Origin: Lachnospiraceae bacterium
GTDB taxonomy: Bacteria; Bacillota; Clostridia; Lachnospirales; Lachnospiraceae
Assembly: GCA_016281335.1 (NCBI GenBank)
Contig: JAEEIK010000103.1
Span: 62,001 to 126,000 of the forward strand
Direction: 5' to 3'
Length of the DNA stretch: 64,000 bases
Below, piece after piece: positions 1-64,000 of the stretch; positions within the stretch are counted from its first letter, which is position 1, and every line of letters starts with the position of its first letter. The notes below the pieces were generated by a model, which was given only the letters and a program-made list of their open reading frames with translations, had not been told where the DNA came from and did no database searches. Made by a program: the position numbers and the translations under genes.

Positions 1-614
1 AGCTGCTTGAGCTGATAGAAAGACTTAATAAAGATGATAAGGTAAACGGCATTCTCGTACAGCTTCCTCTGCCTTCACATATCAACGAGAAAGCAGTGAT
101 AAGGAGTATATCTGCGGCAAAGGATGTTGACGGGTTCCATCCCGAAAATGTCGGGGCCCTGCTGATAGGCGAAAAGGGCTATGTTTCCTGTACACCGGCC
201 GGCGTTATCGAATTGCTTAAAAGGTCGGGAATAAGCATTGAAGGAAAAGAATGTGTCGTGATAGGCCGAAGCAATATAGTAGGAAAGCCCATGGGAGTGC
301 TGCTGCTCCGTGAAAACGGAACAGTTACCATATGTCATTCAAGGACACAGGATCTCAAGACTGTCTGCAAAAGAGCTGATATACTGGTAGCAGCAGTTGG
401 TAAACCTAAGATGATAAACAGGGAATATATCAAAGAAGGCGCAGTAGTTATTGATGTAGGCATCCATAGGATGGAGAACGGAAAGCTCTGCGGCGACGTT
501 GATTTCGCCGATGTGGAAGATATGGTTTCTGCCATTACTCCGGTTCCCGGAGGTGTAGGCCCCATGACCATCGCAATGCTGATGAAAAATTGTATTGAGT
601 CTGTTGAGGCATAA
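1..614 (+). CDS. folD: FolD bifunctional methylenetetrahydrofolate dehydrogenase/cyclohydrolase (3' part)
   Basis: The gene is truncated at the left window edge; the open frame is already running at base 3 and ends with TAA at 612-614. FolD interconverts methylene-, methenyl- and 10-formyl-tetrahydrofolate in the cytosol using NADP. The visible part opens close to the substrate-site motif LVQLPLP (nt 57-77), followed by [10 protein letters not shown], the Rossmann motif [11 protein letters not shown] (nt 270-302) and the C-terminal [14 protein letters not shown] signature. All are highly characteristic of FolD. The next gene starts 2 nt after the stop, so the two are probably co-transcribed. 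A 5-formyl-THF cyclo-ligase gene lies about 12 kb downstream but not in the same operon. Confidence 0.97.
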
Positions 615-616
615 AG

Positions 617-2296
617 ATGATCTGTCAGAAATGCGGCAACGAAATAGATGAAGGAAAGCTTATCTGTGAGAAGTGCGGATCGGACGTACAGCTCATCCCT
701 TCTTTTGAACCTGAGATAGAGCGTGAGATCAGTGATGCTCTGTCAAATCCTTATGTGGATGACGATGAAGAGGAAGCTTATTACGAAGATGATCAGGCTT
801 ATTATGATGATGAGCTTATTGATGAAGCTGAGCCGGAATACTATGATGATGCTGAATACAATGATGACGAAGCCGCATATTATGAAGATGAAGCCATATA
901 CGACGAAGAATACAGAGATGAAGATTATAACGATTATGAAGAGCAGGAATTTGACGAGGAATATGACGGCGAACTTCTCGATGAACTTGACGACCTCGAA
1001 GATGATGAGGGAAATGTATTAAGGCAGATAGCCCTTGCCATAAGACAGAGCCGTTTCAGACCGGTTTATATGATCTTAGGCGGTATACTGGTAATAGCCA
1101 TAATAGTATCTGTTATTTATATAGCCGGCGTTGTGGTTCATGACAATTCCAGTGAATACCAGGCCAAGATGGGTATGGAAGCCTTTGATACGGGAAATTA
1201 TGAAGCGGCCATTACCTATATGGACAGGGCGCATACCCTGGATTCAAGCAATGCGGATATAACATACAAGCTTGCGGAATGTTATCTTGCAGCCGGAGAA
1301 GATGAAAATGCACTCGGTATGCTCTGGGAACTCGGCACCACCCAGGCTTATCAGCTGATACTGGGATATTACATAAAGAATGAGGATTTTGACCAGGCAA
1401 AGCTGATACTAGAAAACTGTGAGGATGAGAACATAAAGCTGCAGTATCAGTCCTATATGGCCAATCCGCCTGCTTTCAGCGAACCCGAAGGCAGTTATAC
1501 GGAAAAAGTAACCCTCAAGATCTCGTCAAATACTAACGGAACCATCTACTATACGATGGACGGAACCGAACCGAACAAATACAGTAATATTTATACCACG
1601 CCTCTTTCGCTTGAACGCGGTGTCTACGAGATAAGAGCCGTCTTCGTTAACGAATACGGAATGAGATCGGATGAAGTATACGGAAAGTATTCGATCAACC
1701 TGAATGTGCCTGATATGCCTTATGTAATGCCTGCAGGCGGAATGTTCTTAAAGCCGGAGCTGATCAATGTTAAAGTTCCTGAAGGCTGTACCGTATACTA
1801 TACTACAGACGGCACTGAGCCTGATGCTACAAGCCAGGAATATACAGGACCCGTTCCCATGCTTTTGGGTTCCGCTCATATGATCTTTGTGGCTATCAGT
1901 GAAGATGGCATAGCCGGACCTACTGCGGAGAGGGAATACAATCTGAACATTGCCAGCCTTGTGGATCTGAACACTATTCCGCTGCTGATGGCCCAGTACA
2001 ATATAACCACCGGTAAGACTATAGATCCTCAGGGACATGACAGTAAAAACAATACCCAGCGTTATACTTACAGCATCAATTCGGCCATAGCCCTCGGAGA
2101 CGGCATATATTTCATAGTTACTGAGAATACCGTCGATAAGGAAGATGTATCCATGAAAACAGGATCATATTATCTCGTGGATGTATATACTTCGGCCATA
2201 TTCAAGGCTAATGTGAACGAAGACGACCAATCCATATCCCTTGGCGATATGCTGCCGCCGGAGAGCTATATGACGCCTATAGAGATCATGCCATGA
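617..2296 (+). CDS. Zinc-ribbon, single-pass membrane protein with TPR and chitobiase-C-like repeats
   Basis: 559 residues of unknown function. Residues 1-22 form a zinc ribbon with paired cysteines C3/C6 and C17/C20. Residues ~45-135 are extremely acidic and Tyr-rich (runs of D, E and Y). One transmembrane helix lies at ~148-174, then a TPR-like helical region at ~180-265, then two beta modules at ~288-360 and ~370-445. Each module carries a TDGTEP-type motif (YYTMDGTEP, YYTTDGTEP) typical of CHB_HEX_C_1 (chitobiase C-terminal-like) domains. The topology implied is an inside zinc ribbon and acidic tail with TPR and beta domains outside. It sits between folD (2-nt gap) and rlmH (ATGA overlap), which looks like operon packing rather than functional linkage. 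Domain calls are by eye; the role is not known. Confidence 0.85.
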   Translation: MICQKCGNEIDEGKLICEKCGSDVQLIPSFEPEIEREISDALSNPYVDDDEEEAYYEDDQAYYDDELIDEAEPEYYDDAEYNDDEAAYYEDEAIYDEEYRDEDYNDYEEQEFDEEYDGELLDELDDLEDDEGNVLRQIALAIRQSRFRPVYMILGGILVIAIIVSVIYIAGVVVHDNSSEYQAKMGMEAFDTGNYEAAITYMDRAHTLDSSNADITYKLAECYLAAGEDENALGMLWELGTTQAYQLILGYYIKNEDFDQAKLILENCEDENIKLQYQSYMANPPAFSEPEGSYTEKVTLKISSNTNGTIYYTMDGTEPNKYSNIYTTPLSLERGVYEIRAVFVNEYGMRSDEVYGKYSINLNVPDMPYVMPAGGMFLKPELINVKVPEGCTVYYTTDGTEPDATSQEYTGPVPMLLGSAHMIFVAISEDGIAGPTAEREYNLNIASLVDLNTIPLLMAQYNITTGKTIDPQGHDSKNNTQRYTYSINSAIALGDGIYFIVTENTVDKEDVSMKTGSYYLVDVYTSAIFKANVNEDDQSISLGDMLPPESYMTPIEIMP

Positions 2297-2772
2297 TAAA
2301 GATAGAGTTGATCTGCGTAGGAAAGATAAAGGAAAGATTTCTGGAAGACGCAATAAGTGAATATTCCAAGAGGATCGGCAAATATGCGAATCTGGAGATA
2401 ATAGAAGTAAAGGATGAAAAAACTCCCGATAATGCTTCCGAGAAAGAGGTATTAAAGATACTGGAAATCGAGGGTGAACGGATCAGAAAGCATATAGATG
2501 ACAGGGCTCATGTTTTTGCAATGGCCATAGAAGGCCCGCAGATGAGTTCGGAAAACTTCGCAAAACATATAGATGAACTTGGCATGAAAACGTCAAAGCT
2601 GCAGTTTATCATAGGCGGTTCATTGGGTATAGCTGCTGATATAAAGAAGAAGGCAGATGAACTGATCAGTTTTTCTAAAATGACTTTTCCGCATCAGTTG
2701 ATGAGGGTAGTGCTTTTGGAACAGATATACAGGGCGCATAAGATCATCAAGGATGAACCTTATCATAAATAA
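2293..2772 (+). CDS. rlmH: RlmH 23S rRNA pseudouridine-1915 N3-methyltransferase
   Basis: 159 residues, the standard length for the SPOUT-class methyltransferase that uses SAM to methylate pseudouridine 1915 in helix 69 of 23S rRNA in assembled ribosomes. The SPOUT knot segment is visible as FIIGGSLGIA (near residue 105), followed by the conserved C-terminal region FPHQLMRVVLLEQIYRAHKI and the terminal EPYHK. The ATG overlaps the preceding stop (ATGA), suggesting translational coupling. Its 3' end overlaps by 10 bp the convergent, interrupted RsmF gene. Confidence 0.97.
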   Translation: MIKIELICVGKIKERFLEDAISEYSKRIGKYANLEIIEVKDEKTPDNASEKEVLKILEIEGERIRKHIDDRAHVFAMAIEGPQMSSENFAKHIDELGMKTSKLQFIIGGSLGIAADIKKKADELISFSKMTFPHQLMRVVLLEQIYRAHKIIKDEPYHK

Positions 2773-3023
2773 CGCAGCCCTTTCGGATACAGGTTTTTAA
2801 GACGGCTGCGGTCAATGCGCCCGCCTCCGAGAACGTAATTATGAAACATCAACGGGACATATACCTTGTTTGGAATGCCTGAGGTATCTATATCGGAGAG
2901 ATCAAGTTCAAGGCCTTTTATATAGGAAAGTGCTTTATCCGGACGGTCGGAAAGATCGATACGGTGGCGGAAAATCCCGGATGCTGCTTTAAAAAGCTGA
3001 TGATGGGGAATAAGCCGCTTGAT
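2763..3023 (-). pseudogene. C-terminal RNA-binding part of RsmF, separated by an in-frame TGA
   Basis: Reading on in the same frame past the TGA at 3024-3026 of the minus-strand methyltransferase gives 86 further sense codons and a TGA at 2763-2765. The translation begins IKRLIPHHQLF and ends LKNLYPKGLRYL. That resembles the PxHxL segment and the terminal LKN-YPKGLR signature of the RsmF-type C-terminal RNA-binding domain, so it is the missing end of the same protein. No frameshift is needed: one codon is a stop. It overlaps the end of rlmH tail to tail. It is either a nonsense mutation, a sequencing error or a read-through codon. Confidence 0.8.
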
Positions 3024-4136
3024 TCAGTCAGCTGTTTCAAAAGCCATAATGCCGGGCATGGTAAAGCCTGAAGGCGGAAGCTTAACAGCCTGAGGGGGAA
3101 GGAGACGTATGAATCCTTTTGAGTCCTGTGAGAAGGAAGCTATATCGGTATCCAGGCTGTCTTCCAGTTCGGATAAAAGCTTTTTGCTAAGCCCCACGGT
3201 TTTGACCGGACGTGTTTCGGAAACAAAAGAAGCGGGATCGCCGGCTTTTCGCAGATATGAAACAAACTGGCCTTCGCCTTTATATAAGTGGGGATAGAAG
3301 CTGTAACAGCCGGCGGCAGTGCACAGAGAATTCTCTGCTATCACTTCGGGAGGCGTTTCTATGGTCATGGGGTGTGAGGAGAGAAGATAGGAAACATTGT
3401 CTTCGTTCTCTGAACGCTCATAGGTACAGGTGCTGTAAATAAGCAGACCGCCCGGCCTTAAGCAGCGTACCGCGTTATCAAGGATCTCACGCTGTCTGGA
3501 AGCGCAGAGAGCAACATTTTCGGGGCTCCATTCGTTAATGCTTTCAGGGTATTTACGAAACATGCCTTCTCCCGAACAGGGAGCATCGCAGAGCACTACG
3601 TCGAAATAAGAAGGAAAATATCCTGCCAGTTCTGCAGGAGACATACAGCTGACCAGCACATTCGGATAAGCCATGCGTTCCATATTCTGTATGAGCACAC
3701 GGTTCCTGGACATAACAGGCTCGTTGGCGATAAGGAGTCCGGCCGGATTTTTGAGTTTCATGGCAAGCTGTGAAGACTTGCCGCCGGGAGCGGCGCAGAG
3801 ATCCAAAACCTTTTCACTGCCATTTAGTTTAAGGGCTCCGGCAGGCAGCATGGCTGAAGGATCCTGAGAGTAGATTGCTCCCGCATGATGAAGAAGGGTA
3901 CGGCCTATATGTTCGTTATCAGTGGTAAAGGCTGCATCCATACCGTTTATAAGGACTGAGGATGAAAGCTCTTCATCGGATGATATAAGTTTACGACAGT
4001 CCTCGGGGGATGAGTAAAAGGTATTACAGTGAAAGCCCTTGACCGGCGGCTGATCAAAGCTGTTTTCAAAAGCCTGATAAGCACTGCCCAGGCGGGTTTT
4101 CATGATATCAGTGAATTGTCCGGGTAAAGAGATCAT
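3024..4136 (-). CDS. RsmF/RsmB-family 16S rRNA m5C methyltransferase (C-terminus cut by TGA)
   Basis: 370 residues from the chosen ATG. The RsmF/NOL1-type SAM methyltransferase converts a cytosine of 16S rRNA to m5C. The SAM loop LDLCAAPGGKSSQLA is at ~111-125, DAPCSGEGMFRK holds the first catalytic cysteine (C187), and YSTCTYERSENED holds the second (C237), so the catalytic domain is complete. The RNA-binding tail is missing because of the in-frame TGA at 3024-3026 (see the 2763-3023 entry). The frame stays open upstream to 4223, but the family N-terminus (LPGQF..MKTRLG..Y.AF, PPVKG) begins at the ATG at 4134-4136. No ribosome site precedes this ATG. A TTGTCA-17-TATAAT promoter places the transcript start at or next to it, so a leaderless mRNA is likely. 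It is divergent from pdp. Confidence 0.9.
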   Translation of the reverse strand: MISLPGQFTDIMKTRLGSAYQAFENSFDQPPVKGFHCNTFYSSPEDCRKLISSDEELSSSVLINGMDAAFTTDNEHIGRTLLHHAGAIYSQDPSAMLPAGALKLNGSEKVLDLCAAPGGKSSQLAMKLKNPAGLLIANEPVMSRNRVLIQNMERMAYPNVLVSCMSPAELAGYFPSYFDVVLCDAPCSGEGMFRKYPESINEWSPENVALCASRQREILDNAVRCLRPGGLLIYSTCTYERSENEDNVSYLLSSHPMTIETPPEVIAENSLCTAAGCYSFYPHLYKGEGQFVSYLRKAGDPASFVSETRPVKTVGLSKKLLSELEDSLDTDIASFSQDSKGFIRLLPPQAVKLPPSGFTMPGIMAFETAD

Positions 4137-4143
4137 GTGTGAG

Positions 4144-4172
4144 ATTATATCAAATAAGGAGGTATATGACAA
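4144..4172 (-). promoter_or_regulatory. Sigma-A promoter for the RsmF-type gene, leaderless geometry
   Basis: On the minus strand, TTGTCA (plus 4167-4172) is followed after exactly 17 bp by TATAAT (plus 4144-4149). Only 7 bp separate the -10 from the ATG at 4136, so the expected start point falls on the AUG. The promoter overlaps the pdp ribosome site and start codon, so divergent transcription and pdp translation share this sequence. Confidence 0.7.
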
Positions 4173-5479
4173 TGGCATATCGTATGTACGATCTGATCGA
4201 GAAAAAACGTGACGGTAAAACACTTGATAAAGAAGAGATCAAATGGATGATAGATGAGTATGTGGCCGGAAATATACCCGATTATCAGATGTCAGCATTT
4301 ACCATGGCAGTCTTTTTCAAGGGACTGGATAAGGAAGAAACACTGAATCTTACCATGGCCATGACGGAAAGCGGAGATACTGTGGATCTCAGCGGTATAC
4401 AGGGTATAAAAGTCGATAAGCATTCAACCGGCGGTGTAGGTGATAAGACCAGTATAGCGCTGGCTCCTTTGGTTGCCTCAGTCGGTGTTAAAGTTGCCAA
4501 GATGAGCGGAAGAGGACTCGGACACACCGGAGGAACCATAGATAAACTGGAGAGTTTTCCCGGTTTTAATACCTCAATAAGCATGGAGGCGTTTTTAAAT
4601 CAGGTAAATGATATAGGCATAGCGATAATGGGACAGACAAAAGATCTGGTTCCCGCAGACAAGAAGCTCTATGCCCTCAGGGATGTGACGGCAACCGTTG
4701 ATAAGCTCTCACTTATAGCTTCTTCCATAATGAGCAAGAAATTGGCCAGCGGCGCGGATGCCATAGTACTTGATGTTAAATGCGGCAGCGGTGCGTTCAT
4801 GAAGAATTATAGTGATGCCAAGGATCTTGCGCAGGAGATGGCAGAGCTTGGAAGGGGAGCGGGTAGGAAGGTTACTGCTTTTATCACGGATATGGATGAA
4901 CCGCTGGGACTGGCTGTCGGAAATGCCCTTGAAGTAAAGGAAGCGATAGATACCTTAAGGGGTAAGGGACCGGCGGATTTCACCAAACTGGTGATGGAAC
5001 TGGCCAAAGCCATGGTATGTTTTGCAGGTATCGCAGATAGTGAGGATGAGGCGGAAAAACTCCTTAAGAATTCCATAGAGAATGGTCTGGCTATCAACAA
5101 GCTGAAAGAATTCGTAAAAGCCCAGGGCGGTGATGAGAGAGCCGTGGATGATACTTCACTTCTGCCCGAAGCAAAATACGAGACAGAAGTACCGGCTGAT
5201 AAGGACGGTTATGTGCTCGGAATAGAATGTTCCGAAGTAGGAACGGCTTCTCTGCTTCTCGGAGGCGGAAGACTTACCAAGGAAGATGTGATAGACCTTT
5301 CTACAGGCATCATAATGAAAAAGAAAAAGGCTGATAAGGTTGAAAAAGGTGAAGCCCTGGCAGTCATATATTATAACGATGAAGAAAAGATGAAAGTGGC
5401 GGCAGAGAGGCTGAAAGCCGCATTTAAGATCGGTGATGTTAAGCCCGACAAAAATGATATCATTCTCGGAAGGATATAA
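4172..5479 (+). CDS. pdp: Pyrimidine-nucleoside phosphorylase
   Basis: 435 residues. The enzyme phosphorolyses uridine, thymidine or deoxyuridine to base and (deoxy)ribose-1-phosphate in the cytosol. Signatures are DLIEKKRDGK near the N-terminus, the phosphate-binding KHSTGGVGDKTS (~residues 80-91) and SGRGLGHTGGTIDKLES, plus the C-terminal alpha/beta domain. The ATG at 4172 is chosen because AAGGAGG (4156-4162) lies 9 nt upstream; an ATG at 4166 is too close and the open frame back to 4139 lacks a ribosome site. deoC, which acts on deoxyribose phosphates from the same salvage route, is 20 kb downstream. Thymidine phosphorylase (DeoA) is the close alternative; length and Gram-positive context favour Pdp. 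Confidence 0.95.
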   Translation: MAYRMYDLIEKKRDGKTLDKEEIKWMIDEYVAGNIPDYQMSAFTMAVFFKGLDKEETLNLTMAMTESGDTVDLSGIQGIKVDKHSTGGVGDKTSIALAPLVASVGVKVAKMSGRGLGHTGGTIDKLESFPGFNTSISMEAFLNQVNDIGIAIMGQTKDLVPADKKLYALRDVTATVDKLSLIASSIMSKKLASGADAIVLDVKCGSGAFMKNYSDAKDLAQEMAELGRGAGRKVTAFITDMDEPLGLAVGNALEVKEAIDTLRGKGPADFTKLVMELAKAMVCFAGIADSEDEAEKLLKNSIENGLAINKLKEFVKAQGGDERAVDDTSLLPEAKYETEVPADKDGYVLGIECSEVGTASLLLGGGRLTKEDVIDLSTGIIMKKKKADKVEKGEALAVIYYNDEEKMKVAAERLKAAFKIGDVKPDKNDIILGRI

Positions 5480-5483
5480 ATGA

Positions 5484-6473
5484 ATGGCAAATGAGGAAAC
5501 GGTAAAGCTCAGTATGGAGGTGGATACGGATTCATTAAGGCTTCTTTTCGGAGCAAATGACAAGTATCTGGACAGACTGGAAAAAGAACTGGAGATAGAG
5601 ATAAGCGACCGTGACGGGCTGCTGTGGCTGAGCGGAAGCAAACGTAATACGGAAAGGGCCAAAAGGCTTATAAGGGATCTGATAGAAGTGTCAAAGAACG
5701 AAAACGAGCTTGAAGAGCAGAAGCTTACATACGGTCTTGATCTGGCTAAGAACGACAGGCAGGATGTGTTGCTGGATCTGGATAAGGAAACGATCTGCCG
5801 TACCATAAACGGGAAAAGCGTAAGTCCCAAAACGGAAGGTCAGAAAAAGTATACGGATGCGATCAGAAAAAACATGATAGTATTCGGCAGCGGTCCGGCC
5901 GGAACGGGTAAAACTTATCTGGCAATGGCAATGGCCATAACAGCATTCAGGGCTGAAGAAGTAAACCGTATTATACTTACAAGACCTGCCATAGAGGCAG
6001 GGGAGAAGCTGGGGTTCCTTCCCGGAGATCTGCAGAGCAAGGTGGATCCTTATCTGCGTCCGCTATATGATGCGCTTTACCAGATAATGGGGGCTGAAGC
6101 CTTTCAGAAGAATATGGAAAAAGGACTTATAGAAGTTGCTCCTCTGGCATATATGAGAGGGCGGACTCTTGATAATTCTTTTATCATTCTTGATGAAGCA
6201 CAGAATACGACTCCTGCACAGATGAAGATGTTTCTGACCAGGATCGGTTTCGGGTCAAAGGCTGTGATCACAGGCGATCTTTCACAGAAGGATCTCGGTG
6301 CCGGCGTAAAAAGCGGTCTTGACGAAGCGATAAAGGTACTTAAGGGAGTGGAAGGCATAGCGTTCTGTACACTTGATTCAAGAGATGTGGTAAGACATCC
6401 TTTGGTAATGAAGATAGTACAGGCATATGAAAAGTATGAGAAGGCTGTCGAAAGACATAAGATAAAAAGATAA
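5484..6473 (+). CDS. PhoH family ATPase (PhoH-like/YbeZ type)
   Basis: 329 residues. This is a cytoplasmic P-loop protein of the PhoH family, commonly placed next to ybeY and linked to RNA metabolism. An N-terminal KH-like nucleic-acid-binding segment (~1-75) precedes the ATPase core with Walker A GPAGTGKTYLA (~residues 136-146), Walker B FIILDEAQNT (~230-239) and the sensor VITGDLSQKDL. The start follows pdp by 4 nt, with AAGGA just inside the end of pdp. The adjacency phoH-ybeY is conserved across bacteria and supports a shared role in ribosome/RNA quality control; the exact activity is not established. Confidence 0.93.
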   Translation: MANEETVKLSMEVDTDSLRLLFGANDKYLDRLEKELEIEISDRDGLLWLSGSKRNTERAKRLIRDLIEVSKNENELEEQKLTYGLDLAKNDRQDVLLDLDKETICRTINGKSVSPKTEGQKKYTDAIRKNMIVFGSGPAGTGKTYLAMAMAITAFRAEEVNRIILTRPAIEAGEKLGFLPGDLQSKVDPYLRPLYDALYQIMGAEAFQKNMEKGLIEVAPLAYMRGRTLDNSFIILDEAQNTTPAQMKMFLTRIGFGSKAVITGDLSQKDLGAGVKSGLDEAIKVLKGVEGIAFCTLDSRDVVRHPLVMKIVQAYEKYEKAVERHKIKR

Positions 6474-6495
6474 GAAGCATGGTGGGTAAAGCTAT

Positions 6496-7005
6496 ATGAT
6501 GCGGCTATATACGGAATGTGATACGGATTTTATCGATGATTATGAGGCTCTTGCAGGAAAGGTCATAGAAAAGGCGGTGGAAATACACGGCGGTCTTTCC
6601 GATTACAGCGTTTCGCTCTATATAGTTGATGAGGATACCATCAGACAGGCCAACAGGGAAACAAGAGATATCGACAAGGTAACCGATGTGCTTTCGTTCC
6701 CGAATCTTGAACTGTACGAAGGCGATATTTCTCTGATACAGGAGATGGACAGTACCGATATCTGCGATCCGGAAACCGGAGAAATAATACTTGGTGAGAT
6801 AATGATCTGCAGAAATAAGGTATATGAACAGGCTGAAGAATACGGACACAGTGTGGAACGCGAATATGCTTTTCTTGTCACCCATTCGATACTTCATCTT
6901 CTGGGATATGATCATATGGAGGATGATGAAAGAGAACGTATGGAAGCAAAACAAAAGGAGATACTTGAGGATCTGAAGATCACAAGAGATCGGAGCGTAA
7001 AGTGA
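6496..7005 (+). CDS. ybeY: YbeY endoribonuclease / rRNA maturation factor
   Basis: 169 residues, usual for YbeY, a zinc-dependent single-strand endoribonuclease needed for 16S rRNA 3' maturation and ribosome quality control. The metal motif HSILHLLGYDH is near residues 130-140, followed by MEDDERERMEAKQKEIL. The upstream signature TDVLSFP is also present. It lies 22 nt after phoH and overlaps the next gene's GTG start by 4 nt. The start has two consecutive ATGs; the first is used here. Confidence 0.96.
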   Translation: MMRLYTECDTDFIDDYEALAGKVIEKAVEIHGGLSDYSVSLYIVDEDTIRQANRETRDIDKVTDVLSFPNLELYEGDISLIQEMDSTDICDPETGEIILGEIMICRNKVYEQAEEYGHSVEREYAFLVTHSILHLLGYDHMEDDERERMEAKQKEILEDLKITRDRSVK

Positions 7006-8642
7006 AAAGAAGAAGAAACAAAAAGCATAAGAGGGCGATACTTCTTGAAGAGAAAGTCATAAAACTCGTTAATATACTTACAGTCCTGTGTTTCATGCTG
7101 ACAGGCGTTTTCGTTGTAAGAAGATGCGGTCTGGAAGGCAGCTCATTCTTTTTCGGCGCGATGGTGATCTATATCTTTGCGCTTCTGATATATCCGATAC
7201 CTTTGTCAGAGTCTCTGTATGAGGCGGTAAGAAGACGCAAAGAGACTGAAAATTACAGGAATTCCAAGAGGATATTTAACTTCGGTATAGTAAGCTGCGT
7301 GGCTTACGTGATACTGGCGGTGTTGATACTGCTGCTCGCCGGGAAGGGGATCAGTACCCTGATGCTCGCCGGAAAGAGCAACAGACTGGTGCTTGGACTG
7401 CTGACAGGCTGCCTTTTTTCTGATTCACTGATGCTGCTCATAAGTGATTATGACGCAGCCATGAGAGATATGAGTCACAGATCCATAGTATTATTCGTAA
7501 GGAGCGTTACTGCGCTGATCATGGTGATGATCTTTTCGAGATACTTCTATGAGAGGGGAAAGAGTGTTTCAAGATTTCTCGGCAATGAAACTCCCGGACA
7601 GGCTTACTTGGCATCAGGAGCTGCTCTTGGCTTTCTGATATCTTCGGTGATAGCGCTGGTGATCTGTATTATGCTTTATCTTACCGTGAGAGACAGCTTT
7701 GAAAAGATGATCAATTCGGATAAGAGCAGCAGGATAGAAGACGGATATATGGTGCTTTCTAATGTTTGGCCCTATTCGATCTTTCTGATAAGCTTCTTCC
7801 TGTTTGATGTATTACTGTGGCTTATATATAAAGCAGCGCTTATTAAAAGCGGTCAGGAAATGCTGTTTACCTATCATATGGGAATCTATCACGGAATCGT
7901 GATCATGACGCTTTTGCTCCCGGCAGCGCTCATATATATTTTTATACAGCCGAGAATGGATGAACTCAAAAAAGCTCTTAAGGGTGAGTATCTGCACGAA
8001 GTAAACAGTGAATGCAGAATGCTGACTAAAACTTCGATGCTGATCTGCTTTGCTTTCTCGGGCGTTTTCGCTGCGCTGTCTCCTGTGATATGTAAAGGGC
8101 TTTATTCCTCTGATTCGGTGCTTGCCGAAAAGGCGCTGGTATTCGGTCTTATCATGCTGCCCTTTATGATATATGCTCTTGTCAGCTGTATATTCCTTGT
8201 AATGCTGAAGAGATATATGACTCTTGTGATGCATGCGCTTGTATCTGCGGTTCCTTCACTTGTATTGGTATATGTGTTGATCTCTTCGGGAAAGATACTG
8301 TTAATGGGAGTGTTGACTGCATTAATGATATTCCAGGTACTGCTGGCAGTATTTAATCACATGCATCTGTTCAAGTATATGAAATTCCGTTTCAACTTAA
8401 GGGATTATCTTATAGTGCCCTTGGCGGCTGCGCTTCTGTCATTGGTCCTGTGTTTTATACTCAGGCTGGTATTTTCGCTGTTTCTGCCACCGCTGATATG
8501 TTTCCTGTTGTGTGCGGCCATCGGTTTTTTGGCCTATTTCCTGTTCATATGTATCGGCGGAAGCGTGAATAAGTACAGATTAAAAGAATTAACAGGCGGA
8601 GAATTACTGTATAAGCTAGTCAGGAAACTGAGGATATTATGA
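7002..8642 (+). CDS. Polytopic membrane protein, possibly MOP/MATE-like flippase
   Basis: 546 residues with a very basic N-terminus (KRRRNKKHKR) followed by roughly a dozen hydrophobic helices spread over the whole length. The arrangement and size resemble MOP-superfamily polysaccharide exporters/lipid flippases (SpoVB/MurJ-like), but I see no motif that proves this. It starts with GTG overlapping the ybeY stop and its own end overlaps the next gene by 4 nt, so it is in the same operon. Substrate unknown. A generic integral membrane protein is the safe reading. Confidence 0.75.
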   Translation: MKRRRNKKHKRAILLEEKVIKLVNILTVLCFMLTGVFVVRRCGLEGSSFFFGAMVIYIFALLIYPIPLSESLYEAVRRRKETENYRNSKRIFNFGIVSCVAYVILAVLILLLAGKGISTLMLAGKSNRLVLGLLTGCLFSDSLMLLISDYDAAMRDMSHRSIVLFVRSVTALIMVMIFSRYFYERGKSVSRFLGNETPGQAYLASGAALGFLISSVIALVICIMLYLTVRDSFEKMINSDKSSRIEDGYMVLSNVWPYSIFLISFFLFDVLLWLIYKAALIKSGQEMLFTYHMGIYHGIVIMTLLLPAALIYIFIQPRMDELKKALKGEYLHEVNSECRMLTKTSMLICFAFSGVFAALSPVICKGLYSSDSVLAEKALVFGLIMLPFMIYALVSCIFLVMLKRYMTLVMHALVSAVPSLVLVYVLISSGKILLMGVLTALMIFQVLLAVFNHMHLFKYMKFRFNLRDYLIVPLAAALLSLVLCFILRLVFSLFLPPLICFLLCAAIGFLAYFLFICIGGSVNKYRLKELTGGELLYKLVRKLRIL

Positions 8643-9838
8643 GAAGTGACGTAGTGATCGTCGGCGGCGGTATGGCCGGAATGAGCGCCGGAATAATGCT
8701 GTCGGAAGCCGGTCTAAAGACCACGATCCTTGAAAGACAGGAACGGATAGGTAAAAAGCTGCTGCTGACCGGAAGCGGAAAATGCAATATATCAAATATA
8801 AGTATTGATGAAACGCATTATCTTTCGGACGATACCGATAAATTGCGAAAGCTCACGGATAATTTCGGTATTGATGAAGCACGTGAATTTCTGAAAAAAC
8901 TTGGTATAGAGCTTTGCGAAAAAAACGGTTTTCTGTATCCGGTTACCAGACAGGCATCCACGGTACTTGATGCATTAAGATTTAAGCTCGAAGAGAACGG
9001 AGTGGAGACAGTCACCGATACCTTAGTCACAAAGCTGGATAAAAAAGACGGCAGGTTTATCATAAATGCTTCAAATGGATGTACTTATGAGGCAGACCGT
9101 TGTATCCTTGCCTGCGGCGGTCTTGCGGGAGTATACGGGGAAGATAAAACAAACGGCTATGAACTGCTGAAAAGGAACGGCCACAGAATAAACAAGCCTT
9201 ATCCGGCTCTTGTCCAACTGCTTGCTGTTGAGGAGCTGAAAGCCATAGCAGGTATAAGATGTGATGCTAAACTATGCCTGCTGGAAAACGGAAATAAAAT
9301 AGCCGAAGAAGCCGGAGAACTGCAGATAACCGAGAAGGCATTTTCGGGAATACCCGTATTCCAGCTTAGCCGCTATATGATAAGGCCCGGCAATTATTCT
9401 CTTAAGATAGATTTTCTTCCCTTTGCGGAAGCTGAGGCTGTGCAGGCCAGATACGAAAGTTTTAGGGAAAGAGAAGCGGAAAAGTTTTTTGCGGGTTGGT
9501 TAAATAAAAAACTGGCCATATATCTGTTAAAAATGGAGGGAGTGAAGCCTTCCTGTAAAACAGCGGAACTGACTGTCGAAGATATGAAAAAACTGGTAAA
9601 CGGTTTTAAGAATGCTGTATTTGAACTGAAAGGCACAAACGGATACAGAAACGCGCAGGTCAGCGGAGGCGGCGTGCCTTTAACGGAAGTGAACGAGCAA
9701 CTGGAAAGCCGGCTGATGCCGGGATTATATATACTCGGAGAGATGCTGAATGTATGCGGGGAGTGCGGAGGCTATAACCTTCATTTTGCAATGGCTTCAG
9801 CCTATGCAGCCTCGCGGGGGATAATATGTACAGGATAG
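8639..9838 (+). CDS. HI0933/BaiN-like FAD flavoprotein
   Basis: 399 residues. The N-terminal Rossmann fold for FAD, VIVGGGMAGMSAGIMLSEAG (residues ~5-24), is followed by ILERQERIGKKLLLTGSGKCN, the GKK..TG.G.CN signature of the HI0933-like (YhiN/BaiN, aminoacetone-oxidase-annotated) family. CGECGGYNLHFA near the C-terminus is the second FAD-contact signature of the family. The physiological substrate is not known for most members. It overlaps the upstream membrane protein by 4 nt and the downstream FAD gene by 13 nt. Confidence 0.92.
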   Translation: MRSDVVIVGGGMAGMSAGIMLSEAGLKTTILERQERIGKKLLLTGSGKCNISNISIDETHYLSDDTDKLRKLTDNFGIDEAREFLKKLGIELCEKNGFLYPVTRQASTVLDALRFKLEENGVETVTDTLVTKLDKKDGRFIINASNGCTYEADRCILACGGLAGVYGEDKTNGYELLKRNGHRINKPYPALVQLLAVEELKAIAGIRCDAKLCLLENGNKIAEEAGELQITEKAFSGIPVFQLSRYMIRPGNYSLKIDFLPFAEAEAVQARYESFREREAEKFFAGWLNKKLAIYLLKMEGVKPSCKTAELTVEDMKKLVNGFKNAVFELKGTNGYRNAQVSGGGVPLTEVNEQLESRLMPGLYILGEMLNVCGECGGYNLHFAMASAYAASRGIICTG

Positions 9839-11448
9839 ATTCAATAAAACTTAAACCTCCGATACAGGATGAGAAAACGCTCCTTGCAGTTACAGTGGCC
9901 AAGCTTACCGGATTGGGACCGGCGGATGTCAATAATCTGACTATACTCCGCAGATCCATAGATGCCAGGAGAAAGCCGGACATTGTGCTTGTATATAATG
10001 TTGCCTTTGATCTGACCAAGCCGGAGAGAGGGATGAAACTGCTGACTTCTTCCAAACACGGTGTGGAAGTGAAGATGTACAAGCCGGAGGAGTACCAATA
10101 CCGCAGATTAGCGGGACGGATGATAGAAGAAGACGAAAGACCGGTGGTGGTGGGAGCAGGTCCCGCCGGCCTGTTCTGCGCTTATATACTTGCGGTTAAC
10201 GGGTTGCGACCTATCATTATAGAACGCGGCAGAAGTATTGACAGACGAACTGCCGATGTTAAGAAATTCTGGGAAAGCGGAAAGCTTGATACCGAGTCGA
10301 ACGTTCAGTTCGGAGAAGGCGGGGCAGGCACCTTCTCTGACGGAAAGCTTAATTCTACAGTAGCAGGAAAATCTATGTTTGCCAATGAAGTGTTGAAGTG
10401 TTTTGTCAGATTCGGAGCCGATAAGTCCATCTTATACAGCAATAAACCGCATATAGGGACCGATGAACTTAAACGTGTCATTATCAATATGCACAAAGAA
10501 CTCGAGAATCTGGGGGCTGAATTTCACTTTGAATGTAAGCTGACACGTTGTATAATCAGAGATGGTGTATTAAGAGGCATAAGATATAAGAAAAACGGCG
10601 AGAGCAGGGAAAGAGCCTGCAGATATGCAATACTCTGCATAGGTCACAGCGCCAGGGATACTTTTTATTCGCTCTCGATGGAAGGAATGCTTATGGAACC
10701 CAAAGCCTTTGCCGTGGGCTTAAGGGTACAGCATCCCCAGGAACTGATAAACAGGGATCAGTATGGTGCCGGATATGAAAGAAAAAATCTGCCGGCTGCT
10801 GATTACAAGCTGACTTATAAGGCTGCATCCGGCAGAGGAGTATATTCTTTCTGCATGTGTCCGGGAGGATATATAGTAAATGCTTCCAGTGAAGAAGGAC
10901 ATCTTGCCGTTAACGGCATGAGTTATATGAAGAGGGATTCGGGCTGGGCTAATTCAGCCATAGTGGTGTCCGTAGATAAGAGTATTTACGGAGAAGGCTT
11001 GTTCGCGGGAGTGAGCTTCCAGCGTGAACTGGAGATGAATGCATATAATCTCGGACAGGGAAGCATTCCTGTTGAAAGAGTCGGTGATTATTTCAAATGT
11101 GCTGATGCGGGACATCTGTCGAAGAGCGCTTATACACCGATGATAAAAGGAAAATACCGCTATGCTCCTTTACATGAATTGCTTTCAAAGCCTTTATATA
11201 ACGACATAAGAGAAGCATTTACGGATTTTGACAGAAAGCTTCCGGGTTTTGCAAACGATGAGGCCCTCTTTGCAGGCGTAGAGAGCAGGACATCTTCACC
11301 TATAAGAATGATCAGGGGCGAAAGCCTGGAGAGCAATATAGAAGGACTGTATCCCTGCGGTGAGGGCGCGGGATATGCAGGCGGGATAACCAGTGCCGCT
11401 GCCGACGGAATGAAAGTGGCAGAAGCGCTGATAACAAAATATTTTTGA
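9826..11448 (+). CDS. FAD-dependent dehydrogenase, COG2509 family
   Basis: 540 residues. An N-terminal ~90-residue domain (YRIDSIKL..., RRSIDARRKPDI) precedes the FAD-binding Rossmann motif VVVGAGPAGLFCAYILA (~residues 107-123). Further flavoprotein blocks follow: NVQFGEGGAGTFSDGKLN, AILCIGHSARDTF, PCGEGAGYAGGITSAAADG. The order and length match the widespread uncharacterised FAD-dependent dehydrogenase family often found near cell-wall and redox genes in Clostridia. The reaction is unknown. The start overlaps the preceding flavoprotein gene, suggesting coupled expression of the two. Confidence 0.92.
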   Translation: MYRIDSIKLKPPIQDEKTLLAVTVAKLTGLGPADVNNLTILRRSIDARRKPDIVLVYNVAFDLTKPERGMKLLTSSKHGVEVKMYKPEEYQYRRLAGRMIEEDERPVVVGAGPAGLFCAYILAVNGLRPIIIERGRSIDRRTADVKKFWESGKLDTESNVQFGEGGAGTFSDGKLNSTVAGKSMFANEVLKCFVRFGADKSILYSNKPHIGTDELKRVIINMHKELENLGAEFHFECKLTRCIIRDGVLRGIRYKKNGESRERACRYAILCIGHSARDTFYSLSMEGMLMEPKAFAVGLRVQHPQELINRDQYGAGYERKNLPAADYKLTYKAASGRGVYSFCMCPGGYIVNASSEEGHLAVNGMSYMKRDSGWANSAIVVSVDKSIYGEGLFAGVSFQRELEMNAYNLGQGSIPVERVGDYFKCADAGHLSKSAYTPMIKGKYRYAPLHELLSKPLYNDIREAFTDFDRKLPGFANDEALFAGVESRTSSPIRMIRGESLESNIEGLYPCGEGAGYAGGITSAAADGMKVAEALITKYF

Positions 11449-11462
11449 GACGGAGCAGACAA

Positions 11463-12305
11463 ATGGATCATTTCAGAGAACTTATAAGATCAAAAAAAAG
11501 AGTTGTGGTGAAGATAGGTTCTTCATCTTTGAGACATAAGGAGACCGGGGATTTTGACTATATCAAGATGGAGACGCTGGTACGGGAACTCTGCAATATA
11601 AGAAATCAGGGAAGAGATGTGATATTGGTTTCTTCGGGAGCCATAGCCGCAGGACGCAAGACTGTAGGACTTAAGGGGGATGACCATACCGTTGCTGTTA
11701 AGCAGGCATGTGCCGCAATAGGCCAGGCACGGCTGATGATGGTATATGAGAGACTCTTCTCCCAGTACGGTCAGACCGCAGCCCAGGTATTGATGACAAA
11801 AGATACGATAGTAGCAGATTTAAACCGTTTCAATGCCCACAATACTTTTATGGAGCTTTTAAATCTCGGAGCGATACCGATCGTTAACGAGAATGATACA
11901 ATATCCACCTATGAGATAGAATTCGGTGATAACGATACGCTTTCGGCAATCGTTACAGCTCTCACCGGCGCGGATCTTTTAATACTTCTTTCCGACATAG
12001 ACGGACTCTATACCGACGATCCGAGGAAGAATCCCGGAGCCGAATTCATGCCGATAGTGACAGAACTGACAGAGGATATAAGGGCTATGGGAAAGGCATC
12101 TACAGGATCGGATGTGGGGACCGGGGGTATGGAGTCAAAACTCAGGGCAGCCGAGATCGCTACCAGATCCGGAGCGGATATGATAATAGCAAATGCCAAA
12201 GATGTGAGGATACTGCACAGGATCATGGACGGACGGGATGTCGGGACACTCTTCCTGGCAAATAAAGACGAGAATTTCTATCTGAAAGATTATGTTGAGG
12301 AATAG
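11463..12305 (+). CDS. proB: Glutamate 5-kinase, short form without PUA domain
   Basis: 280 residues. ProB phosphorylates L-glutamate with ATP in the first step of proline synthesis. The amino-acid-kinase motif VVVKIGSSSL (~residues 13-22) starts the fold; VSSGAIAAGRK, NENDTISTYEIEFGDNDTLSAIV and GTGGMESKLRAAEIA follow in the expected order. It stops after the kinase domain, with no PUA domain, as in many Clostridia. The ATG at 11463 is preferred because GGAG lies 7-8 nt upstream; a TTG at 11445 would overlap the previous gene. proA is three genes downstream in the same run. Confidence 0.95.
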   Translation: MDHFRELIRSKKRVVVKIGSSSLRHKETGDFDYIKMETLVRELCNIRNQGRDVILVSSGAIAAGRKTVGLKGDDHTVAVKQACAAIGQARLMMVYERLFSQYGQTAAQVLMTKDTIVADLNRFNAHNTFMELLNLGAIPIVNENDTISTYEIEFGDNDTLSAIVTALTGADLLILLSDIDGLYTDDPRKNPGAEFMPIVTELTEDIRAMGKASTGSDVGTGGMESKLRAAEIATRSGADMIIANAKDVRILHRIMDGRDVGTLFLANKDENFYLKDYVEE

Positions 12306-12310
12306 ATAAT

Positions 12311-12529
12311 ATGAATATGGATGAAAGGATAAAGCGTATCAATGAGCTTTATCATAAATCTCAGACTCCCGAAGGCTTGACGGCAGAAGAAAAAATGGAA
12401 CAGCGTGTTCTGAGAAAGGAATATGTGGATTCCATCAGGAATAACTTAAAAGCCCAGCTTGATAATATAGATATTGTTGAAAAAGACGGAAGCATCACGA
12501 ACCTCGGAGAAAAATTCGACAAAAAATGA
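12311..12529 (+). CDS. DUF896 family small protein
   Basis: 72 residues. The sequence (ERIKRINELYHKSQ, LTAEEKMEQRVLRKEY, SIRNNLKAQLDNI) matches the DUF896/YnzC family of small helical-hairpin proteins found in Firmicutes. The molecular function is not established. It lies 5 nt after proB and overlaps the 5-FCL start by 4 nt. Confidence 0.9.
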   Translation: MNMDERIKRINELYHKSQTPEGLTAEEKMEQRVLRKEYVDSIRNNLKAQLDNIDIVEKDGSITNLGEKFDKK

Positions 12530-13074
12530 GTATTGAGAAAAAAGAACTCAGAAAAAAAATACTGAAAGAAAGAGATGCACTCAGCTTTGAGCAGAGGGAT
12601 AATGATTCGGGAACGATCTGCGATCTGCTCTTTCTTCATCCTGCTGTTCTTAATGCCAAAAGTATACTGATGTTTGCATCATTCGGAAGCGAACCCAATA
12701 CCGATATAATTGCCTTGAGGGCTATGGACATGGGAAAAGAGGTTTTCTATCCGAAGGTGGAAGATAAAGAGATAAGGTTTTACGGGACTGAAGATATATT
12801 TAAACTGAAAGCCGGATATAAGGATATAAGGGAACCGGAAACCGGACGACCATGGGATGGGGAGGAAAAGGGTGCGGTGATACTGGTGCCCGGAACGGCC
12901 TTTGACAGAGAAGGAAGAAGAATGGGTTACGGCGGCGGCTTTTATGACAGATTTTTAAAAGAGCACCCGTCCATATACAGGATAGGAATATGCTTTCCTT
13001 TTCAGCTGCTTGACAGTATACCTGCAGAGGAACATGACGAGAGAGTTGATATGGTAATTACAGGGAGGGAATGA
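12526..13074 (+). CDS. 5-formyltetrahydrofolate cyclo-ligase
   Basis: 182 residues, standard length. The enzyme converts 5-formyl-THF with ATP to 5,10-methenyl-THF. The basic N-terminal [16 protein letters not shown] contains the ATP-contact lysine/arginine region. [24 protein letters not shown] (residues ~125-148) is the glycine-rich folate/ATP signature. The ATG overlaps the DUF896 stop, and proA begins 1 nt after the stop. A placement between proB and proA is common in this lineage. Confidence 0.95.
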
Positions 13075-13075
13075 T

Positions 13076-14317
13076 ATGGAACTGGAAGTATTGTGCCGGA
13101 ATGCCAAAGCGGCAAAATATGAACTGAACAGACTGAGTACCGAAAAGAAAAACGAAGCACTCAAAAAGGCCGCGGAATACATAAAGGCTGCAGCTTCTGA
13201 CATTATTGAGGCAAATAAAAAAGATCTGATCAATGCCGATGAAAAAGGCATGAGCCCGGCGTTAAAAGACAGACTTAAGCTTGATGATAAAAGGATAGAC
13301 GGTATATGCGAAGGACTGATGCAGGTAGCTGATCTAAATGATCCGGTGGGTGAAGTGCTTGAGAAGTTTGAAAGGCCTAACGGTCTTAAGCTGGAAAAAG
13401 TCAGAGTGCCCCTTGGCGTAATCGGAATAATATATGAGTCAAGACCTAACGTGACTGCAGATGCTTTTGCGCTTACATTCAAGGCAGGAAATGTAGTAAT
13501 ACTCAAGGGCGGAAGTGATGCGATCAATTCCAATAAAGCAATCACTGACGTGATCAGAAGGGCGCTTAAGGACTGCGGTATCAACGAAGATGCGGTAAGT
13601 CTCATAGAGTCAACCGACAGGGAAACAACAAAAGCATTTATGCAGATGAAGGAATATGTGGACGTGCTGATTCCCAGAGGTTCAGCGGGACTTATCAGAT
13701 CCGTGGTAGAGAATTCAAAAATACCTGTTATAGAGACGGGTGCAGGAAACTGTCATATCTTTATTGATGAGACAGCCGATGCTGACATGGCAACAGAGAT
13801 AATCATCAATGCAAAGACTCAGAGGCTGGGGGTATGCAATACCTGTGAATCTCTGGTTGTACACGAAAAGGCTATGGACAGGGTTATGAAGAAGGTGGCA
13901 GCCGCTCTTAAGGAGAAAAATGTTGATATAAGGGCTGATGAGGAAGCAAGACTGTCTCTTGACTGCAATGCCGCAACTGAAGAAGATTTCGGAACCGAAT
14001 ATCTTGATCTTATAATTTCGGTTAAAACAGTAAAGAATATTGATGAAGCCATAGCTCATATCAATAAATATTCTACGCATCATTCCGAAGCGATCATTAC
14101 GGAAGATAAGGCTAATGCGGAAAAATTCCTTAAGGAAGTGGATTCGGCCTGCGTATATGTTAATGCTTCCACACGTTTTACCGACGGTTTTGAATTCGGT
14201 TTCGGAGCAGAGATAGGCATAAGCACGCAGATGCTGCATGCAAGAGGTCCGATGGGACTTCGTGAACTTACTTCATACAAGTACAGGATACAGGGAAACG
14301 GACAGGTACGAAAGTAA
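13076..14317 (+). CDS. proA: Glutamate-5-semialdehyde dehydrogenase (gamma-glutamyl phosphate reductase)
   Basis: 413 residues. It reduces gamma-glutamyl phosphate with NADPH to glutamate-5-semialdehyde, the second proline step after ProB. Characteristic segments are [33 protein letters not shown], the [12 protein letters not shown] block, [15 protein letters not shown] with the catalytic cysteine, and the C-terminal [17 protein letters not shown]. The last base of the TAA is the first base of the miaB ATG. Confidence 0.97.
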
Positions 14318-15771
14318 TGCATGCTTTCAGGGATGTCGATTACGACAGATATACGATAACAAAAGAATATGATCCCGATGTGGAAAGCATAAGACAGAGG
14401 GATATGATAAAGAGTGCGGCTGCACTCGTTAAAAGTAAAAAAGAACAGCTCGGCAGGGATATAACGGCCTGTGTCGTTACCTTCGGCTGTCAGATGAATT
14501 CCAGGGATTCCGAAAAGATCAGCGGTGTTTTGTTAAGCTGCGGCATAAGTCTTACGGAAGATGAGAATGCGGATATCGTTATCTATAACACCTGCACGGT
14601 AAGGGATAATGCCAATCAGCGTGTATACGGAAGACTCGGTAATCTGGGCGTTATGAAAAAGAAGAACCCGGATAAAAAGATCGTACTCTGCGGCTGCATG
14701 GTCCAGGAAACTGCGGTCATTGAAAAGCTCAGGGAAAGCTATTCCTTTGTTGATATGATCTTCGGAACTCATAATATCTATAAGTTTCCGGAGCTTCTGG
14801 TAAGGCTGCTTCAGGAAGATAAGATGATAGTCGATGTCTGGAAGAAGACGGACAGTATAGTTGAAGATCTGCCGACAGTCAGGAAGTATCCTTTTAAATC
14901 AGGCGTAAATATCATGTTCGGCTGTGATAATTTCTGTTCATACTGTATAGTTCCCTATGTGCGCGGCAGGGAGCGCAGCCGTAAAAGCTCTGAGATACTT
15001 GATGAAGTAAGAAGGCTTTCCGAAAGCGGCGTAAGTGAAGTGATGCTTCTCGGACAGAATGTGAATTCCTATGGCAGAGGCCTGGAGGGAGAGATAAGTT
15101 TTCCCGGGCTCCTTAGGGAAGTGGAAAAGATCGACGGTATCAGACGCATACGTTTTATGACTTCACATCCGAAGGACCTTTCCGATGAACTTATAGATGT
15201 GATGGCCTCGAGTGATAAGATATGTTCGCATCTGCATCTGCCGGTACAGTCAGGTTCCGACAAAGTACTGGAAATGATGAACAGAAAATACAGCAGGGAA
15301 AGCTATCTTAAGCTGGTAGGAAAACTCAGGAAAGCCATGCCTGATCTTTCCATCACCACTGATATAATCGTGGGTTTCCCCGGCGAGGAAGAAGCTGATA
15401 TTGATGATACGGTGAGTCTGGTACACGAAGCGGCATATGACAATGCGTTTACCTTTATCTACTCGAAAAGGGCAGGAACGCCGGCATCAAATTATCCGGC
15501 TACGTTAAGCGATGAACAGATAAGCAGCGGCTTTAACAAAGTGCTTGCGGCTGTTCAGGAAGAGGCAAGAAAAAACGTAGCGAGATTCGCCGGAAGGACC
15601 ATGGAAGTACTGGTTGAGGAAGTGAATGAAAAAGATAAGGAGTATATGACCGGCAGGCTTTCCGGAAATGTGCTGGTACATTTCAAGGGAGATGCATCTC
15701 TTACAGGTTCCTATCTGAAGGTAAAACTTGTTGAGAATAAAGGTTTTTACTATATCGGGGAAAGAGTATGA
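14317..15771 (+). CDS. miaB: MiaB tRNA-2-methylthio-N6-dimethylallyladenosine synthase
   Basis: 484 residues. This is a radical-SAM methylthiotransferase that adds a methylthio group to i6A37 of tRNA. The N-terminal UPF0004 domain has the cluster cysteines in TFGCQMN, YNTCTVRDNANQ and CGCMVQ. The radical SAM cysteines are in GCDNFCSYCIVPYVRGRERSR (~residues 203-223), and a TRAM domain closes the protein (~415-480). The N-terminus has a ~45-residue extension before the first cysteine, usual in Clostridia. Its substrate base is made by MiaA, encoded four genes downstream, so one operon carries both steps. Confidence 0.97.
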   Translation: MHAFRDVDYDRYTITKEYDPDVESIRQRDMIKSAAALVKSKKEQLGRDITACVVTFGCQMNSRDSEKISGVLLSCGISLTEDENADIVIYNTCTVRDNANQRVYGRLGNLGVMKKKNPDKKIVLCGCMVQETAVIEKLRESYSFVDMIFGTHNIYKFPELLVRLLQEDKMIVDVWKKTDSIVEDLPTVRKYPFKSGVNIMFGCDNFCSYCIVPYVRGRERSRKSSEILDEVRRLSESGVSEVMLLGQNVNSYGRGLEGEISFPGLLREVEKIDGIRRIRFMTSHPKDLSDELIDVMASSDKICSHLHLPVQSGSDKVLEMMNRKYSRESYLKLVGKLRKAMPDLSITTDIIVGFPGEEEADIDDTVSLVHEAAYDNAFTFIYSKRAGTPASNYPATLSDEQISSGFNKVLAAVQEEARKNVARFAGRTMEVLVEEVNEKDKEYMTGRLSGNVLVHFKGDASLTGSYLKVKLVENKGFYYIGERV

Positions 15772-18446
15772 CTGAAATCGATACCGAAAAACTGTCGCCG
15801 ATGATGGCCAAATACCTGGAAACGAAGGAGGAATACAAAGATTGTATTCTCTTTTACCGTTTGGGAGATTTTTATGAGATGTTCTTTGAGGATGCAGAAA
15901 CGGCATCAAGAGAACTGGAACTGACTCTTACCGGGAAGAACTGCGGACTCGATGAAAGGGCGCCCATGTGCGGCGTACCTTATCATGCAGTGGAACAGTA
16001 TTTGAGCAGGCTGGTGGAAAAAGGCTATAAAGTCGCTATCTGCGAACAGGTAGAGGACCCTAAGCTGGCCAAAGGTCTGGTCAAAAGGGAAGTGACCAGG
16101 ATAGTTACCCCCGGTACGAATATCAGCGATCAGGCTCTGGAAGAAGGAAGAAATCATTATATCATGTGCGTCTTCGCAATGCAGAACGTTTATGGTTTCA
16201 GCTGCGCGGATATATCCACCGGAGAGTTTTTCCTTTCGGAAGTAAGCTCCCCGGATAAGCTTAAAGACGAGATACTGAAACTCGAACCCAATGAAATAAT
16301 CTGTAACGACAATCTCAGTATTTTATATCCTGCAATAAATGAGATAAAAGAAAGACTCGGGATCGCAGTGTATGAGCTGGGGGGCTGGTATTTTGACAAG
16401 GCAGAATGTATAAAGACGCTGTGTGAACATTTCAGGGTATCTTCTTTGACAGGGCTCGGCCTTGACTCTTTTGATTCCGGAGTGGTTGCTGCCGGCGCAC
16501 TGATGCAGTATCTCAATGAGACTCAGATGATCCCTCTGACGCATATAACAAGGCTGACTCCTAATAACGGAAGCGAATACATGCTGCTGGATGGTGCATC
16601 CAGACGCAATCTGGAACTTACCGAGACCATGCGCGAAAAACAGAAAAGAGGAACTCTGTTCTGGGTACTTGATAAGACCAAAACCGCCATGGGAGCCAGA
16701 TTGCTAAGGAATGACATAGAACAGCCGCTGCTTGATGAAGCAAGGATAATAAAAAGGCTCGATGCCGTTGAAGAATTATGCAAAAAGGCTGTCGACAGGG
16801 ATGAGATCAGAGAGTATCTTAATGCGATATACGATTTCGAGAGGATACTTGCCAAGGTCAGCTTTCATTCCATAAATCCAAGGGATATGATCGCGTTGCT
16901 GGGATCCTTAAAGATGCTGCCGCCGATAAAACTTGTGCTTTCATCGATGCAGGCTGAAGGGCTTAAGGAGATATATGAGCAGACGGATGAACTCAAGGAT
17001 ATCGCAGACCGGATAGAACGCATGATCATAGATGAACCGCCGCTTACTATCAGGGAAGGCGGGATGATCAGGGACGGCTTTGATCCGGATATAGATAAAC
17101 TCAGAAGAGCGAAAACAGAAGGTAAGCAATGGCTGGCATCGCTGGAAAATGAAGAGAGAGAGCGAACCGGGATAAAGAATCTGAAAGTCAAATACAACAA
17201 GGTCTTCGGCTATTATCTGGAAGTGACCAATTCCTTTAAGGATCTGGTTCCGGATGATTATCAGAGAAAACAGACGCTGACAGGGGCTGAGCGCTATGTC
17301 ACACCTCGTCTGAAAGAACTCGAAGACATGATATTAAATGCCGAAGATAAACTGGCTACCCTTGAATACGATGCTTTCTGCGAACTGCGGGATCTCATAG
17401 AGGCTAATCTTGACCGTATCCAACGTTCTGCCAGAGTAATGGCAAGGCTTGATGTTTATGCTTCGCTGTCGCTGGTCGCAGAACAGAACAACTATGTAAG
17501 ACCGAAGATAAACAGGCAGGGGATAATCGATATCAAGGGCGGTCGCCATCCCGTAGTGGAGCGTATGATACAGGGAGATATGTTCGTGGATAACGATACT
17601 TATCTCGATAACAAAAAGAACTGCATAAGTATAATCACCGGACCCAATATGGCGGGTAAATCAACATATATGAGGCAGGTGGCGCTTATAAGCCTGATGT
17701 TCCAGACAGGAAGTTTCGTGCCGGCAAGAGAGGCATCACTCTGCATAGTAGACAGGATATTTACGAGAGTGGGAGCTTCTGATGACCTGGCAAGCGGACA
17801 GTCGACCTTCATGATAGAGATGAATGAAGTGGCAAATATTTTAAGAAATGCCACACAGAAATCACTTATCATCCTGGATGAGATAGGCAGGGGAACCTCG
17901 ACCTTTGACGGTCTGTCCATTGCCTGGGCCGTGATAGAACATATCAGCAACAAAAAGATACTGGGTGCGAAGACCCTGTTCGCTACGCATTATCATGAGC
18001 TTACCGAACTGGAAGGCAAGATGGATAATGTGAACAATTACTGCATTGCGGTAAAGGAAAAAGGCGATGACATAGTATTCTTACGTAAGATCGTGCCCGG
18101 AGGAGCAGACAAGAGCTACGGCATACAGGTGGCACGGCTTGCCGGTGTACCCAGGGAAGTGACGGACAGGGCTGCACAGATAGTCGTACAGCTCCTTGAT
18201 AACGATATTACCGAAAAGATACAGGAGATTGCCATACCGGCAGGGGCCAGGAAGACGGAAATAAAGACCTATGATGATGTGGAACTGGGGCAGATGAGCT
18301 TTTTTGATACCACCTCCGATGAAGACATTCTTACGGAACTGGCGAAGCTCGAGATCACAACGCTGACTCCTCTGGAGGCTCTGAACACCCTTTACCACCT
18401 TCAGAGCAAGCTTAAAAACCGGTATAAAAAAGGGGAATCAGTTTAA
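15768..18446 (+). CDS. mutS: DNA mismatch repair protein MutS
   Basis: 892 residues, MutS1 length. The mismatch-recognition motif appears as FYRLGDFYEMF (GxFYE type, ~residues 29-39). The ATPase has Walker A TGPNMAGKSTYMRQ at ~624, GASDDLASGQSTFMIEM signature, and Walker B LIILDEIGRGTSTFDG, with ATHYHELTEL further on. The C-terminal clamp-binding/tetramerisation region is present. It overlaps miaB by 4 nt (ATGA). mutL is two genes downstream, the normal partner. Confidence 0.97.
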   Translation: MTEIDTEKLSPMMAKYLETKEEYKDCILFYRLGDFYEMFFEDAETASRELELTLTGKNCGLDERAPMCGVPYHAVEQYLSRLVEKGYKVAICEQVEDPKLAKGLVKREVTRIVTPGTNISDQALEEGRNHYIMCVFAMQNVYGFSCADISTGEFFLSEVSSPDKLKDEILKLEPNEIICNDNLSILYPAINEIKERLGIAVYELGGWYFDKAECIKTLCEHFRVSSLTGLGLDSFDSGVVAAGALMQYLNETQMIPLTHITRLTPNNGSEYMLLDGASRRNLELTETMREKQKRGTLFWVLDKTKTAMGARLLRNDIEQPLLDEARIIKRLDAVEELCKKAVDRDEIREYLNAIYDFERILAKVSFHSINPRDMIALLGSLKMLPPIKLVLSSMQAEGLKEIYEQTDELKDIADRIERMIIDEPPLTIREGGMIRDGFDPDIDKLRRAKTEGKQWLASLENEERERTGIKNLKVKYNKVFGYYLEVTNSFKDLVPDDYQRKQTLTGAERYVTPRLKELEDMILNAEDKLATLEYDAFCELRDLIEANLDRIQRSARVMARLDVYASLSLVAEQNNYVRPKINRQGIIDIKGGRHPVVERMIQGDMFVDNDTYLDNKKNCISIITGPNMAGKSTYMRQVALISLMFQTGSFVPAREASLCIVDRIFTRVGASDDLASGQSTFMIEMNEVANILRNATQKSLIILDEIGRGTSTFDGLSIAWAVIEHISNKKILGAKTLFATHYHELTELEGKMDNVNNYCIAVKEKGDDIVFLRKIVPGGADKSYGIQVARLAGVPREVTDRAAQIVVQLLDNDITEKIQEIAIPAGARKTEIKTYDDVELGQMSFFDTTSDEDILTELAKLEITTLTPLEALNTLYHLQSKLKNRYKKGESV

Positions 18447-18469
18447 AGAAAAGCTGGAGATAAAAGGAA

Positions 18470-19213
18470 ATGAATGATGTTCTTTATATAGTAATGCCCG
18501 CATATAATGAGGAAGCCAATATACGACAGGTAGTCACGGACTGGTATGAACAGATCCGAAATAAGCCTGAAGGCTCCTCACTGGTTGTAGCAGATTCCGG
18601 AAGCGCCGACAGGACGCACGAAATCCTTTTGGAAATGCAGAAGGAATATCCGAGGCTTAAGATACTTGAAGACTGCGATAAGCAGCATGGACCGAAATGT
18701 ATCGCTCTTTACGATTATGCGGTCCGTAACGGAGCGGATTATGTGTTTCAGACTGATTCGGACGGACAGACCGATCCGGCTGAATTTAGCATGTTCTGGA
18801 AACACAGGAAAGAATATGACGCGATCTTCGGAAACCGTCCGGACAGAAAAGACGGGATATCTCGTCTGTTTGTGGAGCGTATAGTTACGCTTCTTATCCG
18901 TATCTTTTTCGGAGTAAGAGTTCCGGATGCAAATGCTCCATTCCGACTGATGCGCTGTGATATTCTTTCGGAGTATCTGCCGCTTTTTCCGGAAAACTAT
19001 TTTCTTCCAAATATCATGCTGACTGTTTTCTTTAAGAGTTTCGACAAGCGCGTGGCCTTTCACCGGATCAGTTTCAAGCCGCGTGCAGGAGGAAAGAATT
19101 CCATTAACATTCCGAGGATCGTAAAGATAGGCTTCCGTGCTTTATTTGATTTTTGCGACTTCCGTAAAAAGATCAGGGATAAAAAAGATGCAGACAATAC
19201 AAGTATTAGATAA
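18470..19213 (+). CDS. Family 2 glycosyltransferase inserted between mutS and mutL
   Basis: 247 residues. This is a soluble GT-A fold glycosyltransferase. N-terminal YIVMPAYNEEANI is the GT2 opening strand. VVADSGSADRTHEIL and the DxD motif in FQTDSDGQTDP (D96/D98) are nucleotide-sugar and metal contacts. No clear transmembrane segment is present at the C-terminus, unlike dolichol-phosphate-mannose synthases of the GtrB type. AAAGGAA precedes the ATG. The last 26 nt overlap the start of mutL. Sugar and acceptor are unknown, and position in a repair operon gives no hint of its substrate. Confidence 0.88.
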   Translation: MNDVLYIVMPAYNEEANIRQVVTDWYEQIRNKPEGSSLVVADSGSADRTHEILLEMQKEYPRLKILEDCDKQHGPKCIALYDYAVRNGADYVFQTDSDGQTDPAEFSMFWKHRKEYDAIFGNRPDRKDGISRLFVERIVTLLIRIFFGVRVPDANAPFRLMRCDILSEYLPLFPENYFLPNIMLTVFFKSFDKRVAFHRISFKPRAGGKNSINIPRIVKIGFRALFDFCDFRKKIRDKKDADNTSIR

Positions 19214-21065
19214 CAACACCATAGATCAGATCGCTGCAGGAGAGGTGGTTGAACGGCCCCTGTCCATAGTCAAGGAGCTTGTGGAGAATGCCATGGATGC
19301 GGGAGCAGACCGTATCAGCGTGGAGATCAGAGGCGGCGGCATAGATCTGATCAGAGTCACGGATAACGGAAAGGGAATGGCAAAAGAGGATATACCTTTG
19401 GCTTTCCTTCGACACGCAACATCCAAGATAAGAGATATAGATGATCTGAATACACTTAATTCCATGGGCTTCAGAGGTGAGGCTCTTTCTTCGATAGCCT
19501 CAGTATGCAAGGTCACGCTTATGACAAAGCGTTCCGAAGATCTGATGGGTTACAGGATGCAGATAAACGGCGGAAAGGCTGAAGAAATCGAAGAGATAGG
19601 CGTTCCTGACGGTACCACGCTGATCGCGGCGCATCTGTTTTATAATACTCCTGTCAGACGCAAATTCTTAAAGTCCGCTACAGGAGAAGGAAATGCAGTC
19701 AGTGAACTGATGGAGAGGCTGGCTCTTTCAAGACCTGATATATCCTATAAATATGTGGTGAACGGAAGTACCCGTTTTATGACTTCGGGAAACGGAGACC
19801 TGAAGGAAACGATACACCGCATTTACGGAAAGGATGCAGCAAAGTGGACGGTTCCCGTATCCTATGAAAAGGACGGTTACAGGATAGACGGTTATCTCGG
19901 AACACCGGCCATGAACAGACCCAACAGGAATTTTGAAACATATTTTCTTAATCATCGCTATATACGTTCCGAGGTTGTGGCAAAGGGTATAGAAGAGGGC
20001 TATAAGGGATATCTTATGCAGCATAAGTTCCCGTTCTGCGTGCTGCATATAACAATGGACCAGGCAGAGATAGATATAAATGTACATCCTTCAAAGATGG
20101 ATGTACGTTTTCATGACAGGGAAGCTTTTTACGAACATCTGACGGAAGCGGTGGCTCAGACATTGCATAACAGGGAGATGATCCCGGAAGATGAGAGCAG
20201 GGAAGCTGAAGAGAAAGTAAAAGAACCGGTCTTTGAACCCTTTGAGACAAGACCTGAAGAAGTAAGCACAAAAGCCGAAACTGAGGTGAAAAAAGAAGAG
20301 GAAGATGACATTTTTGAAGTACAGTTTGAGGAAGGTAAGGAAGAAGGCGAGGTAGTACTTGAGCAGGAAGCCCCGCTGATGCCTGAAGTGAAGACAGAAC
20401 GCAGCTATATACCCGAAGATCCTTATAAGAATGCAAAACAGATAGAGATGCTTCCGAAGGAGCGCGTGATCTCCAAAAAAGCAAGAGAACAGTACAGACT
20501 CATAGGACAGGTATTCAATACTTACTGGATGTTTTCGTATCAGGAGAAGATATATTTTCTTGATCAGCATGCTGCTCATGAGAAGGTTAACTATGAGAAA
20601 CTGGTTAAAAGATACAGGAATAATGAAGTATATTCGCAGATACTCAGTCCGGGCCTGGTAGTAAGCCTTTCTCCGAGGGAGAAAACGATACTGGAAGAAA
20701 ACAGGGAAGTGTTTACGAAACTCGGTTTTGAAACAGAGGATTTCGGCGGTAATGAAGTGATGCTGAATGCAATCCCCCAGGAGACTTTCAAAAAGAACGG
20801 AGATGAACTGTTTCTTGATATACTGAATGACCTCGCGGAAAAAGGAAGCGGACGTATTCCCGATGTGATAGACAGGGTGATAGCGACCATGGCCTGCAAA
20901 GCCAGCGTAAAAGGCGGGGATGAGGTGAGCTTTAAGGAAATGGAAACAGTGCTTGACGAGCTGCTGGAACTTGAGAATCCTTATCACTGCCCTCACGGAA
21001 GACCTACAATGTTTTCCATGAGCAGGATGGAACTGGAGAGGAAATTTAAGAGAATAGTAAACTGA
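19188..21065 (+). CDS. mutL: DNA mismatch repair protein MutL with endonuclease motif
   Basis: 625 residues. The N-terminal GHKL ATPase is seen in IDQIAAGEVVERP, DNGKGM, ATSKI and GFRGEALSSI. A ~100-residue acidic linker (rich in E, ~350-420) joins the dimerisation domain, which carries the metal-endonuclease motif DQHAAHEKVNYE and the CPHGRP motif, so this MutL should nick DNA as in mutH-less bacteria. The ATG at 19188 is chosen because MQTIQVLDNNTIDQIAAGEVV is the family N-terminus; the frame is open back to 19137 within the glycosyltransferase gene. The stop TGA shares its last A with the miaA ATG. Confidence 0.96.
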   Translation: MQTIQVLDNNTIDQIAAGEVVERPLSIVKELVENAMDAGADRISVEIRGGGIDLIRVTDNGKGMAKEDIPLAFLRHATSKIRDIDDLNTLNSMGFRGEALSSIASVCKVTLMTKRSEDLMGYRMQINGGKAEEIEEIGVPDGTTLIAAHLFYNTPVRRKFLKSATGEGNAVSELMERLALSRPDISYKYVVNGSTRFMTSGNGDLKETIHRIYGKDAAKWTVPVSYEKDGYRIDGYLGTPAMNRPNRNFETYFLNHRYIRSEVVAKGIEEGYKGYLMQHKFPFCVLHITMDQAEIDINVHPSKMDVRFHDREAFYEHLTEAVAQTLHNREMIPEDESREAEEKVKEPVFEPFETRPEEVSTKAETEVKKEEEDDIFEVQFEEGKEEGEVVLEQEAPLMPEVKTERSYIPEDPYKNAKQIEMLPKERVISKKAREQYRLIGQVFNTYWMFSYQEKIYFLDQHAAHEKVNYEKLVKRYRNNEVYSQILSPGLVVSLSPREKTILEENREVFTKLGFETEDFGGNEVMLNAIPQETFKKNGDELFLDILNDLAEKGSGRIPDVIDRVIATMACKASVKGGDEVSFKEMETVLDELLELENPYHCPHGRPTMFSMSRMELERKFKRIVN

Positions 21066-21946
21066 TGGATAAGATATATATCATCGCAGGGCCGACCGCT
21101 ACGGGTAAATCAGCAGCGGCTGTGCGGCTTGCAAAAAAAATCGGCGGAGAAGTGATATCTGCAGACTCCATGCAGGTGTACAGAGGCATGGATATAGGCA
21201 CGGCCAAAGTGACCGAGGAAGAGATGCAGGGCATTCCGCATCACCTGATAGATATACTGGAACCCACAGAGGAATTCAATATACACATCTTTCAAAAACT
21301 CTGTAAAAAAGCCATAAGTGAGATCCTGGAAAGAGGCAATGTCCCGATAATATGCGGAGGCACCGGTTTTTATATTCAGTCGGTTCTTTATGATATAGAG
21401 TTTACCGAAGAAGAAACAGATATGAGCTACCGCAGGGAACTGGAGCAGCTATATAAAGAAAAAGGCGGTGAAGTGCTGTACGAGATGCTGCGGGCTGTGG
21501 ATCCGGCTTCCTGTGAAGCCATACATCCCAATAATGTGAAGCGTGTGATAAGGGCGCTGGAGTATCACAGAGAGACCGGCGGGCAGATCTCGGAACACAA
21601 TGTGGAACAGAGAAAGAAGGATCCTGCTTATGATGCCGAGTTTTATGTGCTTTATGATGACAGGCAGCTTATGTATGAACGCATAGACAGACGTGTGGAT
21701 ATGATGATGGAAGCAGGCCTTGTTGACGAGGTGAGACGGCTGAAAGAATATGTTCCGCGGGAGGCTGTATCGATGCAGGGGCTGGGATATAAAGAGATAT
21801 ATGCTTATCTTGAGGGGGAATGCAGCCTTGAGGAAGCGGTATATATACTGAAAAGAGATACCAGACATTTTGCAAAACGACAGATCACCTGGTTTAAGCG
21901 TGAAAAAAACACTATATGGCTAAAACCCTCCGATCTGCCATGGTAG
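21065..21946 (+). CDS. miaA: MiaA tRNA dimethylallyltransferase
   Basis: 293 residues. It transfers the dimethylallyl group from DMAPP to A37 of tRNAs reading UNN codons. The P-loop is IAGPTATGKSAAAV (residues ~7-20), followed by ISADSMQVYRGMDIGTAKV, CGGTGFYIQSVL and the C-terminal RHFAKRQITWFKRE. The start overlaps the mutL stop by one base. It supplies the substrate for MiaB from the same gene run. Confidence 0.97.
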   Translation: MDKIYIIAGPTATGKSAAAVRLAKKIGGEVISADSMQVYRGMDIGTAKVTEEEMQGIPHHLIDILEPTEEFNIHIFQKLCKKAISEILERGNVPIICGGTGFYIQSVLYDIEFTEEETDMSYRRELEQLYKEKGGEVLYEMLRAVDPASCEAIHPNNVKRVIRALEYHRETGGQISEHNVEQRKKDPAYDAEFYVLYDDRQLMYERIDRRVDMMMEAGLVDEVRRLKEYVPREAVSMQGLGYKEIYAYLEGECSLEEAVYILKRDTRHFAKRQITWFKREKNTIWLKPSDLPW

Positions 21947-21972
21947 ACGAGGCGCAAGATTTATGCTAAAAT
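21944..21972 (+). promoter_or_regulatory. Candidate promoter for thrC
   Basis: TAGACG (21944-21949, overlapping the miaA stop), a 17-bp spacer and TAAAAT (21967-21972) preceded by TG at 21964-21965 (extended -10). The 59-bp gap is the first one of this size in the run, consistent with a new transcript beginning before thrC. Sequence only. Confidence 0.5.
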
Positions 21973-22005
21973 AATAGCCGATTTTGCTGATGAAAGGATA
22001 AGGAT

Positions 22006-23511
22006 ATGTTATACAAAAGTACCAGAAACAATGCACTAAGATATACTGCCTCCCAGGCAGTCTTAAAGGGACTGTCGGATGACGGAGGTCTGTTCATGCC
22101 CACGAACCTGCCCGTTCTTGATAAAGAGCTTAAAGAACTCGCAGAGATGGATTATAAGGGTGTCGCTTATGAAGTTATGAAGCTCTACCTTACTGATTAT
22201 AGTGAAGAGGAACTGAAATACTGTATAGAGCATGCTTATGACGATAAATTCGATATTGCTGATAAAGTGGAATTAAAAAGGGCCGGCGGGGCTTATTATC
22301 TCGAGCTCTTTCACGGACCTACCATTGCTTTTAAGGACATGGCACTTTCGATATTGCCTTATCTTATGACCACGGCAGCAAAGAAGAATGAACTTAAAGA
22401 AGAGATAGTAATACTTACGGCTACCAGCGGTGATACAGGAAAAGCAGCACTGGCCGGCTTTGCAGATGTGCCGGGAACCAGGATAATGGTATTTTATCCC
22501 AAGGACGGTGTATCGAAGATACAGGAAAAGCAGATGGTCACCCAGAAGGGAGCCAATGTAAAGGTCATCGGCATAAAAGGTAATTTTGATGATGCTCAGA
22601 ACGGCGTTAAGGCTATGTTCGGAGATGCAGAGCTTAAAGAAGAATTGAAGAACAGAGGTTATGTTTTTTCTTCGGCCAATTCTATCAATATAGGCAGGCT
22701 TGTGCCCCAGGTGGTTTATTACGTATATGCTTATACCAGACTGCTTAAGGACGGCGTGATAAGCGAAGGCGGGGAGATAAATATCTGCGTGCCTACCGGT
22801 AATTTCGGCAACATACTTGCTGCATATTTTGCCAAGAAGCTGGGAGTTCCGGTAGGAAAACTTATCTGTGCTTCAAATAAGAATAAGGTTCTCACCGATT
22901 TCTTTAAGAGCGGTACTTATGACAAGCTTCATGTGATGGATGAAAGCGGAAACTTTAATGAGAAGAGAGAGTTTATGCTCACCAGTTCTCCTTCCATGGA
23001 TATACTTATCTCCAGCAACCTGGAAAGACTTATATATCTTATCTGCGGCGAAGATGATCTTAAGTGTGCAGCCTTTATGAAAAAACTTTCAACTGAAGGC
23101 AGCTATGATATAGACAGCCTGATGAAAGGCAGATTAAAGGATTTTGAAGCGGGCTATGCAGGAGAAGAAGACTGCGCCGCGATGATAAAGAAGATATTTG
23201 AGGAAGACGGATATGTGATCGATCCGCATACAGCAGTTGCCGGAGCGGTATATGAGGAATACAGGAAGAACAGCGGTGATACGAAAAACTGTGTGATCGC
23301 TTCAACGGCCAGCCCTTATAAATTCCCGGAGGCTGTGCTTAAGGCTCTTGGTGTTGAGGCAGCCGGAGAAGAACTTACGGATAAGCTTAATGAAGTATCG
23401 AAAGTAGATCTGCCGAGGGCTATTACAGAGCTTAAGAATGCTGAAATATTACATGATACAGTCTGCGAAAAAGATGAGATGAAGGAGCAGGTGCGCGCCT
23501 TTCTTAAATGA
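22006..23511 (+). CDS. thrC: Threonine synthase
   Basis: 501 residues. This PLP enzyme converts O-phospho-L-homoserine to threonine. The N-terminal SQAVLKGLSDDGGLFMP is the family opening. The PLP lysine lies in FHGPTIAFKDMALS (~residues 103-116), followed by TATSGDTGKAALAGF, VPTGNFGNILAAYFA and the C-terminal ASPYKFP. The length fits the long bacterial/fungal-type subfamily. AAGGAT precedes the ATG. The response-regulator gene begins inside its stop codon. Confidence 0.97.
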   Translation: MLYKSTRNNALRYTASQAVLKGLSDDGGLFMPTNLPVLDKELKELAEMDYKGVAYEVMKLYLTDYSEEELKYCIEHAYDDKFDIADKVELKRAGGAYYLELFHGPTIAFKDMALSILPYLMTTAAKKNELKEEIVILTATSGDTGKAALAGFADVPGTRIMVFYPKDGVSKIQEKQMVTQKGANVKVIGIKGNFDDAQNGVKAMFGDAELKEELKNRGYVFSSANSINIGRLVPQVVYYVYAYTRLLKDGVISEGGEINICVPTGNFGNILAAYFAKKLGVPVGKLICASNKNKVLTDFFKSGTYDKLHVMDESGNFNEKREFMLTSSPSMDILISSNLERLIYLICGEDDLKCAAFMKKLSTEGSYDIDSLMKGRLKDFEAGYAGEEDCAAMIKKIFEEDGYVIDPHTAVAGAVYEEYRKNSGDTKNCVIASTASPYKFPEAVLKALGVEAAGEELTDKLNEVSKVDLPRAITELKNAEILHDTVCEKDEMKEQVRAFLK

Positions 23512-24404
23512 TCGGGGGGAATATGAAGCATATCCTCATGGTAGATGATAATACCACAAATCTGAAAAGTGCTGCAGAGGTATTGCAGCCTTTTTATCAT
23601 CTGTCCATGGCCAAAAGCGGTAAACAGGCTCTTAATTTCCTTAAGAAGAACAGGCCTGACCTGATACTTATGGATATCTTCATGCCGGAAATGGACGGCT
23701 ATGAGACCGTAGAACAGATAAAGCTTAATCCCAAAACCGCAAATATCCCCGTGATCTTTCTTACCGCCGATAACGAACATGAGAGTGAAGTGCGCGGTAT
23801 ACAGATGGGAGCGCTGGATTTTATCACAAAGCCGTTTGAAGCACAGTCTATGCTGGGACGTATAGAGAAAGTGCTTCAGATGGAAGATATGAGAAAGAGC
23901 ATACTTCTCGGCAATAAGAGGGATATTCTGACTGATCTGTGGAAGAACGAATATCTGTCTCCGGAAATCAATAAAAGACTTAAATTCACGGATAAGACAG
24001 CCGTGATGATGTATATAAACATAGACAATTTTAAAGAATTTAAAAAAATAAACGGATACAGCAATGCGGATGGTGTAGCGATAAGCATCGCTAATGCGCT
24101 TAAAAACCAGGCCACACCGGACAGTATGCTGGGAAGGACCGATGACGGAGGCTTTCTGGTATATATGCCTTACGATCTTTCAGACGAAGAGATCTTAAGC
24201 TTTTGCGAAGAGCTGAAAAATGATGTTACGGCTAAGGCTAATCAGGCCAGCGCAGGCGGAGTGCGGCTTACGGTATCTTTGAGCGGAGTAAGGGCTCCGG
24301 GGAACGGGAATGACTTCGATACGCTTTATTCAAAGCTCAGGATGGCTATGTATTACCTGAGGCAGACAGGCGGAGACGACATACATTTTTATGTGGAGGA
24401 ATAA
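23508..24404 (+). CDS. Response regulator with degenerate GGDEF output domain
   Basis: 298 residues. REC domain at ~6-120: acidic pair VDDN, phosphoacceptor D56 in LILMDIFMPEMDG, T86 and K108 in FITKPFE, all conserved. The C-terminal half has the layout of a GGDEF domain, but the signature after GR-T is DDGGF (~residues 209-213), so diguanylate cyclase activity is unlikely; it may bind a nucleotide or act as a protein-interaction output. The ATG at 23508 overlaps the thrC stop; a second ATG at 23523 (giving MKHILMVDD) with GGGGGGA just upstream is an equally good start. No histidine kinase is adjacent. A PilZ gene 2.7 kb downstream suggests local c-di-GMP-related genes. Confidence 0.88.
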   Translation: MIGGNMKHILMVDDNTTNLKSAAEVLQPFYHLSMAKSGKQALNFLKKNRPDLILMDIFMPEMDGYETVEQIKLNPKTANIPVIFLTADNEHESEVRGIQMGALDFITKPFEAQSMLGRIEKVLQMEDMRKSILLGNKRDILTDLWKNEYLSPEINKRLKFTDKTAVMMYINIDNFKEFKKINGYSNADGVAISIANALKNQATPDSMLGRTDDGGFLVYMPYDLSDEEILSFCEELKNDVTAKANQASAGGVRLTVSLSGVRAPGNGNDFDTLYSKLRMAMYYLRQTGGDDIHFYVEE

Positions 24405-24405
24405 G

Positions 24406-25056
24406 ATGGATATAAAAGAGATGCTGACACATATCGATCATACACAGTTAAAGGCTTTTGCTACCTATGAGGATATTAAAAAGCTCTGTGAAGAAGCTTT
24501 GGAATACAACACGGCTTCCGTCTGCATTCCGCCGGCATATGTGGCTGATGTGAAGAAAGACTTTGGCGATAAACTTAAGATATGCACGGTCATAGGCTTT
24601 CCTCTCGGCTATTCAACGAATGTCACAAAAGTATTTGAAACAGCGGATGCTGTAAAGAACGGCGCCGATGAGATAGATATGGTCATCAATATCGGACGCT
24701 TTAAAAACGGTGAAGACGAGTATGTAGCAGATGAGATAAAGGCTGTGAGAGCTGCATGCAGGGGGCTGATACTTAAGGTGATAGTTGAAACCTGCTATCT
24801 TAACGAAGATGAAAAGAAGCGTATCTGCAGGATAGTAAGCGAGAGCGGCGCTGATTATATCAAAACTTCAACCGGCTTCGGAACGGCGGGCGCTACTGTT
24901 GAAGATATAAAGCTTTTTAAAGAGAATATAGATGAAGGCATAAAGATGAAAGCAGCCGGAGGTATAAGGACAGTTGAGGCACTACAAAGCTTTATAGATC
25001 TTGGCTGTGAAAGAGTCGGAGCATCGGCAACGGCTGAATTTGCAAAAGAAATATAA
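24406..25056 (+). CDS. deoC: Deoxyribose-phosphate aldolase
   Basis: 216 residues. It cleaves 2-deoxyribose-5-phosphate to glyceraldehyde-3-phosphate and acetaldehyde in nucleoside catabolism. The TIM-barrel signatures are HIDHTQLKAFAT at the N-terminus, VCIPPAYV, LKVIVETCYL and YIKTSTGFGTAGAT, in which the Lys forms the Schiff base. The ATG at 24406 follows GGAGG at 24395-24399; an upstream ATG at 24391 lies inside the previous gene and lacks a ribosome site. It works with Pdp, encoded 20 kb upstream, to use deoxynucleosides as carbon source. Confidence 0.96.
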   Translation: MDIKEMLTHIDHTQLKAFATYEDIKKLCEEALEYNTASVCIPPAYVADVKKDFGDKLKICTVIGFPLGYSTNVTKVFETADAVKNGADEIDMVINIGRFKNGEDEYVADEIKAVRAACRGLILKVIVETCYLNEDEKKRICRIVSESGADYIKTSTGFGTAGATVEDIKLFKENIDEGIKMKAAGGIRTVEALQSFIDLGCERVGASATAEFAKEI

Positions 25057-25069
25057 CAGAAGGATAAAC

Positions 25070-26872
25070 ATGATGGGCAATATATACAGCGGCAGGATAG
25101 AGGCTTTAAGGACCGAGCTTGATAAGAATGATGCCAACTGGTATCTCTGTACCACTTCGGATCCTCACGGCTCCGAATACATAAATGCACATTATAAGAT
25201 AAGGGAATTTCTTTCGGGCTTTACAGGTTCCAACGGAGACCTGCTTGTAGGACCTGAGGGCGCATGGCTTTGGACTGACGGCAGATATTTTGTTCAGGCA
25301 GAAAAAGAACTTGAGGGCAGCGGCATCGAACTCATGCGCATAGGTCAGGAAGGAGTACCCGAACTGACTGTCTTTGTAAAGGATAGGGTACTTGAAGGCG
25401 ATGTGCTGATGTTTAACGGAAAGCTCATCAGCGCAAGTCTCGGGAATGAGATAAGGGATATATTAAAAGAAAAAGGAGCATTCCTTTTGGCAGGAGCGGA
25501 CCCTGTGGACAATATCTGGGTAGATCGTCCGGAAGACAGTAGTGAGAAAATATCGGTACTTCCTGAAGAACTTCGCGGAGAAGTTTATGAGGATAAACTT
25601 GCAGCAGTTCGAAAAAAAATTAAGGAATACGGCTGTAATTCCCATATAATATCATCGCTGGATGATCAGATGTGGCTGTTTAATATAAGAGGCAGGGATA
25701 TAAAGTATAATCCCGTTGCTTACGCCTATACAGTGATCACGGAAGATAAGGTTAAGCTCTATGTAAAGGAAGAAGCGATCACCGATGAATTAAGAGCCTA
25801 TGCGGAAGAACACGCTATAGAGCCGGCTGATTATAACAGCTTCTATGATAAGATCTCTGCTTTTAAGGAAGGCGATAAGCTGTTGGCTGACGCAAATCAG
25901 AGCAGTTATCTGTTGCTGAGGCTGCTTGAAAAGAACGGTGTACAGATCGTATCCGAAAGAGATCCGTCGGCGGATCTAAAAGCGGTTAAAAGCGAGAAAG
26001 AGATAGAGAATATCAAAAGAGTATATCTTAAAGATTCGCTGATACTTACCCGCTTCCTGAAATTTATGAAAGAAGAGGGTATGGCTAAAAATTTAAGTGA
26101 ATATGAAGCTGCAATGATGCTTGATAAGATGCGGCTTGGGGAAGATGACTGCTACGACCTGTCATTTACGACTATCAGCGCTGCCGGAGCCAATGCGGCA
26201 ATGATGCACTATGATGCGGCAGAGGAAGGCAGTGCAGAGATAAAAGAAAACGAGGTGTATCTGGTAGACAGCGGCGGTCAGTATATGGGAGGCACCACGG
26301 ATGTCACGAGAACTCTGATACCCGTAAATGCTTCCGATGAATTGAAACTGCATTTTACAAAAGTATGCGCCGGTATGCTGGCACTTCAGAATGCCGTATT
26401 TCTTAAGGGCGTAAGCGGCAGGAATCTTGATATACTGGCAAGAGAACCCCTGTGGGAGCTGATGATAGATTATAAATGCGGTACCGGACACGGAGTTGGA
26501 TACATGCTCAATGTTCACGAAGGACCTCAGAACATAAGGCCCAGAGCTATCAAGGGAGTAAAAGAAGCATCGATGACTCCGGGTATGCTGGTATCCGATG
26601 AACCGGGAGTATATATAGAGGGCAAATACGGAATACGAACCGAAAATATCCTGTTATGTGTCGACTGCGGAAAGAACGGCGATGGTGAGTTCCTGAAATT
26701 TAAACCGCTGACTTTTGTTCCGATTGATCTTGACGGTATAGACCCGGCGGCGTTTAATGAAAAGGAAAGAAAACAGCTTAATGATTATCACAGGGCAGTA
26801 AATGAAAAGCTTTCGCCTTTTATGAATGAAGAAGAAAAAGCGTGGCTTGCTAAAGCTACGAGAAAGGTTTGA
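25070..26872 (+). CDS. M24B Xaa-Pro aminopeptidase (long, three-domain form)
   Basis: 600 residues. Two N-terminal creatinase-like domains (~1-310) precede a pita-bread metallopeptidase domain. Metal ligands are visible: the aspartates in LVDSGGQYMGGTTDVTRT, the histidine in GTGHGVGYMLNVHEGP, and the glutamates in DEPGVYIEGKYGIRTEN. The family removes N-terminal residues preceding proline. Two ATGs at 25070 and 25073 follow AGAAGGA at 25058-25064; the frame remains open upstream into deoC but without start signals. No signal peptide, so cytoplasmic. Confidence 0.95.
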   Translation: MMGNIYSGRIEALRTELDKNDANWYLCTTSDPHGSEYINAHYKIREFLSGFTGSNGDLLVGPEGAWLWTDGRYFVQAEKELEGSGIELMRIGQEGVPELTVFVKDRVLEGDVLMFNGKLISASLGNEIRDILKEKGAFLLAGADPVDNIWVDRPEDSSEKISVLPEELRGEVYEDKLAAVRKKIKEYGCNSHIISSLDDQMWLFNIRGRDIKYNPVAYAYTVITEDKVKLYVKEEAITDELRAYAEEHAIEPADYNSFYDKISAFKEGDKLLADANQSSYLLLRLLEKNGVQIVSERDPSADLKAVKSEKEIENIKRVYLKDSLILTRFLKFMKEEGMAKNLSEYEAAMMLDKMRLGEDDCYDLSFTTISAAGANAAMMHYDAAEEGSAEIKENEVYLVDSGGQYMGGTTDVTRTLIPVNASDELKLHFTKVCAGMLALQNAVFLKGVSGRNLDILAREPLWELMIDYKCGTGHGVGYMLNVHEGPQNIRPRAIKGVKEASMTPGMLVSDEPGVYIEGKYGIRTENILLCVDCGKNGDGEFLKFKPLTFVPIDLDGIDPAAFNEKERKQLNDYHRAVNEKLSPFMNEEEKAWLAKATRKV

Positions 26873-26875
26873 ACA

Positions 26876-27142
26876 ATGACTAAAGAAGATGCGGAATTTC
26901 TGGAGAGAATAAATAAATTCGCTGACGAAGCATTAAAGGATGTGGACGGTCAGAACACCAGAGTAGGATATCAGCTGCAGCAGCTGAAACCCGTTATGGA
27001 AGAGATAGCCGCCGAAAACGGCGAAACCGTTGAATCAGTTTTTATCAGATATATGGATCTGGCTAGTGAAAGAAGTGTTGAACTGGAACGCAAATTCCAG
27101 ACAACTGTCGGTAATATGAACCAGTACGGAGATATCATGTAA
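26876..27142 (+). CDS. Small helical protein of unknown function
   Basis: 88 residues, acidic and predicted mostly helical, with no membrane segment, cysteine or motif that I recognise. It lies 3 nt after the M24 peptidase stop and shares one base with the PilZ gene start, so it is very probably co-translated with the PilZ protein. It may be a partner of that protein; this is inference from position only. Confidence 0.7.
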   Translation: MTKEDAEFLERINKFADEALKDVDGQNTRVGYQLQQLKPVMEEIAAENGETVESVFIRYMDLASERSVELERKFQTTVGNMNQYGDIM

Positions 27143-27867
27143 TGGAAAAAGTCATCAAGCCCGGTATACCGGTAGAGCTGATCAAGAATCCGATCACGCT
27201 GGACCAGCCCGAGGCCATGGATAAAAAGTATATGTGTTCGGTACATGATAATCTTGAAGGCGATGTGTTCCGAATAACCAATCCCACGCAGCAGTCGAGG
27301 ATGATCCCGCTGCATTCGGGGGAGCGTTTTAATGCATACTTTTTCCTTAACAAGATATATACTGCTCCCGTAACTGTAGTCAGGAACGTCACTGACGGCA
27401 AGTTCAGAGTGGTTGAGCTCAGACTTACAGCTTCACTCGAAAAATACGAAAGACGTAAATTCTTCAGACTTGATGCCAATCTTGACGTCAGGTATCTTTT
27501 ACTTACAGCAGATAATGCTATGGCTTTCAAGGAAGCTACAAAGAACGGAACCCTGCTTACAATGGAAGGCTTTGAAAAAGGCGTAACCGTAGATATCAGC
27601 GGCGGCGGAGTGCGTTTTGTCTCAGACCGTGAACTCCCCGAGGGTGGTATGGTGATCACACACATGATTGCCGACACTCCCTCCGGAGAAAAGAAAAACT
27701 ATGTCTTTCTCGGTAAGATACTTCGCAGCGTCAAACATGCGGATCTTCGTGACCGCTTTGATCACCGCATGCAGTTCGTCGACATGAAGCAGGAAGCCCG
27801 GGAAGAATTCGTGCGCTTCATCTTTGAAGTTGAACGCCAGCGCCTCAAAAAACGCGGCGGGATCTGA
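27142..27867 (+). CDS. PilZ domain protein (c-di-GMP receptor, YcgR-like layout)
   Basis: 241 residues. An N-terminal beta domain (~1-100) of the YcgR-N/flagellar-brake type is followed by a PilZ domain with both c-di-GMP binding motifs: RRKFFR (104-109, RxxxR) and DISGGG (151-156, DxSxxG). These predict intact c-di-GMP binding. No flagellar genes are in the window. The degenerate GGDEF proteins at 23508 and 35675 are unlikely to make the ligand, so a cyclase must be encoded elsewhere. Confidence 0.9.
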   Translation: MEKVIKPGIPVELIKNPITLDQPEAMDKKYMCSVHDNLEGDVFRITNPTQQSRMIPLHSGERFNAYFFLNKIYTAPVTVVRNVTDGKFRVVELRLTASLEKYERRKFFRLDANLDVRYLLLTADNAMAFKEATKNGTLLTMEGFEKGVTVDISGGGVRFVSDRELPEGGMVITHMIADTPSGEKKNYVFLGKILRSVKHADLRDRFDHRMQFVDMKQEAREEFVRFIFEVERQRLKKRGGI

Positions 27868-27928
27868 ATATACCACATTATGTCGCCACAAAATATAGTA
27901 TTTTATTGAAGTTTTTTAACAAAATGTA

Positions 27929-27957
27929 TTGCAAAAGCTTATATTTAGTGATATTCT
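27929..27957 (+). promoter_or_regulatory. Promoter for the HU gene
   Basis: TTGCAA (27929-27934), 17-bp spacer, TATTCT (27952-27957), 55 bp before the HU start in a 145-bp AT-rich gap. GAGAGGAG sits 6-7 nt before the ATG. Spacing is ideal and both boxes are reasonable sigma-A matches. Confidence 0.6.
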
Positions 27958-28012
27958 ATTTTACATAAGTGGCACAGGGTCACTAAATAATTGCTTTTGA
28001 GAGGAGAAAATC

Positions 28013-28309
28013 ATGAACAAAGCAGAATTAGTTGAAGCTATGGCAAAGAAGGCTAGTCTGTCCAAGAAGGACGCTGAGGCAGGTTTAAACGCATTTATCG
28101 ATGTGGTTAAGAAAGAACTCAGCAACAAGAAGGGCGACAAGAAGGTATCACTTGTTGGCTTCGGTACATTCGAAGTTTCTGAGAGAAAGGCTCGTACAGG
28201 CCGTAACCCTCAGACCGGCGCTGCCATCAAGATCAAGGCTTCCAAGTCTCCTAAGTTCAAAGCCGGCAAGGCTCTTAAGGATGCTGTAAACGGCGCTAAG
28301 AAGAAATAA
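28013..28309 (+). CDS. HU-family DNA-binding protein
   Basis: 98 residues. A small basic dimeric nucleoid protein that bends [25 protein letters not shown] is the helical N-terminus, [21 protein letters not shown] the conserved DNA-binding beta-arm, and [12 protein letters not shown] the C-terminal helix. Its codon choice looks strongly biased (aag, ctt, ggc), typical of high expression. It has its own promoter and an efficient hairpin terminator, so it is monocistronic. Confidence 0.97.
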
Positions 28310-28340
28310 TTAAAAGTAATAGTTTTTTGACCGTGTAAGA

Positions 28341-28370
28341 AAGAACCGGGAGTTATCCCGGTTCTTTTTT
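28341..28370 (+). terminator. Rho-independent terminator after HU
   Basis: Inverted repeat AAGAACCGGGA / TCCCGGTTCTT with a GTTA loop, followed by a run of T (28365-28370). It lies 31 bp after the HU stop. Confidence 0.93.
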
Positions 28371-28393
28371 GTGCATTTTTTTTGAAATCCGTA

Positions 28394-28422
28394 CTGGCAT
28401 TTTTTGCAAAAACGTGTATAAT
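28394..28422 (+). promoter_or_regulatory. Promoter for the CarD-family gene
   Basis: CTGGCA (28394-28399), 17-bp spacer and a perfect TATAAT (28417-28422). It lies just past the HU terminator. The ATG at 28431 would fall at the first transcribed bases, which is one reason for preferring the ATG at 28494 as start. Confidence 0.65.
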
Positions 28423-28493
28423 AGTATAACATGAGGGGAGAGAAGCGAACTGTTGTTACGAAAGGTGACGTGTTGACCGGAAGAGAGGTTGCT

Positions 28494-28982
28494 ATGTACA
28501 GATTTAAGATTGGAGATTATGTTCTTTACGGAGTTTCAGGCGCTTGCGAAGTTGTAGACATAGGTAAACTCGAATTCGGCAGTAACGACAAAATCTATTA
28601 TACCCTTCAGCCCTACTATGACAGCAGGGATAAGATCTATGTCCCTGTGGACAGGGAAGCGGAGATCATCCGAAAGGTCATAGAGAAGAAAGAAGCGGAA
28701 AAGCGGCTTCCGACTATAAAGAAGAGCAAGATAAAGGGCAAGATCCCTGCGCGGGAAGAGTGTGATGTGATACTTAAGAGCGGTGATATGGATAATGTGA
28801 CCAACCTTATCCGACAGCTCAGAGAAGTTAAGCATGAGAATAAGAAAAACCATAAGAGTCTGAACATTGCGGATGCCAAGATGCTTACTTATGCAGAGCG
28901 TATGCTTTATTCCGAGATGGCTATAGCAATGGGATGGACCATGGATCAGGCAGCTGCAGAGTTGTCAGAGTGCCTCGGATAA
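28494..28982 (+). CDS. CarD family transcriptional regulator
   Basis: 162 residues. The N-terminal Tudor-like RNA-polymerase-interacting domain is seen in FKIGDYVLYGVSGACEVVDIG and the YYTLQPYYDSRDKIYVPVD block (~1-55). The C-terminal helical domain (~60-160) is basic, as for DNA contact in CarD/CdnL. Such proteins bind the RNAP beta subunit and modulate promoter complex stability. The ATG at 28494 follows AGAGG; the frame extends to an ATG at 28431 that could be a leaderless start. The last 18 nt overlap the convergent GT39-like gene. Confidence 0.92.
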   Translation: MYRFKIGDYVLYGVSGACEVVDIGKLEFGSNDKIYYTLQPYYDSRDKIYVPVDREAEIIRKVIEKKEAEKRLPTIKKSKIKGKIPAREECDVILKSGDMDNVTNLIRQLREVKHENKKNHKSLNIADAKMLTYAERMLYSEMAIAMGWTMDQAAAELSECLG

Positions 28983-30737
28983 ACTGTAGTTTATGACCAG
29001 ACGGCCGCGACGCAAGTCGCGGCTTTTTTCTATAAAGGAAATGTTCTTTCCTTCAGGAAGGATATTTTCAAGAAGATAATTTACATCTGCATCTGTATCA
29101 AGGCCGTCTCTTACAATTATCATCAAAGAACTGTCTGCAGCGGGATCGTAGCTGCCTTTTAATGCTTCAAGTTCGTTTTCGCGAACTACTATACTGTTAC
29201 GGCATTTCGAAAGCAGGAGAGTGTCTTCGGCACTCTGATTCCACCAGTTTGCAGGAAGTATATAAATGCAATCCGTATCTGCGGCGACCTTATCGCTTTC
29301 CTGTCCGTCTTCAAAGAGATAAGGATTGTAATGTCTGAATGAACTTGAACAAAAGAGGAGCAGCAGGAAAACTGAAACCATGATCAGATTACCGGCTTTG
29401 TTCTTTAGGTCTGTCTGTTTAAGCATATATGCAAAGGAAACAATAAAGAGTATGAAGCATAAAGGAAACAGGCACATAATATAACGGTCCACAAGATAAG
29501 GAACTATCTTTGAGACGATAAGAAAATAACAGATAAAAGGCAGGGTAAGAAAAAGAGTCTTGGGAAATGCATCTTCATTGTCGGCGGCTTTTTTCTTTGC
29601 GGCAAGAATAAAAGCAAGAGAAATAAAGATCAAAGGAAGTATCAGAAATACAGGATAAGGAAGCCCCAGACTGTTATCCGATAAGACTCCGAGCATGATA
29701 TGGAGACGCTGCTTCAGATCTTCAAATGAAAAGATGCTGTTAAAACTCTCTGCGCCGCGGGAACCCGAAAAAACGGCTTTTAGGGAGAAGGGCCAGAGTA
29801 TGATGCCGATAATGGCGCTGATGATAAACAGCTTGAGATACCTGAAGAAGTTTTTGCTTTTTTTGTTTTTGAAAAGTATTATTGAAAAAGCAATAAAGCT
29901 GAAAAAGGCAAAGATAATAAAATAATATTGGCTCAGATATCCGAGCAGAGTGAAAAGCACAAGCCTTTTGCTGTCTTTTTTGTCCCACTCAAGTTTTTTG
30001 TCCAGCAGGATCAAATGGGCGTATACAAAGCAGAGCACGCTTAAGGTAAGCAAGGCGTACATGCGGATAAAAGTGACAGAAAGAACTGCTGCAGTGCTGA
30101 GTCCGTAGAGAGCGCAGATCATAAGCGCGAGCTCTTTACCGCCGAGAAAGCGGCTGATGATCCTGTATAGCATAAGAACAGTAAGAAGCATAATAAAAGT
30201 ATTAAGCCCGATGCCAAACCATTTGGAAAACTGTCCCGGAAAAAAAGAACAGACAGTATGAAGCAGCATGGCATAGAGCGGCGGATGGTTGTCGCCCCGG
30301 AAGTTGTAATATACAGAAATATAGTTAAAACGGGAATCTTCACTTGCCGTCAGATAATCAAGATAATCCTTACCGCTCATCCAGCCGCTGCTGTACATGT
30401 CATTGCTGCAGTCTCTGGCATGGCTGTATGCGGTATAGATCTCGGAACTTTTTATGTTAAAGCTGTTGCTTTTAAGTATGCCGATATCTTTAAATATGTT
30501 TTTTATGAAGCTGATCAGATCAGAGGAAGCTCCGTAATCATGCATCCAGTCCTTTACGCTGTATTCCTGCGGCCCTAAATGCATAAAAGGGAGATACTCG
30601 CTGTTGGCGGTACCGTACATATACATTTCATCCACATGATAGCCTTCTTTACGGCTTCCCCAATATAATGCATTTGCCAATGAAAGAATAAGGATCAGAG
30701 TAAGCAGTATTTTTACTGTATTGTTTTTGGTGAACAT
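28965..30737 (-). CDS. GT39/ArnT-like membrane glycosyltransferase
   Basis: 590 residues. The first helix (~8-25) is followed by the periplasm-facing acidic motif HVDE (D36/E37), typical of the GT-C fold (PMT/ArnT/GT39) that uses polyprenyl-phosphate sugars. Then come about ten further transmembrane helices and a ~100-residue extracellular C-terminal domain. An RGDNHPPLY segment (~residue 140) is also typical of the family. The ATG at 30737 is preferred (AAAGG upstream); the ATG at 30767 directly abuts the TATAAT box and cannot be on the main transcript. The 3' end overlaps carD and contains the carD terminator hairpin within its coding sequence. Acceptor unknown. Confidence 0.85.
   Translation of the reverse strand: MFTKNNTVKILLTLILILSLANALYWGSRKEGYHVDEMYMYGTANSEYLPFMHLGPQEYSVKDWMHDYGASSDLISFIKNIFKDIGILKSNSFNIKSSEIYTAYSHARDCSNDMYSSGWMSGKDYLDYLTASEDSRFNYISVYYNFRGDNHPPLYAMLLHTVCSFFPGQFSKWFGIGLNTFIMLLTVLMLYRIISRFLGGKELALMICALYGLSTAAVLSVTFIRMYALLTLSVLCFVYAHLILLDKKLEWDKKDSKRLVLFTLLGYLSQYYFIIFAFFSFIAFSIILFKNKKSKNFFRYLKLFIISAIIGIILWPFSLKAVFSGSRGAESFNSIFSFEDLKQRLHIMLGVLSDNSLGLPYPVFLILPLIFISLAFILAAKKKAADNEDAFPKTLFLTLPFICYFLIVSKIVPYLVDRYIMCLFPLCFILFIVSFAYMLKQTDLKNKAGNLIMVSVFLLLLFCSSSFRHYNPYLFEDGQESDKVAADTDCIYILPANWWNQSAEDTLLLSKCRNSIVVRENELEALKGSYDPAADSSLMIIVRDGLDTDADVNYLLENILPEGKNISFIEKSRDLRRGRLVINYSLSEAL
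29004..29029 (+). terminator. Rho-independent terminator after carD, inside a convergent gene
   Basis: GCCGCGAC, loop GCAA, GTCGCGGC, then six T (29024-29029). It stops carD transcription and at the same time encodes part of the C-terminus (around RDLRRGR) of the minus-strand GT39-like protein. Confidence 0.92.
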
Positions 30738-30767
30738 ATACGGAGCCTTTCGTTTCTTGATGGGCAT

Positions 30768-30796
30768 ATTATATCATATAGTTTATATAAAGTCAT
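30768..30796 (-). promoter_or_regulatory. Promoter for the GT39-like gene
   Basis: Minus strand: ATGACT (plus 30791-30796), 17-bp spacer, TATAAT (plus 30768-30773). It is back to back with the ligA promoter. Confidence 0.55.
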
Positions 30797-30801
30797 ATCA
30801 G

Positions 30802-30830
30802 TTGTACGGAAGTGGGAATTGTGGTAAAAT
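30802..30830 (+). promoter_or_regulatory. Promoter for ligA
   Basis: TTGTAC (30802-30807), 17-bp spacer, TAAAAT (30825-30830), 33 bp before the TTG start. Divergent from the GT39-like promoter with only 5 bp between the two -35 boxes. Confidence 0.5.
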
Positions 30831-30862
30831 ATCATGGTTATAAAAGAGGGGAGAATCATACT

Positions 30863-32836
30863 TTGGAAGATTCTAAGATTAAAAGGATAGATGAACTCAC
30901 AGCGCTGCTTTCCGAGGCTTCAAGGGCATATTATGCGGAAGACAGGGAGATCATGAGTAACTTCGAATATGATAAGCTCTATGACGAACTGGCTGCACTT
31001 GAGAAAGAAACGGGCATAGTAAGAGCCGGAAGCCCTACGGTCAGTGTAGGCTATGAGGCTGTTGATAGTCTGCCGAAAGAAAAGCATGCGTCGCCGATGC
31101 TGTCCCTCGGAAAGACAAAGAGCCGGGAGGAACTGGCAGAATGGCTCGGTGATAAGGAGGGGCTGCTTTCCTGGAAGGAAGACGGTCTTACCGTTGTACT
31201 TACTTATAAAGGCGGAGAACTGATCAAATGCGTGACCCGTGGGAACGGTGAGACAGGGGAGGTTGTAACTGCTAATGCAAAGACCTTTGTAAACCTTCCG
31301 GTAAAGATACCTTATGAAGGTGAACTCGTGATCAGGGGCGAGGCGGTTATTACATACAGTGATTTTGAACGTATCAATTCCGAGATAGATGATGCCGATG
31401 CCAAATACAAGAACCCAAGAAATCTGGCCAGCGGTTCGGTAAGGCAACTGGACAGTGCGGTTACTGCTGCGCGAAGCGTAAGAGTAATAGCTTTTGCACT
31501 GGTTTTGGCAACAGATGCCGATGGAAACGAACATGATTTTGCGCATTCAATGGCTGCGGAGTTCGAATTCCTTAAAAAACTCGGCTTCACTGTTGTTGAA
31601 TATGAAAGAGTTACTGCGGCAAATGTAGTTGAAAAAATAGCTGAGTTCGAAAAGAAGATAGTCAATAATGATATACCTTCCGACGGGCTGGTTCTGTCAT
31701 ATGATGATAAAGCTTATGCTGCATCGCTCGGCCGTACGGCTAAGTTTCCGAGAGGAGCTATAGCGTTTAAGTGGTCCGATGAGACAGCGGATACTATACT
31801 GAGGGAAGTGGAATGGAATACCTCACGCACAGGTCTGATCAATCCGGTAGCGGTTTTTGACAGTGTGGAACTTGAGGGTACCAGCGTTTCAAGAGCCAGT
31901 ATTCATAATATAAGCATCATAAAGGAACTGAAACTGGGTCTGGGTGACAGGATCAGTGTCTATAAGGCTAATATGATCATCCCTCAGATAGCTGAAAACT
32001 ATGATAAAAGCGATGATCTGATGATACCGGAGTGCTGTCCGGTCTGCGGAGCTAAGACTGTTATAGAAAAGGCTGCGGATTCGGAAGTACTAAAGTGTAC
32101 CAATGATGAATGTCCTGCGAAGAAGCTCAAGAGTTTTGTGCATTTCGTGGAAAGAGATGCGATGAACATCGAGGGCCTGTCTGAGATGACTCTGGACAAG
32201 CTTATACAGACCGGGCTTATAAAGGATTTTGCCGATATATACAGACTCAAGGAAAACAGGGAACAGATACTTAAGCTTGAAGGATTTAAAGAGAAGTCCT
32301 GTGATAATCTGATCGAAGCCATCGAAAAGAGCAGGGAAACCACACTTCCGAGAGTGCTATACGCACTTGGCATACCGGGAGTGGGTGCGGCAAATGCCAA
32401 GATGGTGGCAGCTCACTTTGATGATGATATAAATGCTCTGAGAAAGGCAGACAGCGATGAACTCTCTGCCATCGATGGTGTAGGTCCTGTTATGGCTGCT
32501 GATATATATGAGTGCATGCATAATGATGCATTTATATTCAGTATGGATGATCTTCTTAAACAGCTTAATATCAATAAGAGAGAAAACAGCGGAGATACGA
32601 GTCTTGCGGGCTTGGTATTTGTTGTGACAGGAAGTCTCAATATGTATGCTTCGAGATCTGAACTGAAGGAAGCGATAGAAGCTAAGGGCGGAAAAGTTAC
32701 CGGAAAAGTTACCGCAAAGACTAAATGCCTGATAAACAATGATGTGAATTCAACCTCTTCCAAGAATAAAGAGGCAAAAGCTCTTGGAGTTGAGATAATA
32801 TCCGAGGAAGATTTTGTAAAACAATACTTAAGTTGA
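30863..32836 (+). CDS. ligA: NAD-dependent DNA ligase LigA (TTG start)
   Basis: 657 residues. It seals nicks with NAD+. Domain Ia (MSNFEYDKLYDEL) is followed by the nucleotidyl lysine in KEDGLT (K105), TRGNGETGEVVTANAKT, and EGELVIRGEAV. The OB fold is next, then a four-cysteine zinc finger (CCPVCG ... CTNDECPAK, ~392-420), helix-hairpin-helix repeats and a BRCT domain (~580-657). The start is set by GAGGGGAG at 30847-30854, which is 8-9 nt before TTG at 30863; the GTG at 30812 lies upstream of the -10 box. KEDG instead of the commoner KxDG-L-A context is a mild variation. metA follows after 12 bp. Confidence 0.95.
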   Translation: MEDSKIKRIDELTALLSEASRAYYAEDREIMSNFEYDKLYDELAALEKETGIVRAGSPTVSVGYEAVDSLPKEKHASPMLSLGKTKSREELAEWLGDKEGLLSWKEDGLTVVLTYKGGELIKCVTRGNGETGEVVTANAKTFVNLPVKIPYEGELVIRGEAVITYSDFERINSEIDDADAKYKNPRNLASGSVRQLDSAVTAARSVRVIAFALVLATDADGNEHDFAHSMAAEFEFLKKLGFTVVEYERVTAANVVEKIAEFEKKIVNNDIPSDGLVLSYDDKAYAASLGRTAKFPRGAIAFKWSDETADTILREVEWNTSRTGLINPVAVFDSVELEGTSVSRASIHNISIIKELKLGLGDRISVYKANMIIPQIAENYDKSDDLMIPECCPVCGAKTVIEKAADSEVLKCTNDECPAKKLKSFVHFVERDAMNIEGLSEMTLDKLIQTGLIKDFADIYRLKENREQILKLEGFKEKSCDNLIEAIEKSRETTLPRVLYALGIPGVGAANAKMVAAHFDDDINALRKADSDELSAIDGVGPVMAADIYECMHNDAFIFSMDDLLKQLNINKRENSGDTSLAGLVFVVTGSLNMYASRSELKEAIEAKGGKVTGKVTAKTKCLINNDVNSTSSKNKEAKALGVEIISEEDFVKQYLS

Positions 32837-32848
32837 TGAGGTGGAGAA

Positions 32849-33757
32849 ATGCCGATAAGAGTCAAAAATGAACTGCCTGCAAAGGAACAGCTTGAAAATG
32901 AGAATATCTTTGTGATGGACGAAAACAGGGCAATGCATCAGGATATCAGGCCCTTAAAAGTATGTATACTCAATCTCATGCCGGTCAAGCAGGATACGGA
33001 ATTGCAATTGCTGCGCGCTTTTTCGAATACTCCGCTTCAGGTGGATGTTACTTTTCTTATGGTTAAAAGCCATATTTCACAGAATACCTCGGCTAATCAT
33101 CTGAACAGTTTTTACCAGACTTTTGATGAGGTTAAGACTCATCGTTTTGACGGCATGATAATAACCGGGGCGCCTGTGGAACAGATGCCTTTTGAAGAAG
33201 TTGATTACTGGGACGAGATGAAGGAGATAATGGAGTGGAGCAAAACCAATGTGACCTCAACCTTCCATATTTGCTGGGGAGCGCAGGCGGCACTCTATTA
33301 TCATTACGGGCTGGATAAAGTACAGCTTCCGGAAAAACTTTTCGGTATATACAAGCACCGCGTGATGCACAGAAAAACACCGCTGGTACGTGGTTTTGAC
33401 GATGTTTTTTATATCCCTCATTCCAGACATACGACCATAAAATCGGAGGTCATTTATGCCTGCAGTGATATAACCGTGCTGGCGGAGAGCGAAGAGGCCG
33501 GGGTACTTCTGTGCATGGCGATGGACGGCAGACAGATATTCCTGATGGGACATCCGGAATATGACCGCTATACCCTGGATGCCGAGTATAAACGTGACCT
33601 GTCAAAAGGCCTGCCTATACATATTCCCGTAAATTATTATCCGGATGATGATCCTCAGAATAAACCGGATCTGCAGTGGAGGAGCCATTGTAATATACTT
33701 TACAGCAACTGGCTGAATTATTACGTATATCAGGTGACACCTTACGTACTGGAGTAG
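32849..33757 (+). CDS. metA: Homoserine O-acetyltransferase, MetA type
   Basis: 302 residues. It activates homoserine for methionine synthesis. The catalytic cysteine C142 (HICWGAQAA), H235 and E237 (GHPEYD) and K47 (MPVKQDT) fall at the family's reference numbers. Position 111 is Glu (TGAPVEQM), the residue reported to favour acetyl-CoA over succinyl-CoA, whereas succinyl enzymes have Gly there. I therefore predict acetyl transfer despite the frequent name homoserine O-succinyltransferase. GAGGTGGAG precedes the ATG. threonine synthase, which competes for homoserine-derived substrate, is 9 kb upstream. Confidence 0.95.
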
Positions 33758-33786
33758 TTGAAGAAGAGAACGGATTGGGGTATAAT
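33758..33786 (+). promoter_or_regulatory. Promoter for the 33823-36914 gene group
   Basis: TTGAAG (33758-33763), 17-bp spacer, TATAAT (33781-33786), directly after the metA stop and 36 bp before the next ATG. It would drive the five following genes up to the hairpin at 36944. Confidence 0.65.
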
Positions 33787-33822
33787 ATATTTTTGAATAA
33801 ATGAAAGGAATGACTTTCAAAA

Positions 33823-34866
33823 ATGGAAGAAAAGAGCAGCAACAAAGCGTTGATCATACTTCTTGCGGTGATGGCTATCGTATTCGTAGCTGTCATGGCA
33901 GTAATAATAGTATTCCTGGTCAAAAATTCTAATAATACAGAAGAATATGAAGAAGCTGAAATAGGCGTGGTTGATGATGATGACCTTATCGAAACCGAGG
34001 TGGTGACCGAGGTCCTGCCGGAGATTCCGGTCGGTACAAAATCACTTAATATGATGCCCGGTGAAAAATCATCTTTTAAGGTAAGTAATTTTGACAAGCT
34101 CGAGGACTTTTCTTTCAATGCCAAGCACAATAATGTGGCTAATATCACTTCCGGCGGCGGCGGTTCTTTTACTGTTGAAGCAAAGCAGGCGGGAAGCGCG
34201 CAGGTAGTGCTCAGTGCCAAAGGATATGCGGATACCAAGGTACGTGTCCGTGTAGGCACACCTACCCCTACACCCAAGCCCAGTCCTTTTGACAAGCCAC
34301 AGAGAGGAAGTCTTAAGCCCGATAAGCTTACAGTTAACGGGCAACAGATAGATGTCTATGCGCTTGACGGTTTTGTGCTTACGCAGAATGGCGATCCTGA
34401 TTTCCTTTATTATACAAACCAGAATGATCCGAAAGAGTTCTATACGGTTTATTCCGATGTTCCCGATAAAATGTATGAATATTACTGGGGCAACGGTGTT
34501 CCCAACGATCCTGATTACAGTTTTTATTATGAGAATACCGGTTATGCGGTGCAGGGGCTTGGTGAGATATATATCGGCTATGCTACCGATTACCAGGATT
34601 GGGGAACCTATGAATATCGCTATTACATGCTGGTGGGAGATATCAACACCGGCGATATGATAGCAGTGGAATTCCTCCAGGATACCCAGCTGCCCTGGTA
34701 TGAAGAAGAATATGCTATATACGCACATTGGATCTTCGGCGATCTTGATCCCAGTTATACAGGAGTTCCTTATCCCAGGACATATAACGGCGGAGGCTCT
34801 ACTTCCGGGTATTATCCGGATGTAGATTACGACTGGGATGAGTGGGAAGATGATGTCATATATTGA
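33823..34866 (+). CDS. Membrane-anchored extracytoplasmic protein, Big2-like domain, unknown role
   Basis: 347 residues. Short charged N-terminus, one transmembrane helix (~10-33) acting as an uncleaved anchor, acidic stretch (~40-65), then a beta domain (~70-145: LNMMPGEKSSFKV..., AGSAQVVLSAKGYADTKVRV) resembling bacterial Ig-like group 2 domains. A TPTPTPKPSP linker (~147-156) leads to a C-terminal domain unusually rich in Tyr, Trp and Asp. No catalytic motif is apparent. It overlaps the J-domain gene region by its stop. First gene of a five-gene transcription unit of largely unknown proteins. Confidence 0.8.
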   Translation: MEEKSSNKALIILLAVMAIVFVAVMAVIIVFLVKNSNNTEEYEEAEIGVVDDDDLIETEVVTEVLPEIPVGTKSLNMMPGEKSSFKVSNFDKLEDFSFNAKHNNVANITSGGGGSFTVEAKQAGSAQVVLSAKGYADTKVRVRVGTPTPTPKPSPFDKPQRGSLKPDKLTVNGQQIDVYALDGFVLTQNGDPDFLYYTNQNDPKEFYTVYSDVPDKMYEYYWGNGVPNDPDYSFYYENTGYAVQGLGEIYIGYATDYQDWGTYEYRYYMLVGDINTGDMIAVEFLQDTQLPWYEEEYAIYAHWIFGDLDPSYTGVPYPRTYNGGGSTSGYYPDVDYDWDEWEDDVIY

Positions 34867-34877
34867 TCAATAAGAAT

Positions 34878-35375
34878 ATGGATTATTATAAAGCGTGTTC
34901 CGTGCTGGGGATAGCTCCCGGAGCGGATATGACACAGATCAAAAATGCATACCGTACGCTTTCAAAGCAGTATCATCCGGATAATTCGCAGGCTGAAGGC
35001 AATACGGAACGTATTGCGATGATAAATGAGGCCTATTCTTTTCTGGAAAGACTGTATGAAACAAATGCGGCGGCTGCTAATTCTAATGTGATACAGGCGG
35101 CACCAACAAGGCCCGGCAAAGTCATAGGCTCAGCGGTAACTTCACATCCCGGAAGTCAGGAAGCGCGTGACAGAAGGCGTTCCTTTGAGATGAAGGCCAA
35201 GGCCGAAGAAGCGCAGAAGAAGCTGAAAGCCAGACAGGAAATGGAAGAACGCAGAGAAAAGCTTCGTGAAGAAAAAGCACAGCAGAAGAAAGAAAAAGAG
35301 ATACTGAATGAGATAAAGATGATCAGACTTGCACATGCCATTGAGGCTATGCTGACTTCGGAGGCAAAGGAATGA
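34878..35375 (+). CDS. Stand-alone J-domain (DnaJ-like) protein
   Basis: 165 residues. The J domain at ~1-65 has YKACSVLGIAPGA, the YRTLSKQYHPDN loop with the HPD tripeptide needed to stimulate DnaK ATPase, and INEAYSFLE. A linker is followed by a highly charged coiled-coil-like segment (~95-150: EEAQKKLKARQEMEERREK...). It lacks the G/F-rich, zinc and substrate-binding domains of DnaJ, so it is a specialised DnaK recruiter. The ATG at 34878 is chosen; a TTG at 34863 inside the previous stop is possible. Neither has a strong ribosome site. Confidence 0.85.
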   Translation: MDYYKACSVLGIAPGADMTQIKNAYRTLSKQYHPDNSQAEGNTERIAMINEAYSFLERLYETNAAAANSNVIQAAPTRPGKVIGSAVTSHPGSQEARDRRRSFEMKAKAEEAQKKLKARQEMEERREKLREEKAQQKKEKEILNEIKMIRLAHAIEAMLTSEAKE

Positions 35376-35656
35376 CGGTTGATCTTAAGGCGGGGCTTCA
35401 TATGGTCACGCTGGGATATATAAAAAAGGAACGCTATACCGGAAGCGGCGGGGGCTTGCGTTATTACATCAGAAAAAAGGATCCGGACGAAGGCGAAGAA
35501 GGTGAGGCAATGATAGAAGTATGTATATGGAACGAACCTTATTCTTTTGAATGCACGCCTGATGAGGAGAAACATTATCGCAAATATCCGTTTAATGCAG
35601 ACGGTCTGTCTGAAGCTCTTGATTACATTATGGATGTTTGCAAAAATGAAGACTAA
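35372..35656 (+). CDS. Small unknown protein in the J-domain gene group
   Basis: 94 residues, starting with ATG that overlaps the J-domain gene stop (ATGA) after GGAGG. It contains a Gly-rich turn (YTGSGGGLRYYIRKK) and an acidic region, and is probably an alpha/beta cytoplasmic protein. I do not recognise a family. Tight coupling suggests it works with the J-domain protein. Confidence 0.7.
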   Translation: MTVDLKAGLHMVTLGYIKKERYTGSGGGLRYYIRKKDPDEGEEGEAMIEVCIWNEPYSFECTPDEEKHYRKYPFNADGLSEALDYIMDVCKNED

Positions 35657-35674
35657 CTGATTTGGAGGAAAGAT

Positions 35675-36547
35675 ATGAGAGGAACTTCGTTAAGCCGTAG
35701 AGTACTCATCCTAACAGTATGCATTTTGTTATTCCTGGTGGCATTTTCGGCGTTTATAGGATATATATTCTATTCGGATGCTCTGGTATTCAGATATGAA
35801 CCGGAGGAACTGGATTATGCAAAGAGATCGTTTTTCATGATCCTTGTTACTGCCGAAGTCATGGTGGCAATAGTGCTGGCTGTCATAGCTACGCTGTACA
35901 TCGATTCTCTTGTTACCAAACCGTTAAAATCTCTTACTACGGTTATCGATATCCTCAGTACCGAAGAGGAGGATAATGACAGCCTGAAGGATCTGGGGAT
36001 CAAAAGCGGTGATGAAGTGGAGGAACTCTATAGAAGTATTGTAAAATACAAGGAAAAGACAGACGAAAAGATAAGAAATGCCGAGAATGATAACTGGATG
36101 GAACAGCATGATTATATGACCATGCTTGATAATAACGAGTTATATGAAAAGAGGATCAAAGAAGTTTATCCCGAGAATAAACACATATTTGTTGCCTGTC
36201 TTAAGGTATTGAATCTTGATGAGATCAGAAAGAAGCTCGGAGGCGAAGCAGAAGAGGGCATAATGCAGAAGGTTGCAAGAGAAATGCGAAGACTGGCAAA
36301 CGAGAATACTCATGCATACAGGCTCGACGGGGAGAATCTGCTGCTTATCTTTACCGATTATAACGAGAAGGAATCCAGAAGCCTTATTGAAAAATGGGTT
36401 GAGCGTGTAGGCAGACTGAACAGAGAAGGTGATGATTTCGAATGCAGACTGGCATGGGGCGGCGCCTACGGAGAAAATGAATTCAAGATTGCCGATATCA
36501 GAAACAGGGCGCTTGTTGAACTGGAAAGAAATATAAAGGGAGCCTGA
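35675..36547 (+). CDS. Membrane HAMP protein with degenerate GGDEF-like domain
   Basis: 290 residues. Two transmembrane helices (~10-31 and ~53-76) frame a short extracytoplasmic loop, too small for a typical sensor domain. A HAMP-like segment follows (~77-130: DSLVTKPLKSLTTVIDIL). The C-terminal ~150 residues have the fold order of GGDEF domains, but at the signature position after YR-L the sequence is DGENL (~residues 217-221), so the cyclase site is lost. GGAGG precedes the ATG. It may be a signalling adaptor. Only 1 base separates it from the next gene. Confidence 0.8.
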   Translation: MRGTSLSRRVLILTVCILLFLVAFSAFIGYIFYSDALVFRYEPEELDYAKRSFFMILVTAEVMVAIVLAVIATLYIDSLVTKPLKSLTTVIDILSTEEEDNDSLKDLGIKSGDEVEELYRSIVKYKEKTDEKIRNAENDNWMEQHDYMTMLDNNELYEKRIKEVYPENKHIFVACLKVLNLDEIRKKLGGEAEEGIMQKVAREMRRLANENTHAYRLDGENLLLIFTDYNEKESRSLIEKWVERVGRLNREGDDFECRLAWGGAYGENEFKIADIRNRALVELERNIKGA

Positions 36548-36548
36548 T

Positions 36549-36914
36549 ATGTCTAAGAATAAAAAGCAGGAGTATTATGTTGAGAATAAACCTGCTACAC
36601 GTTTAGACCGTATGGAGAAGATCGACAAGGATAAATACTACAGCGATCTTCACAGCAATATGGTGAAATGGTGGAATGTCAATATAGAGAGCTCCGAGGA
36701 ACCCTACGATCCCGATGCGGCAGCTGAGGAGCTGCTGACGGAGGCCCTTGGAGACAAGCTGTATTTTGACGATGATGAGATCGAGGTGCCCGAAGGCAGT
36801 GATGAGATAGCGGCTCAGGCAATGGAAATATATAACAGGCTGCAAGCGGAAGCGGCGGCAGATGAAGCCGCAAAACAGGCTGAGATAGAAATGGCTAAGA
36901 AATCGTGGGAATAG
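36549..36914 (+). CDS. Small acidic protein of unknown function
   Basis: 121 residues. Basic at the extreme N-terminus (SKNKKQEYY), then acidic, with a WWNVN motif near residue 41 and an Ala/Glu-rich helical C-terminus. No membrane segment. Not recognised. It closes the transcription unit that began at 33823, ending just before the terminator hairpin. Confidence 0.7.
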   Translation: MSKNKKQEYYVENKPATRLDRMEKIDKDKYYSDLHSNMVKWWNVNIESSEEPYDPDAAAEELLTEALGDKLYFDDDEIEVPEGSDEIAAQAMEIYNRLQAEAAADEAAKQAEIEMAKKSWE

Positions 36915-36972
36915 TTCCCCTCATCAGTCAGCTTCGCTGACAGCTTCTCCCCGGAGGGGAGAAGCCTTTTTT
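36915..36972 (+). repeat. Likely dispersed hairpin element acting as terminator
   Basis: After the stop, TTCCCCTCATCAGTCAGC and GCTGAC form a first hairpin (36929-36942). CTTCTCCCC (36944-36952), loop GGA and GGGGAGAAG (36956-36964) followed by CC and six T (36967-36972) form a classic terminator. The whole (CCCCTCATC, short GC hairpin, CTTCTCCCC-GGGGAGAAG) resembles a dispersed intergenic element that I recall from Clostridia genomes. Only one copy is in this window, so the repeat nature is inferred. Confidence 0.65.
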
Positions 36973-36973
36973 A

Positions 36974-39900
36974 TTATTTCTGTTTCTTGCGGGCGGCTGA
37001 AAGCATCAGTTTGATGCGGTTAAGCTGATTAACTTCGCTGGCACCCGGATCGTAATCGATGGCAACGATATTGGATTCGGGATGTTTTTTCCTTAAAGCT
37101 TTGATCACGCCTTTGCCGACCACATGGTTGGGCAGGCAGCCGAAAGGCTGGGTACATACGATATTCGGTGTGCCTGAGTGGATAAGTTCGAGCATTTCTC
37201 CGGTCAAAAACCACCCCTCACCGGTCTGATTACCGATAGATACTATGTCTTTAGCATATTTCACAAGATCGTATATGTCGGCAGGAGCATCAAAATGCTT
37301 ACTCTTCTTAAGAGCTTTGGCAGGGAAGGAACGTATAAAGTTCATGCCTTTGATGCCGAGTTTGGAATTCCGGGCGGTTTTTTTACTGGTGCCCAGATGT
37401 TCCGCCTTATATATCTGGTTGTAGAAGCAGTAGTACATGAAATCAAGCAGATCGGGTACAACGGCTTCGGCGCCTTCGCTTTCAAGCAGGTCTACAAGAT
37501 GATTGTTTGCAGCCGGAGCAAACTTGACCAGTATCTCTCCGACTATGCCGACTCTGGGCTTCCGTTCTTCATTTATCGGTATATTATCAAAGTCTTCGAT
37601 CATCTCGCGGCAGATACGTTTGTACTGTGAGAAGCGGGGGTGTTTTGAAACAATGAAATCTATACAGACTTTCAGCCATTTCTGATGTACTTCCTCAACA
37701 CTTCCGGGAGTTATCTCATAGGGGCGCATGCGGTAGATGCAGCGCATGAAGATATCACCGAACAGAGCTGCATACAACAGTTTGACTGCAAGCTTCAGAT
37801 CTATCTTAAATCCGGGGTTGGGTTCGAAACCGTTAAGATTAAGCGAGATTACCGGAATATGTTCAAGCCCGGCTTTTCTTAAAGCGCGTCTGATAAAGCC
37901 TACATAATTAGTTGCACGACAGCCGCCGCCGGTCTGTGTCATCATAAGAGCCAGCTTATTGGTATCGTATTCACCGGAGAGTACGGCATCCATAAGCTGT
38001 CCGACAACGCAGAGAGAAGGGTAGCAGGCATCATTGTTAACATATTTAAGACCGACATCCACGGAATGGCGGTTATCGTTTTCAAGCACTTTAAGTGTAT
38101 ATCCGCAGGCTTTGAGCGCGGGAGCGAACATATCGAAATGAAGAGGCGACATCTGCGGTGCAAGGATGGTATAGCCCTGATCGCGCATTTCCTCTGTAAA
38201 GATCACTCTGTCATAGGAGGTCTTACTGATGGTTCTCTTTTCTTTTTTCTTTTCTTTTACTTCAAGAGCTGCTATAAGGGAACGGACACGGATGCGGGCG
38301 GCGCCGAGGTTGTTGACCTCATCGATCTTTAAGCAGGTGTATATCTTGTCGGAACCGGTCAGTATATCTGCGACCTGATCAGTAGTAACCGCATCCAGAC
38401 CGCAGCCGAAGGAATTCAGCTGGATCAGATCCAGATCGTCACGAGTGCGTACGTAGGTCGCAGCAGCATAAAGCCTTGAATGGTACATCCACTGGTCAGA
38501 TACGATCAGCGGCCTGTCGGGCTTGGCCAGATGTGAAACCGAATCTTCGGTAAGCACTGCGATGTTATAAGAAGTGATCAGTTCGGGTATGCCGTGATTG
38601 ATCTCCGGATCGATATGATAGGGACGTCCGGCAAGTACTATGCCGCGGTTTCCGCTCTCTTCAATATATTTAAGGACTTCTTCTCCTTTTTTCTGCATGT
38701 CTTTATGCGCAGCGTCAAGTTCAGCCCATGCTTTTTCGGCTGCAGATGCAACGAGATTTCTGTCTATCTCGGAAAACTCTTCTACAAGAGGAGGCATAAT
38801 GGTATCCAAATCCCTGAAAGACATGAAAGGATGGCGGAATACCACATCGCCGCGGCCTATTTCCTCAACATTATTCTTGATGTTTTCGGGATAGGATGTG
38901 ACGATCGGACAATTATAATGATTGGTTGCGCCTTCTGTCTCTTCGCGCTCATAGAAGAGTGAGGGATAGAAGATGAAATCAACTTTCTGTTCTATAAGCC
39001 ATTGCACATGGCCGTGTGCCAGTTTGGCAGGATAACACTCCGATTCACTGGGTATCGATTCGATACCGAGCTCATAGATCTTTCTGGTGGATAGAGGGGA
39101 GAGTACAACCCTGTAACCCAGCTCTTTAAAGAAAGTAGCCCAGAAAGGATAGTTTTCATACATATTGAGCACACGGGGGATACCGACGGTTCCTCTGAAA
39201 GCCTTATCCGGTGCGAGGGGTTCATAATCAAAGAAACGTTTAAGTTTATATTCAAACAGATTGGGAATATTATTCTCATTCTTGGCTTTGCCGAGACCTT
39301 TTTCGCAGCGGTTACCGGAGATGTACTTTCGCCCGCCGGAGAAATGATTGATCGTAAGCCTGCAGGTATTAAGGCATCCGCGGCATTTGGCCATGGTGGT
39401 TGAGAACTCGAGATGTTCTATCTCGTCGAAGGAGAGCATGGTAGAAGCCTTGCATCCGTCAAAACGTTCTCTTGCGATAAGGGCTGCTCCGAAAGCACCC
39501 ATGATACCGGCTATATCCGGACGTATGGCTTCACAGTTCGCTATCTTCTCAAAGGAACGAAGGACAGCATCGTTGTAGAAAGTGCCGCCCTGTACGACTA
39601 TGCGCTTTCCGAGCTCAGAAGCGTCGGAAACCTTGATGACTTTGAATAAAGCATTCTTTATAACGGAATAAGCCAGTCCTGCGGAAATATCTGCGACGGA
39701 AGCGCCTTCTTTCTGGGCCTGCTTAACCTTGGAATTCATGAATACGGTACACCTTGTTCCCAGATCAATGGGATGGGGGGCAAATAAAGCCTCTTTTGCG
39801 AAATCCCGCACATCATAGTTTAGGGATTTGGCGAAGGTTTCTATAAAAGACCCGCAGCCGGAAGAGCAGGCTTCGTTAAGCTGTACGGAATCTACTGTAC

Positions 39901-41203
39901 CGTTCTTGATCTTGATACATTTCATATCCTGACCGCCGATATCCAATATGCAGTCTACCTGCGGCTCAAAGAAAGCGGCGGCGTAGTAGTGCGCTACGGT
40001 CTCGACCTGTCCATGATCAAGCAGGAAAGCAGCCTTCATCAGCTGCTCGCCGTATCCGGTTGAACAGCTGCCGGATATATCGGCATCTTCGGGAAGCAAT
40101 GACCTGAGTTCCCTGAAAGCTTTGATCGCGGTCTCCATCGGAGAACCGTTATTATTACTGTAGAAGGACCAGAGCAGTTCGCCATGGTCGCCGATCAATG
40201 CCATCTTGGTAGTGGTGGAACCTGCATCAATACCGAGGAAATAATGCCCTGAATAATGTTTTAAATCTCCGGTGCCTACACAATGGGCATCATGACGTCT
40301 GGTAAAAGCCTCGTATGCCTTTTCATCGGCAAAAAGAGGTTCCATACGTTCCACTTCAAATTCCATATGGATATCGCTCTTCAACCTGTCACACATGGTT
40401 GAAAGCAGAAGCTGCCCGTGTTCCGTAGCATTGAGGGCTGAACCCATGGCAGCAAAAAGGTGCGAATTAGAAGTGTCTATGATATGCTCATCATCAAGCT
40501 TGAGCGTGCGGATAAAGGCCTGTTTAAGCTCGGAAAGGAAGTGAAGGGGGCCACCGAGAAAAGCTACGTGACCGCGGATAGGTTTGCCGCAGGCAAGGCC
40601 GGAAATAGTCTGGTTGACTACGGCCTGGAATATGGAAGCGGCCAGATCCTCTCTGGTGGCGCCGTCATTGATCAGGGGCTGGATATCGGTCTTTGCGAAG
40701 ACGCCGCAACGGGCGGCTATAGTGTATAAAGACTTATAATCTTTGGCATATTCATTAAGCCCGGAAGCATCGGTCTGGATCAGCGCGGCCATCTGGTCGA
40801 TAAATGAGCCTGTACCGCCGGCACAGATACCGTTCATACGCTGTTCAACATTGCCGTTCTCAAAATAGATGATCTTGGCATCCTCGCCGCCAAGCTCAAT
40901 GGCTACGTCAGTCTTCGGAGCAAAGGTTTCAAGAGCTGTGCTTACGGCGATGACCTCCTGAACAAAATCGACTTCCAGGTGTTTGGCAAGAGTAAGACCG
41001 CCCGAACCTGTAATCACAGGTTGGACAGTCATATCCCCAAGCTTTGAAAAAGCCTTATCCAAAAGGTCTTTCAGAGTGGTGCGTATGTTGGCAAAATGCC
41101 TCTCATAATCTGAGAAGAGTAAGTTATTATCTTTATCTATAATGGCAATCTTAACGGTAGTGGAACCGATATCTATGCCGAGCCTGAATATTCCTTCTTT
41201 CAT
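36974..41203 (-). CDS. Giant acyl-CoA dehydratase activase-related protein
   Basis: 1409 residues. Two ASKHA ATPase modules of the BcrA/BadF/HgdC type open the protein: LGIDIGSTTVKIAIID near residue 8 and FLGIDAGSTTTKMALIG near 330. Each has its cluster-cysteine region (GICAGGTGSFI, EACSSGCGSFIETFA). A cysteine cluster MAKCRGCLNTC near 604, a DUF2229 region (~670-900) and a C-terminal HgdB-like region with CTQPFGCLPNHV follow. Family members of this length are common in Clostridia; relatives use ATP to drive a low-potential electron into 2-hydroxyacyl-CoA dehydratases, but no dehydratase is encoded nearby and the target is unknown. AGAGGTG precedes the ATG. It is transcribed alone. Confidence 0.9.
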   Translation of the reverse strand: MKEGIFRLGIDIGSTTVKIAIIDKDNNLLFSDYERHFANIRTTLKDLLDKAFSKLGDMTVQPVITGSGGLTLAKHLEVDFVQEVIAVSTALETFAPKTDVAIELGGEDAKIIYFENGNVEQRMNGICAGGTGSFIDQMAALIQTDASGLNEYAKDYKSLYTIAARCGVFAKTDIQPLINDGATREDLAASIFQAVVNQTISGLACGKPIRGHVAFLGGPLHFLSELKQAFIRTLKLDDEHIIDTSNSHLFAAMGSALNATEHGQLLLSTMCDRLKSDIHMEFEVERMEPLFADEKAYEAFTRRHDAHCVGTGDLKHYSGHYFLGIDAGSTTTKMALIGDHGELLWSFYSNNNGSPMETAIKAFRELRSLLPEDADISGSCSTGYGEQLMKAAFLLDHGQVETVAHYYAAAFFEPQVDCILDIGGQDMKCIKIKNGTVDSVQLNEACSSGCGSFIETFAKSLNYDVRDFAKEALFAPHPIDLGTRCTVFMNSKVKQAQKEGASVADISAGLAYSVIKNALFKVIKVSDASELGKRIVVQGGTFYNDAVLRSFEKIANCEAIRPDIAGIMGAFGAALIARERFDGCKASTMLSFDEIEHLEFSTTMAKCRGCLNTCRLTINHFSGGRKYISGNRCEKGLGKAKNENNIPNLFEYKLKRFFDYEPLAPDKAFRGTVGIPRVLNMYENYPFWATFFKELGYRVVLSPLSTRKIYELGIESIPSESECYPAKLAHGHVQWLIEQKVDFIFYPSLFYEREETEGATNHYNCPIVTSYPENIKNNVEEIGRGDVVFRHPFMSFRDLDTIMPPLVEEFSEIDRNLVASAAEKAWAELDAAHKDMQKKGEEVLKYIEESGNRGIVLAGRPYHIDPEINHGIPELITSYNIAVLTEDSVSHLAKPDRPLIVSDQWMYHSRLYAAATYVRTRDDLDLIQLNSFGCGLDAVTTDQVADILTGSDKIYTCLKIDEVNNLGAARIRVRSLIAALEVKEKKKEKRTISKTSYDRVIFTEEMRDQGYTILAPQMSPLHFDMFAPALKACGYTLKVLENDNRHSVDVGLKYVNNDACYPSLCVVGQLMDAVLSGEYDTNKLALMMTQTGGGCRATNYVGFIRRALRKAGLEHIPVISLNLNGFEPNPGFKIDLKLAVKLLYAALFGDIFMRCIYRMRPYEITPGSVEEVHQKWLKVCIDFIVSKHPRFSQYKRICREMIEDFDNIPINEERKPRVGIVGEILVKFAPAANNHLVDLLESEGAEAVVPDLLDFMYYCFYNQIYKAEHLGTSKKTARNSKLGIKGMNFIRSFPAKALKKSKHFDAPADIYDLVKYAKDIVSIGNQTGEGWFLTGEMLELIHSGTPNIVCTQPFGCLPNHVVGKGVIKALRKKHPESNIVAIDYDPGASEVNQLNRIKLMLSAARKKQK

Positions 41204-41240
41204 ATAACACCTCTTGAAAAATTACGTAACACGAAGTGGT

Positions 41241-41269
41241 ATTATACTATAAAAAGGTGCTAAACGCAA
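41241..41269 (-). promoter_or_regulatory. Promoter for the giant activase gene
   Basis: Minus strand: TTGCGT (plus 41264-41269), 17-bp spacer, TATAAT (plus 41241-41246), 37 bp before the start codon. The -35 lies only 10 bp past the stop of the upstream 1050-residue gene, so the two minus-strand genes have separate promoters. Confidence 0.6.
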
Positions 41270-41278
41270 ATCTGCGGA

Positions 41279-44200
41279 TCAGGCCTTGCCACCCTTGCCG
41301 GGAGCTGCTTTTTGGGGTGCATCTTTTTCTTCGGGCTTCTCAAGAGCAGGGCGCTTCGCAGGCTCTTTTACGCTGTTACGACGATCCCTGTTCTTAGGTG
41401 CATCGCCTTTCAGCATGTTTTTGACATCATCCTTTGAAAGCTTCTTATGTTTATCGGCTTCGGCTTTTCGGCGTTCGATGCGCTGCTGTTTTGCTGCTTC
41501 GTCAGCTTCTTTCAGCTTACGGGCGTTATCGGCTTCCACGCTGCGCTTTTGTGCGATCTCCTGTTCCTTTTCCTGAAGGGTCTGGTCGTATGCAAGGCCA
41601 GTGTTCTGGTGCATCATTTCCATGAATTCTCTTTTGGCGGTATTGTACTTATCGTTTAACTGGTTTTCGCTTAAGTTCTGTTCTGCGATCGCCTCGTTGA
41701 TGATGCGGTCACCGTCATCCATAAGCTGTCTGTCTCCTTCGGATAAGCCTTCTCTTGCAGCCTCGATGCCTTCCCTGTACCATTCCTGTATCTTATCGAC
41801 TGTTATGGCCTTTTCAGCGCGTTCGTTTTCGCTGAGACGAGAATTATGGTAGCGTATGCGGTAATCATCCAGATATTCACCGATTTTTTCTGCCAGATCG
41901 GAAGCAAGCTCTGTCTGAACACGAAGAGTGTCATCCAGCTGGTTACGGTCTGCTTCCTTAACATACTCGAGAGAACTGTTAAGCGTATACTTACCGAGGT
42001 TCATAAAGAATTCCTTCATTTTATCAGGGTTCAGCTCTTTATCACCTTCGGCATGAGGGAAAACGGCATCTTTTAAAAGATCCGTATACAGCTTTTTCTT
42101 TCCGGCGTCTTCTTCAAGCAAAGATGCGCAGAATAGTCCCATTACGGAATCCATCTTCTCATCTAAAGTATTATTCTTGTCATTTATAAATGAGGAGATT
42201 TCTTTTCTGGTTGCATTTACCGCCATACTCTTATCGCGGGCCGCATGTAATTCGTCTTCGTTTACCGGCTCAATATGCAGGGTATCTTCACGCATTGCAT
42301 TGTACCGCTCACTAAGCTGTAAGGATTTCTTCATGTTGAGTCGTATAAGCTCGGCTTCTCGGTATAAGTCAGCGGCGCCGGTTAATCGTTTCCCACCTGC
42401 GATGGTCCCTGCGGAATAATTCTTGGCCATAAGATATTCGCGGGAAAGATCAGAAGCGATCTGGGCTTCTTCCATGACCTTTCTTGCCTGTTCTTCCCAT
42501 TTTCTCGGATCGGCGTTTTTATCGATGGAATTAAGCACTGCGTTCTTCATGATCAGGCGTTCAGCCGATTCACGGGCAAGTCTGTGTTCGGTAGATTCTT
42601 TGCCTATCAGGCGGGAAGTGTTGAAGCTCTCAAGGGCCTCGGCTATATTGCTCTGACCCTTTCTGTTTTCCATCCGCTGCTGCCTTAATATGGACTCATC
42701 AAGCATTACACCTCGTTTTTCAGCGGCTGACATTTTATGCTCAAAATAGGGGATGTTATTTTCCAGCATTTCTACCAGCGGAGCATAATGGGAAGCATAG
42801 GTATGTTTTTCTTTATCATTACCGTCTGCAAAGAGCCCGGCTTTTGGGTTTGCGGTCTCATAGAGAGAGCGGAGCGCCTTAACGGCCTCTTGTGGTGAGA
42901 CATGGGCTTCGGGATCACAGGCGGATATGGCTTTATCAATAGCCTGAAGGGTATCGGGATCAAATGACTTTGAACCTCTGTCCCTGAATGCTTTTAAAGT
43001 TCTGTGCAGGTTCTTGCGGTCTTCTTCCAGACCTTCCATAAAGGACATTCTTTCATTGTGAAAGAAGTCGTGCATGGTCGTATCCGCATTCAGCAGATTA
43101 TCTGCATTGGAGATTAACAGCCCGGCTTTAGTGTTAAAAACGGAACCTTTGCCGCCCATCTTATCTTTCAGATCATCGAGATCCTTCTTCCATGTGTTTT
43201 TCTCTTCATCCGTTGCTCCTGCGGGAGGCTTTGCGGATTCGACGGCGGCATTGAGGCTTTTGATCTCGCGGTCGGCACTGGCGCATGCTTTTCTGAGATC
43301 TTCCTTCCATTTTTTTATCTCATCCTCGCCGGCGCCGGGAGCAGGGAGCGCCTCAAGCAGATCCCTGCAGTCTGAAAGAGCATCAGCGACCTTATTGCCG
43401 TCAAGAACTTTATCGCCGAATGTTTTTGCCGTGTCCAACAGTGCGAGCACGTTGGAATAAGTATGATGATAATCGGCATAGCCCTCGGGAGGAAGGGCGC
43501 TTTTAAGATATGTTTCATAATCTGTCAGCTGGGGAATATTGCCGTTGTATCCGCGGCCTGAGCTGGTAAGGCCGTCATATGTCTGATCTTCTTTACCGTC
43601 AAAAGCACGCTGTACTACGGGATCGGTGATATCCACATTTACGGCTTTCAGCATCTCGTTCTTCAGGTTTATCACATCACCCAGCAGTTTCTGGCGAAGG
43701 ATATCCTGCTTTTCGGCAGTGTCAGGATGCTCAATCCCGACTGTCTGTGTGAACTCGTTGATGGCATCGATATGTCTGTATCCGGCCTTATACACACCGG
43801 AGAAATTGGAAGCTTCGGCCGACTCCTGCAGTTCATCTTTGGTATAGGCCATTCGTTTTACTTCCTCTGAGGGCATGAAGAAAAATGTCACATTGTCGGG
43901 CTTAAGCGTGGAAATCTGTTCCTCAGTCATCATGGGTATGAATCCGTAATTGGCAACCTTTGAGATACAGGTACAGGTTTCGTAATATTTTTTTGTATCT
44001 ATACGTTTTTCGGGATCGAATACGAAATCCCTTTCCTTAATGTGTCTGATACCGTAGTCCAGATAGCGGAGCATCTCATATTCGACTGTTCCCTCAGGGT
44101 ATTTGCCGGATTCAAGCACTTTGTTCAGTTTATCCGACAGTATGTCAAATTTCCTGTCGGCATTCTGATCGATGAATGCGTTGTCAAAAACGCGATTTCT

Positions 44201-44431
44201 ACCGGCAGTATTTGTATTAGTACCATAATTGATCTCTTCAAAGATTCCTACTTCGGTTTCGTGATTTTCATTTTCCATGCCATCCATCTCAGCGGGAGCC
44301 TCAATGGTGTAAAGGGTATGATTTATATCGTAGACCAGGTCGGCCTCCGGCGTACCGACAAACATGGGATAAAAGCCGGCTGCTGCAGCACCCAAACCTC
44401 CTATATCACGAAATCTCATATTGTAATCCAT
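41279..44431 (-). CDS. 1050-residue orphan protein, charged and mostly helical
   Basis: I do not recognise this protein. It has no signal peptide and no convincing membrane helix. The first ~45 residues (FRDIGGLGAAAAGFYPMFVG, DLVYDINHTLYTIE) are the least charged part; the rest is rich in E, K, D and A with long helical and coiled-coil-like stretches. It ends in a Lys/Glu/Ala/Pro tail (~970-1050), which may be disordered. The start is firm: AAGGAGG lies 8 nt before the ATG on the minus strand. It is monocistronic. Possibilities are a cytoskeletal or scaffolding protein or a large non-classically exported protein; nothing in the sequence decides. Confidence 0.8.
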   Translation of the reverse strand: MDYNMRFRDIGGLGAAAAGFYPMFVGTPEADLVYDINHTLYTIEAPAEMDGMENENHETEVGIFEEINYGTNTNTAGRNRVFDNAFIDQNADRKFDILSDKLNKVLESGKYPEGTVEYEMLRYLDYGIRHIKERDFVFDPEKRIDTKKYYETCTCISKVANYGFIPMMTEEQISTLKPDNVTFFFMPSEEVKRMAYTKDELQESAEASNFSGVYKAGYRHIDAINEFTQTVGIEHPDTAEKQDILRQKLLGDVINLKNEMLKAVNVDITDPVVQRAFDGKEDQTYDGLTSSGRGYNGNIPQLTDYETYLKSALPPEGYADYHHTYSNVLALLDTAKTFGDKVLDGNKVADALSDCRDLLEALPAPGAGEDEIKKWKEDLRKACASADREIKSLNAAVESAKPPAGATDEEKNTWKKDLDDLKDKMGGKGSVFNTKAGLLISNADNLLNADTTMHDFFHNERMSFMEGLEEDRKNLHRTLKAFRDRGSKSFDPDTLQAIDKAISACDPEAHVSPQEAVKALRSLYETANPKAGLFADGNDKEKHTYASHYAPLVEMLENNIPYFEHKMSAAEKRGVMLDESILRQQRMENRKGQSNIAEALESFNTSRLIGKESTEHRLARESAERLIMKNAVLNSIDKNADPRKWEEQARKVMEEAQIASDLSREYLMAKNYSAGTIAGGKRLTGAADLYREAELIRLNMKKSLQLSERYNAMREDTLHIEPVNEDELHAARDKSMAVNATRKEISSFINDKNNTLDEKMDSVMGLFCASLLEEDAGKKKLYTDLLKDAVFPHAEGDKELNPDKMKEFFMNLGKYTLNSSLEYVKEADRNQLDDTLRVQTELASDLAEKIGEYLDDYRIRYHNSRLSENERAEKAITVDKIQEWYREGIEAAREGLSEGDRQLMDDGDRIINEAIAEQNLSENQLNDKYNTAKREFMEMMHQNTGLAYDQTLQEKEQEIAQKRSVEADNARKLKEADEAAKQQRIERRKAEADKHKKLSKDDVKNMLKGDAPKNRDRRNSVKEPAKRPALEKPEEKDAPQKAAPGKGGKA

Positions 44432-44487
44432 AACCTGTTCCTCCTTAGAGTGTTAACTGTTTTGAAATTTTTTATGTGTCTTTATGG

Positions 44488-44498
44488 ATTATATTATA
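44488..44498 (-). promoter_or_regulatory. Double -10 box for the 1050-residue gene
   Basis: Two overlapping minus-strand TATAAT boxes (plus 44493-44498 and 44488-44493), 57-67 bp before the start codon. No convincing -35 is seen. The 149-bp gap 44432-44580 is a divergent promoter region. Confidence 0.45.
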
Positions 44499-44537
44499 TC
44501 AAACGTAGCAAAAGTGAAGCACAAGAGGAAAAAGTTA

Positions 44538-44546
44538 TGGTATAAT
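44538..44546 (+). promoter_or_regulatory. Extended -10 promoter for the PLP protein gene
   Basis: TGGTATAAT (TGn-TATAAT) at 44538-44546, 34 bp before the ATG. The -35 region is weak, fitting an extended -10 promoter. The same TATGGTATAAT string occurs before the mreB-like gene. Confidence 0.5.
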
Positions 44547-44580
44547 CACTTTCGATCATAAAGAAACGGAGAAGAATGCA

Positions 44581-45849
44581 ATGAACAGGGAGATATATGA
44601 AGAACTGGGAATCGACGGAAAGGTCTATGACTTCTGCAGCGGGATCGCAGAGGGACTGAAGGAGCGGTTTGATGAGATAGACCGGCGTGCGGAATACAAT
44701 CAGCTTAAGGTGCTTAAGGCCTTTCATGATGAACAGGTGGGAGAAGCCTGCCTTATGGGGACCACGGGCTACGGATACGGTGATATAGGAAGGGATACGC
44801 TGGAAAGAGTATATTCAAGGGTATTTAAAACAGAGGATGCGCTGGTGCGTCCCCAGATAACCTGCGGGACCCATGCCCTTGCAGTATCTCTATCCGGAAA
44901 CTTAAGACCCGGTGATGAGCTCTTAAGCCCTGTTGGGAAGCCTTATGATACGCTGGAAGAGGTGATAGGCATCAGAAAAGCCCCCGGCTCTCTTGCGGAA
45001 TTCGGAATATCATACCGTCAGGCTGATCTTAAGGATGACGGCAGTTTCGATTATGATGCCATAAAGGCTGCTGTCAATGAAAAGACCAGGATGGTGACCA
45101 TACAGCGTTCCAAAGGCTATCAGACAAGACCGACTCTGTCTGTAGACAGAATAGGTGAACTGATAAGCTTTATCAGAGGGATAAAAGCTGATGTGATAAT
45201 ACAGGTCGATAACTGTTACGGAGAATTTGTGGATATAAAGGAACCCTCCGAAGTGGGCGCTGACCTGGTGGTGGGATCGCTGATAAAGAATCCGGGCGGA
45301 GGTTTGTGTCCGACAGGCGGGTATATTGCGGGAAAGAAAGAATATGTGGAGAATGCCGCAAGAAGACTGACATCTCCGGGGCTTGCCAAGGAAGTCGGGG
45401 CCAGTCTCGGCATCATGAGAGATTTCTATCAGGGCTTCTTTATGGCGCCGATAATAACTGCAGCCGCCTTGAAAACTGCAATCTTCGCTGCGGCTGTATA
45501 TGAAAAACTCGGATTTGAGGTATATCCGCCCTCGGCTGAAAAGAGATATGACATCATACAGGCAGTTACCCTTAAGACAGAGGAAAATCTCAATGCTTTC
45601 TGTAAAGGGGTACAGGCGGCAGCGCCGGTGGATTCCTATGTGACCCCGGAAGCATGGGATATGCCGGGCTATGATGCCAAGGTGATAATGGCGGCGGGAG
45701 CTTTTGTTTCGGGATCATCCATAGAATTGTCTGCTGACGGACCGCTTAAGGAACCCTACAATGTTTATTTCCAGGGCGGCTTAAGCTGGCCTCACGGAAA
45801 GTACGGTATAATGAGGACTGTGCAGGAAATAATGGGGAGAAGCCTGTAA
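44581..45849 (+). CDS. Methionine-gamma-lyase/aluminum-resistance family PLP protein
   Basis: 422 residues. A fold-type I PLP protein of the YnbB/aluminum-resistance family, widespread in Firmicutes. TTGYGYGDIGRDTLERVYSRVF and PQITCGTHALAVSLSGNLRPGDELL bind the cofactor phosphate. The PLP lysine lies in LVVGSLIKNPGGG (~residue 236). The C-terminal VYFQGGLSWPHGKYGIM is also typical. The family resembles cystathionine/methionine gamma-lyases, but its true substrate is not established; the aluminum phenotype in the name is historical. It has its own promoter and is followed by the mre promoter. Confidence 0.92.
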   Translation: MNREIYEELGIDGKVYDFCSGIAEGLKERFDEIDRRAEYNQLKVLKAFHDEQVGEACLMGTTGYGYGDIGRDTLERVYSRVFKTEDALVRPQITCGTHALAVSLSGNLRPGDELLSPVGKPYDTLEEVIGIRKAPGSLAEFGISYRQADLKDDGSFDYDAIKAAVNEKTRMVTIQRSKGYQTRPTLSVDRIGELISFIRGIKADVIIQVDNCYGEFVDIKEPSEVGADLVVGSLIKNPGGGLCPTGGYIAGKKEYVENAARRLTSPGLAKEVGASLGIMRDFYQGFFMAPIITAAALKTAIFAAAVYEKLGFEVYPPSAEKRYDIIQAVTLKTEENLNAFCKGVQAAAPVDSYVTPEAWDMPGYDAKVIMAAGAFVSGSSIELSADGPLKEPYNVYFQGGLSWPHGKYGIMRTVQEIMGRSL

Positions 45850-45856
45850 AAACAGC

Positions 45857-45886
45857 TTGTTATATACGGTAGTTGTATGGTATAAT
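45857..45886 (+). promoter_or_regulatory. Promoter for the mre/rod operon
   Basis: TTGTTA (45857-45862), 18-bp spacer, TATAAT (45881-45886) preceded by TATGG (extended -10). It lies 41 bp before the mreB-like start and would drive the genes up to at least rodA. Confidence 0.65.
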
Positions 45887-45926
45887 ATTTTCGCTTTTTC
45901 TGAAGAAATGTATACAGGAGTAGAAA

Positions 45927-46937
45927 ATGATGGGAATCGCTGCTTTCGGGATCGATCTCGGATCCTCTAATATAAAGATATATAACGGAAATAACAATAC
46001 CTTCTTCATGGAGAAGAATATGATAGCCATAGAGGGAAGGGAGACCCTGCTCGCATATGGTAATTCTGCCTTCGACATGTATGAAAAGGCTCCGGATAAC
46101 ATCAATATCTCTTATCCGGTAGTAAACGGCGTTATTGCCGATATCAGAAACATGAACACGCTGGTGCATTATTTTATCTCTGACCTTTCCAGAGGTAATA
46201 TTCGCCCCGCGGATTTCTATATCGCAGTTCCTACCGATGTTACCGAAGTGGAAAAGCGTGCTTTCTACGATCTGGTAAGGGATTCCAATGTAAAAGCCAG
46301 AAGGGTATATGTGGTGGAAAAGGCCGTAGCCGACGGTCTTGGAATGGACATAGACGTAAAGACCAGCCAGGGCGTGCTGGTAGTTAATGTGGGCTTTGAT
46401 ACAACAGAGATCTCGGTTTTATCACTGGGCGGTATAGTTTTGTCCAGACTGATCAAGACCGGAGGACTGATGTTTGACGAGGCCATAAAGGCTGCGGTAA
46501 GACGCGAGTATAATCTGGTCATAGGCTCCAAGACTTCGGAAAAGCTCAAGATTGCTATCCGTGAAGTAGATGCGCAGGGAAAGAATGCCGTGGTTTACGG
46601 CAGGGATATAGTGACAGGTCTGCCGGTGGAAAAGGAAATATCCACCAGACTTGTATATGAATGCTTAAAAGAACATTTTGATGCCATAGTTGATAATGTC
46701 AGACAAATACTGGAGCGCACGCCGCCCGAACTTGGTGTGGATATACACCACAGAGGTATTTACCTCTCCGGCGGAGCTTCCCAGGTCGGACATCTCTCCG
46801 AACTGTTGTCCGCAAGCACGGGTCTTAGGGTCAATATGACAGACGAACCCATAGGTTCTGTAGTCAAGGGACTTTCGACCATTATCAGAGAGAACAGATT
46901 TGCAAGTCTTGCTTTCCCGGTAGATAACGGAAAGTAA
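45927..46937 (+). CDS. mreB: MreB-like actin homologue
   Basis: 336 residues. Bacterial actin that guides the elongation machinery. The phosphate-1 loop is GIDLGSSNIKIYNG (~residues 8-21), with adenosine/phosphate-2 segments VVNVGFDTTEISVLSLGG and the C-terminal IYLSGGASQVGHLSELL. The sequence is more divergent than standard MreB (usually DLGTANTLVY), so an MreB paralog such as Mbl is possible, but position directly before mreC-mreD supports the mreB role. AGGAG precedes two consecutive ATGs. Confidence 0.92.
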   Translation: MMGIAAFGIDLGSSNIKIYNGNNNTFFMEKNMIAIEGRETLLAYGNSAFDMYEKAPDNINISYPVVNGVIADIRNMNTLVHYFISDLSRGNIRPADFYIAVPTDVTEVEKRAFYDLVRDSNVKARRVYVVEKAVADGLGMDIDVKTSQGVLVVNVGFDTTEISVLSLGGIVLSRLIKTGGLMFDEAIKAAVRREYNLVIGSKTSEKLKIAIREVDAQGKNAVVYGRDIVTGLPVEKEISTRLVYECLKEHFDAIVDNVRQILERTPPELGVDIHHRGIYLSGGASQVGHLSELLSASTGLRVNMTDEPIGSVVKGLSTIIRENRFASLAFPVDNGK

Positions 46938-46948
46938 AAATATATCAG

Positions 46949-47827
46949 ATGAGTCCTGTAGTAAAAAAGAAAGCCGAAAAGAAAAAGATACCTCCAAAGT
47001 ACGCGCTGCTTGCAGTGACCGTACTTTGTATTATTTTAATGGCTCTGACCTATAACGGAAAGATAGGCGTTGGCCCCGGCAGCGCAGTTGCCGGAGCAGT
47101 GCTGGTTCCGTTACAGAAGGGGCTTACTTCGGTGTGCAACGATCTGGTGGAAGAAGCGGGCAGAAGGCGGAATCTGGACGAACTTATAGAAGAGAATAAA
47201 AAGCTCAAAGATGAAATAGACAGCCTCCAGGTCGAGAATGCAAGACTGGTGCAGGACAGATATGAGCTTACGGAATTAAGAGCTTTATATGAGCTGGACC
47301 AGACCTATGAAGAGTACGATACCGTGGGAGCCAAGGTTATCGGAGCGGATTCGGGAAGCTGGTTTGACTCCTTTATCATAGACAAGGGAAGCGATGACGG
47401 AATAGAAGTAAACATGAACGTCATGGCCGGAGCCGGACTGGTAGGTATAGTAAGCAGCACAGGAAAGAACTGGGCCAGAGTGAATACCATTATTGCGGAT
47501 AATTCCAATGTCAGCGCCATGGTCCTTCATACCCAGGATCATCTTATCGTCAGCGGCAGCATGGAGCTCATCGAACAGGGACGTATATCTTACTCGCAGC
47601 TTATAGATGATGACTCCCAGGTCCAGAAGGGAGATAAGATCGTTACTTCAAATATCAGTGACAAATATCTTCCGGGTATACTTATAGGTTATATAGCATC
47701 CATTAATACCGATTCCAACCAGCTCACCAAATCCGGGCTTGTAACACCGGTGGCTGATTTTGAACACTTATCACAGGTACTGATAATAACCAGGTTAAAA
47801 GAAAGCTATGATCAAACGAATCATTAG
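46949..47827 (+). CDS. mreC: Rod shape-determining protein MreC
   Basis: 292 residues. Bitopic membrane protein linking MreB to the periplasmic synthesis enzymes. Basic N-terminus (KKKAEKKKIPPK), one transmembrane helix (~18-37), coiled coil (~68-110: ENKKLKDEIDSLQVENARL), then the beta-barrel domain with AKVIGADSGSWFDSFIIDKG and the repeat GLVGIVSSTGKNWARV. It lies 11 nt after the mreB-like gene and overlaps mreD by 20 nt. Confidence 0.95.
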   Translation: MSPVVKKKAEKKKIPPKYALLAVTVLCIILMALTYNGKIGVGPGSAVAGAVLVPLQKGLTSVCNDLVEEAGRRRNLDELIEENKKLKDEIDSLQVENARLVQDRYELTELRALYELDQTYEEYDTVGAKVIGADSGSWFDSFIIDKGSDDGIEVNMNVMAGAGLVGIVSSTGKNWARVNTIIADNSNVSAMVLHTQDHLIVSGSMELIEQGRISYSQLIDDDSQVQKGDKIVTSNISDKYLPGILIGYIASINTDSNQLTKSGLVTPVADFEHLSQVLIITRLKESYDQTNH

Positions 47828-48368
47828 TACTGTCATAAGCATAGTGATAGCCTTTCTGATACAGACCTGTCTGATCAGATATCTTCCGACCGGCAGGGCT
47901 ACGGTGGATCTTTTGCTCCTGATCACCTGCATCTACGGTTTTATGCGCGGTGAATATGCGGGCATGATCACGGGAATGCTCTGCGGACTTGCGCTTGATA
48001 TCTTCTATTCGGGAGGTTTGGGTCTCTATACGCTGATCTATGTGTATATAGGTTATCTGAACGGTCTCTGCTACAGATTTTTTGAAGAAAAAGATTTTAA
48101 AATGCCCCTTGCGCTGATCCTTGCAAGCGAGACGGCATATCTGCTCTTATATTTCCTGTTGTTCTATGTGTTCAACAGTAACTTCAATTTCTCGGATTAT
48201 GCATCAAGAAGAATGTTGCCGGAACTGGTACTGACCTGTATTTCGGCTGTCGTCATATATCCGCTCCTTCTTTATCTTGAAGTCAGGGTAATAAACTATG
48301 ATCCCGAAGAGGAAGCGCGCGACAGGCAGAACCTTGCCCAATCGGTAGAGAGGGAGGTGAAGGGTTAA
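47808..48368 (+). CDS. mreD: Rod shape-determining protein MreD
   Basis: 186 residues, integral membrane protein with about five or six hydrophobic helices; DLLLLITCIYGFMRGEYAGMITGMLCGLALDIFYSGGLGLYTL is the family core, including the conserved G...G..DI. MreD is a membrane partner of MreC and PBP2. It begins inside mreC and ends 1 nt before the PBP gene. Confidence 0.93.
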   Translation: MIKRIISTVISIVIAFLIQTCLIRYLPTGRATVDLLLLITCIYGFMRGEYAGMITGMLCGLALDIFYSGGLGLYTLIYVYIGYLNGLCYRFFEEKDFKMPLALILASETAYLLLYFLLFYVFNSNFNFSDYASRRMLPELVLTCISAVVIYPLLLYLEVRVINYDPEEEARDRQNLAQSVEREVKG

Positions 48369-48369
48369 G

Positions 48370-51228
48370 ATGCTTGAAGCCTTAAGAGAAAAAGTATCGA
48401 ACTTTGTGCATTCAAGATTTCTGCTGCCCTATATCCTTCTGGTGCTCGTTACCGGAGTGCTGATCGCGAGAATATTTTCAATGCAGATCGTTCATGGCAG
48501 GGAATATATGAATAATTTCGCGCTCAATATAGAGAAGGAAGTGAACATTCCGGGAGCCAGAGGGAATATCTATGACAGAAACGGTGAACTTCTGGCATAT
48601 AACGAACTTGCTTATTCCATCACCCTGACAGATACCATAGAGTCGGGCAAGAGGAAGAACGAGACCTTAAACGGCATAATTCTCAGGATGATAAGGATCA
48701 TAGAGAATAACGGTGACCATATTATCAATGATTTCGGCCTTTATCTCGACGAAGGTGACAATTACTGTTTTTCTAATGAGGGAAACCAGCATCTGAGATT
48801 TCTCGCGGATATTTACGGCCATGCTTCTATCAATGATCTGAAATATGCGGAAAAGACCTCAAATCCCGATGAGGTTATGTGGTATCTTTGCTCCGCATCC
48901 AATTACGGTATCGGTTCATTTACTAAAACAGGAAGTAAAGTGACCTTTTTTCCGCAGATGGGCTTTACCAAAGAGGAGATGCTGAAGATCGCGCTGATAC
49001 GCTATCACTTAAGCCTTAACAGCTTTACAAAGTATATTGCCACCACGGTGGCCACGGATGTCAGTGAAAGAACGGTCGCCGTTATAATGGAAAATTCAGA
49101 TATGCTGCAGGGCGTAGCTGTTGCCGAGGATACGGTTAGGCGCTACAACCATTCGGTATATTTCTCACAGGTTACCGGGTATACAGGAAGGATATCCCAG
49201 AGCGAATATGAGGAGTATTCGCTGAAGAATCCGGATTATACAACGAATGACTATATCGGAAAGACCGGTATCGAGCTTTCCATGGAAGACAAATTAAAGG
49301 GGGCCAGCGGAAGCGAGCAGCTCTTCGTTGATAATGTGGGACGAATAATAGAGCGCAATAACGTAAAACTTCCGTTGCCCGGAAATGACATATATCTGAC
49401 GCTGGATGCGGAATTACAGATGGCTACCTATAATCTGCTTGAACAGAAGATCGCAGGTATACTTGTAAGCCGCCTGGTTAACGAGAAAAAGGTCGAGCAG
49501 AGCGGACGTAACAGGGTTATTCCGGTTTATGATGTATATAATGCATTTTTCGATAATAATGTCATAAATCTGAAGCATATGGCGAAGAGTTATGCCGGAG
49601 ATTATGAGAAAAAAGTTTATTCACAGTTTGCGATAAAGCAGGCTGATGCCCTGCAGCACATAAGAAATGTCCTTATGACTTCGGATACCCCGTATAATGA
49701 ACTTGAAGATGAAGACAAGGAATATGAAAGCTTCATCGTATCAATGCTTTCGAATGCAAATTACGGTATCATCAAAAGCGATGAGGTCGATATAAATGAT
49801 GAAACCTATAAAAACTGGAGGATCGATGAGATCATAAGCCTGAAGGAATATCTGATGTACTGCATCTCGAAGCAGTGGATAGATATAAGCAAGCTTACAT
49901 TAGATAACCGCTATGCCGATTCCGGAGAGATATATAAGGCAATAACGGAATATGTGGTAACTCATCTTGAGACCAATCAGGATTTTTCCAAAAAGCTGTA
50001 TAAATATCTTCTTCATTCGGATATGATATCCGGACGTGATGTATGTATGATCCTTTGGGAGCAGGATATTATAGCTGTTGATCCTTCGAGGATAGATAGA
50101 CTGAAAAGCGGGGAAACCGAGGCATACAACTTTGTATCCTATCTGATCAGGAATATCTATATCACACCGGCCCAGCTGGGACTCGAACCCTGTTCCGGAT
50201 CTGTTGTCATTACGGCTCCTTTAACCGGGGAAGTGCTGGCGCTTGTGTCTTATCCCGGTTATGATACGAACCGGCTTGCAAATACAGCGGATTCGGCTTA
50301 TCTGGCTAAGCTGTCCCAGGATCATTCCAATCCGCTGTGGAATTACGCCACACAACAGAGAACGGCTCCCGGTTCTACTTTTAAGATGGTATCCAGCGTG
50401 GCAGGTGTAGAGGAAAACGTTATCTCGGAAGGATCTATAATAGAATGTGAAGGCAAATTCACCAAGCTTAAGGGTGACGTGCATAAATGCTGGATAGACC
50501 CGGGCAATCACGGTGAACTGGATCTTTGCGGAGCCATAGAGAATTCCTGTAACTATTATTTTTACGAAGTCGGTTACCGCCTTGCCGGAGACGGTGAAGG
50601 ATATAACGATGATTATGGTCTGGAAAGATTATCCATATACGCCGATATGTTCGGCCTGGGTGATAAGACAGGAGTCGAGATAGCCGAATCCGAGCCGAAG
50701 ATAAGTGATAAGTATGCGGTGCCGTCGGCTATCGGTCAGGGTACGCATAACTATACAACAGTCGGACTTGCAAGATATGTTACTGCGGTAGCCAACAGCG
50801 GTACCGTATATCAGCTGAGTCTGATACATGAGATAAAGAATGATTCCGATCAGTCAGAGTACTATTACAAGCCCAATATAAGAAATGAGATAGTCATAGG
50901 ACGTTCGTTATGGAATACCATACATCTGGGCATGAAGAGAGTGGTGGAATCAAAATCCTATTTTGAAATCCCGGGGCTCTCGGCTGCGGGCAAGACGGGT
51001 ACGGCACAGGAGCAGACGAACAAGGCGAATCACGCTTTATTTGTCGGTTATGCTCCTTATGATAAGCCTGAGATAGCCATTGCTGTCCGTATAGCTAACG
51101 GATATTCGTCGGATTTTGCAGCGCAGGTTGCTGCAGATGTATTCAAATACCACTTTAACCTTGAAAGTGAGGAAGAGCTTATAACAGGTGAGGCTTCCGA
51201 GGCTACGGCCGTGAGCGGAGGAGACTGA
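48370..51228 (+). CDS. mrdA: Class B penicillin-binding protein PBP2 (elongation transpeptidase), enlarged
   Basis: 952 residues, against 600-720 for most PBP2s. One N-terminal membrane helix (~20-40), the PBP dimerisation domain (GARGNIYDRNGELLAYN), then the transpeptidase with S669 in STFKM, SCN at 726-728 and KTGT at 875-878, all intact. The extra length is a ~230-residue largely acidic, helical insertion (~370-600) between the TLDAELQ and SGSVVI segments, where most PBP2s are contiguous. It is encoded between mreD and rodA, its glycosyltransferase partner, with 1-nt gaps on both sides. Confidence 0.94.
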   Translation: MLEALREKVSNFVHSRFLLPYILLVLVTGVLIARIFSMQIVHGREYMNNFALNIEKEVNIPGARGNIYDRNGELLAYNELAYSITLTDTIESGKRKNETLNGIILRMIRIIENNGDHIINDFGLYLDEGDNYCFSNEGNQHLRFLADIYGHASINDLKYAEKTSNPDEVMWYLCSASNYGIGSFTKTGSKVTFFPQMGFTKEEMLKIALIRYHLSLNSFTKYIATTVATDVSERTVAVIMENSDMLQGVAVAEDTVRRYNHSVYFSQVTGYTGRISQSEYEEYSLKNPDYTTNDYIGKTGIELSMEDKLKGASGSEQLFVDNVGRIIERNNVKLPLPGNDIYLTLDAELQMATYNLLEQKIAGILVSRLVNEKKVEQSGRNRVIPVYDVYNAFFDNNVINLKHMAKSYAGDYEKKVYSQFAIKQADALQHIRNVLMTSDTPYNELEDEDKEYESFIVSMLSNANYGIIKSDEVDINDETYKNWRIDEIISLKEYLMYCISKQWIDISKLTLDNRYADSGEIYKAITEYVVTHLETNQDFSKKLYKYLLHSDMISGRDVCMILWEQDIIAVDPSRIDRLKSGETEAYNFVSYLIRNIYITPAQLGLEPCSGSVVITAPLTGEVLALVSYPGYDTNRLANTADSAYLAKLSQDHSNPLWNYATQQRTAPGSTFKMVSSVAGVEENVISEGSIIECEGKFTKLKGDVHKCWIDPGNHGELDLCGAIENSCNYYFYEVGYRLAGDGEGYNDDYGLERLSIYADMFGLGDKTGVEIAESEPKISDKYAVPSAIGQGTHNYTTVGLARYVTAVANSGTVYQLSLIHEIKNDSDQSEYYYKPNIRNEIVIGRSLWNTIHLGMKRVVESKSYFEIPGLSAAGKTGTAQEQTNKANHALFVGYAPYDKPEIAIAVRIANGYSSDFAAQVAADVFKYHFNLESEEELITGEASEATAVSGGD

Positions 51229-51229
51229 T

Positions 51230-52390
51230 ATGAAACAGAAGCTGGAGATAAGGAATTTCAATTTCAGACTGGTCCTCTTTCTGCTGGTGATATCCGGTAT
51301 GGGACTTGTTGCCATAGGCAGCGCCAAGGCTTCGGTACAGACCAAGCAGGCTTTTGGCGTGGCTTTTGGCGTGTTTGTGATGCTGGTGATAGCATTCTTT
51401 GATTACCATTTTACCCTGAAGTTTTACTGGCTCATATATCTGTTCAATATGGGGCTGTTGGTACTGGTGGACCGTTTCGGCGACAGTTCTCATAATGCAC
51501 AAAGATGGATAGAGATAATGGGCATCAGATTCCAGCCTTCCGAGACGGCAAAAATCCTGTTGATACTTTTTTTTGCACAGTTTATAATGAAGAACAAGGA
51601 ACGTATAAATGATATAAGGATAATCGGAGCAATGATCGGGCTGATCATACCACCGCTATATCTGGTATATAAGCAGCCGGATCTGTCTACTACTATTATG
51701 CTTGTGATCATATTCTGTATGATGCTCTATGTGGGAGGCTTGAGCCATAAGATCATTATAGGTACACTTGCTGTAGTCATACCGGCAGTAGTAGTCGTGA
51801 TCTTCCTTATACTGCAACCGGACCAGACTCTTGTGAAGCCTTATCAGCAGGAGCGTGTGCTTGCCTGGCTGCAACCCGATAAATATGCGCTGACCACTGC
51901 ATACCAGCAGCAGAATTCCATCACTGCCATAGGCAGCGGACAGCTCTGGGGCAAGGGACTTAACAATAATGAGATTGGTTCGGTTAAAAACGGCAACTAT
52001 ATATCCGAACCGCAGACCGACTTTATATTTGCTATCATAGGGGAGGAGACCGGCTTTGTGGGCTCGGCAAGCGTGATAATACTGCTGATGCTGATAGCGG
52101 CGGAATGCTTTCGGACCGGAATGAAAGCCGCAGATCTTGCCGGAGAGATCATATGTTTCGGCATGGGCACGATCATATGTTTCCAGAGCTTTATAAATGT
52201 GGGCGTTACCACCGGTCTGCTGCCCAATACAGGTCTGCCGCTTCCCTTTGTCAGTTACGGACTGACCAGTCTGGTGAGCTTATATGCAGGAATGGGGTTT
52301 GTCCTGAGCGTCAGCTTGAGACGTAAGACTCAGGAGCGAAAGACAGTACAGTATGTGGCTATGCCTGAGCCGGATTTTAATCAATTTTAA
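51230..52390 (+). CDS. rodA: RodA, SEDS-family peptidoglycan polymerase
   Basis: 386 residues, about ten transmembrane helices. SEDS glycosyltransferase that polymerises lipid II for side-wall growth with PBP2. Signatures are FQPSETAKILLILFFAQF, the DFIFAIIGEETGFVG loop and the C-terminal NVGVTTGLLPNTGLPLPFVSYG. GGAGG lies just before the ATG (GGAGGACTGATATG). Position next to the PBP2 gene in the mre operon distinguishes it from FtsW. Confidence 0.95.
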   Translation: MKQKLEIRNFNFRLVLFLLVISGMGLVAIGSAKASVQTKQAFGVAFGVFVMLVIAFFDYHFTLKFYWLIYLFNMGLLVLVDRFGDSSHNAQRWIEIMGIRFQPSETAKILLILFFAQFIMKNKERINDIRIIGAMIGLIIPPLYLVYKQPDLSTTIMLVIIFCMMLYVGGLSHKIIIGTLAVVIPAVVVVIFLILQPDQTLVKPYQQERVLAWLQPDKYALTTAYQQQNSITAIGSGQLWGKGLNNNEIGSVKNGNYISEPQTDFIFAIIGEETGFVGSASVIILLMLIAAECFRTGMKAADLAGEIICFGMGTIICFQSFINVGVTTGLLPNTGLPLPFVSYGLTSLVSLYAGMGFVLSVSLRRKTQERKTVQYVAMPEPDFNQF

Positions 52391-52405
52391 TAAAGGGGTT
52401 ACGAG

Positions 52406-52804
52406 ATGAAAATTGCACTGATCGCACATGATGCCAAGAAAAGACTCATGCAGGATCTCTGTATTGCATACAGGGGAATACTTGCAAGACATGAACTCTA
52501 TGCCACAGGTACTACGGGGCGCCTTATCGAAGAGGTTACCAATCTGACAGTTCATAAATTCCTGTCAGGACAGCTCGGAGGTGAACAGCAGCTCGGCATA
52601 CAGATAGAGCATAATGAGATAGACCTTATGATACTCTTAAGAGATCCGCTCAGTCCCATGACTCATGAGCTCGATGCACTGAATCTCTTAAGACTTTGTG
52701 ATATGCATAATATCCCGCTGGCTACAAATCTTGCCAGCGCCGAACTCATGATAAAAGCACTTGACAGAGGGGATCTTGAGTGGCGTGAAATGTATAAAGA
52801 CTGA
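52406..52804 (+). CDS. mgsA: Methylglyoxal synthase, with Glu at the catalytic-base position
   Basis: 132 residues. It converts dihydroxyacetone phosphate to methylglyoxal and phosphate, a glycolytic bypass. Family blocks are IALIAHDAKK (D9), LYATGTTG (phosphate site), the LGGxQQLG loop, LRDPLSPMTH (D80, H87) and D90 in LDALNLLRL. The residue equivalent to E. coli catalytic base Asp71 (GGDQQ) is Glu60 here (GGEQQ). This may be a subfamily feature or may alter activity. AAAGGGG precedes the ATG. Its place behind rodA is common in this lineage; the D,D-carboxypeptidase gene overlaps its end by 20 nt. Confidence 0.92.
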   Translation: MKIALIAHDAKKRLMQDLCIAYRGILARHELYATGTTGRLIEEVTNLTVHKFLSGQLGGEQQLGIQIEHNEIDLMILLRDPLSPMTHELDALNLLRLCDMHNIPLATNLASAELMIKALDRGDLEWREMYKD

Positions 52805-53759
52805 AAAACTGCTGTTTTTAGCATGTTTAATATTACTGACCGGCTGTGCCACGCAGAAACCTGATCTGCCGTACGGCTCGTTGGATACCAATTCGGATTT
52901 TTCTTTAGACACCCAGACTGAAGCAGGAAAGCTGCCTTTTTTTGCTGATGAACTCTGTGCTGCTGCGGAAGATATTACGGACAGTTCTACCATCGATACC
53001 TCGGATCTGAAAGCAGCCTGCGTTTATGATATCAGCGGACGGAAGGTGGTTTATTCCTACAGGGCAAATGACAGACTGTATCCCGCATCACTTACCAAGA
53101 TAATGACAGCTCTCATAGTCCTTGAAAACTGTGATGATCTGAATGAGGAAGTGACTGTGGGGGATGTTAATATACGTGAACAGGGCGTTCAGCTCTTCGG
53201 CCTTAAAGAAGGGGACGTACTGTCTGTCAGAAAACTTCTCTATGCAACCCTGGTCAATTCATCAAATGATGCGGCGCTGGCGTTGGCTCTTAATTACGGA
53301 GACAGCGTAGATCATTTTGTGGAGATGATGAATTCCAGAGCACTGGAGCTGGGCTGTACACATACTCACTTCGTTAATCCGCACGGTCTTCCCAATGAAG
53401 ACCATTACACCTGTGCCTATGATCTTTATCTGATGTTCAATGAGGCACTTAAACACGAAGAATTCGTCAAGATAATCCAGACAGTAAAATATGAGATCGA
53501 GTATAAAGACTCGGAAGGAGAATCTCAGAGCAAGGAGATCACTTCAACAAATTCTTACCTTACAGGCGCTTATTCAAAGCCCGGCGAGGTTTCGATCATC
53601 GGAGGCAAGACCGGAAGTACAGCCTCCGCCGGAAGATGCATGATATTATACGCCGATGCTAAAGACGGCGATCCTTATATACTTGTAGTTATGGGGGCCG
53701 GAGACACGGATGTGCTCTATGACTCTATGACGAAGCTTTGTAATGACTGTGTGAAGTGA
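52785..53759 (+). CDS. D-alanyl-D-alanine carboxypeptidase, lipoprotein form (PBP5/DacF family)
   Basis: 324 residues. It trims the terminal D-Ala of peptidoglycan stem peptides. SxxK is in YPASLTKIMTAL, SxN in VNSSNDAALAL, and KTG in GGKTGSTASAG, in family order. The GTG at 52785 is chosen because it gives a compact lipoprotein signal peptide with lipobox LLTGC (Cys ~16), so membrane anchoring is by lipid. An upstream TTG at 52761 extends without a ribosome site. The C-terminal PBP5 beta domain and amphipathic tail are absent, which fits lipid anchoring. Last gene of the elongation operon. Confidence 0.93.
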   Translation: MKCIKTEKLLFLACLILLTGCATQKPDLPYGSLDTNSDFSLDTQTEAGKLPFFADELCAAAEDITDSSTIDTSDLKAACVYDISGRKVVYSYRANDRLYPASLTKIMTALIVLENCDDLNEEVTVGDVNIREQGVQLFGLKEGDVLSVRKLLYATLVNSSNDAALALALNYGDSVDHFVEMMNSRALELGCTHTHFVNPHGLPNEDHYTCAYDLYLMFNEALKHEEFVKIIQTVKYEIEYKDSEGESQSKEITSTNSYLTGAYSKPGEVSIIGGKTGSTASAGRCMILYADAKDGDPYILVVMGAGDTDVLYDSMTKLCNDCVK

Positions 53760-53913
53760 GAAACTTCTTAATTGTAAAGGGGATACTGACAAACTATAGA
53801 AGGACTTTGCTGAAGGAAGATTGCCCCATATGTGATAATAATAGCATTTACCGGGCTTGGAATATCTGAAATCGGGTAGATAATATATCTGAGTGTATGG
53901 CCCGAAGGTGAAA

Positions 53914-53950
53914 GACACGCATAACAGAAGAAATGCCCTGTGTACGTGTC
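53914..53950. repeat. 37-bp inverted-arm unit 1
   Basis: GACACG (53914-53919), 25-bp core, CGTGTC (53945-53950). The outer arms are perfect inverted repeats. The left arm continues CATAACA; the right arm, reverse-complemented, continues TACACA, so each half-site fits GACACGYAnAnA. Confidence 0.75.
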
Positions 53951-53965
53951 GAAAAAAATAAAAAA

Positions 53966-54002
53966 GACACGTATATAGGTTAAAAGTATCTATCTGCGTG
54001 TT
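53966..54002. repeat. 37-bp inverted-arm unit 2
   Basis: GACACG (53966-53971), 25-bp core, CGTGTT (53997-54002), one mismatch in the right arm. The left arm reads GACACGTATATAG and is nearly identical over 13 bp to that of unit 3 (GACACGTATACAG). Confidence 0.75.
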
Positions 54003-54059
54003 TATCAGGTAGATTTTAAAAGAAAATTAAGTCGGAAAGCGTCTTATTTCCATGAAAAC

Positions 54060-54096
54060 GACACGTATACAGACAAAAAGGCCGTATTTGCGTGTC
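54060..54096. repeat. 37-bp inverted-arm unit 3
   Basis: GACACG (54060-54065), 25-bp core, CGTGTC (54091-54096). Arm-to-arm distance is again exactly 31 bp. The right arm is followed by GAA, as in unit 1. Confidence 0.75.
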
Positions 54097-54153
54097 GAAG
54101 TGTAAACCTGAAGGCATATTATGTAAGCTTGAATGCTTTTTAGGAATAAAGAT

Positions 54154-54300
54154 GGGGAATGCAAGAGAGTTAATACGATAAAAATTTTTAAATGCTCGAA
54201 ATGAAGGAAAAGAAACGGGATGCTCGAAAGAGCTGATGCGATAGAAAACAGGCGGAGTGTTCGGTAAACTTAACCTAAGTAAAAATCGGAATGATCGGAA
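54154..54300. repeat. Degenerate ATGCTCGAAA repeats
   Basis: Two related ~32-bp copies, 54154-54184 (GGGGAATGCAAGAGAGTTAA...) and 54216-54249 (CGGGATGCTCGAAAGAGCTG...), both ending in AT-ACGATA-AAA-like or GCGATAGAAAA sequence. Further short matches to RRTGnTCGRnAA occur near 54191, 54256 and 54289. The copies are decayed; function unknown. Confidence 0.5.
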
Positions 54301-54333
54301 ACGTTAGGACATTTGGAAAGGAAGGACAGAGAT

Positions 54334-57300
54334 ATGAAGGGTAAAAGATTTTTGGCAGTTCTGATGAGTATCGTGTTGTTCTCGGGAAGTCTGGAAAGCT
54401 TTGTATATGCCGGAGAAGAAATAGCGGCATATGAAGAAGATGTCCTTACGGATGACGATGAAGAAGCTCTTGAAGTGGTGGATGTAAGCGATACAGAAGC
54501 GGAAGAGTTTGTTGAAGCTCCTTCTGAAAATGTTAATGTTTCTGAGGAGAAAGGGAACGCACCGGGGGATGATATAGAATATACGGAAAAGGATTCGGCT
54601 TGGTACGTTGATCATTTCGATTTTGCACCTACTTCAGATAGCGACGGAGGCCCTGCCTACGTGATTAACGACATTCAGGATACATCAGGTTTTCCTGAAT
54701 ATCTTCTGATCCCGGCGAAAATACAAGACGGCGATAATCGTACAGTTATTATTAATGCTGCTTCATTTGCAAATCTGAAAAATACGGATATCAAAGGAAT
54801 CAAAATAGCTGCCGGCGTTGAATTTTCGGACGGTTTAGACGGACTATTTAACAGCTGTTCTACTATTAAGACTATCGATCTGAGTGAAGTTGATACTTCA
54901 AATGTCGTTAATATGACGATGATGTTCAGAGGCTGTGCTTCTCTTAACCGTCTTGATATAAGAGGCCTTGATACTGAAAATGTCACTGACATGTCTAGTA
55001 TGTTCGAGGGCTGTAATTCTCTTAGCGAGATCGATCTTGTAAGTTTTAATACTGCTAAGGTTACTGATATGTCGGGCATGTTCAGAGGCTGCAGCTCCTT
55101 AACAAAACTTGATCTGGGCTCATTTAATACCGAAAAAGTTGATAATATGAAGCAGATGTTTTACGGCTGCAGTGCTCTCGAAGAGCTGAACGTAACGACG
55201 TTTAATACGGAAAAAGCTACAAATATGAGCCAGATGTTCGCTGATTGTGAAAGACTTGCTTCTTTAAATCTGGATAATTTCAATACGCCCAAGGTTGAAA
55301 ACATGTCATATATGTTCAGCAACTGCAGCAGATTGAAATATCTGATAATTCCCGGCTTTACCGGAAGCAGTATACTGACTGATCCGGGCTCATTCAACGG
55401 TATTTCAAATATGTTTGCAGGCTGCAGCGAACTAATGGACCTTGATCTTCATAATTTCTATCTGGCAAGAGCAGATGTAAGCGAGGCATTTAAGAATTGT
55501 AAGTCCTTAAAACGTCTCGATATAAGAGCTTTCAACATGACTGACCAGGAAGGCTATCGAGGCATGTTTAACGGGGCAAGTATAGAAAGACTCGGACTGC
55601 CGGCTGAAGTTCCTGACAGTATGAATGTAGTGATCACCGGACTTAAGCGCTTATATTATGCGGGAAGCAAGGATTTTTATGAAGGCAGGAGAGTGTCTTT
55701 CGGGGCCGAACACATAATATACAATTATAATGACCTCTCTAAACCAATACCTTATCCCGGTGATACAGATATTAATGAACTCAGCTATTCCTTTGCCAAT
55801 TATTTCAAAGAAGATACGGCTGATAATCTCGGTTATGAGGAAGAATGGGCATATCATATCCCTGTTGAAAGATATAAAGAAGTATTCGGCGACAGGGGCG
55901 AGGAGATATTTGATTTCTTTGATGATGAGTGGGGCGGAAGCTGCTACGGCATTTCTTCGAGTTCATCCATGTTTGCAACGGATGATGAGAGCATAAGCAT
56001 GAACGGTTTCTCCAAGGATGCTGTTTTTGTAAGTGATCTGACGTTACCGGCCGAAGTAGACAGGGATCCTTCAGACGATACAAGGGAACAGCTCAGGACT
56101 GACTTGAGAAAGTTCCTTGAAGCTATGCAGATATCCCAGTATGACGAGAGAGTTCAGTTCTGTCTGTCTCTTCCCGCAACACCGCTTGAAATTGTCAGTG
56201 TGCTTGAAGAGAGTAAAAAGCCGGTGATCATAGGTCTCTTCGGACCTGAGGGCGGACACGCTGTGCTCGCATATGCCGCTGAAGAACTTGTCGGAGCAGT
56301 GGGCATGTCCTTGCATATTTATGATCCTAACCATCCGGGACAGGATAAGACTATAAAGATGCTGTCTACTACAGGCAATGCCGCATATCCTGATTCCTGG
56401 GAATATACCCTTGACAGTGCCGGAACAATTAAATGGGGTTCTGACAATAAGGATTGCGCAATAAGCTACGTGCCTTACGATATATATTCAGCGCCCTGGA
56501 AGGACGGTGGAGAGTTCGACTTTGATACCTGGGATCCCACGGCGGGAGAAACTGAAGAATGGACTGATGCGGACGAGGAATTCCTGACACAATACTGGGG
56601 CTGGACGAAAGATGAACAGAATTATCTTAATGCTCATCCGACGGCTACGGATATATCCGATTGGAATGCATCAGATGATGCCGAATTTGCCAAGTATATG
56701 GCAACTTATCCCAAGGCTCCCGACGACATGGATATGCGCTGCAAGATGAGATGCAAGATGCGCTGCAAGATACGTTGTAAGATGAGATGTAAAATGCGCT
56801 GCAAGATGCGTTGTAAGATGAGATGCAAAATGCGTTGTAAAATGCGTTGCAAGGTGCGCTGCAAGCTCATCGGCGGAGGCTACGCCGATATCACCATACT
56901 TGATGATGAGGGCGTAAAGCTGTACGAGTACAAGAACGGAAGCGGAAGCGTTAATGCAGATAAAGAAGCTGAGGGCTATGAAGCTGTCGGACTCGGACTG
57001 CTTTCCGGAAATAAGGCTTTGAAGAAGTCGGATGCGAGATACGTAGGAACCGAGAAGATAAATGCTATTGAATCTACCGGCGCTCTCAATTATTCAATTG
57101 ATGACGGTAAACTCGGCCAGAAAGTTGATACAGAAGCAAAGAAAGTAAAACTTAAGCTGGATGAAGCTAAAAATATTAATGAGCTCACTCTTCCTTTAAA
57201 GAAGGGAGAAAAGGTTAAAGCTTCTTTAAGAAATGAAAAAGCAGATGTTACGGTTGCAGGTAAGGGTACCGGAGCAAAGGCAGGCGCTTATATTTCTGAA

Positions 57301-59118
57301 AGTGATCTGGGCCTGATTGTTGAAAACCTCATAATAGAATCAGTCAGCTCGAACGGAAATGTGCAGGCCGGCGGCAAAGACATAAAAGGTCTTACTTTCA
57401 CTTATGAAACAAGGCTCAGATACAGCGGAGAACTGCTGACTCCGGAGATAAAGGTAGAGGACGGCAACAAAGTTCTTACCGCCTTTACGGATTATGTTTG
57501 TATATACAGCGACAATAAAAAAGCCGGAACGGGAAAAGTTACCGTATACGGTGTCGGCGCATATACCGGTATAAAAGAGCTTACTTTTGAAATATATAAG
57601 GATGAGCCTGTAAACTATGAGGGCATGGAATTTAAGTTTGTTACCGGCATTGACAGCGGCTATGATACCGTTTCCAAGAATAAGTCGGGCAAATATGAGA
57701 TCACTTATACCGGAACAGCTTTAAAGCCCTTAGTAAAGGTAATATACAAGGGTCGTGAACTGTATGAGGGTACGGATTATACAGTCAAATACAAGAATAA
57801 CAGGAATGTCAGTGAAACAGAGGATGCTTCTGCGATAATCACCGGCAAGGGTATGTATAAGTGCAGCTATACGCTTAAGTTCAAGATAGTTAAAAAGAGC
57901 CTGAAGGATGCGGATATAGCCTGCCCTGCATATATGATCGCTGACGGCGATAAGGAGCCGAAGGTGGTATTGGCATACAATGGCACACTGCTGAAGGCCG
58001 GTAAGGATTTTGAAGCCACAGTAAATAAGGATAAAGTGAAGATAAAGGGCATAGGAAATTATACCGGGGAAATAAGTCCCCAGATAAGCAGAGTGGCAGA
58101 CAAGAAGATGCTCAGTGTTAAGCTGAGTCTTGCCAAAGGAATAAAGAAGAGCTACAGCGGAAAAGCTATAGAACTTACTAATGATGAGATCACTGTAAAG
58201 GGCGGAGACGGAAACGTTCTCGTAAAGGATAAGGATTATGTTGTGATCTACAACAATAATATAAACGCCGGAAAGGCCAAAGTAAGCGTTGCAGGCCGGG
58301 GTATGTATACAGGTGTGGCTTCAAAGACCTTTAAGATAAAGGCTGATAAAGAGAGCGCGGTAACTCCTGTGGAAGATAAGACTGTGATCACCTACAGCAT
58401 AGACGGCTCCAGACCTGTGGTCAGTGTTAACTGCGGAACAAGGAAGCTTGTGGCAGGACGTGATTACAAAGTAACCTTCCCTAAGAACAAAAAGGGCGCT
58501 GTTGCTTATTCCCTTAAGTTCATAGGCAACTATAAAGGTCAGAAAGCAATAAAGAACCGTGCATATACCGTAACAGAAGCAGCTTTTGAAGCCGGTGTCA
58601 TCAGCGTGAATGCGGCTGACATGGTAGTCAACAAGAAGAATAAGGTGGTTCCGAAGGTATATGTTGATGAAAACGGTACTCTGCTAAATGCGAAAGATTA
58701 TACGGTAGAGGTTATTGTTGACGGAAAGCCTCTTGAGAAGAATAAAGTAACCATGGTGGAATCAAAGAAAATTAAGGCTATCATAAGAGTAACGGGCCGC
58801 AATAACTACAAGAGCGGCGTGGTAGAAAAGGAAGTAACTATCTATCCTAAAGATACCACAACTACAGATATCTCTGCTGCAAAGATAGCCGTATTCGCTA
58901 ATAAAACTGATCCTGAATCCGTTAAAACTCTGGCCTTCACAGGAGATAAGGTAGTTCCTGGCAAGATAGAAGTAAAACTTAAGAAGAATATGCTTGACGG
59001 CAGCAAGATGAGAGTCAGATGCTATAACAACCTGACAAAAGGAAAGGCTGTGGTAGTAGCTTTCGGCAAGGGCTCGACTTACGCCGGCGCAGCCAAGGGA
59101 ACTTATAAGATCAAATAA
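54334..59118 (+). CDS. Giant secreted LRR / cysteine peptidase-like / (MRCK)11 / Ig-like repeat protein, copy 1
   Basis: 1594 residues. Signal peptide 1-27 (ESFVYA before GEE). Acidic segment ~28-85. BspA-type DUF285 leucine-rich repeats ~165-420 (recurring MFxGCxSLxxLDL...F.T..V..M). Predicted papain-like peptidase ~470-720: C537 in WGGSCYGIS, H642 in PEGGHAVLAY, D664/N666 in YDPNHPG. Acidic Trp-containing segment ~735-800. Residues 801-844 are eleven MRCK-type tetrapeptides (fourth is IRCK, eleventh VRCK). Residues ~1019-1594 are Ig-like beta domains with recurring DYxVxYxNN and G.G.YTG motifs. No sorting signal or anchor is visible at the end. Start at 54334 is set by AAAGGAAGGA and the signal peptide; a TTG at 54313 is rejected. 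Probably a surface or secreted adhesin-peptidase; the peptidase call is by motif only. Confidence 0.88.
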   Translation: MKGKRFLAVLMSIVLFSGSLESFVYAGEEIAAYEEDVLTDDDEEALEVVDVSDTEAEEFVEAPSENVNVSEEKGNAPGDDIEYTEKDSAWYVDHFDFAPTSDSDGGPAYVINDIQDTSGFPEYLLIPAKIQDGDNRTVIINAASFANLKNTDIKGIKIAAGVEFSDGLDGLFNSCSTIKTIDLSEVDTSNVVNMTMMFRGCASLNRLDIRGLDTENVTDMSSMFEGCNSLSEIDLVSFNTAKVTDMSGMFRGCSSLTKLDLGSFNTEKVDNMKQMFYGCSALEELNVTTFNTEKATNMSQMFADCERLASLNLDNFNTPKVENMSYMFSNCSRLKYLIIPGFTGSSILTDPGSFNGISNMFAGCSELMDLDLHNFYLARADVSEAFKNCKSLKRLDIRAFNMTDQEGYRGMFNGASIERLGLPAEVPDSMNVVITGLKRLYYAGSKDFYEGRRVSFGAEHIIYNYNDLSKPIPYPGDTDINELSYSFANYFKEDTADNLGYEEEWAYHIPVERYKEVFGDRGEEIFDFFDDEWGGSCYGISSSSSMFATDDESISMNGFSKDAVFVSDLTLPAEVDRDPSDDTREQLRTDLRKFLEAMQISQYDERVQFCLSLPATPLEIVSVLEESKKPVIIGLFGPEGGHAVLAYAAEELVGAVGMSLHIYDPNHPGQDKTIKMLSTTGNAAYPDSWEYTLDSAGTIKWGSDNKDCAISYVPYDIYSAPWKDGGEFDFDTWDPTAGETEEWTDADEEFLTQYWGWTKDEQNYLNAHPTATDISDWNASDDAEFAKYMATYPKAPDDMDMRCKMRCKMRCKIRCKMRCKMRCKMRCKMRCKMRCKMRCKVRCKLIGGGYADITILDDEGVKLYEYKNGSGSVNADKEAEGYEAVGLGLLSGNKALKKSDARYVGTEKINAIESTGALNYSIDDGKLGQKVDTEAKKVKLKLDEAKNINELTLPLKKGEKVKASLRNEKADVTVAGKGTGAKAGAYISESDLGLIVENLIIESVSSNGNVQAGGKDIKGLTFTYETRLRYSGELLTPEIKVEDGNKVLTAFTDYVCIYSDNKKAGTGKVTVYGVGAYTGIKELTFEIYKDEPVNYEGMEFKFVTGIDSGYDTVSKNKSGKYEITYTGTALKPLVKVIYKGRELYEGTDYTVKYKNNRNVSETEDASAIITGKGMYKCSYTLKFKIVKKSLKDADIACPAYMIADGDKEPKVVLAYNGTLLKAGKDFEATVNKDKVKIKGIGNYTGEISPQISRVADKKMLSVKLSLAKGIKKSYSGKAIELTNDEITVKGGDGNVLVKDKDYVVIYNNNINAGKAKVSVAGRGMYTGVASKTFKIKADKESAVTPVEDKTVITYSIDGSRPVVSVNCGTRKLVAGRDYKVTFPKNKKGAVAYSLKFIGNYKGQKAIKNRAYTVTEAAFEAGVISVNAADMVVNKKNKVVPKVYVDENGTLLNAKDYTVEVIVDGKPLEKNKVTMVESKKIKAIIRVTGRNNYKSGVVEKEVTIYPKDTTTTDISAAKIAVFANKTDPESVKTLAFTGDKVVPGKIEVKLKKNMLDGSKMRVRCYNNLTKGKAVVVAFGKGSTYAGAAKGTYKIK
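56734..56865 (+). repeat. Eleven 12-bp coding repeats (Met-Arg-Cys-Lys), copy 1
   Basis: Eleven consecutive 12-bp units. Arg is CGC 4, AGA 3, CGT 4 times; Cys TGC 7, TGT 4; Lys AAG 8, AAA 3. The Met codon changes to ATA in unit 4 and GTG in unit 11. Being a multiple of 3, copy-number changes would stay in frame. Confidence 0.97.
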
Positions 59119-59160
59119 AAATGAGGGGCACGATATACAGTTAAAGAAAGGAACTATCCG

Positions 59161-62100
59161 ATGAAAGCAAAAAGATTATTGGCAGCGTTTATGTGTACAG
59201 TCATGCTCGCAGGCAGTCTGGACAGCTATGCTTATGCGGGAGAAGAACTTCGCGTATATGACAGTGATAGCATAGGAAGCTTGGAGGATACAGCTCAGGA
59301 AGAGCTTGCACCTGATGATGAGCTTATAAGTGCCAAAGAGGCAGCACCGGAAGATGAAATAAGCATTTCCGAAGAGGCTAAGGAAGATATTGACTGGGTG
59401 CAAGAGAGTGATGAGTGGTATTTTGATAATTTATTGTGCACTAAGGGGACTAACGATAATGGAGAGGATATTGTTACAATAACCGGAGCCGGTCTTATAC
59501 CTGTTGATTATGATAAGAATCTAATAATTCCTGCTACACTGAGTGATAATAATATTGATTATAAGGTATGTATCAAAAGTCAAAGCTTTACGGGTCTCGG
59601 TTCTTCAATTGAATTAAAAGGTATCTGGATTTCCGAAGGTGTTGATGAAGCCGGATCTGACTTATCTGAACTCTTTAAGAATGATTATAACCTTGAAAAT
59701 ATAAAAATAGATTGTAAAGAATTGTTTATACAAGACTTCACAAGAATGTTTGCAGGCTGTGAGAACCTAAAAAATGTTGAGTTTATTAATATTGATACTT
59801 CGACAGCCGGAAGTATGCAGGAAATGTTTAGTGGCTGTACGTCCCTGGAAAGCATAGATCTGACAGGAGCGGTCGCCTATCATCTCTATAATACAAGAAA
59901 AATGTTTTATGGCTGTACTTCATTAAAAGAGATAAAAATATATGATTTGACCTGCGATCAGGTTACTGATTTTTCCGGAATGTTTGAAGGCTGCAGTAAA
60001 CTTGAAAGTATTGATCTTTCATACATGTATCCAAACAATGCAACAGATATGAGTTCAATGTTCAAAGATTGTGCATCCTTAAAAGAACTGGATTTGCAGA
60101 GTTTTAATAATACACAGGAACTTACAAATGTAAACAATATGTTTATGGGATGTACAAGTCTTGCTAAAGTAAATCTTCCAACGCTGATGACTGCTAAAGT
60201 GAAGTATTTCTACAGTATGTTCGAAAACTGCACGTCTCTAAAAGAAGTAACAATAAATCCTGCATATTTTGTATTTTCAGCAGCCGAGGCCGGCGGAAAT
60301 GCTGATGAAGGTGGCCTCAGCCATATGTTTAAAAATTGTGAAAGCCTGGAGAAACTTAAAATGGGGTCCGGCGGAGCTGCAATGCCAATGAAAGGAGCTT
60401 TTGAGGGCTGTACTTCCCTGAAAGTCCTGGATCTCACGAGCATGGACTTTACTCAGGCAACAGAGACGGATGATATGTTCAGCGGAGCAAGTATAGAATA
60501 TCTTGGCATACCTCTGGAATTTGTCAGCAATAAGACTTATGAGATAGACGGGCTTAAACGCGTATATTTCACAGGTGATAAAGCTGCTTTTACTGCTTTG
60601 GGCACGACTTTTTCGGGGAATCCCAAATATATCTATAATTCTGCTTATGGGGTGCTGGATACACCGGGTGAACCCTTAAGGCATGAAGTGAGATTTACTT
60701 TTGAAAACAATTTCAAAAAAGGAGTCTCATCAAATCTCGGATATGAAGAAAGCTGGAATTATCATATTCCTCTTGAAAGATACAGGGAAGTATTCGGCGA
60801 CAGGGCCGAAAATATGTTTGAAATATTTGATGACGAATGGGGCGGCAGCTGTTACGGTATGTCTGCAGCAGGCGCCATGCTCTATATCTACGGAAGCGGA
60901 CTGGATACAGAGGATTACAGGGCTGATGCCGTATTTGCGGAAGATCTTATCCTTACGGCTGAGGTGGACAGAGATACCTCTGATGATAAAAGAGAGGATA
61001 TAAACAGCGATCTGAGAAAACTTCTGGAAGCGCTGCAGATATCCCAGTATGATGAGCGTGTACAGTTCTGCCTTGGCTGTGATGCACTGCCTATGGAAAT
61101 CATCAATGAGCTTGAAAGCAGCGGTAAGCCTGTGATAATCGGTATGTTCGGTCCCGAAGGAGGACATGCGGTACTCGCTTACGGAGTTGAGGATGATGCT
61201 TCTTCCCACGCAAAGAGAATACTGATCTATGATCCTAATTATCCCGATGAAGACCGTGCAATTGTCGCCGACTCATCCACTAATTCCGATATTTACGATA
61301 CATGGGAATATGTGATAAGAGAAAGCAAAGGAGTAGCAGGCTTTGACAGAATAGTATGGGGTAGTGCCTACAATGATTGTTATATCAGCTACGTTCCCTA
61401 TGATATATATTCAGTTCCTCTGTCAGACGGAACCACCTTCGATCCTGAAACCTGGGATCCGTTTGCAGGCTCACCGGACAGCTGGAGTACTGCGGATGAG
61501 TGGTTTTATAAGAAGTTTATGAGTGAAGGCTGGACCGCAGATGAAGGCAGATATGAGGCAAAATATCGTGATAAGACCTGGACTGCTGATGACTGGACTG
61601 AAGCAGATATGGACTTCATGCAGAATCATTATGAATGGACAGCTGAAGAAGAAGAATGGATGGCAGCCAATCCCGGTTGGAATAATGCCTGGACTGCCGA
61701 GGATGAAACTGCATTTGCGGAATACTATGCAAATTACAGTAATCCCGCGATCGCTGATATGCGCTGTAAGATGAGATGCAAGATGCGCTGCAAGATGCGC
61801 TGTAAGATGCGTTGCAAGATGAGATGCAAGATGCGCTGTAAGATGAGATGTAAGATGAGATGCAAGATGCGTTGTAAGATGCGCTGCAAAATGATGGCGA
61901 TAGAAAACAATGCATATACCGTACTTGATGAATCCGGAAGCAAACTGATCGAATCAGTAAACGGCAATGCTGTTATTCCCGAAGATAAAGAGGAGACTGT
62001 ATTCCTTGATTCCAACATGGGATTCAGACTTGACCAGACCGAAAAGAAAGCTACTAAAGGCTTTTACAGCCCGGTCGGAACGAAAACAGTTTCTTCCAAT

Positions 62101-64000
62101 GAGGGTCTTAAGTACACGGCTGTAGACGGTCTGTTCATGCAGAAAGTGATCACTGACGGTAAAAAGGCCGTAAGTACGCTTGACGAAAAGACAAAGATCA
62201 ATGAAGTAGAGCTGCCTCTTAAGGATGATGAAACTGTTGAAATAAGATTCAAAGATCTGGCTGATGATGTGACTATAAAAGGTAAAGGAACAGCAGCGGA
62301 TGCCTTTGCGGCAAAGGGTGAGAAAGGCATTAATATCTCCAATATTGAGATCGTATCGGTAAGCGCCAACGGTAACGAACAGCCACAGGGTAAGGATATC
62401 TCCAAGCTTACGATGGAGATCGAGGAAAAGGTGGTAAAAGGTACCGATGCCGTAACTCCTGCGGTGATCATCAAAGATGGTGACTATGTACTTGATCCTT
62501 TCAATGATTATGTATGTGTATACAGCGATAATCTGGAACTCGGCACAGGCCACGTTGATGCATACGGTATAGGTGATTATACCGGTATTCTCAGCGGAAG
62601 CTTTGAAATAGTTGAAAAGCTAGAAGAAGAGGAAGAAAAAAAGGAGAATAACGATCAGGAAGAAGAAAAGGAACCGGAAGAACAAGAGCAGAAAGACACT
62701 AAGGATAATACCGATAACACAATTTCGGCCGATATCATAAAGTATCCAGTAAATACTAACGGTATGAATTTCTACTTTGTTACCGGCGAAGATACGGCTT
62801 ATGATATTGTATCCGAGAATAAAGCCGGAAAGTATGAGATCACTTATACCGGAACCGCGCTTAAGCCTCTTGTAAAGGTCTTCTATAAAGGTCGTGAACT
62901 GTACGAGGGCGCAGATTACATTGTTAAATACAAGAACAATAAGAATGTTAGCGAAACGGCCGATGCAAGCGCAGTGATAAACGGTAAAGGAACATACAAG
63001 TTCAGCTATACACTAAACTTTAGGATAGAAAAAAAGAGTCTTAAAGACAGCGATATAGCCTGTCCTGCATATGTGATAGCAGACGGTGATAAGGATCCGA
63101 AGATCGTGATCGCTTATAACGGAAAGCTCTTAAAAGAAGGGAAAGATTTTAATGCAAATCTTAATAAAGATAAAGTCAAGATAAATGGTATCGGCAATTT
63201 TTGCGGGGATATCACACTGCCGGTAAGCAGGGTGGCAGATAAGAAGAAACAAAGTGTGAAGCTGACACTCAGTAAGGGTATCAAAAAGAACTATAATGGC
63301 AAGGCTGTCGAACTTGCAGCTGATGAGTTCGCGGTTAAGGACGGAAACGGCACACAGCTTACAAAAGATAAGGATTTCCGTGTGTATTACAGTAATAATG
63401 TAAATGCCGGAAAAGCCGTGATAACCGTGGCAGGTATCGGTATGTATACCGGAGTCGTAAGCAAGAGCTTTAAGATAAAAGCCGATAAAGACAGTACGGT
63501 CGCAGTCAAAGGCGATACAGTTGTTACATACAGCATAGACGGATCCAGACCTTCTGTCAGCATTAACTGCGGCGAAAAAACGCTGGTAGCCGGACGTGAC
63601 TATAAACTCAGTTTCCCGAAGAATAAGAAAGGCGAAGCAGCATATTCTGTCAAATTTGCAGGCAACTATGCAGGACGCAAGGTTCTCAAAGGACAGAAAT
63701 ACACTGTTAAGGAAGCGGCTTTTACCGAAGGGATTGTAAGTGTCAATGCAGCTGACATGATAGTAAGCAAGAAAGACAAAGTAACGCCGATAGTTTTCGT
63801 GGATGAAAAAGGAACATTGCTGAATGCAAAAGACTACAGCGTAGAGATACTTGTAGATGGAAAAGTATTGGAGAAAAATAAGATCACGATGGTTAAGTCC
63901 CAGACGCTTAAAGCCACGATAAGGGTAACAGGCATGAATAATTACAGTAACGGAGTGATCGAGAAGCAAGTTACTATCTATCCGAAGGATACCAAGACAG
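59161..64000 (+). CDS. Giant secreted LRR / cysteine peptidase-like / (MRCK)11 / Ig-like repeat protein, copy 2 (3' truncated by window)
   Basis: At least 1613 residues; open from the ATG at 59161 to the window end. It is a tandem paralog of the preceding gene, 42 bp downstream, with AAAGGAAC as ribosome site and no terminator between, so probably co-transcribed. Signal peptide 1-26 (SYAYA before GEE). Divergent DUF285 repeats ~195-450. Peptidase-like core with C564 (WGGSCYGMS), H669 (PEGGHAVLAYG) and D691 (IYDPNYP). A Trp-rich acidic region ~770-865 has repeated WTADE/WTAEE units. Residues 867-910 are eleven perfect MRCK units. Then come Ig-like domains with an acidic linker (~1155-1190, rich in E, K, N) that copy 1 lacks. 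The missing 3' end prevents any statement on anchoring. Confidence 0.88.
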   Translation, partial: MKAKRLLAAFMCTVMLAGSLDSYAYAGEELRVYDSDSIGSLEDTAQEELAPDDELISAKEAAPEDEISISEEAKEDIDWVQESDEWYFDNLLCTKGTNDNGEDIVTITGAGLIPVDYDKNLIIPATLSDNNIDYKVCIKSQSFTGLGSSIELKGIWISEGVDEAGSDLSELFKNDYNLENIKIDCKELFIQDFTRMFAGCENLKNVEFINIDTSTAGSMQEMFSGCTSLESIDLTGAVAYHLYNTRKMFYGCTSLKEIKIYDLTCDQVTDFSGMFEGCSKLESIDLSYMYPNNATDMSSMFKDCASLKELDLQSFNNTQELTNVNNMFMGCTSLAKVNLPTLMTAKVKYFYSMFENCTSLKEVTINPAYFVFSAAEAGGNADEGGLSHMFKNCESLEKLKMGSGGAAMPMKGAFEGCTSLKVLDLTSMDFTQATETDDMFSGASIEYLGIPLEFVSNKTYEIDGLKRVYFTGDKAAFTALGTTFSGNPKYIYNSAYGVLDTPGEPLRHEVRFTFENNFKKGVSSNLGYEESWNYHIPLERYREVFGDRAENMFEIFDDEWGGSCYGMSAAGAMLYIYGSGLDTEDYRADAVFAEDLILTAEVDRDTSDDKREDINSDLRKLLEALQISQYDERVQFCLGCDALPMEIINELESSGKPVIIGMFGPEGGHAVLAYGVEDDASSHAKRILIYDPNYPDEDRAIVADSSTNSDIYDTWEYVIRESKGVAGFDRIVWGSAYNDCYISYVPYDIYSVPLSDGTTFDPETWDPFAGSPDSWSTADEWFYKKFMSEGWTADEGRYEAKYRDKTWTADDWTEADMDFMQNHYEWTAEEEEWMAANPGWNNAWTAEDETAFAEYYANYSNPAIADMRCKMRCKMRCKMRCKMRCKMRCKMRCKMRCKMRCKMRCKMRCKMMAIENNAYTVLDESGSKLIESVNGNAVIPEDKEETVFLDSNMGFRLDQTEKKATKGFYSPVGTKTVSSNEGLKYTAVDGLFMQKVITDGKKAVSTLDEKTKINEVELPLKDDETVEIRFKDLADDVTIKGKGTAADAFAAKGEKGINISNIEIVSVSANGNEQPQGKDISKLTMEIEEKVVKGTDAVTPAVIIKDGDYVLDPFNDYVCVYSDNLELGTGHVDAYGIGDYTGILSGSFEIVEKLEEEEEKKENNDQEEEKEPEEQEQKDTKDNTDNTISADIIKYPVNTNGMNFYFVTGEDTAYDIVSENKAGKYEITYTGTALKPLVKVFYKGRELYEGADYIVKYKNNKNVSETADASAVINGKGTYKFSYTLNFRIEKKSLKDSDIACPAYVIADGDKDPKIVIAYNGKLLKEGKDFNANLNKDKVKINGIGNFCGDITLPVSRVADKKKQSVKLTLSKGIKKNYNGKAVELAADEFAVKDGNGTQLTKDKDFRVYYSNNVNAGKAVITVAGIGMYTGVVSKSFKIKADKDSTVAVKGDTVVTYSIDGSRPSVSINCGEKTLVAGRDYKLSFPKNKKGEAAYSVKFAGNYAGRKVLKGQKYTVKEAAFTEGIVSVNAADMIVSKKDKVTPIVFVDEKGTLLNAKDYSVEILVDGKVLEKNKITMVKSQTLKATIRVTGMNNYSNGVIEKQVTIYPKDTKT
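61759..61890 (+). repeat. Eleven 12-bp coding repeats (Met-Arg-Cys-Lys), copy 2
   Basis: Eleven perfect MRCK units. Arg is CGC 5, AGA 4, CGT 2 times; Cys TGC 6, TGT 5; Lys AAG 10, AAA 1. The order of codon variants differs from copy 1 although the encoded peptide and the copy number are the same. Confidence 0.97.

Follow-up and report, generated by a model that had tools for sequence, protein, structure and literature searches.

Analysis of a 64,000-nucleotide stretch of a Lachnospiraceae genome (the window) and of related genomes revealed an uncharacterised, lineage-restricted family of secreted proteins in which a Cys-His-Asp core is followed by an acidic, Trp-rich segment and then by a cationic tract of short units. 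What stays constant in these tracts is that uncharged residues alternate with cationic ones, with Cys, or in one case Met, interspersed, and the tract amino acids were shown to be under strong purifying selection. We tentatively propose that the tract is a self-masked cationic β-strand that would bind polyanions or self-assemble on the cell surface, as a clasp or adhesive.

Architecture and distribution of the tract proteins

The window contains two adjacent genes, designated copies a and b (own a and own b among the relatives), with the following features.

54334..59118, + strand: copy a, a secreted protein of 1594 aa (open reading frame, translation and homologues)
54334..54414, + strand: signal peptide of copy a, with its boundary set by eye (basic start, hydrophobic stretch, ...YAG)
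54835..55179, + strand: best stretch of the DUF285/LRR repeats of copy a (PF03382, E 7.7e-43; TIGR02167 PARCEL repeat)
55774..56499, + strand: Cys-His-Asp core of copy a, with GGSCYG, GGHAVLAY and YDPN (homologues; invariant C57, H162, D184 and N186)
56500..56733, + strand: acidic segment of copy a, rich in Trp, with conserved D and W columns and a net charge of −18
56734..56865, + strand: alternating cationic tract of copy a, 11 xRCK units, net charge +22, 11 Cys
56866..59115, + strand: post-tract β domain and Ig-like modules of copy a ("Ig-like" by eye)
59161..64000, + strand: copy b, a protein of 1697 aa whose open reading frame ends beyond the window, at position 64254
60685..61419, + strand: Cys-His-Asp core of copy b, sharing 58% identity with that of copy a
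61420..61758, + strand: acidic segment of copy b, with 10 Trp and a net charge of −21
61759..61890, + strand: tract of copy b, (MRCK)11, net charge +22

Both open reading frames and all of the elements that an earlier note had assigned to two adjacent paralogs were present, with the signal peptides and Ig-like modules recognised by eye. The eleven MRCK tetrapeptides that it gave to each copy are exact in copy b, whereas the tract of copy a consists of nine MRCK units plus IRCK (unit 4) and VRCK (unit 11). The look beyond position 64000 that it recommended completed copy b, which ends 254 bases beyond the window (contig position C127:126254). A third paralog (own c) is encoded on another contig of the same genome (G000:C53); it contains the acidic segment and tract twice, its first tract being (MRCK)4 and its second, which follows another acidic segment, (MRCK)11. 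The tracts of the window copies are in frame within long open reading frames that have homologues. Their N-terminal repeats match PF03382 (145.5 and 84.3 bits against a cut-off of 25), PF13306 and TIGR02167 (160.4 and 60.3 bits against a cut-off of 30), and a Pfam search of the region of copy a that holds the Ig-like modules (56866..59115) gave no match. An LPxTG motif was found in none of the 11 tract proteins checked (all except G429b; copy b was checked in its window part, and its last 84 residues have none). Elsewhere in the window, a short tandem repeat (periods of 39 and 18 bases) occupies positions 765-851.

Relatives were searched for with the core, not the tract, in overlapping samples that each included the window's own genome, except for that of a second genus, g52. 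The core was present in 6 of 35 genomes of the genus (E 0.001 or better), 16 of 397 genomes of the family sample, 3 of the 4 genomes of g52, 4 of 392 genomes of the order sample (E 1e-12) and 7 of 344 relatives (E 1e-30), and no core relative was found in the viral and plasmid collections. Both acidic segment and tract were found in twelve core proteins from eight genomes (five of the window's genus and three of g52): own a, b and c; G022; G018 a and b; G023; G014; G085; G430; G429a; and G429b. In all twelve close homologues of the core, a close homologue being one that scored above 230 bits with the first profile or was a member of it, the pair occupies the same place; the four tract proteins outside that profile scored 232-280 bits, whereas no tract-less core outside it exceeded 134 bits. 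The 23 other core loci were scanned for at least seven exact alternating pairs, a scan that would miss an irregular tract like that of G023, and none was found in the core frame; at 20 of these loci (all but L085-L087) the sequence following the core was inspected by eye as well. Since the tract occurs in the twelve and was found at none of these other loci, and since in several distant tract-less homologues the core runs directly into a segment resembling the post-tract segment of the twelve, the acidic segment and tract are a module seen in one subfamily. The twelve grouped together in a tree of 16 cores (90/88 support, below the starred level). In G085 and G429a the LRRs are absent and the signal peptide leads straight to the core; the LRRs are dispensable.

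Diverse core proteins without a tract, of the form GxC[YFM]G ... H[AST] ..., were seen at L055, L058, L062-L068, L077-L080 and L085. Some are tandem pairs and some have LRR- or Ig-like modules by eye; a Pfam search of the cores at L055 and L058 gave no match.

Alternation, charge and selection in the tract

A pattern of three consecutive MRCK units gave 25 overlapping matches in the window's own genome versus 0 for a reversed-pattern control, an excess over chance. In the genome search for MRCK tracts that had been suggested, the literal pattern in coding form was confined to that genome among the 35 of the genus, whereas tracts of other units lie beside the core in relatives: (VRCK)9 in G022, (SRCK)9 in each of G018 a and b, (LRCR)8 in G085, (VKCR)8 in G430, (LRCK)8 in G429a, (FRMR)12 with Met instead of Cys in G429b, (GRCRLR)5 with period 6 in G014 and an irregular W-R-C-K form, WRCKSYCRWRCKGRLNWRCKGRLNWRCK, in G023. 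The tracts are 28-48 residues long and mostly follow (X-[RK]-[C or M]-[RK])n. An uncharged residue alternates exactly with Arg or Lys in 11 of the 12, and the remaining tract, that of G023, is cationic at 11 of its 14 "even" positions.

Two single MRCK-pattern matches, at L021 (genome contigs) and L088 (viral contigs), were rejected, their frames overlapping a longer repeat-coding open reading frame. Eight weak tract-like matches among 299 family genomes (one in the window's own genome and seven in six others) were also rejected as shorter than the overlapping frame or broken by stops; one of the eight, at L154, was dropped only narrowly (399 versus 424 residues in the overlapping frame). At L088:9759-10154 (MQDE repeats) and L021:6370-7998 (HFAP repeats) an off-frame or antisense reading imitates an xRCK tract, a warning for pattern searches.

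The earlier note had described the tract as a cationic rod with a Cys at every fourth residue. Although Cys is present in 11 of the 12 tracts, its spacing is 4, 6 or irregular, and the idea that this is the essence of the tract is weakened by (FRMR)12, which has 0 Cys, by GRCRLR and by the irregular G023 tract; FRMR and GRCRLR keep the alternation but not the Cys spacing, and the feature in common is the alternation with Arg/Lys. The main rival to our proposal is built on sulphur chemistry, with the tract as a thiol rod that would form disulfide networks or bind soft metals, Arg/Lys beside Cys tuning its reactivity. In its favour, the third position of regular units is always Cys or Met (Cys in nine and Met in one of the ten proteins with regular period-4 tracts) and hardly varies, whereas the first does (M, V, S, L, W, G or F); it fits poorly with the Cys-free (FRMR)12 and with Cys spacings that change while charge alternation is kept, and we consider it rather unlikely. 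Metal or disulfide roles are possible for the 11 proteins that have Cys, whereas Cys in all members, as in a metallothionein-like family, was not found. A transglutaminase-type use of the tract Lys was rejected, Lys being absent from the LRCR and FRMR tracts.

The acidic segment and tract are of opposite net charge in all twelve proteins, ranging from −17 to −36 for the acidic segments (the two segments of the third paralog summed) and from +11 to +30 for the tracts, with a ratio of charge sizes between 0.8 (−18/+22) and 1.6 (−18/+11). Matching of the charge sizes is suggestive only: with n=12, the Pearson correlation was 0.77 (p 0.004), resting on own c and G429b, and the Spearman correlation was 0.43 (p 0.16). 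A cationic stretch adjoining an anionic segment, a trait of antimicrobial precursors, was present in 12 of 12, and the tract might be a pro-antimicrobial, a cationic peptide that the core or a different peptidase would cut free from its anionic prosegment and that would act on competitor membranes, in the manner of α-defensin precursors or of the synthetic (XRXK)n peptides. Consistent with this, the anionic segment lies directly before the cationic, usually Cys-bearing tract, and anionic prosegments have been suggested to keep α-defensins inactive (PMC3308943). However, the tract is internal, with ~240-790 more residues after it; no immunity gene was recognised by eye nearby; and aggregation deprives long KL peptides of alternating design of their antibacterial activity (PMC8757834). 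Moreover, two tracts have Ser at X and one has Gly, so that the face is weakly hydrophobic; these residues speak against an exclusively membrane-lytic function and in favour of polyanion binding or assembly. We regard the pro-antimicrobial as improbable.

Comparison of units within the ten regular arrays (taking the 11-unit array of own c and excluding G014 and G023) revealed that between 0.8 and 2.0 of the 4 codons differ per pair of units, while the unit amino acids differ only in own a, with two changed units among all ten arrays. Values of pN/pS were 0 to 0.27, the higher ones in G018 arising from Ser codon switches that on paper pass through other residues. Repeat arrays easily expand, and the unit register between arrays was not significant in six of seven comparisons (the exception being G018a/b, p 0.017), leaving unit order not detectably kept between most paralogs, as would fit a functionless low-complexity expansion. 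The earlier note had reasoned that homologues mostly lacking the tract would point to such a local expansion; instead, the tract is in the same place in all twelve close homologues, from two genera, with different units, and its amino acids are near-fixed while its codons are heavily diversified. These results support the view that the tract is selected and has undergone no recent local expansion, and we disfavour the functionless repeat as extremely improbable. Own b and G022 are likely orthologues: they pair in the core tree (94/92, not starred) and have a common synteny (dacA-like, tract gene, gpsA-like; names by eye), so M and V would differ in all units between likely orthologues. Either re-expansion of a replaced unit or change of one unit at a time might account for this; the codon register of these two arrays was not significant (p 0.59).

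The core and its gene neighbourhood

Residues C57, H162, D184 and N186 are invariant in both alignments of the core (10-row A1 and 12-row A2), and their order and local sequence resemble those of papain-like peptidases of the C39 kind; we infer that these four residues are catalytic. A model of the core alone (pLDDT 46.9, 2-row alignment of window sequences) showed mostly β-strands at residues 131-230 (block pLDDT 58-77), and a model of the core plus tract had a pLDDT of 34 (2-row alignment). Foldseek with this weak core model gave no match at E 0.001 or better (best E 0.099); the top row, itself not significant, was TDE0362, and 28 of the best 50 of 348 rows were what we take to be clan-CA-like enzymes, many of them redundant and representing about eight distinct proteins. 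The profile search called for by the earlier note placed the core in no Pfam family (four cores, E up to 10), and NCBIfam gave no match for the core region of the two window proteins. Comparison by hhalign with C39_2 (probability 4.2, 12 of 16 fetched loci, aligned columns including the His) and C1 (probability 0.7, 11 of 16 fetched loci, aligned columns including the Cys motif) was not significant, in a test that the controls mark as weak (C39-C1 18.6, core-HD 0.4). The best match of a PDB sequence search, Glr1262 (E 0.00016), was rejected as chance, being made of three stretches, none better than 4.2 alone, that do not include the catalytic Cys. Thus the putative papain-like peptidase of the earlier note agrees with the motif order, the invariant residues and the Foldseek neighbours but lacks a significant profile or fold match, and we regard the core as likely papain-like. 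A core without a Pfam or NCBIfam match at the thresholds used, and occurring also in other genera, deserves its own family.

At 6 of 10 loci, with each tandem pair taken as one locus, an HD-GYP-signature gene is found close to the tract gene, adjoining it in G014, G023, G085, G430 and G429a and one gene further away in G018; none was seen beside the tract gene at own C127 (window open reading frames from 48000 on), own C53, G022 or G429b. This neighbour has 636-665 residues, matched PF01966 above the cut-off in all four copies tested and carries HD...HH...GYP, the signature of the c-di-GMP phosphodiesterase type, in all 11 copies checked. In G085, G430 and G429a it lies upstream on the same strand, with 43, 12 and 48 bases, respectively, from its last sense codon to the first ATG of the tract frame, making co-transcription plausible; in G014, G023 and G018 the two genes are convergent. 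HD-GYP homologues above 790 bits were found in 5 of 5 tract-bearing versus 0 of 30 other genomes of the genus (next best 542.5 bits), a pattern that is not independent evidence if the tract-bearing species are one clade, and the co-occurrence could come from shared ancestry. Including weaker relatives (E 1e-20), 14 of the 35 genomes have such a gene. No c-di-GMP riboswitch or any other Rfam element was found at the gathering threshold.

The N-terminal ~400 residues of this HD-GYP-signature family (L096:7569-9488 and relatives) have no convincing family match, and in some tract-less species the family occurs in several tandem copies, with open frames of ~1280-1780 aa. A frame a few bases after an HD-GYP gene of G022 (L147:4372-4821, contig G022:C24) has a signal-like start and an acidic N terminus and is truncated where the contig ends; it may encode a second tract protein in that genome.

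An Opp-like (oligopeptide-permease) operon was also found near the tract genes of G018, G085, G430 and G429a (names by eye). The tract might accordingly be a polyprotein precursor, its tandem short peptides cut at basic residues and imported by the permease as a signal or nutrient, which would also suit units that are identical within a protein and change between likely orthologues of the same synteny (MRCK in own b, VRCK in G022). However, internal Arg would be cut too, the G023 tract is irregular, no Opp-like gene was recognised next to the tract genes of the window, G022, G014 or G023, and both the window's own genome and G022 have an Opp-like operon beside an HD-GYP gene where the retrieved stretch contains no tract gene, suggesting that the linkage to the tract may be history. 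We find a polyprotein very improbable.

A possible cationic clasp and its likeness to known systems

The alternation rule, the acidic partner in cis and the Ser or Gly at X together favour the clasp or adhesive, of which we infer the masking, unmasking, target and localisation. In this model the tract would be an amphipathic extended or β polycation, with its cations on one face and X and the sulphur residues on the other. In the secreted protein the oppositely charged acidic segment would pair with this polycation and mask it. Unmasking would occur when a stronger polyanion (wall polymer, acidic polysaccharide or extracellular DNA) swaps in, or when the core or another peptidase cuts, and the freed tract could then bind that polyanion, stack into β-sheet assemblies or do both. 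A protein in which no LPXTG anchor was seen could thereby be held on the surface or in the matrix via its tract, with Cys providing optional cross-links, and the HD-GYP neighbourhood hints at an attachment or biofilm programme. Counting against the clasp are the Cys in 11 of 12 tracts, which exceeds the need of a pure polycation, the four loci at which no HD-GYP gene was seen and the lack of an Rfam element. The sole model of the tract was a helix with a block pLDDT of 23-39 (2-sequence alignment), values that support neither helix nor strand.

A bolder form of the proposal, which we think unlikely, is a new natural material element: a genetically encoded, self-masked (X-cation-sulphur-cation)n strand that is uniform within each protein but whose X differs en bloc between orthologues, like stacking with like, and which would serve as a strain-specific adhesive or matrix former linked to a c-di-GMP programme, with its own papain-like release switch.

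Papain-like (clan CA) peptidases, including TDE0362/T-Mac of Treponema denticola, streptopain and the C39 and C1 families, have a like order of Cys, His and Asp/Asn, which the core carries in GxCxG, GHAVLAY and YDPN. The core differs in its lack of a Pfam or NCBIfam match and of a Foldseek match at E 0.001 or better; in addition, a Gln usually precedes the catalytic Cys of these enzymes and is not conserved in the core. The N-terminal repeats of the window copies (PF03382, PF13306, TIGR02167) are like those of BspA/DUF285/PARCEL leucine-rich surface proteins, but G085 and G429a lack them, and the family matches spare the core, acidic segment and tract. Mammalian protamines are Arg- and Cys-containing polycations that bind DNA and are locked by disulfides, a likeness that may serve as a lead; they are nuclear and have no tandem units, in contrast to the secreted tract proteins with their repeated units.

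None of the papers searched contains MRCKMRCK, SRCKSRCK, VRCKVRCK, LRCKLRCK or FRMRFRMR, LRCRLRCR occurred once, in an electronics paper, and searches for such tracts by topic, judged from titles and the starts of abstracts of the papers listed, found nothing. α-Defensin precursors likewise place an anionic segment before a cationic, Cys-bearing one (PMC3308943), but the tract is internal and repetitive, and the likeness noted is one of layout. PMC8757834 describes β-strand formation by synthetic peptides of alternating design ([KL]n, [IRIK]n) and, for long KL peptides, pre-aggregation into amyloid-like fibrils that is enhanced by phosphate. The [XZ]n and [IRIK]n designs considered here have the alternation rule in common with the tracts, (X1 cation X2 cation)n, but are short (~4-20 residues), whereas the tracts are natural, 28-48 residues long, internal, mostly Cys-bearing and paired with an acidic segment. 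If our reading is true, bacteria evolved the alternating β-sheet design of peptide chemists and added a built-in acidic mask. MRCK, VRCK, SRCK, LRCR, LRCK, VKCR, FRMR and GRCRLR form a natural series for comparing the role of each position.
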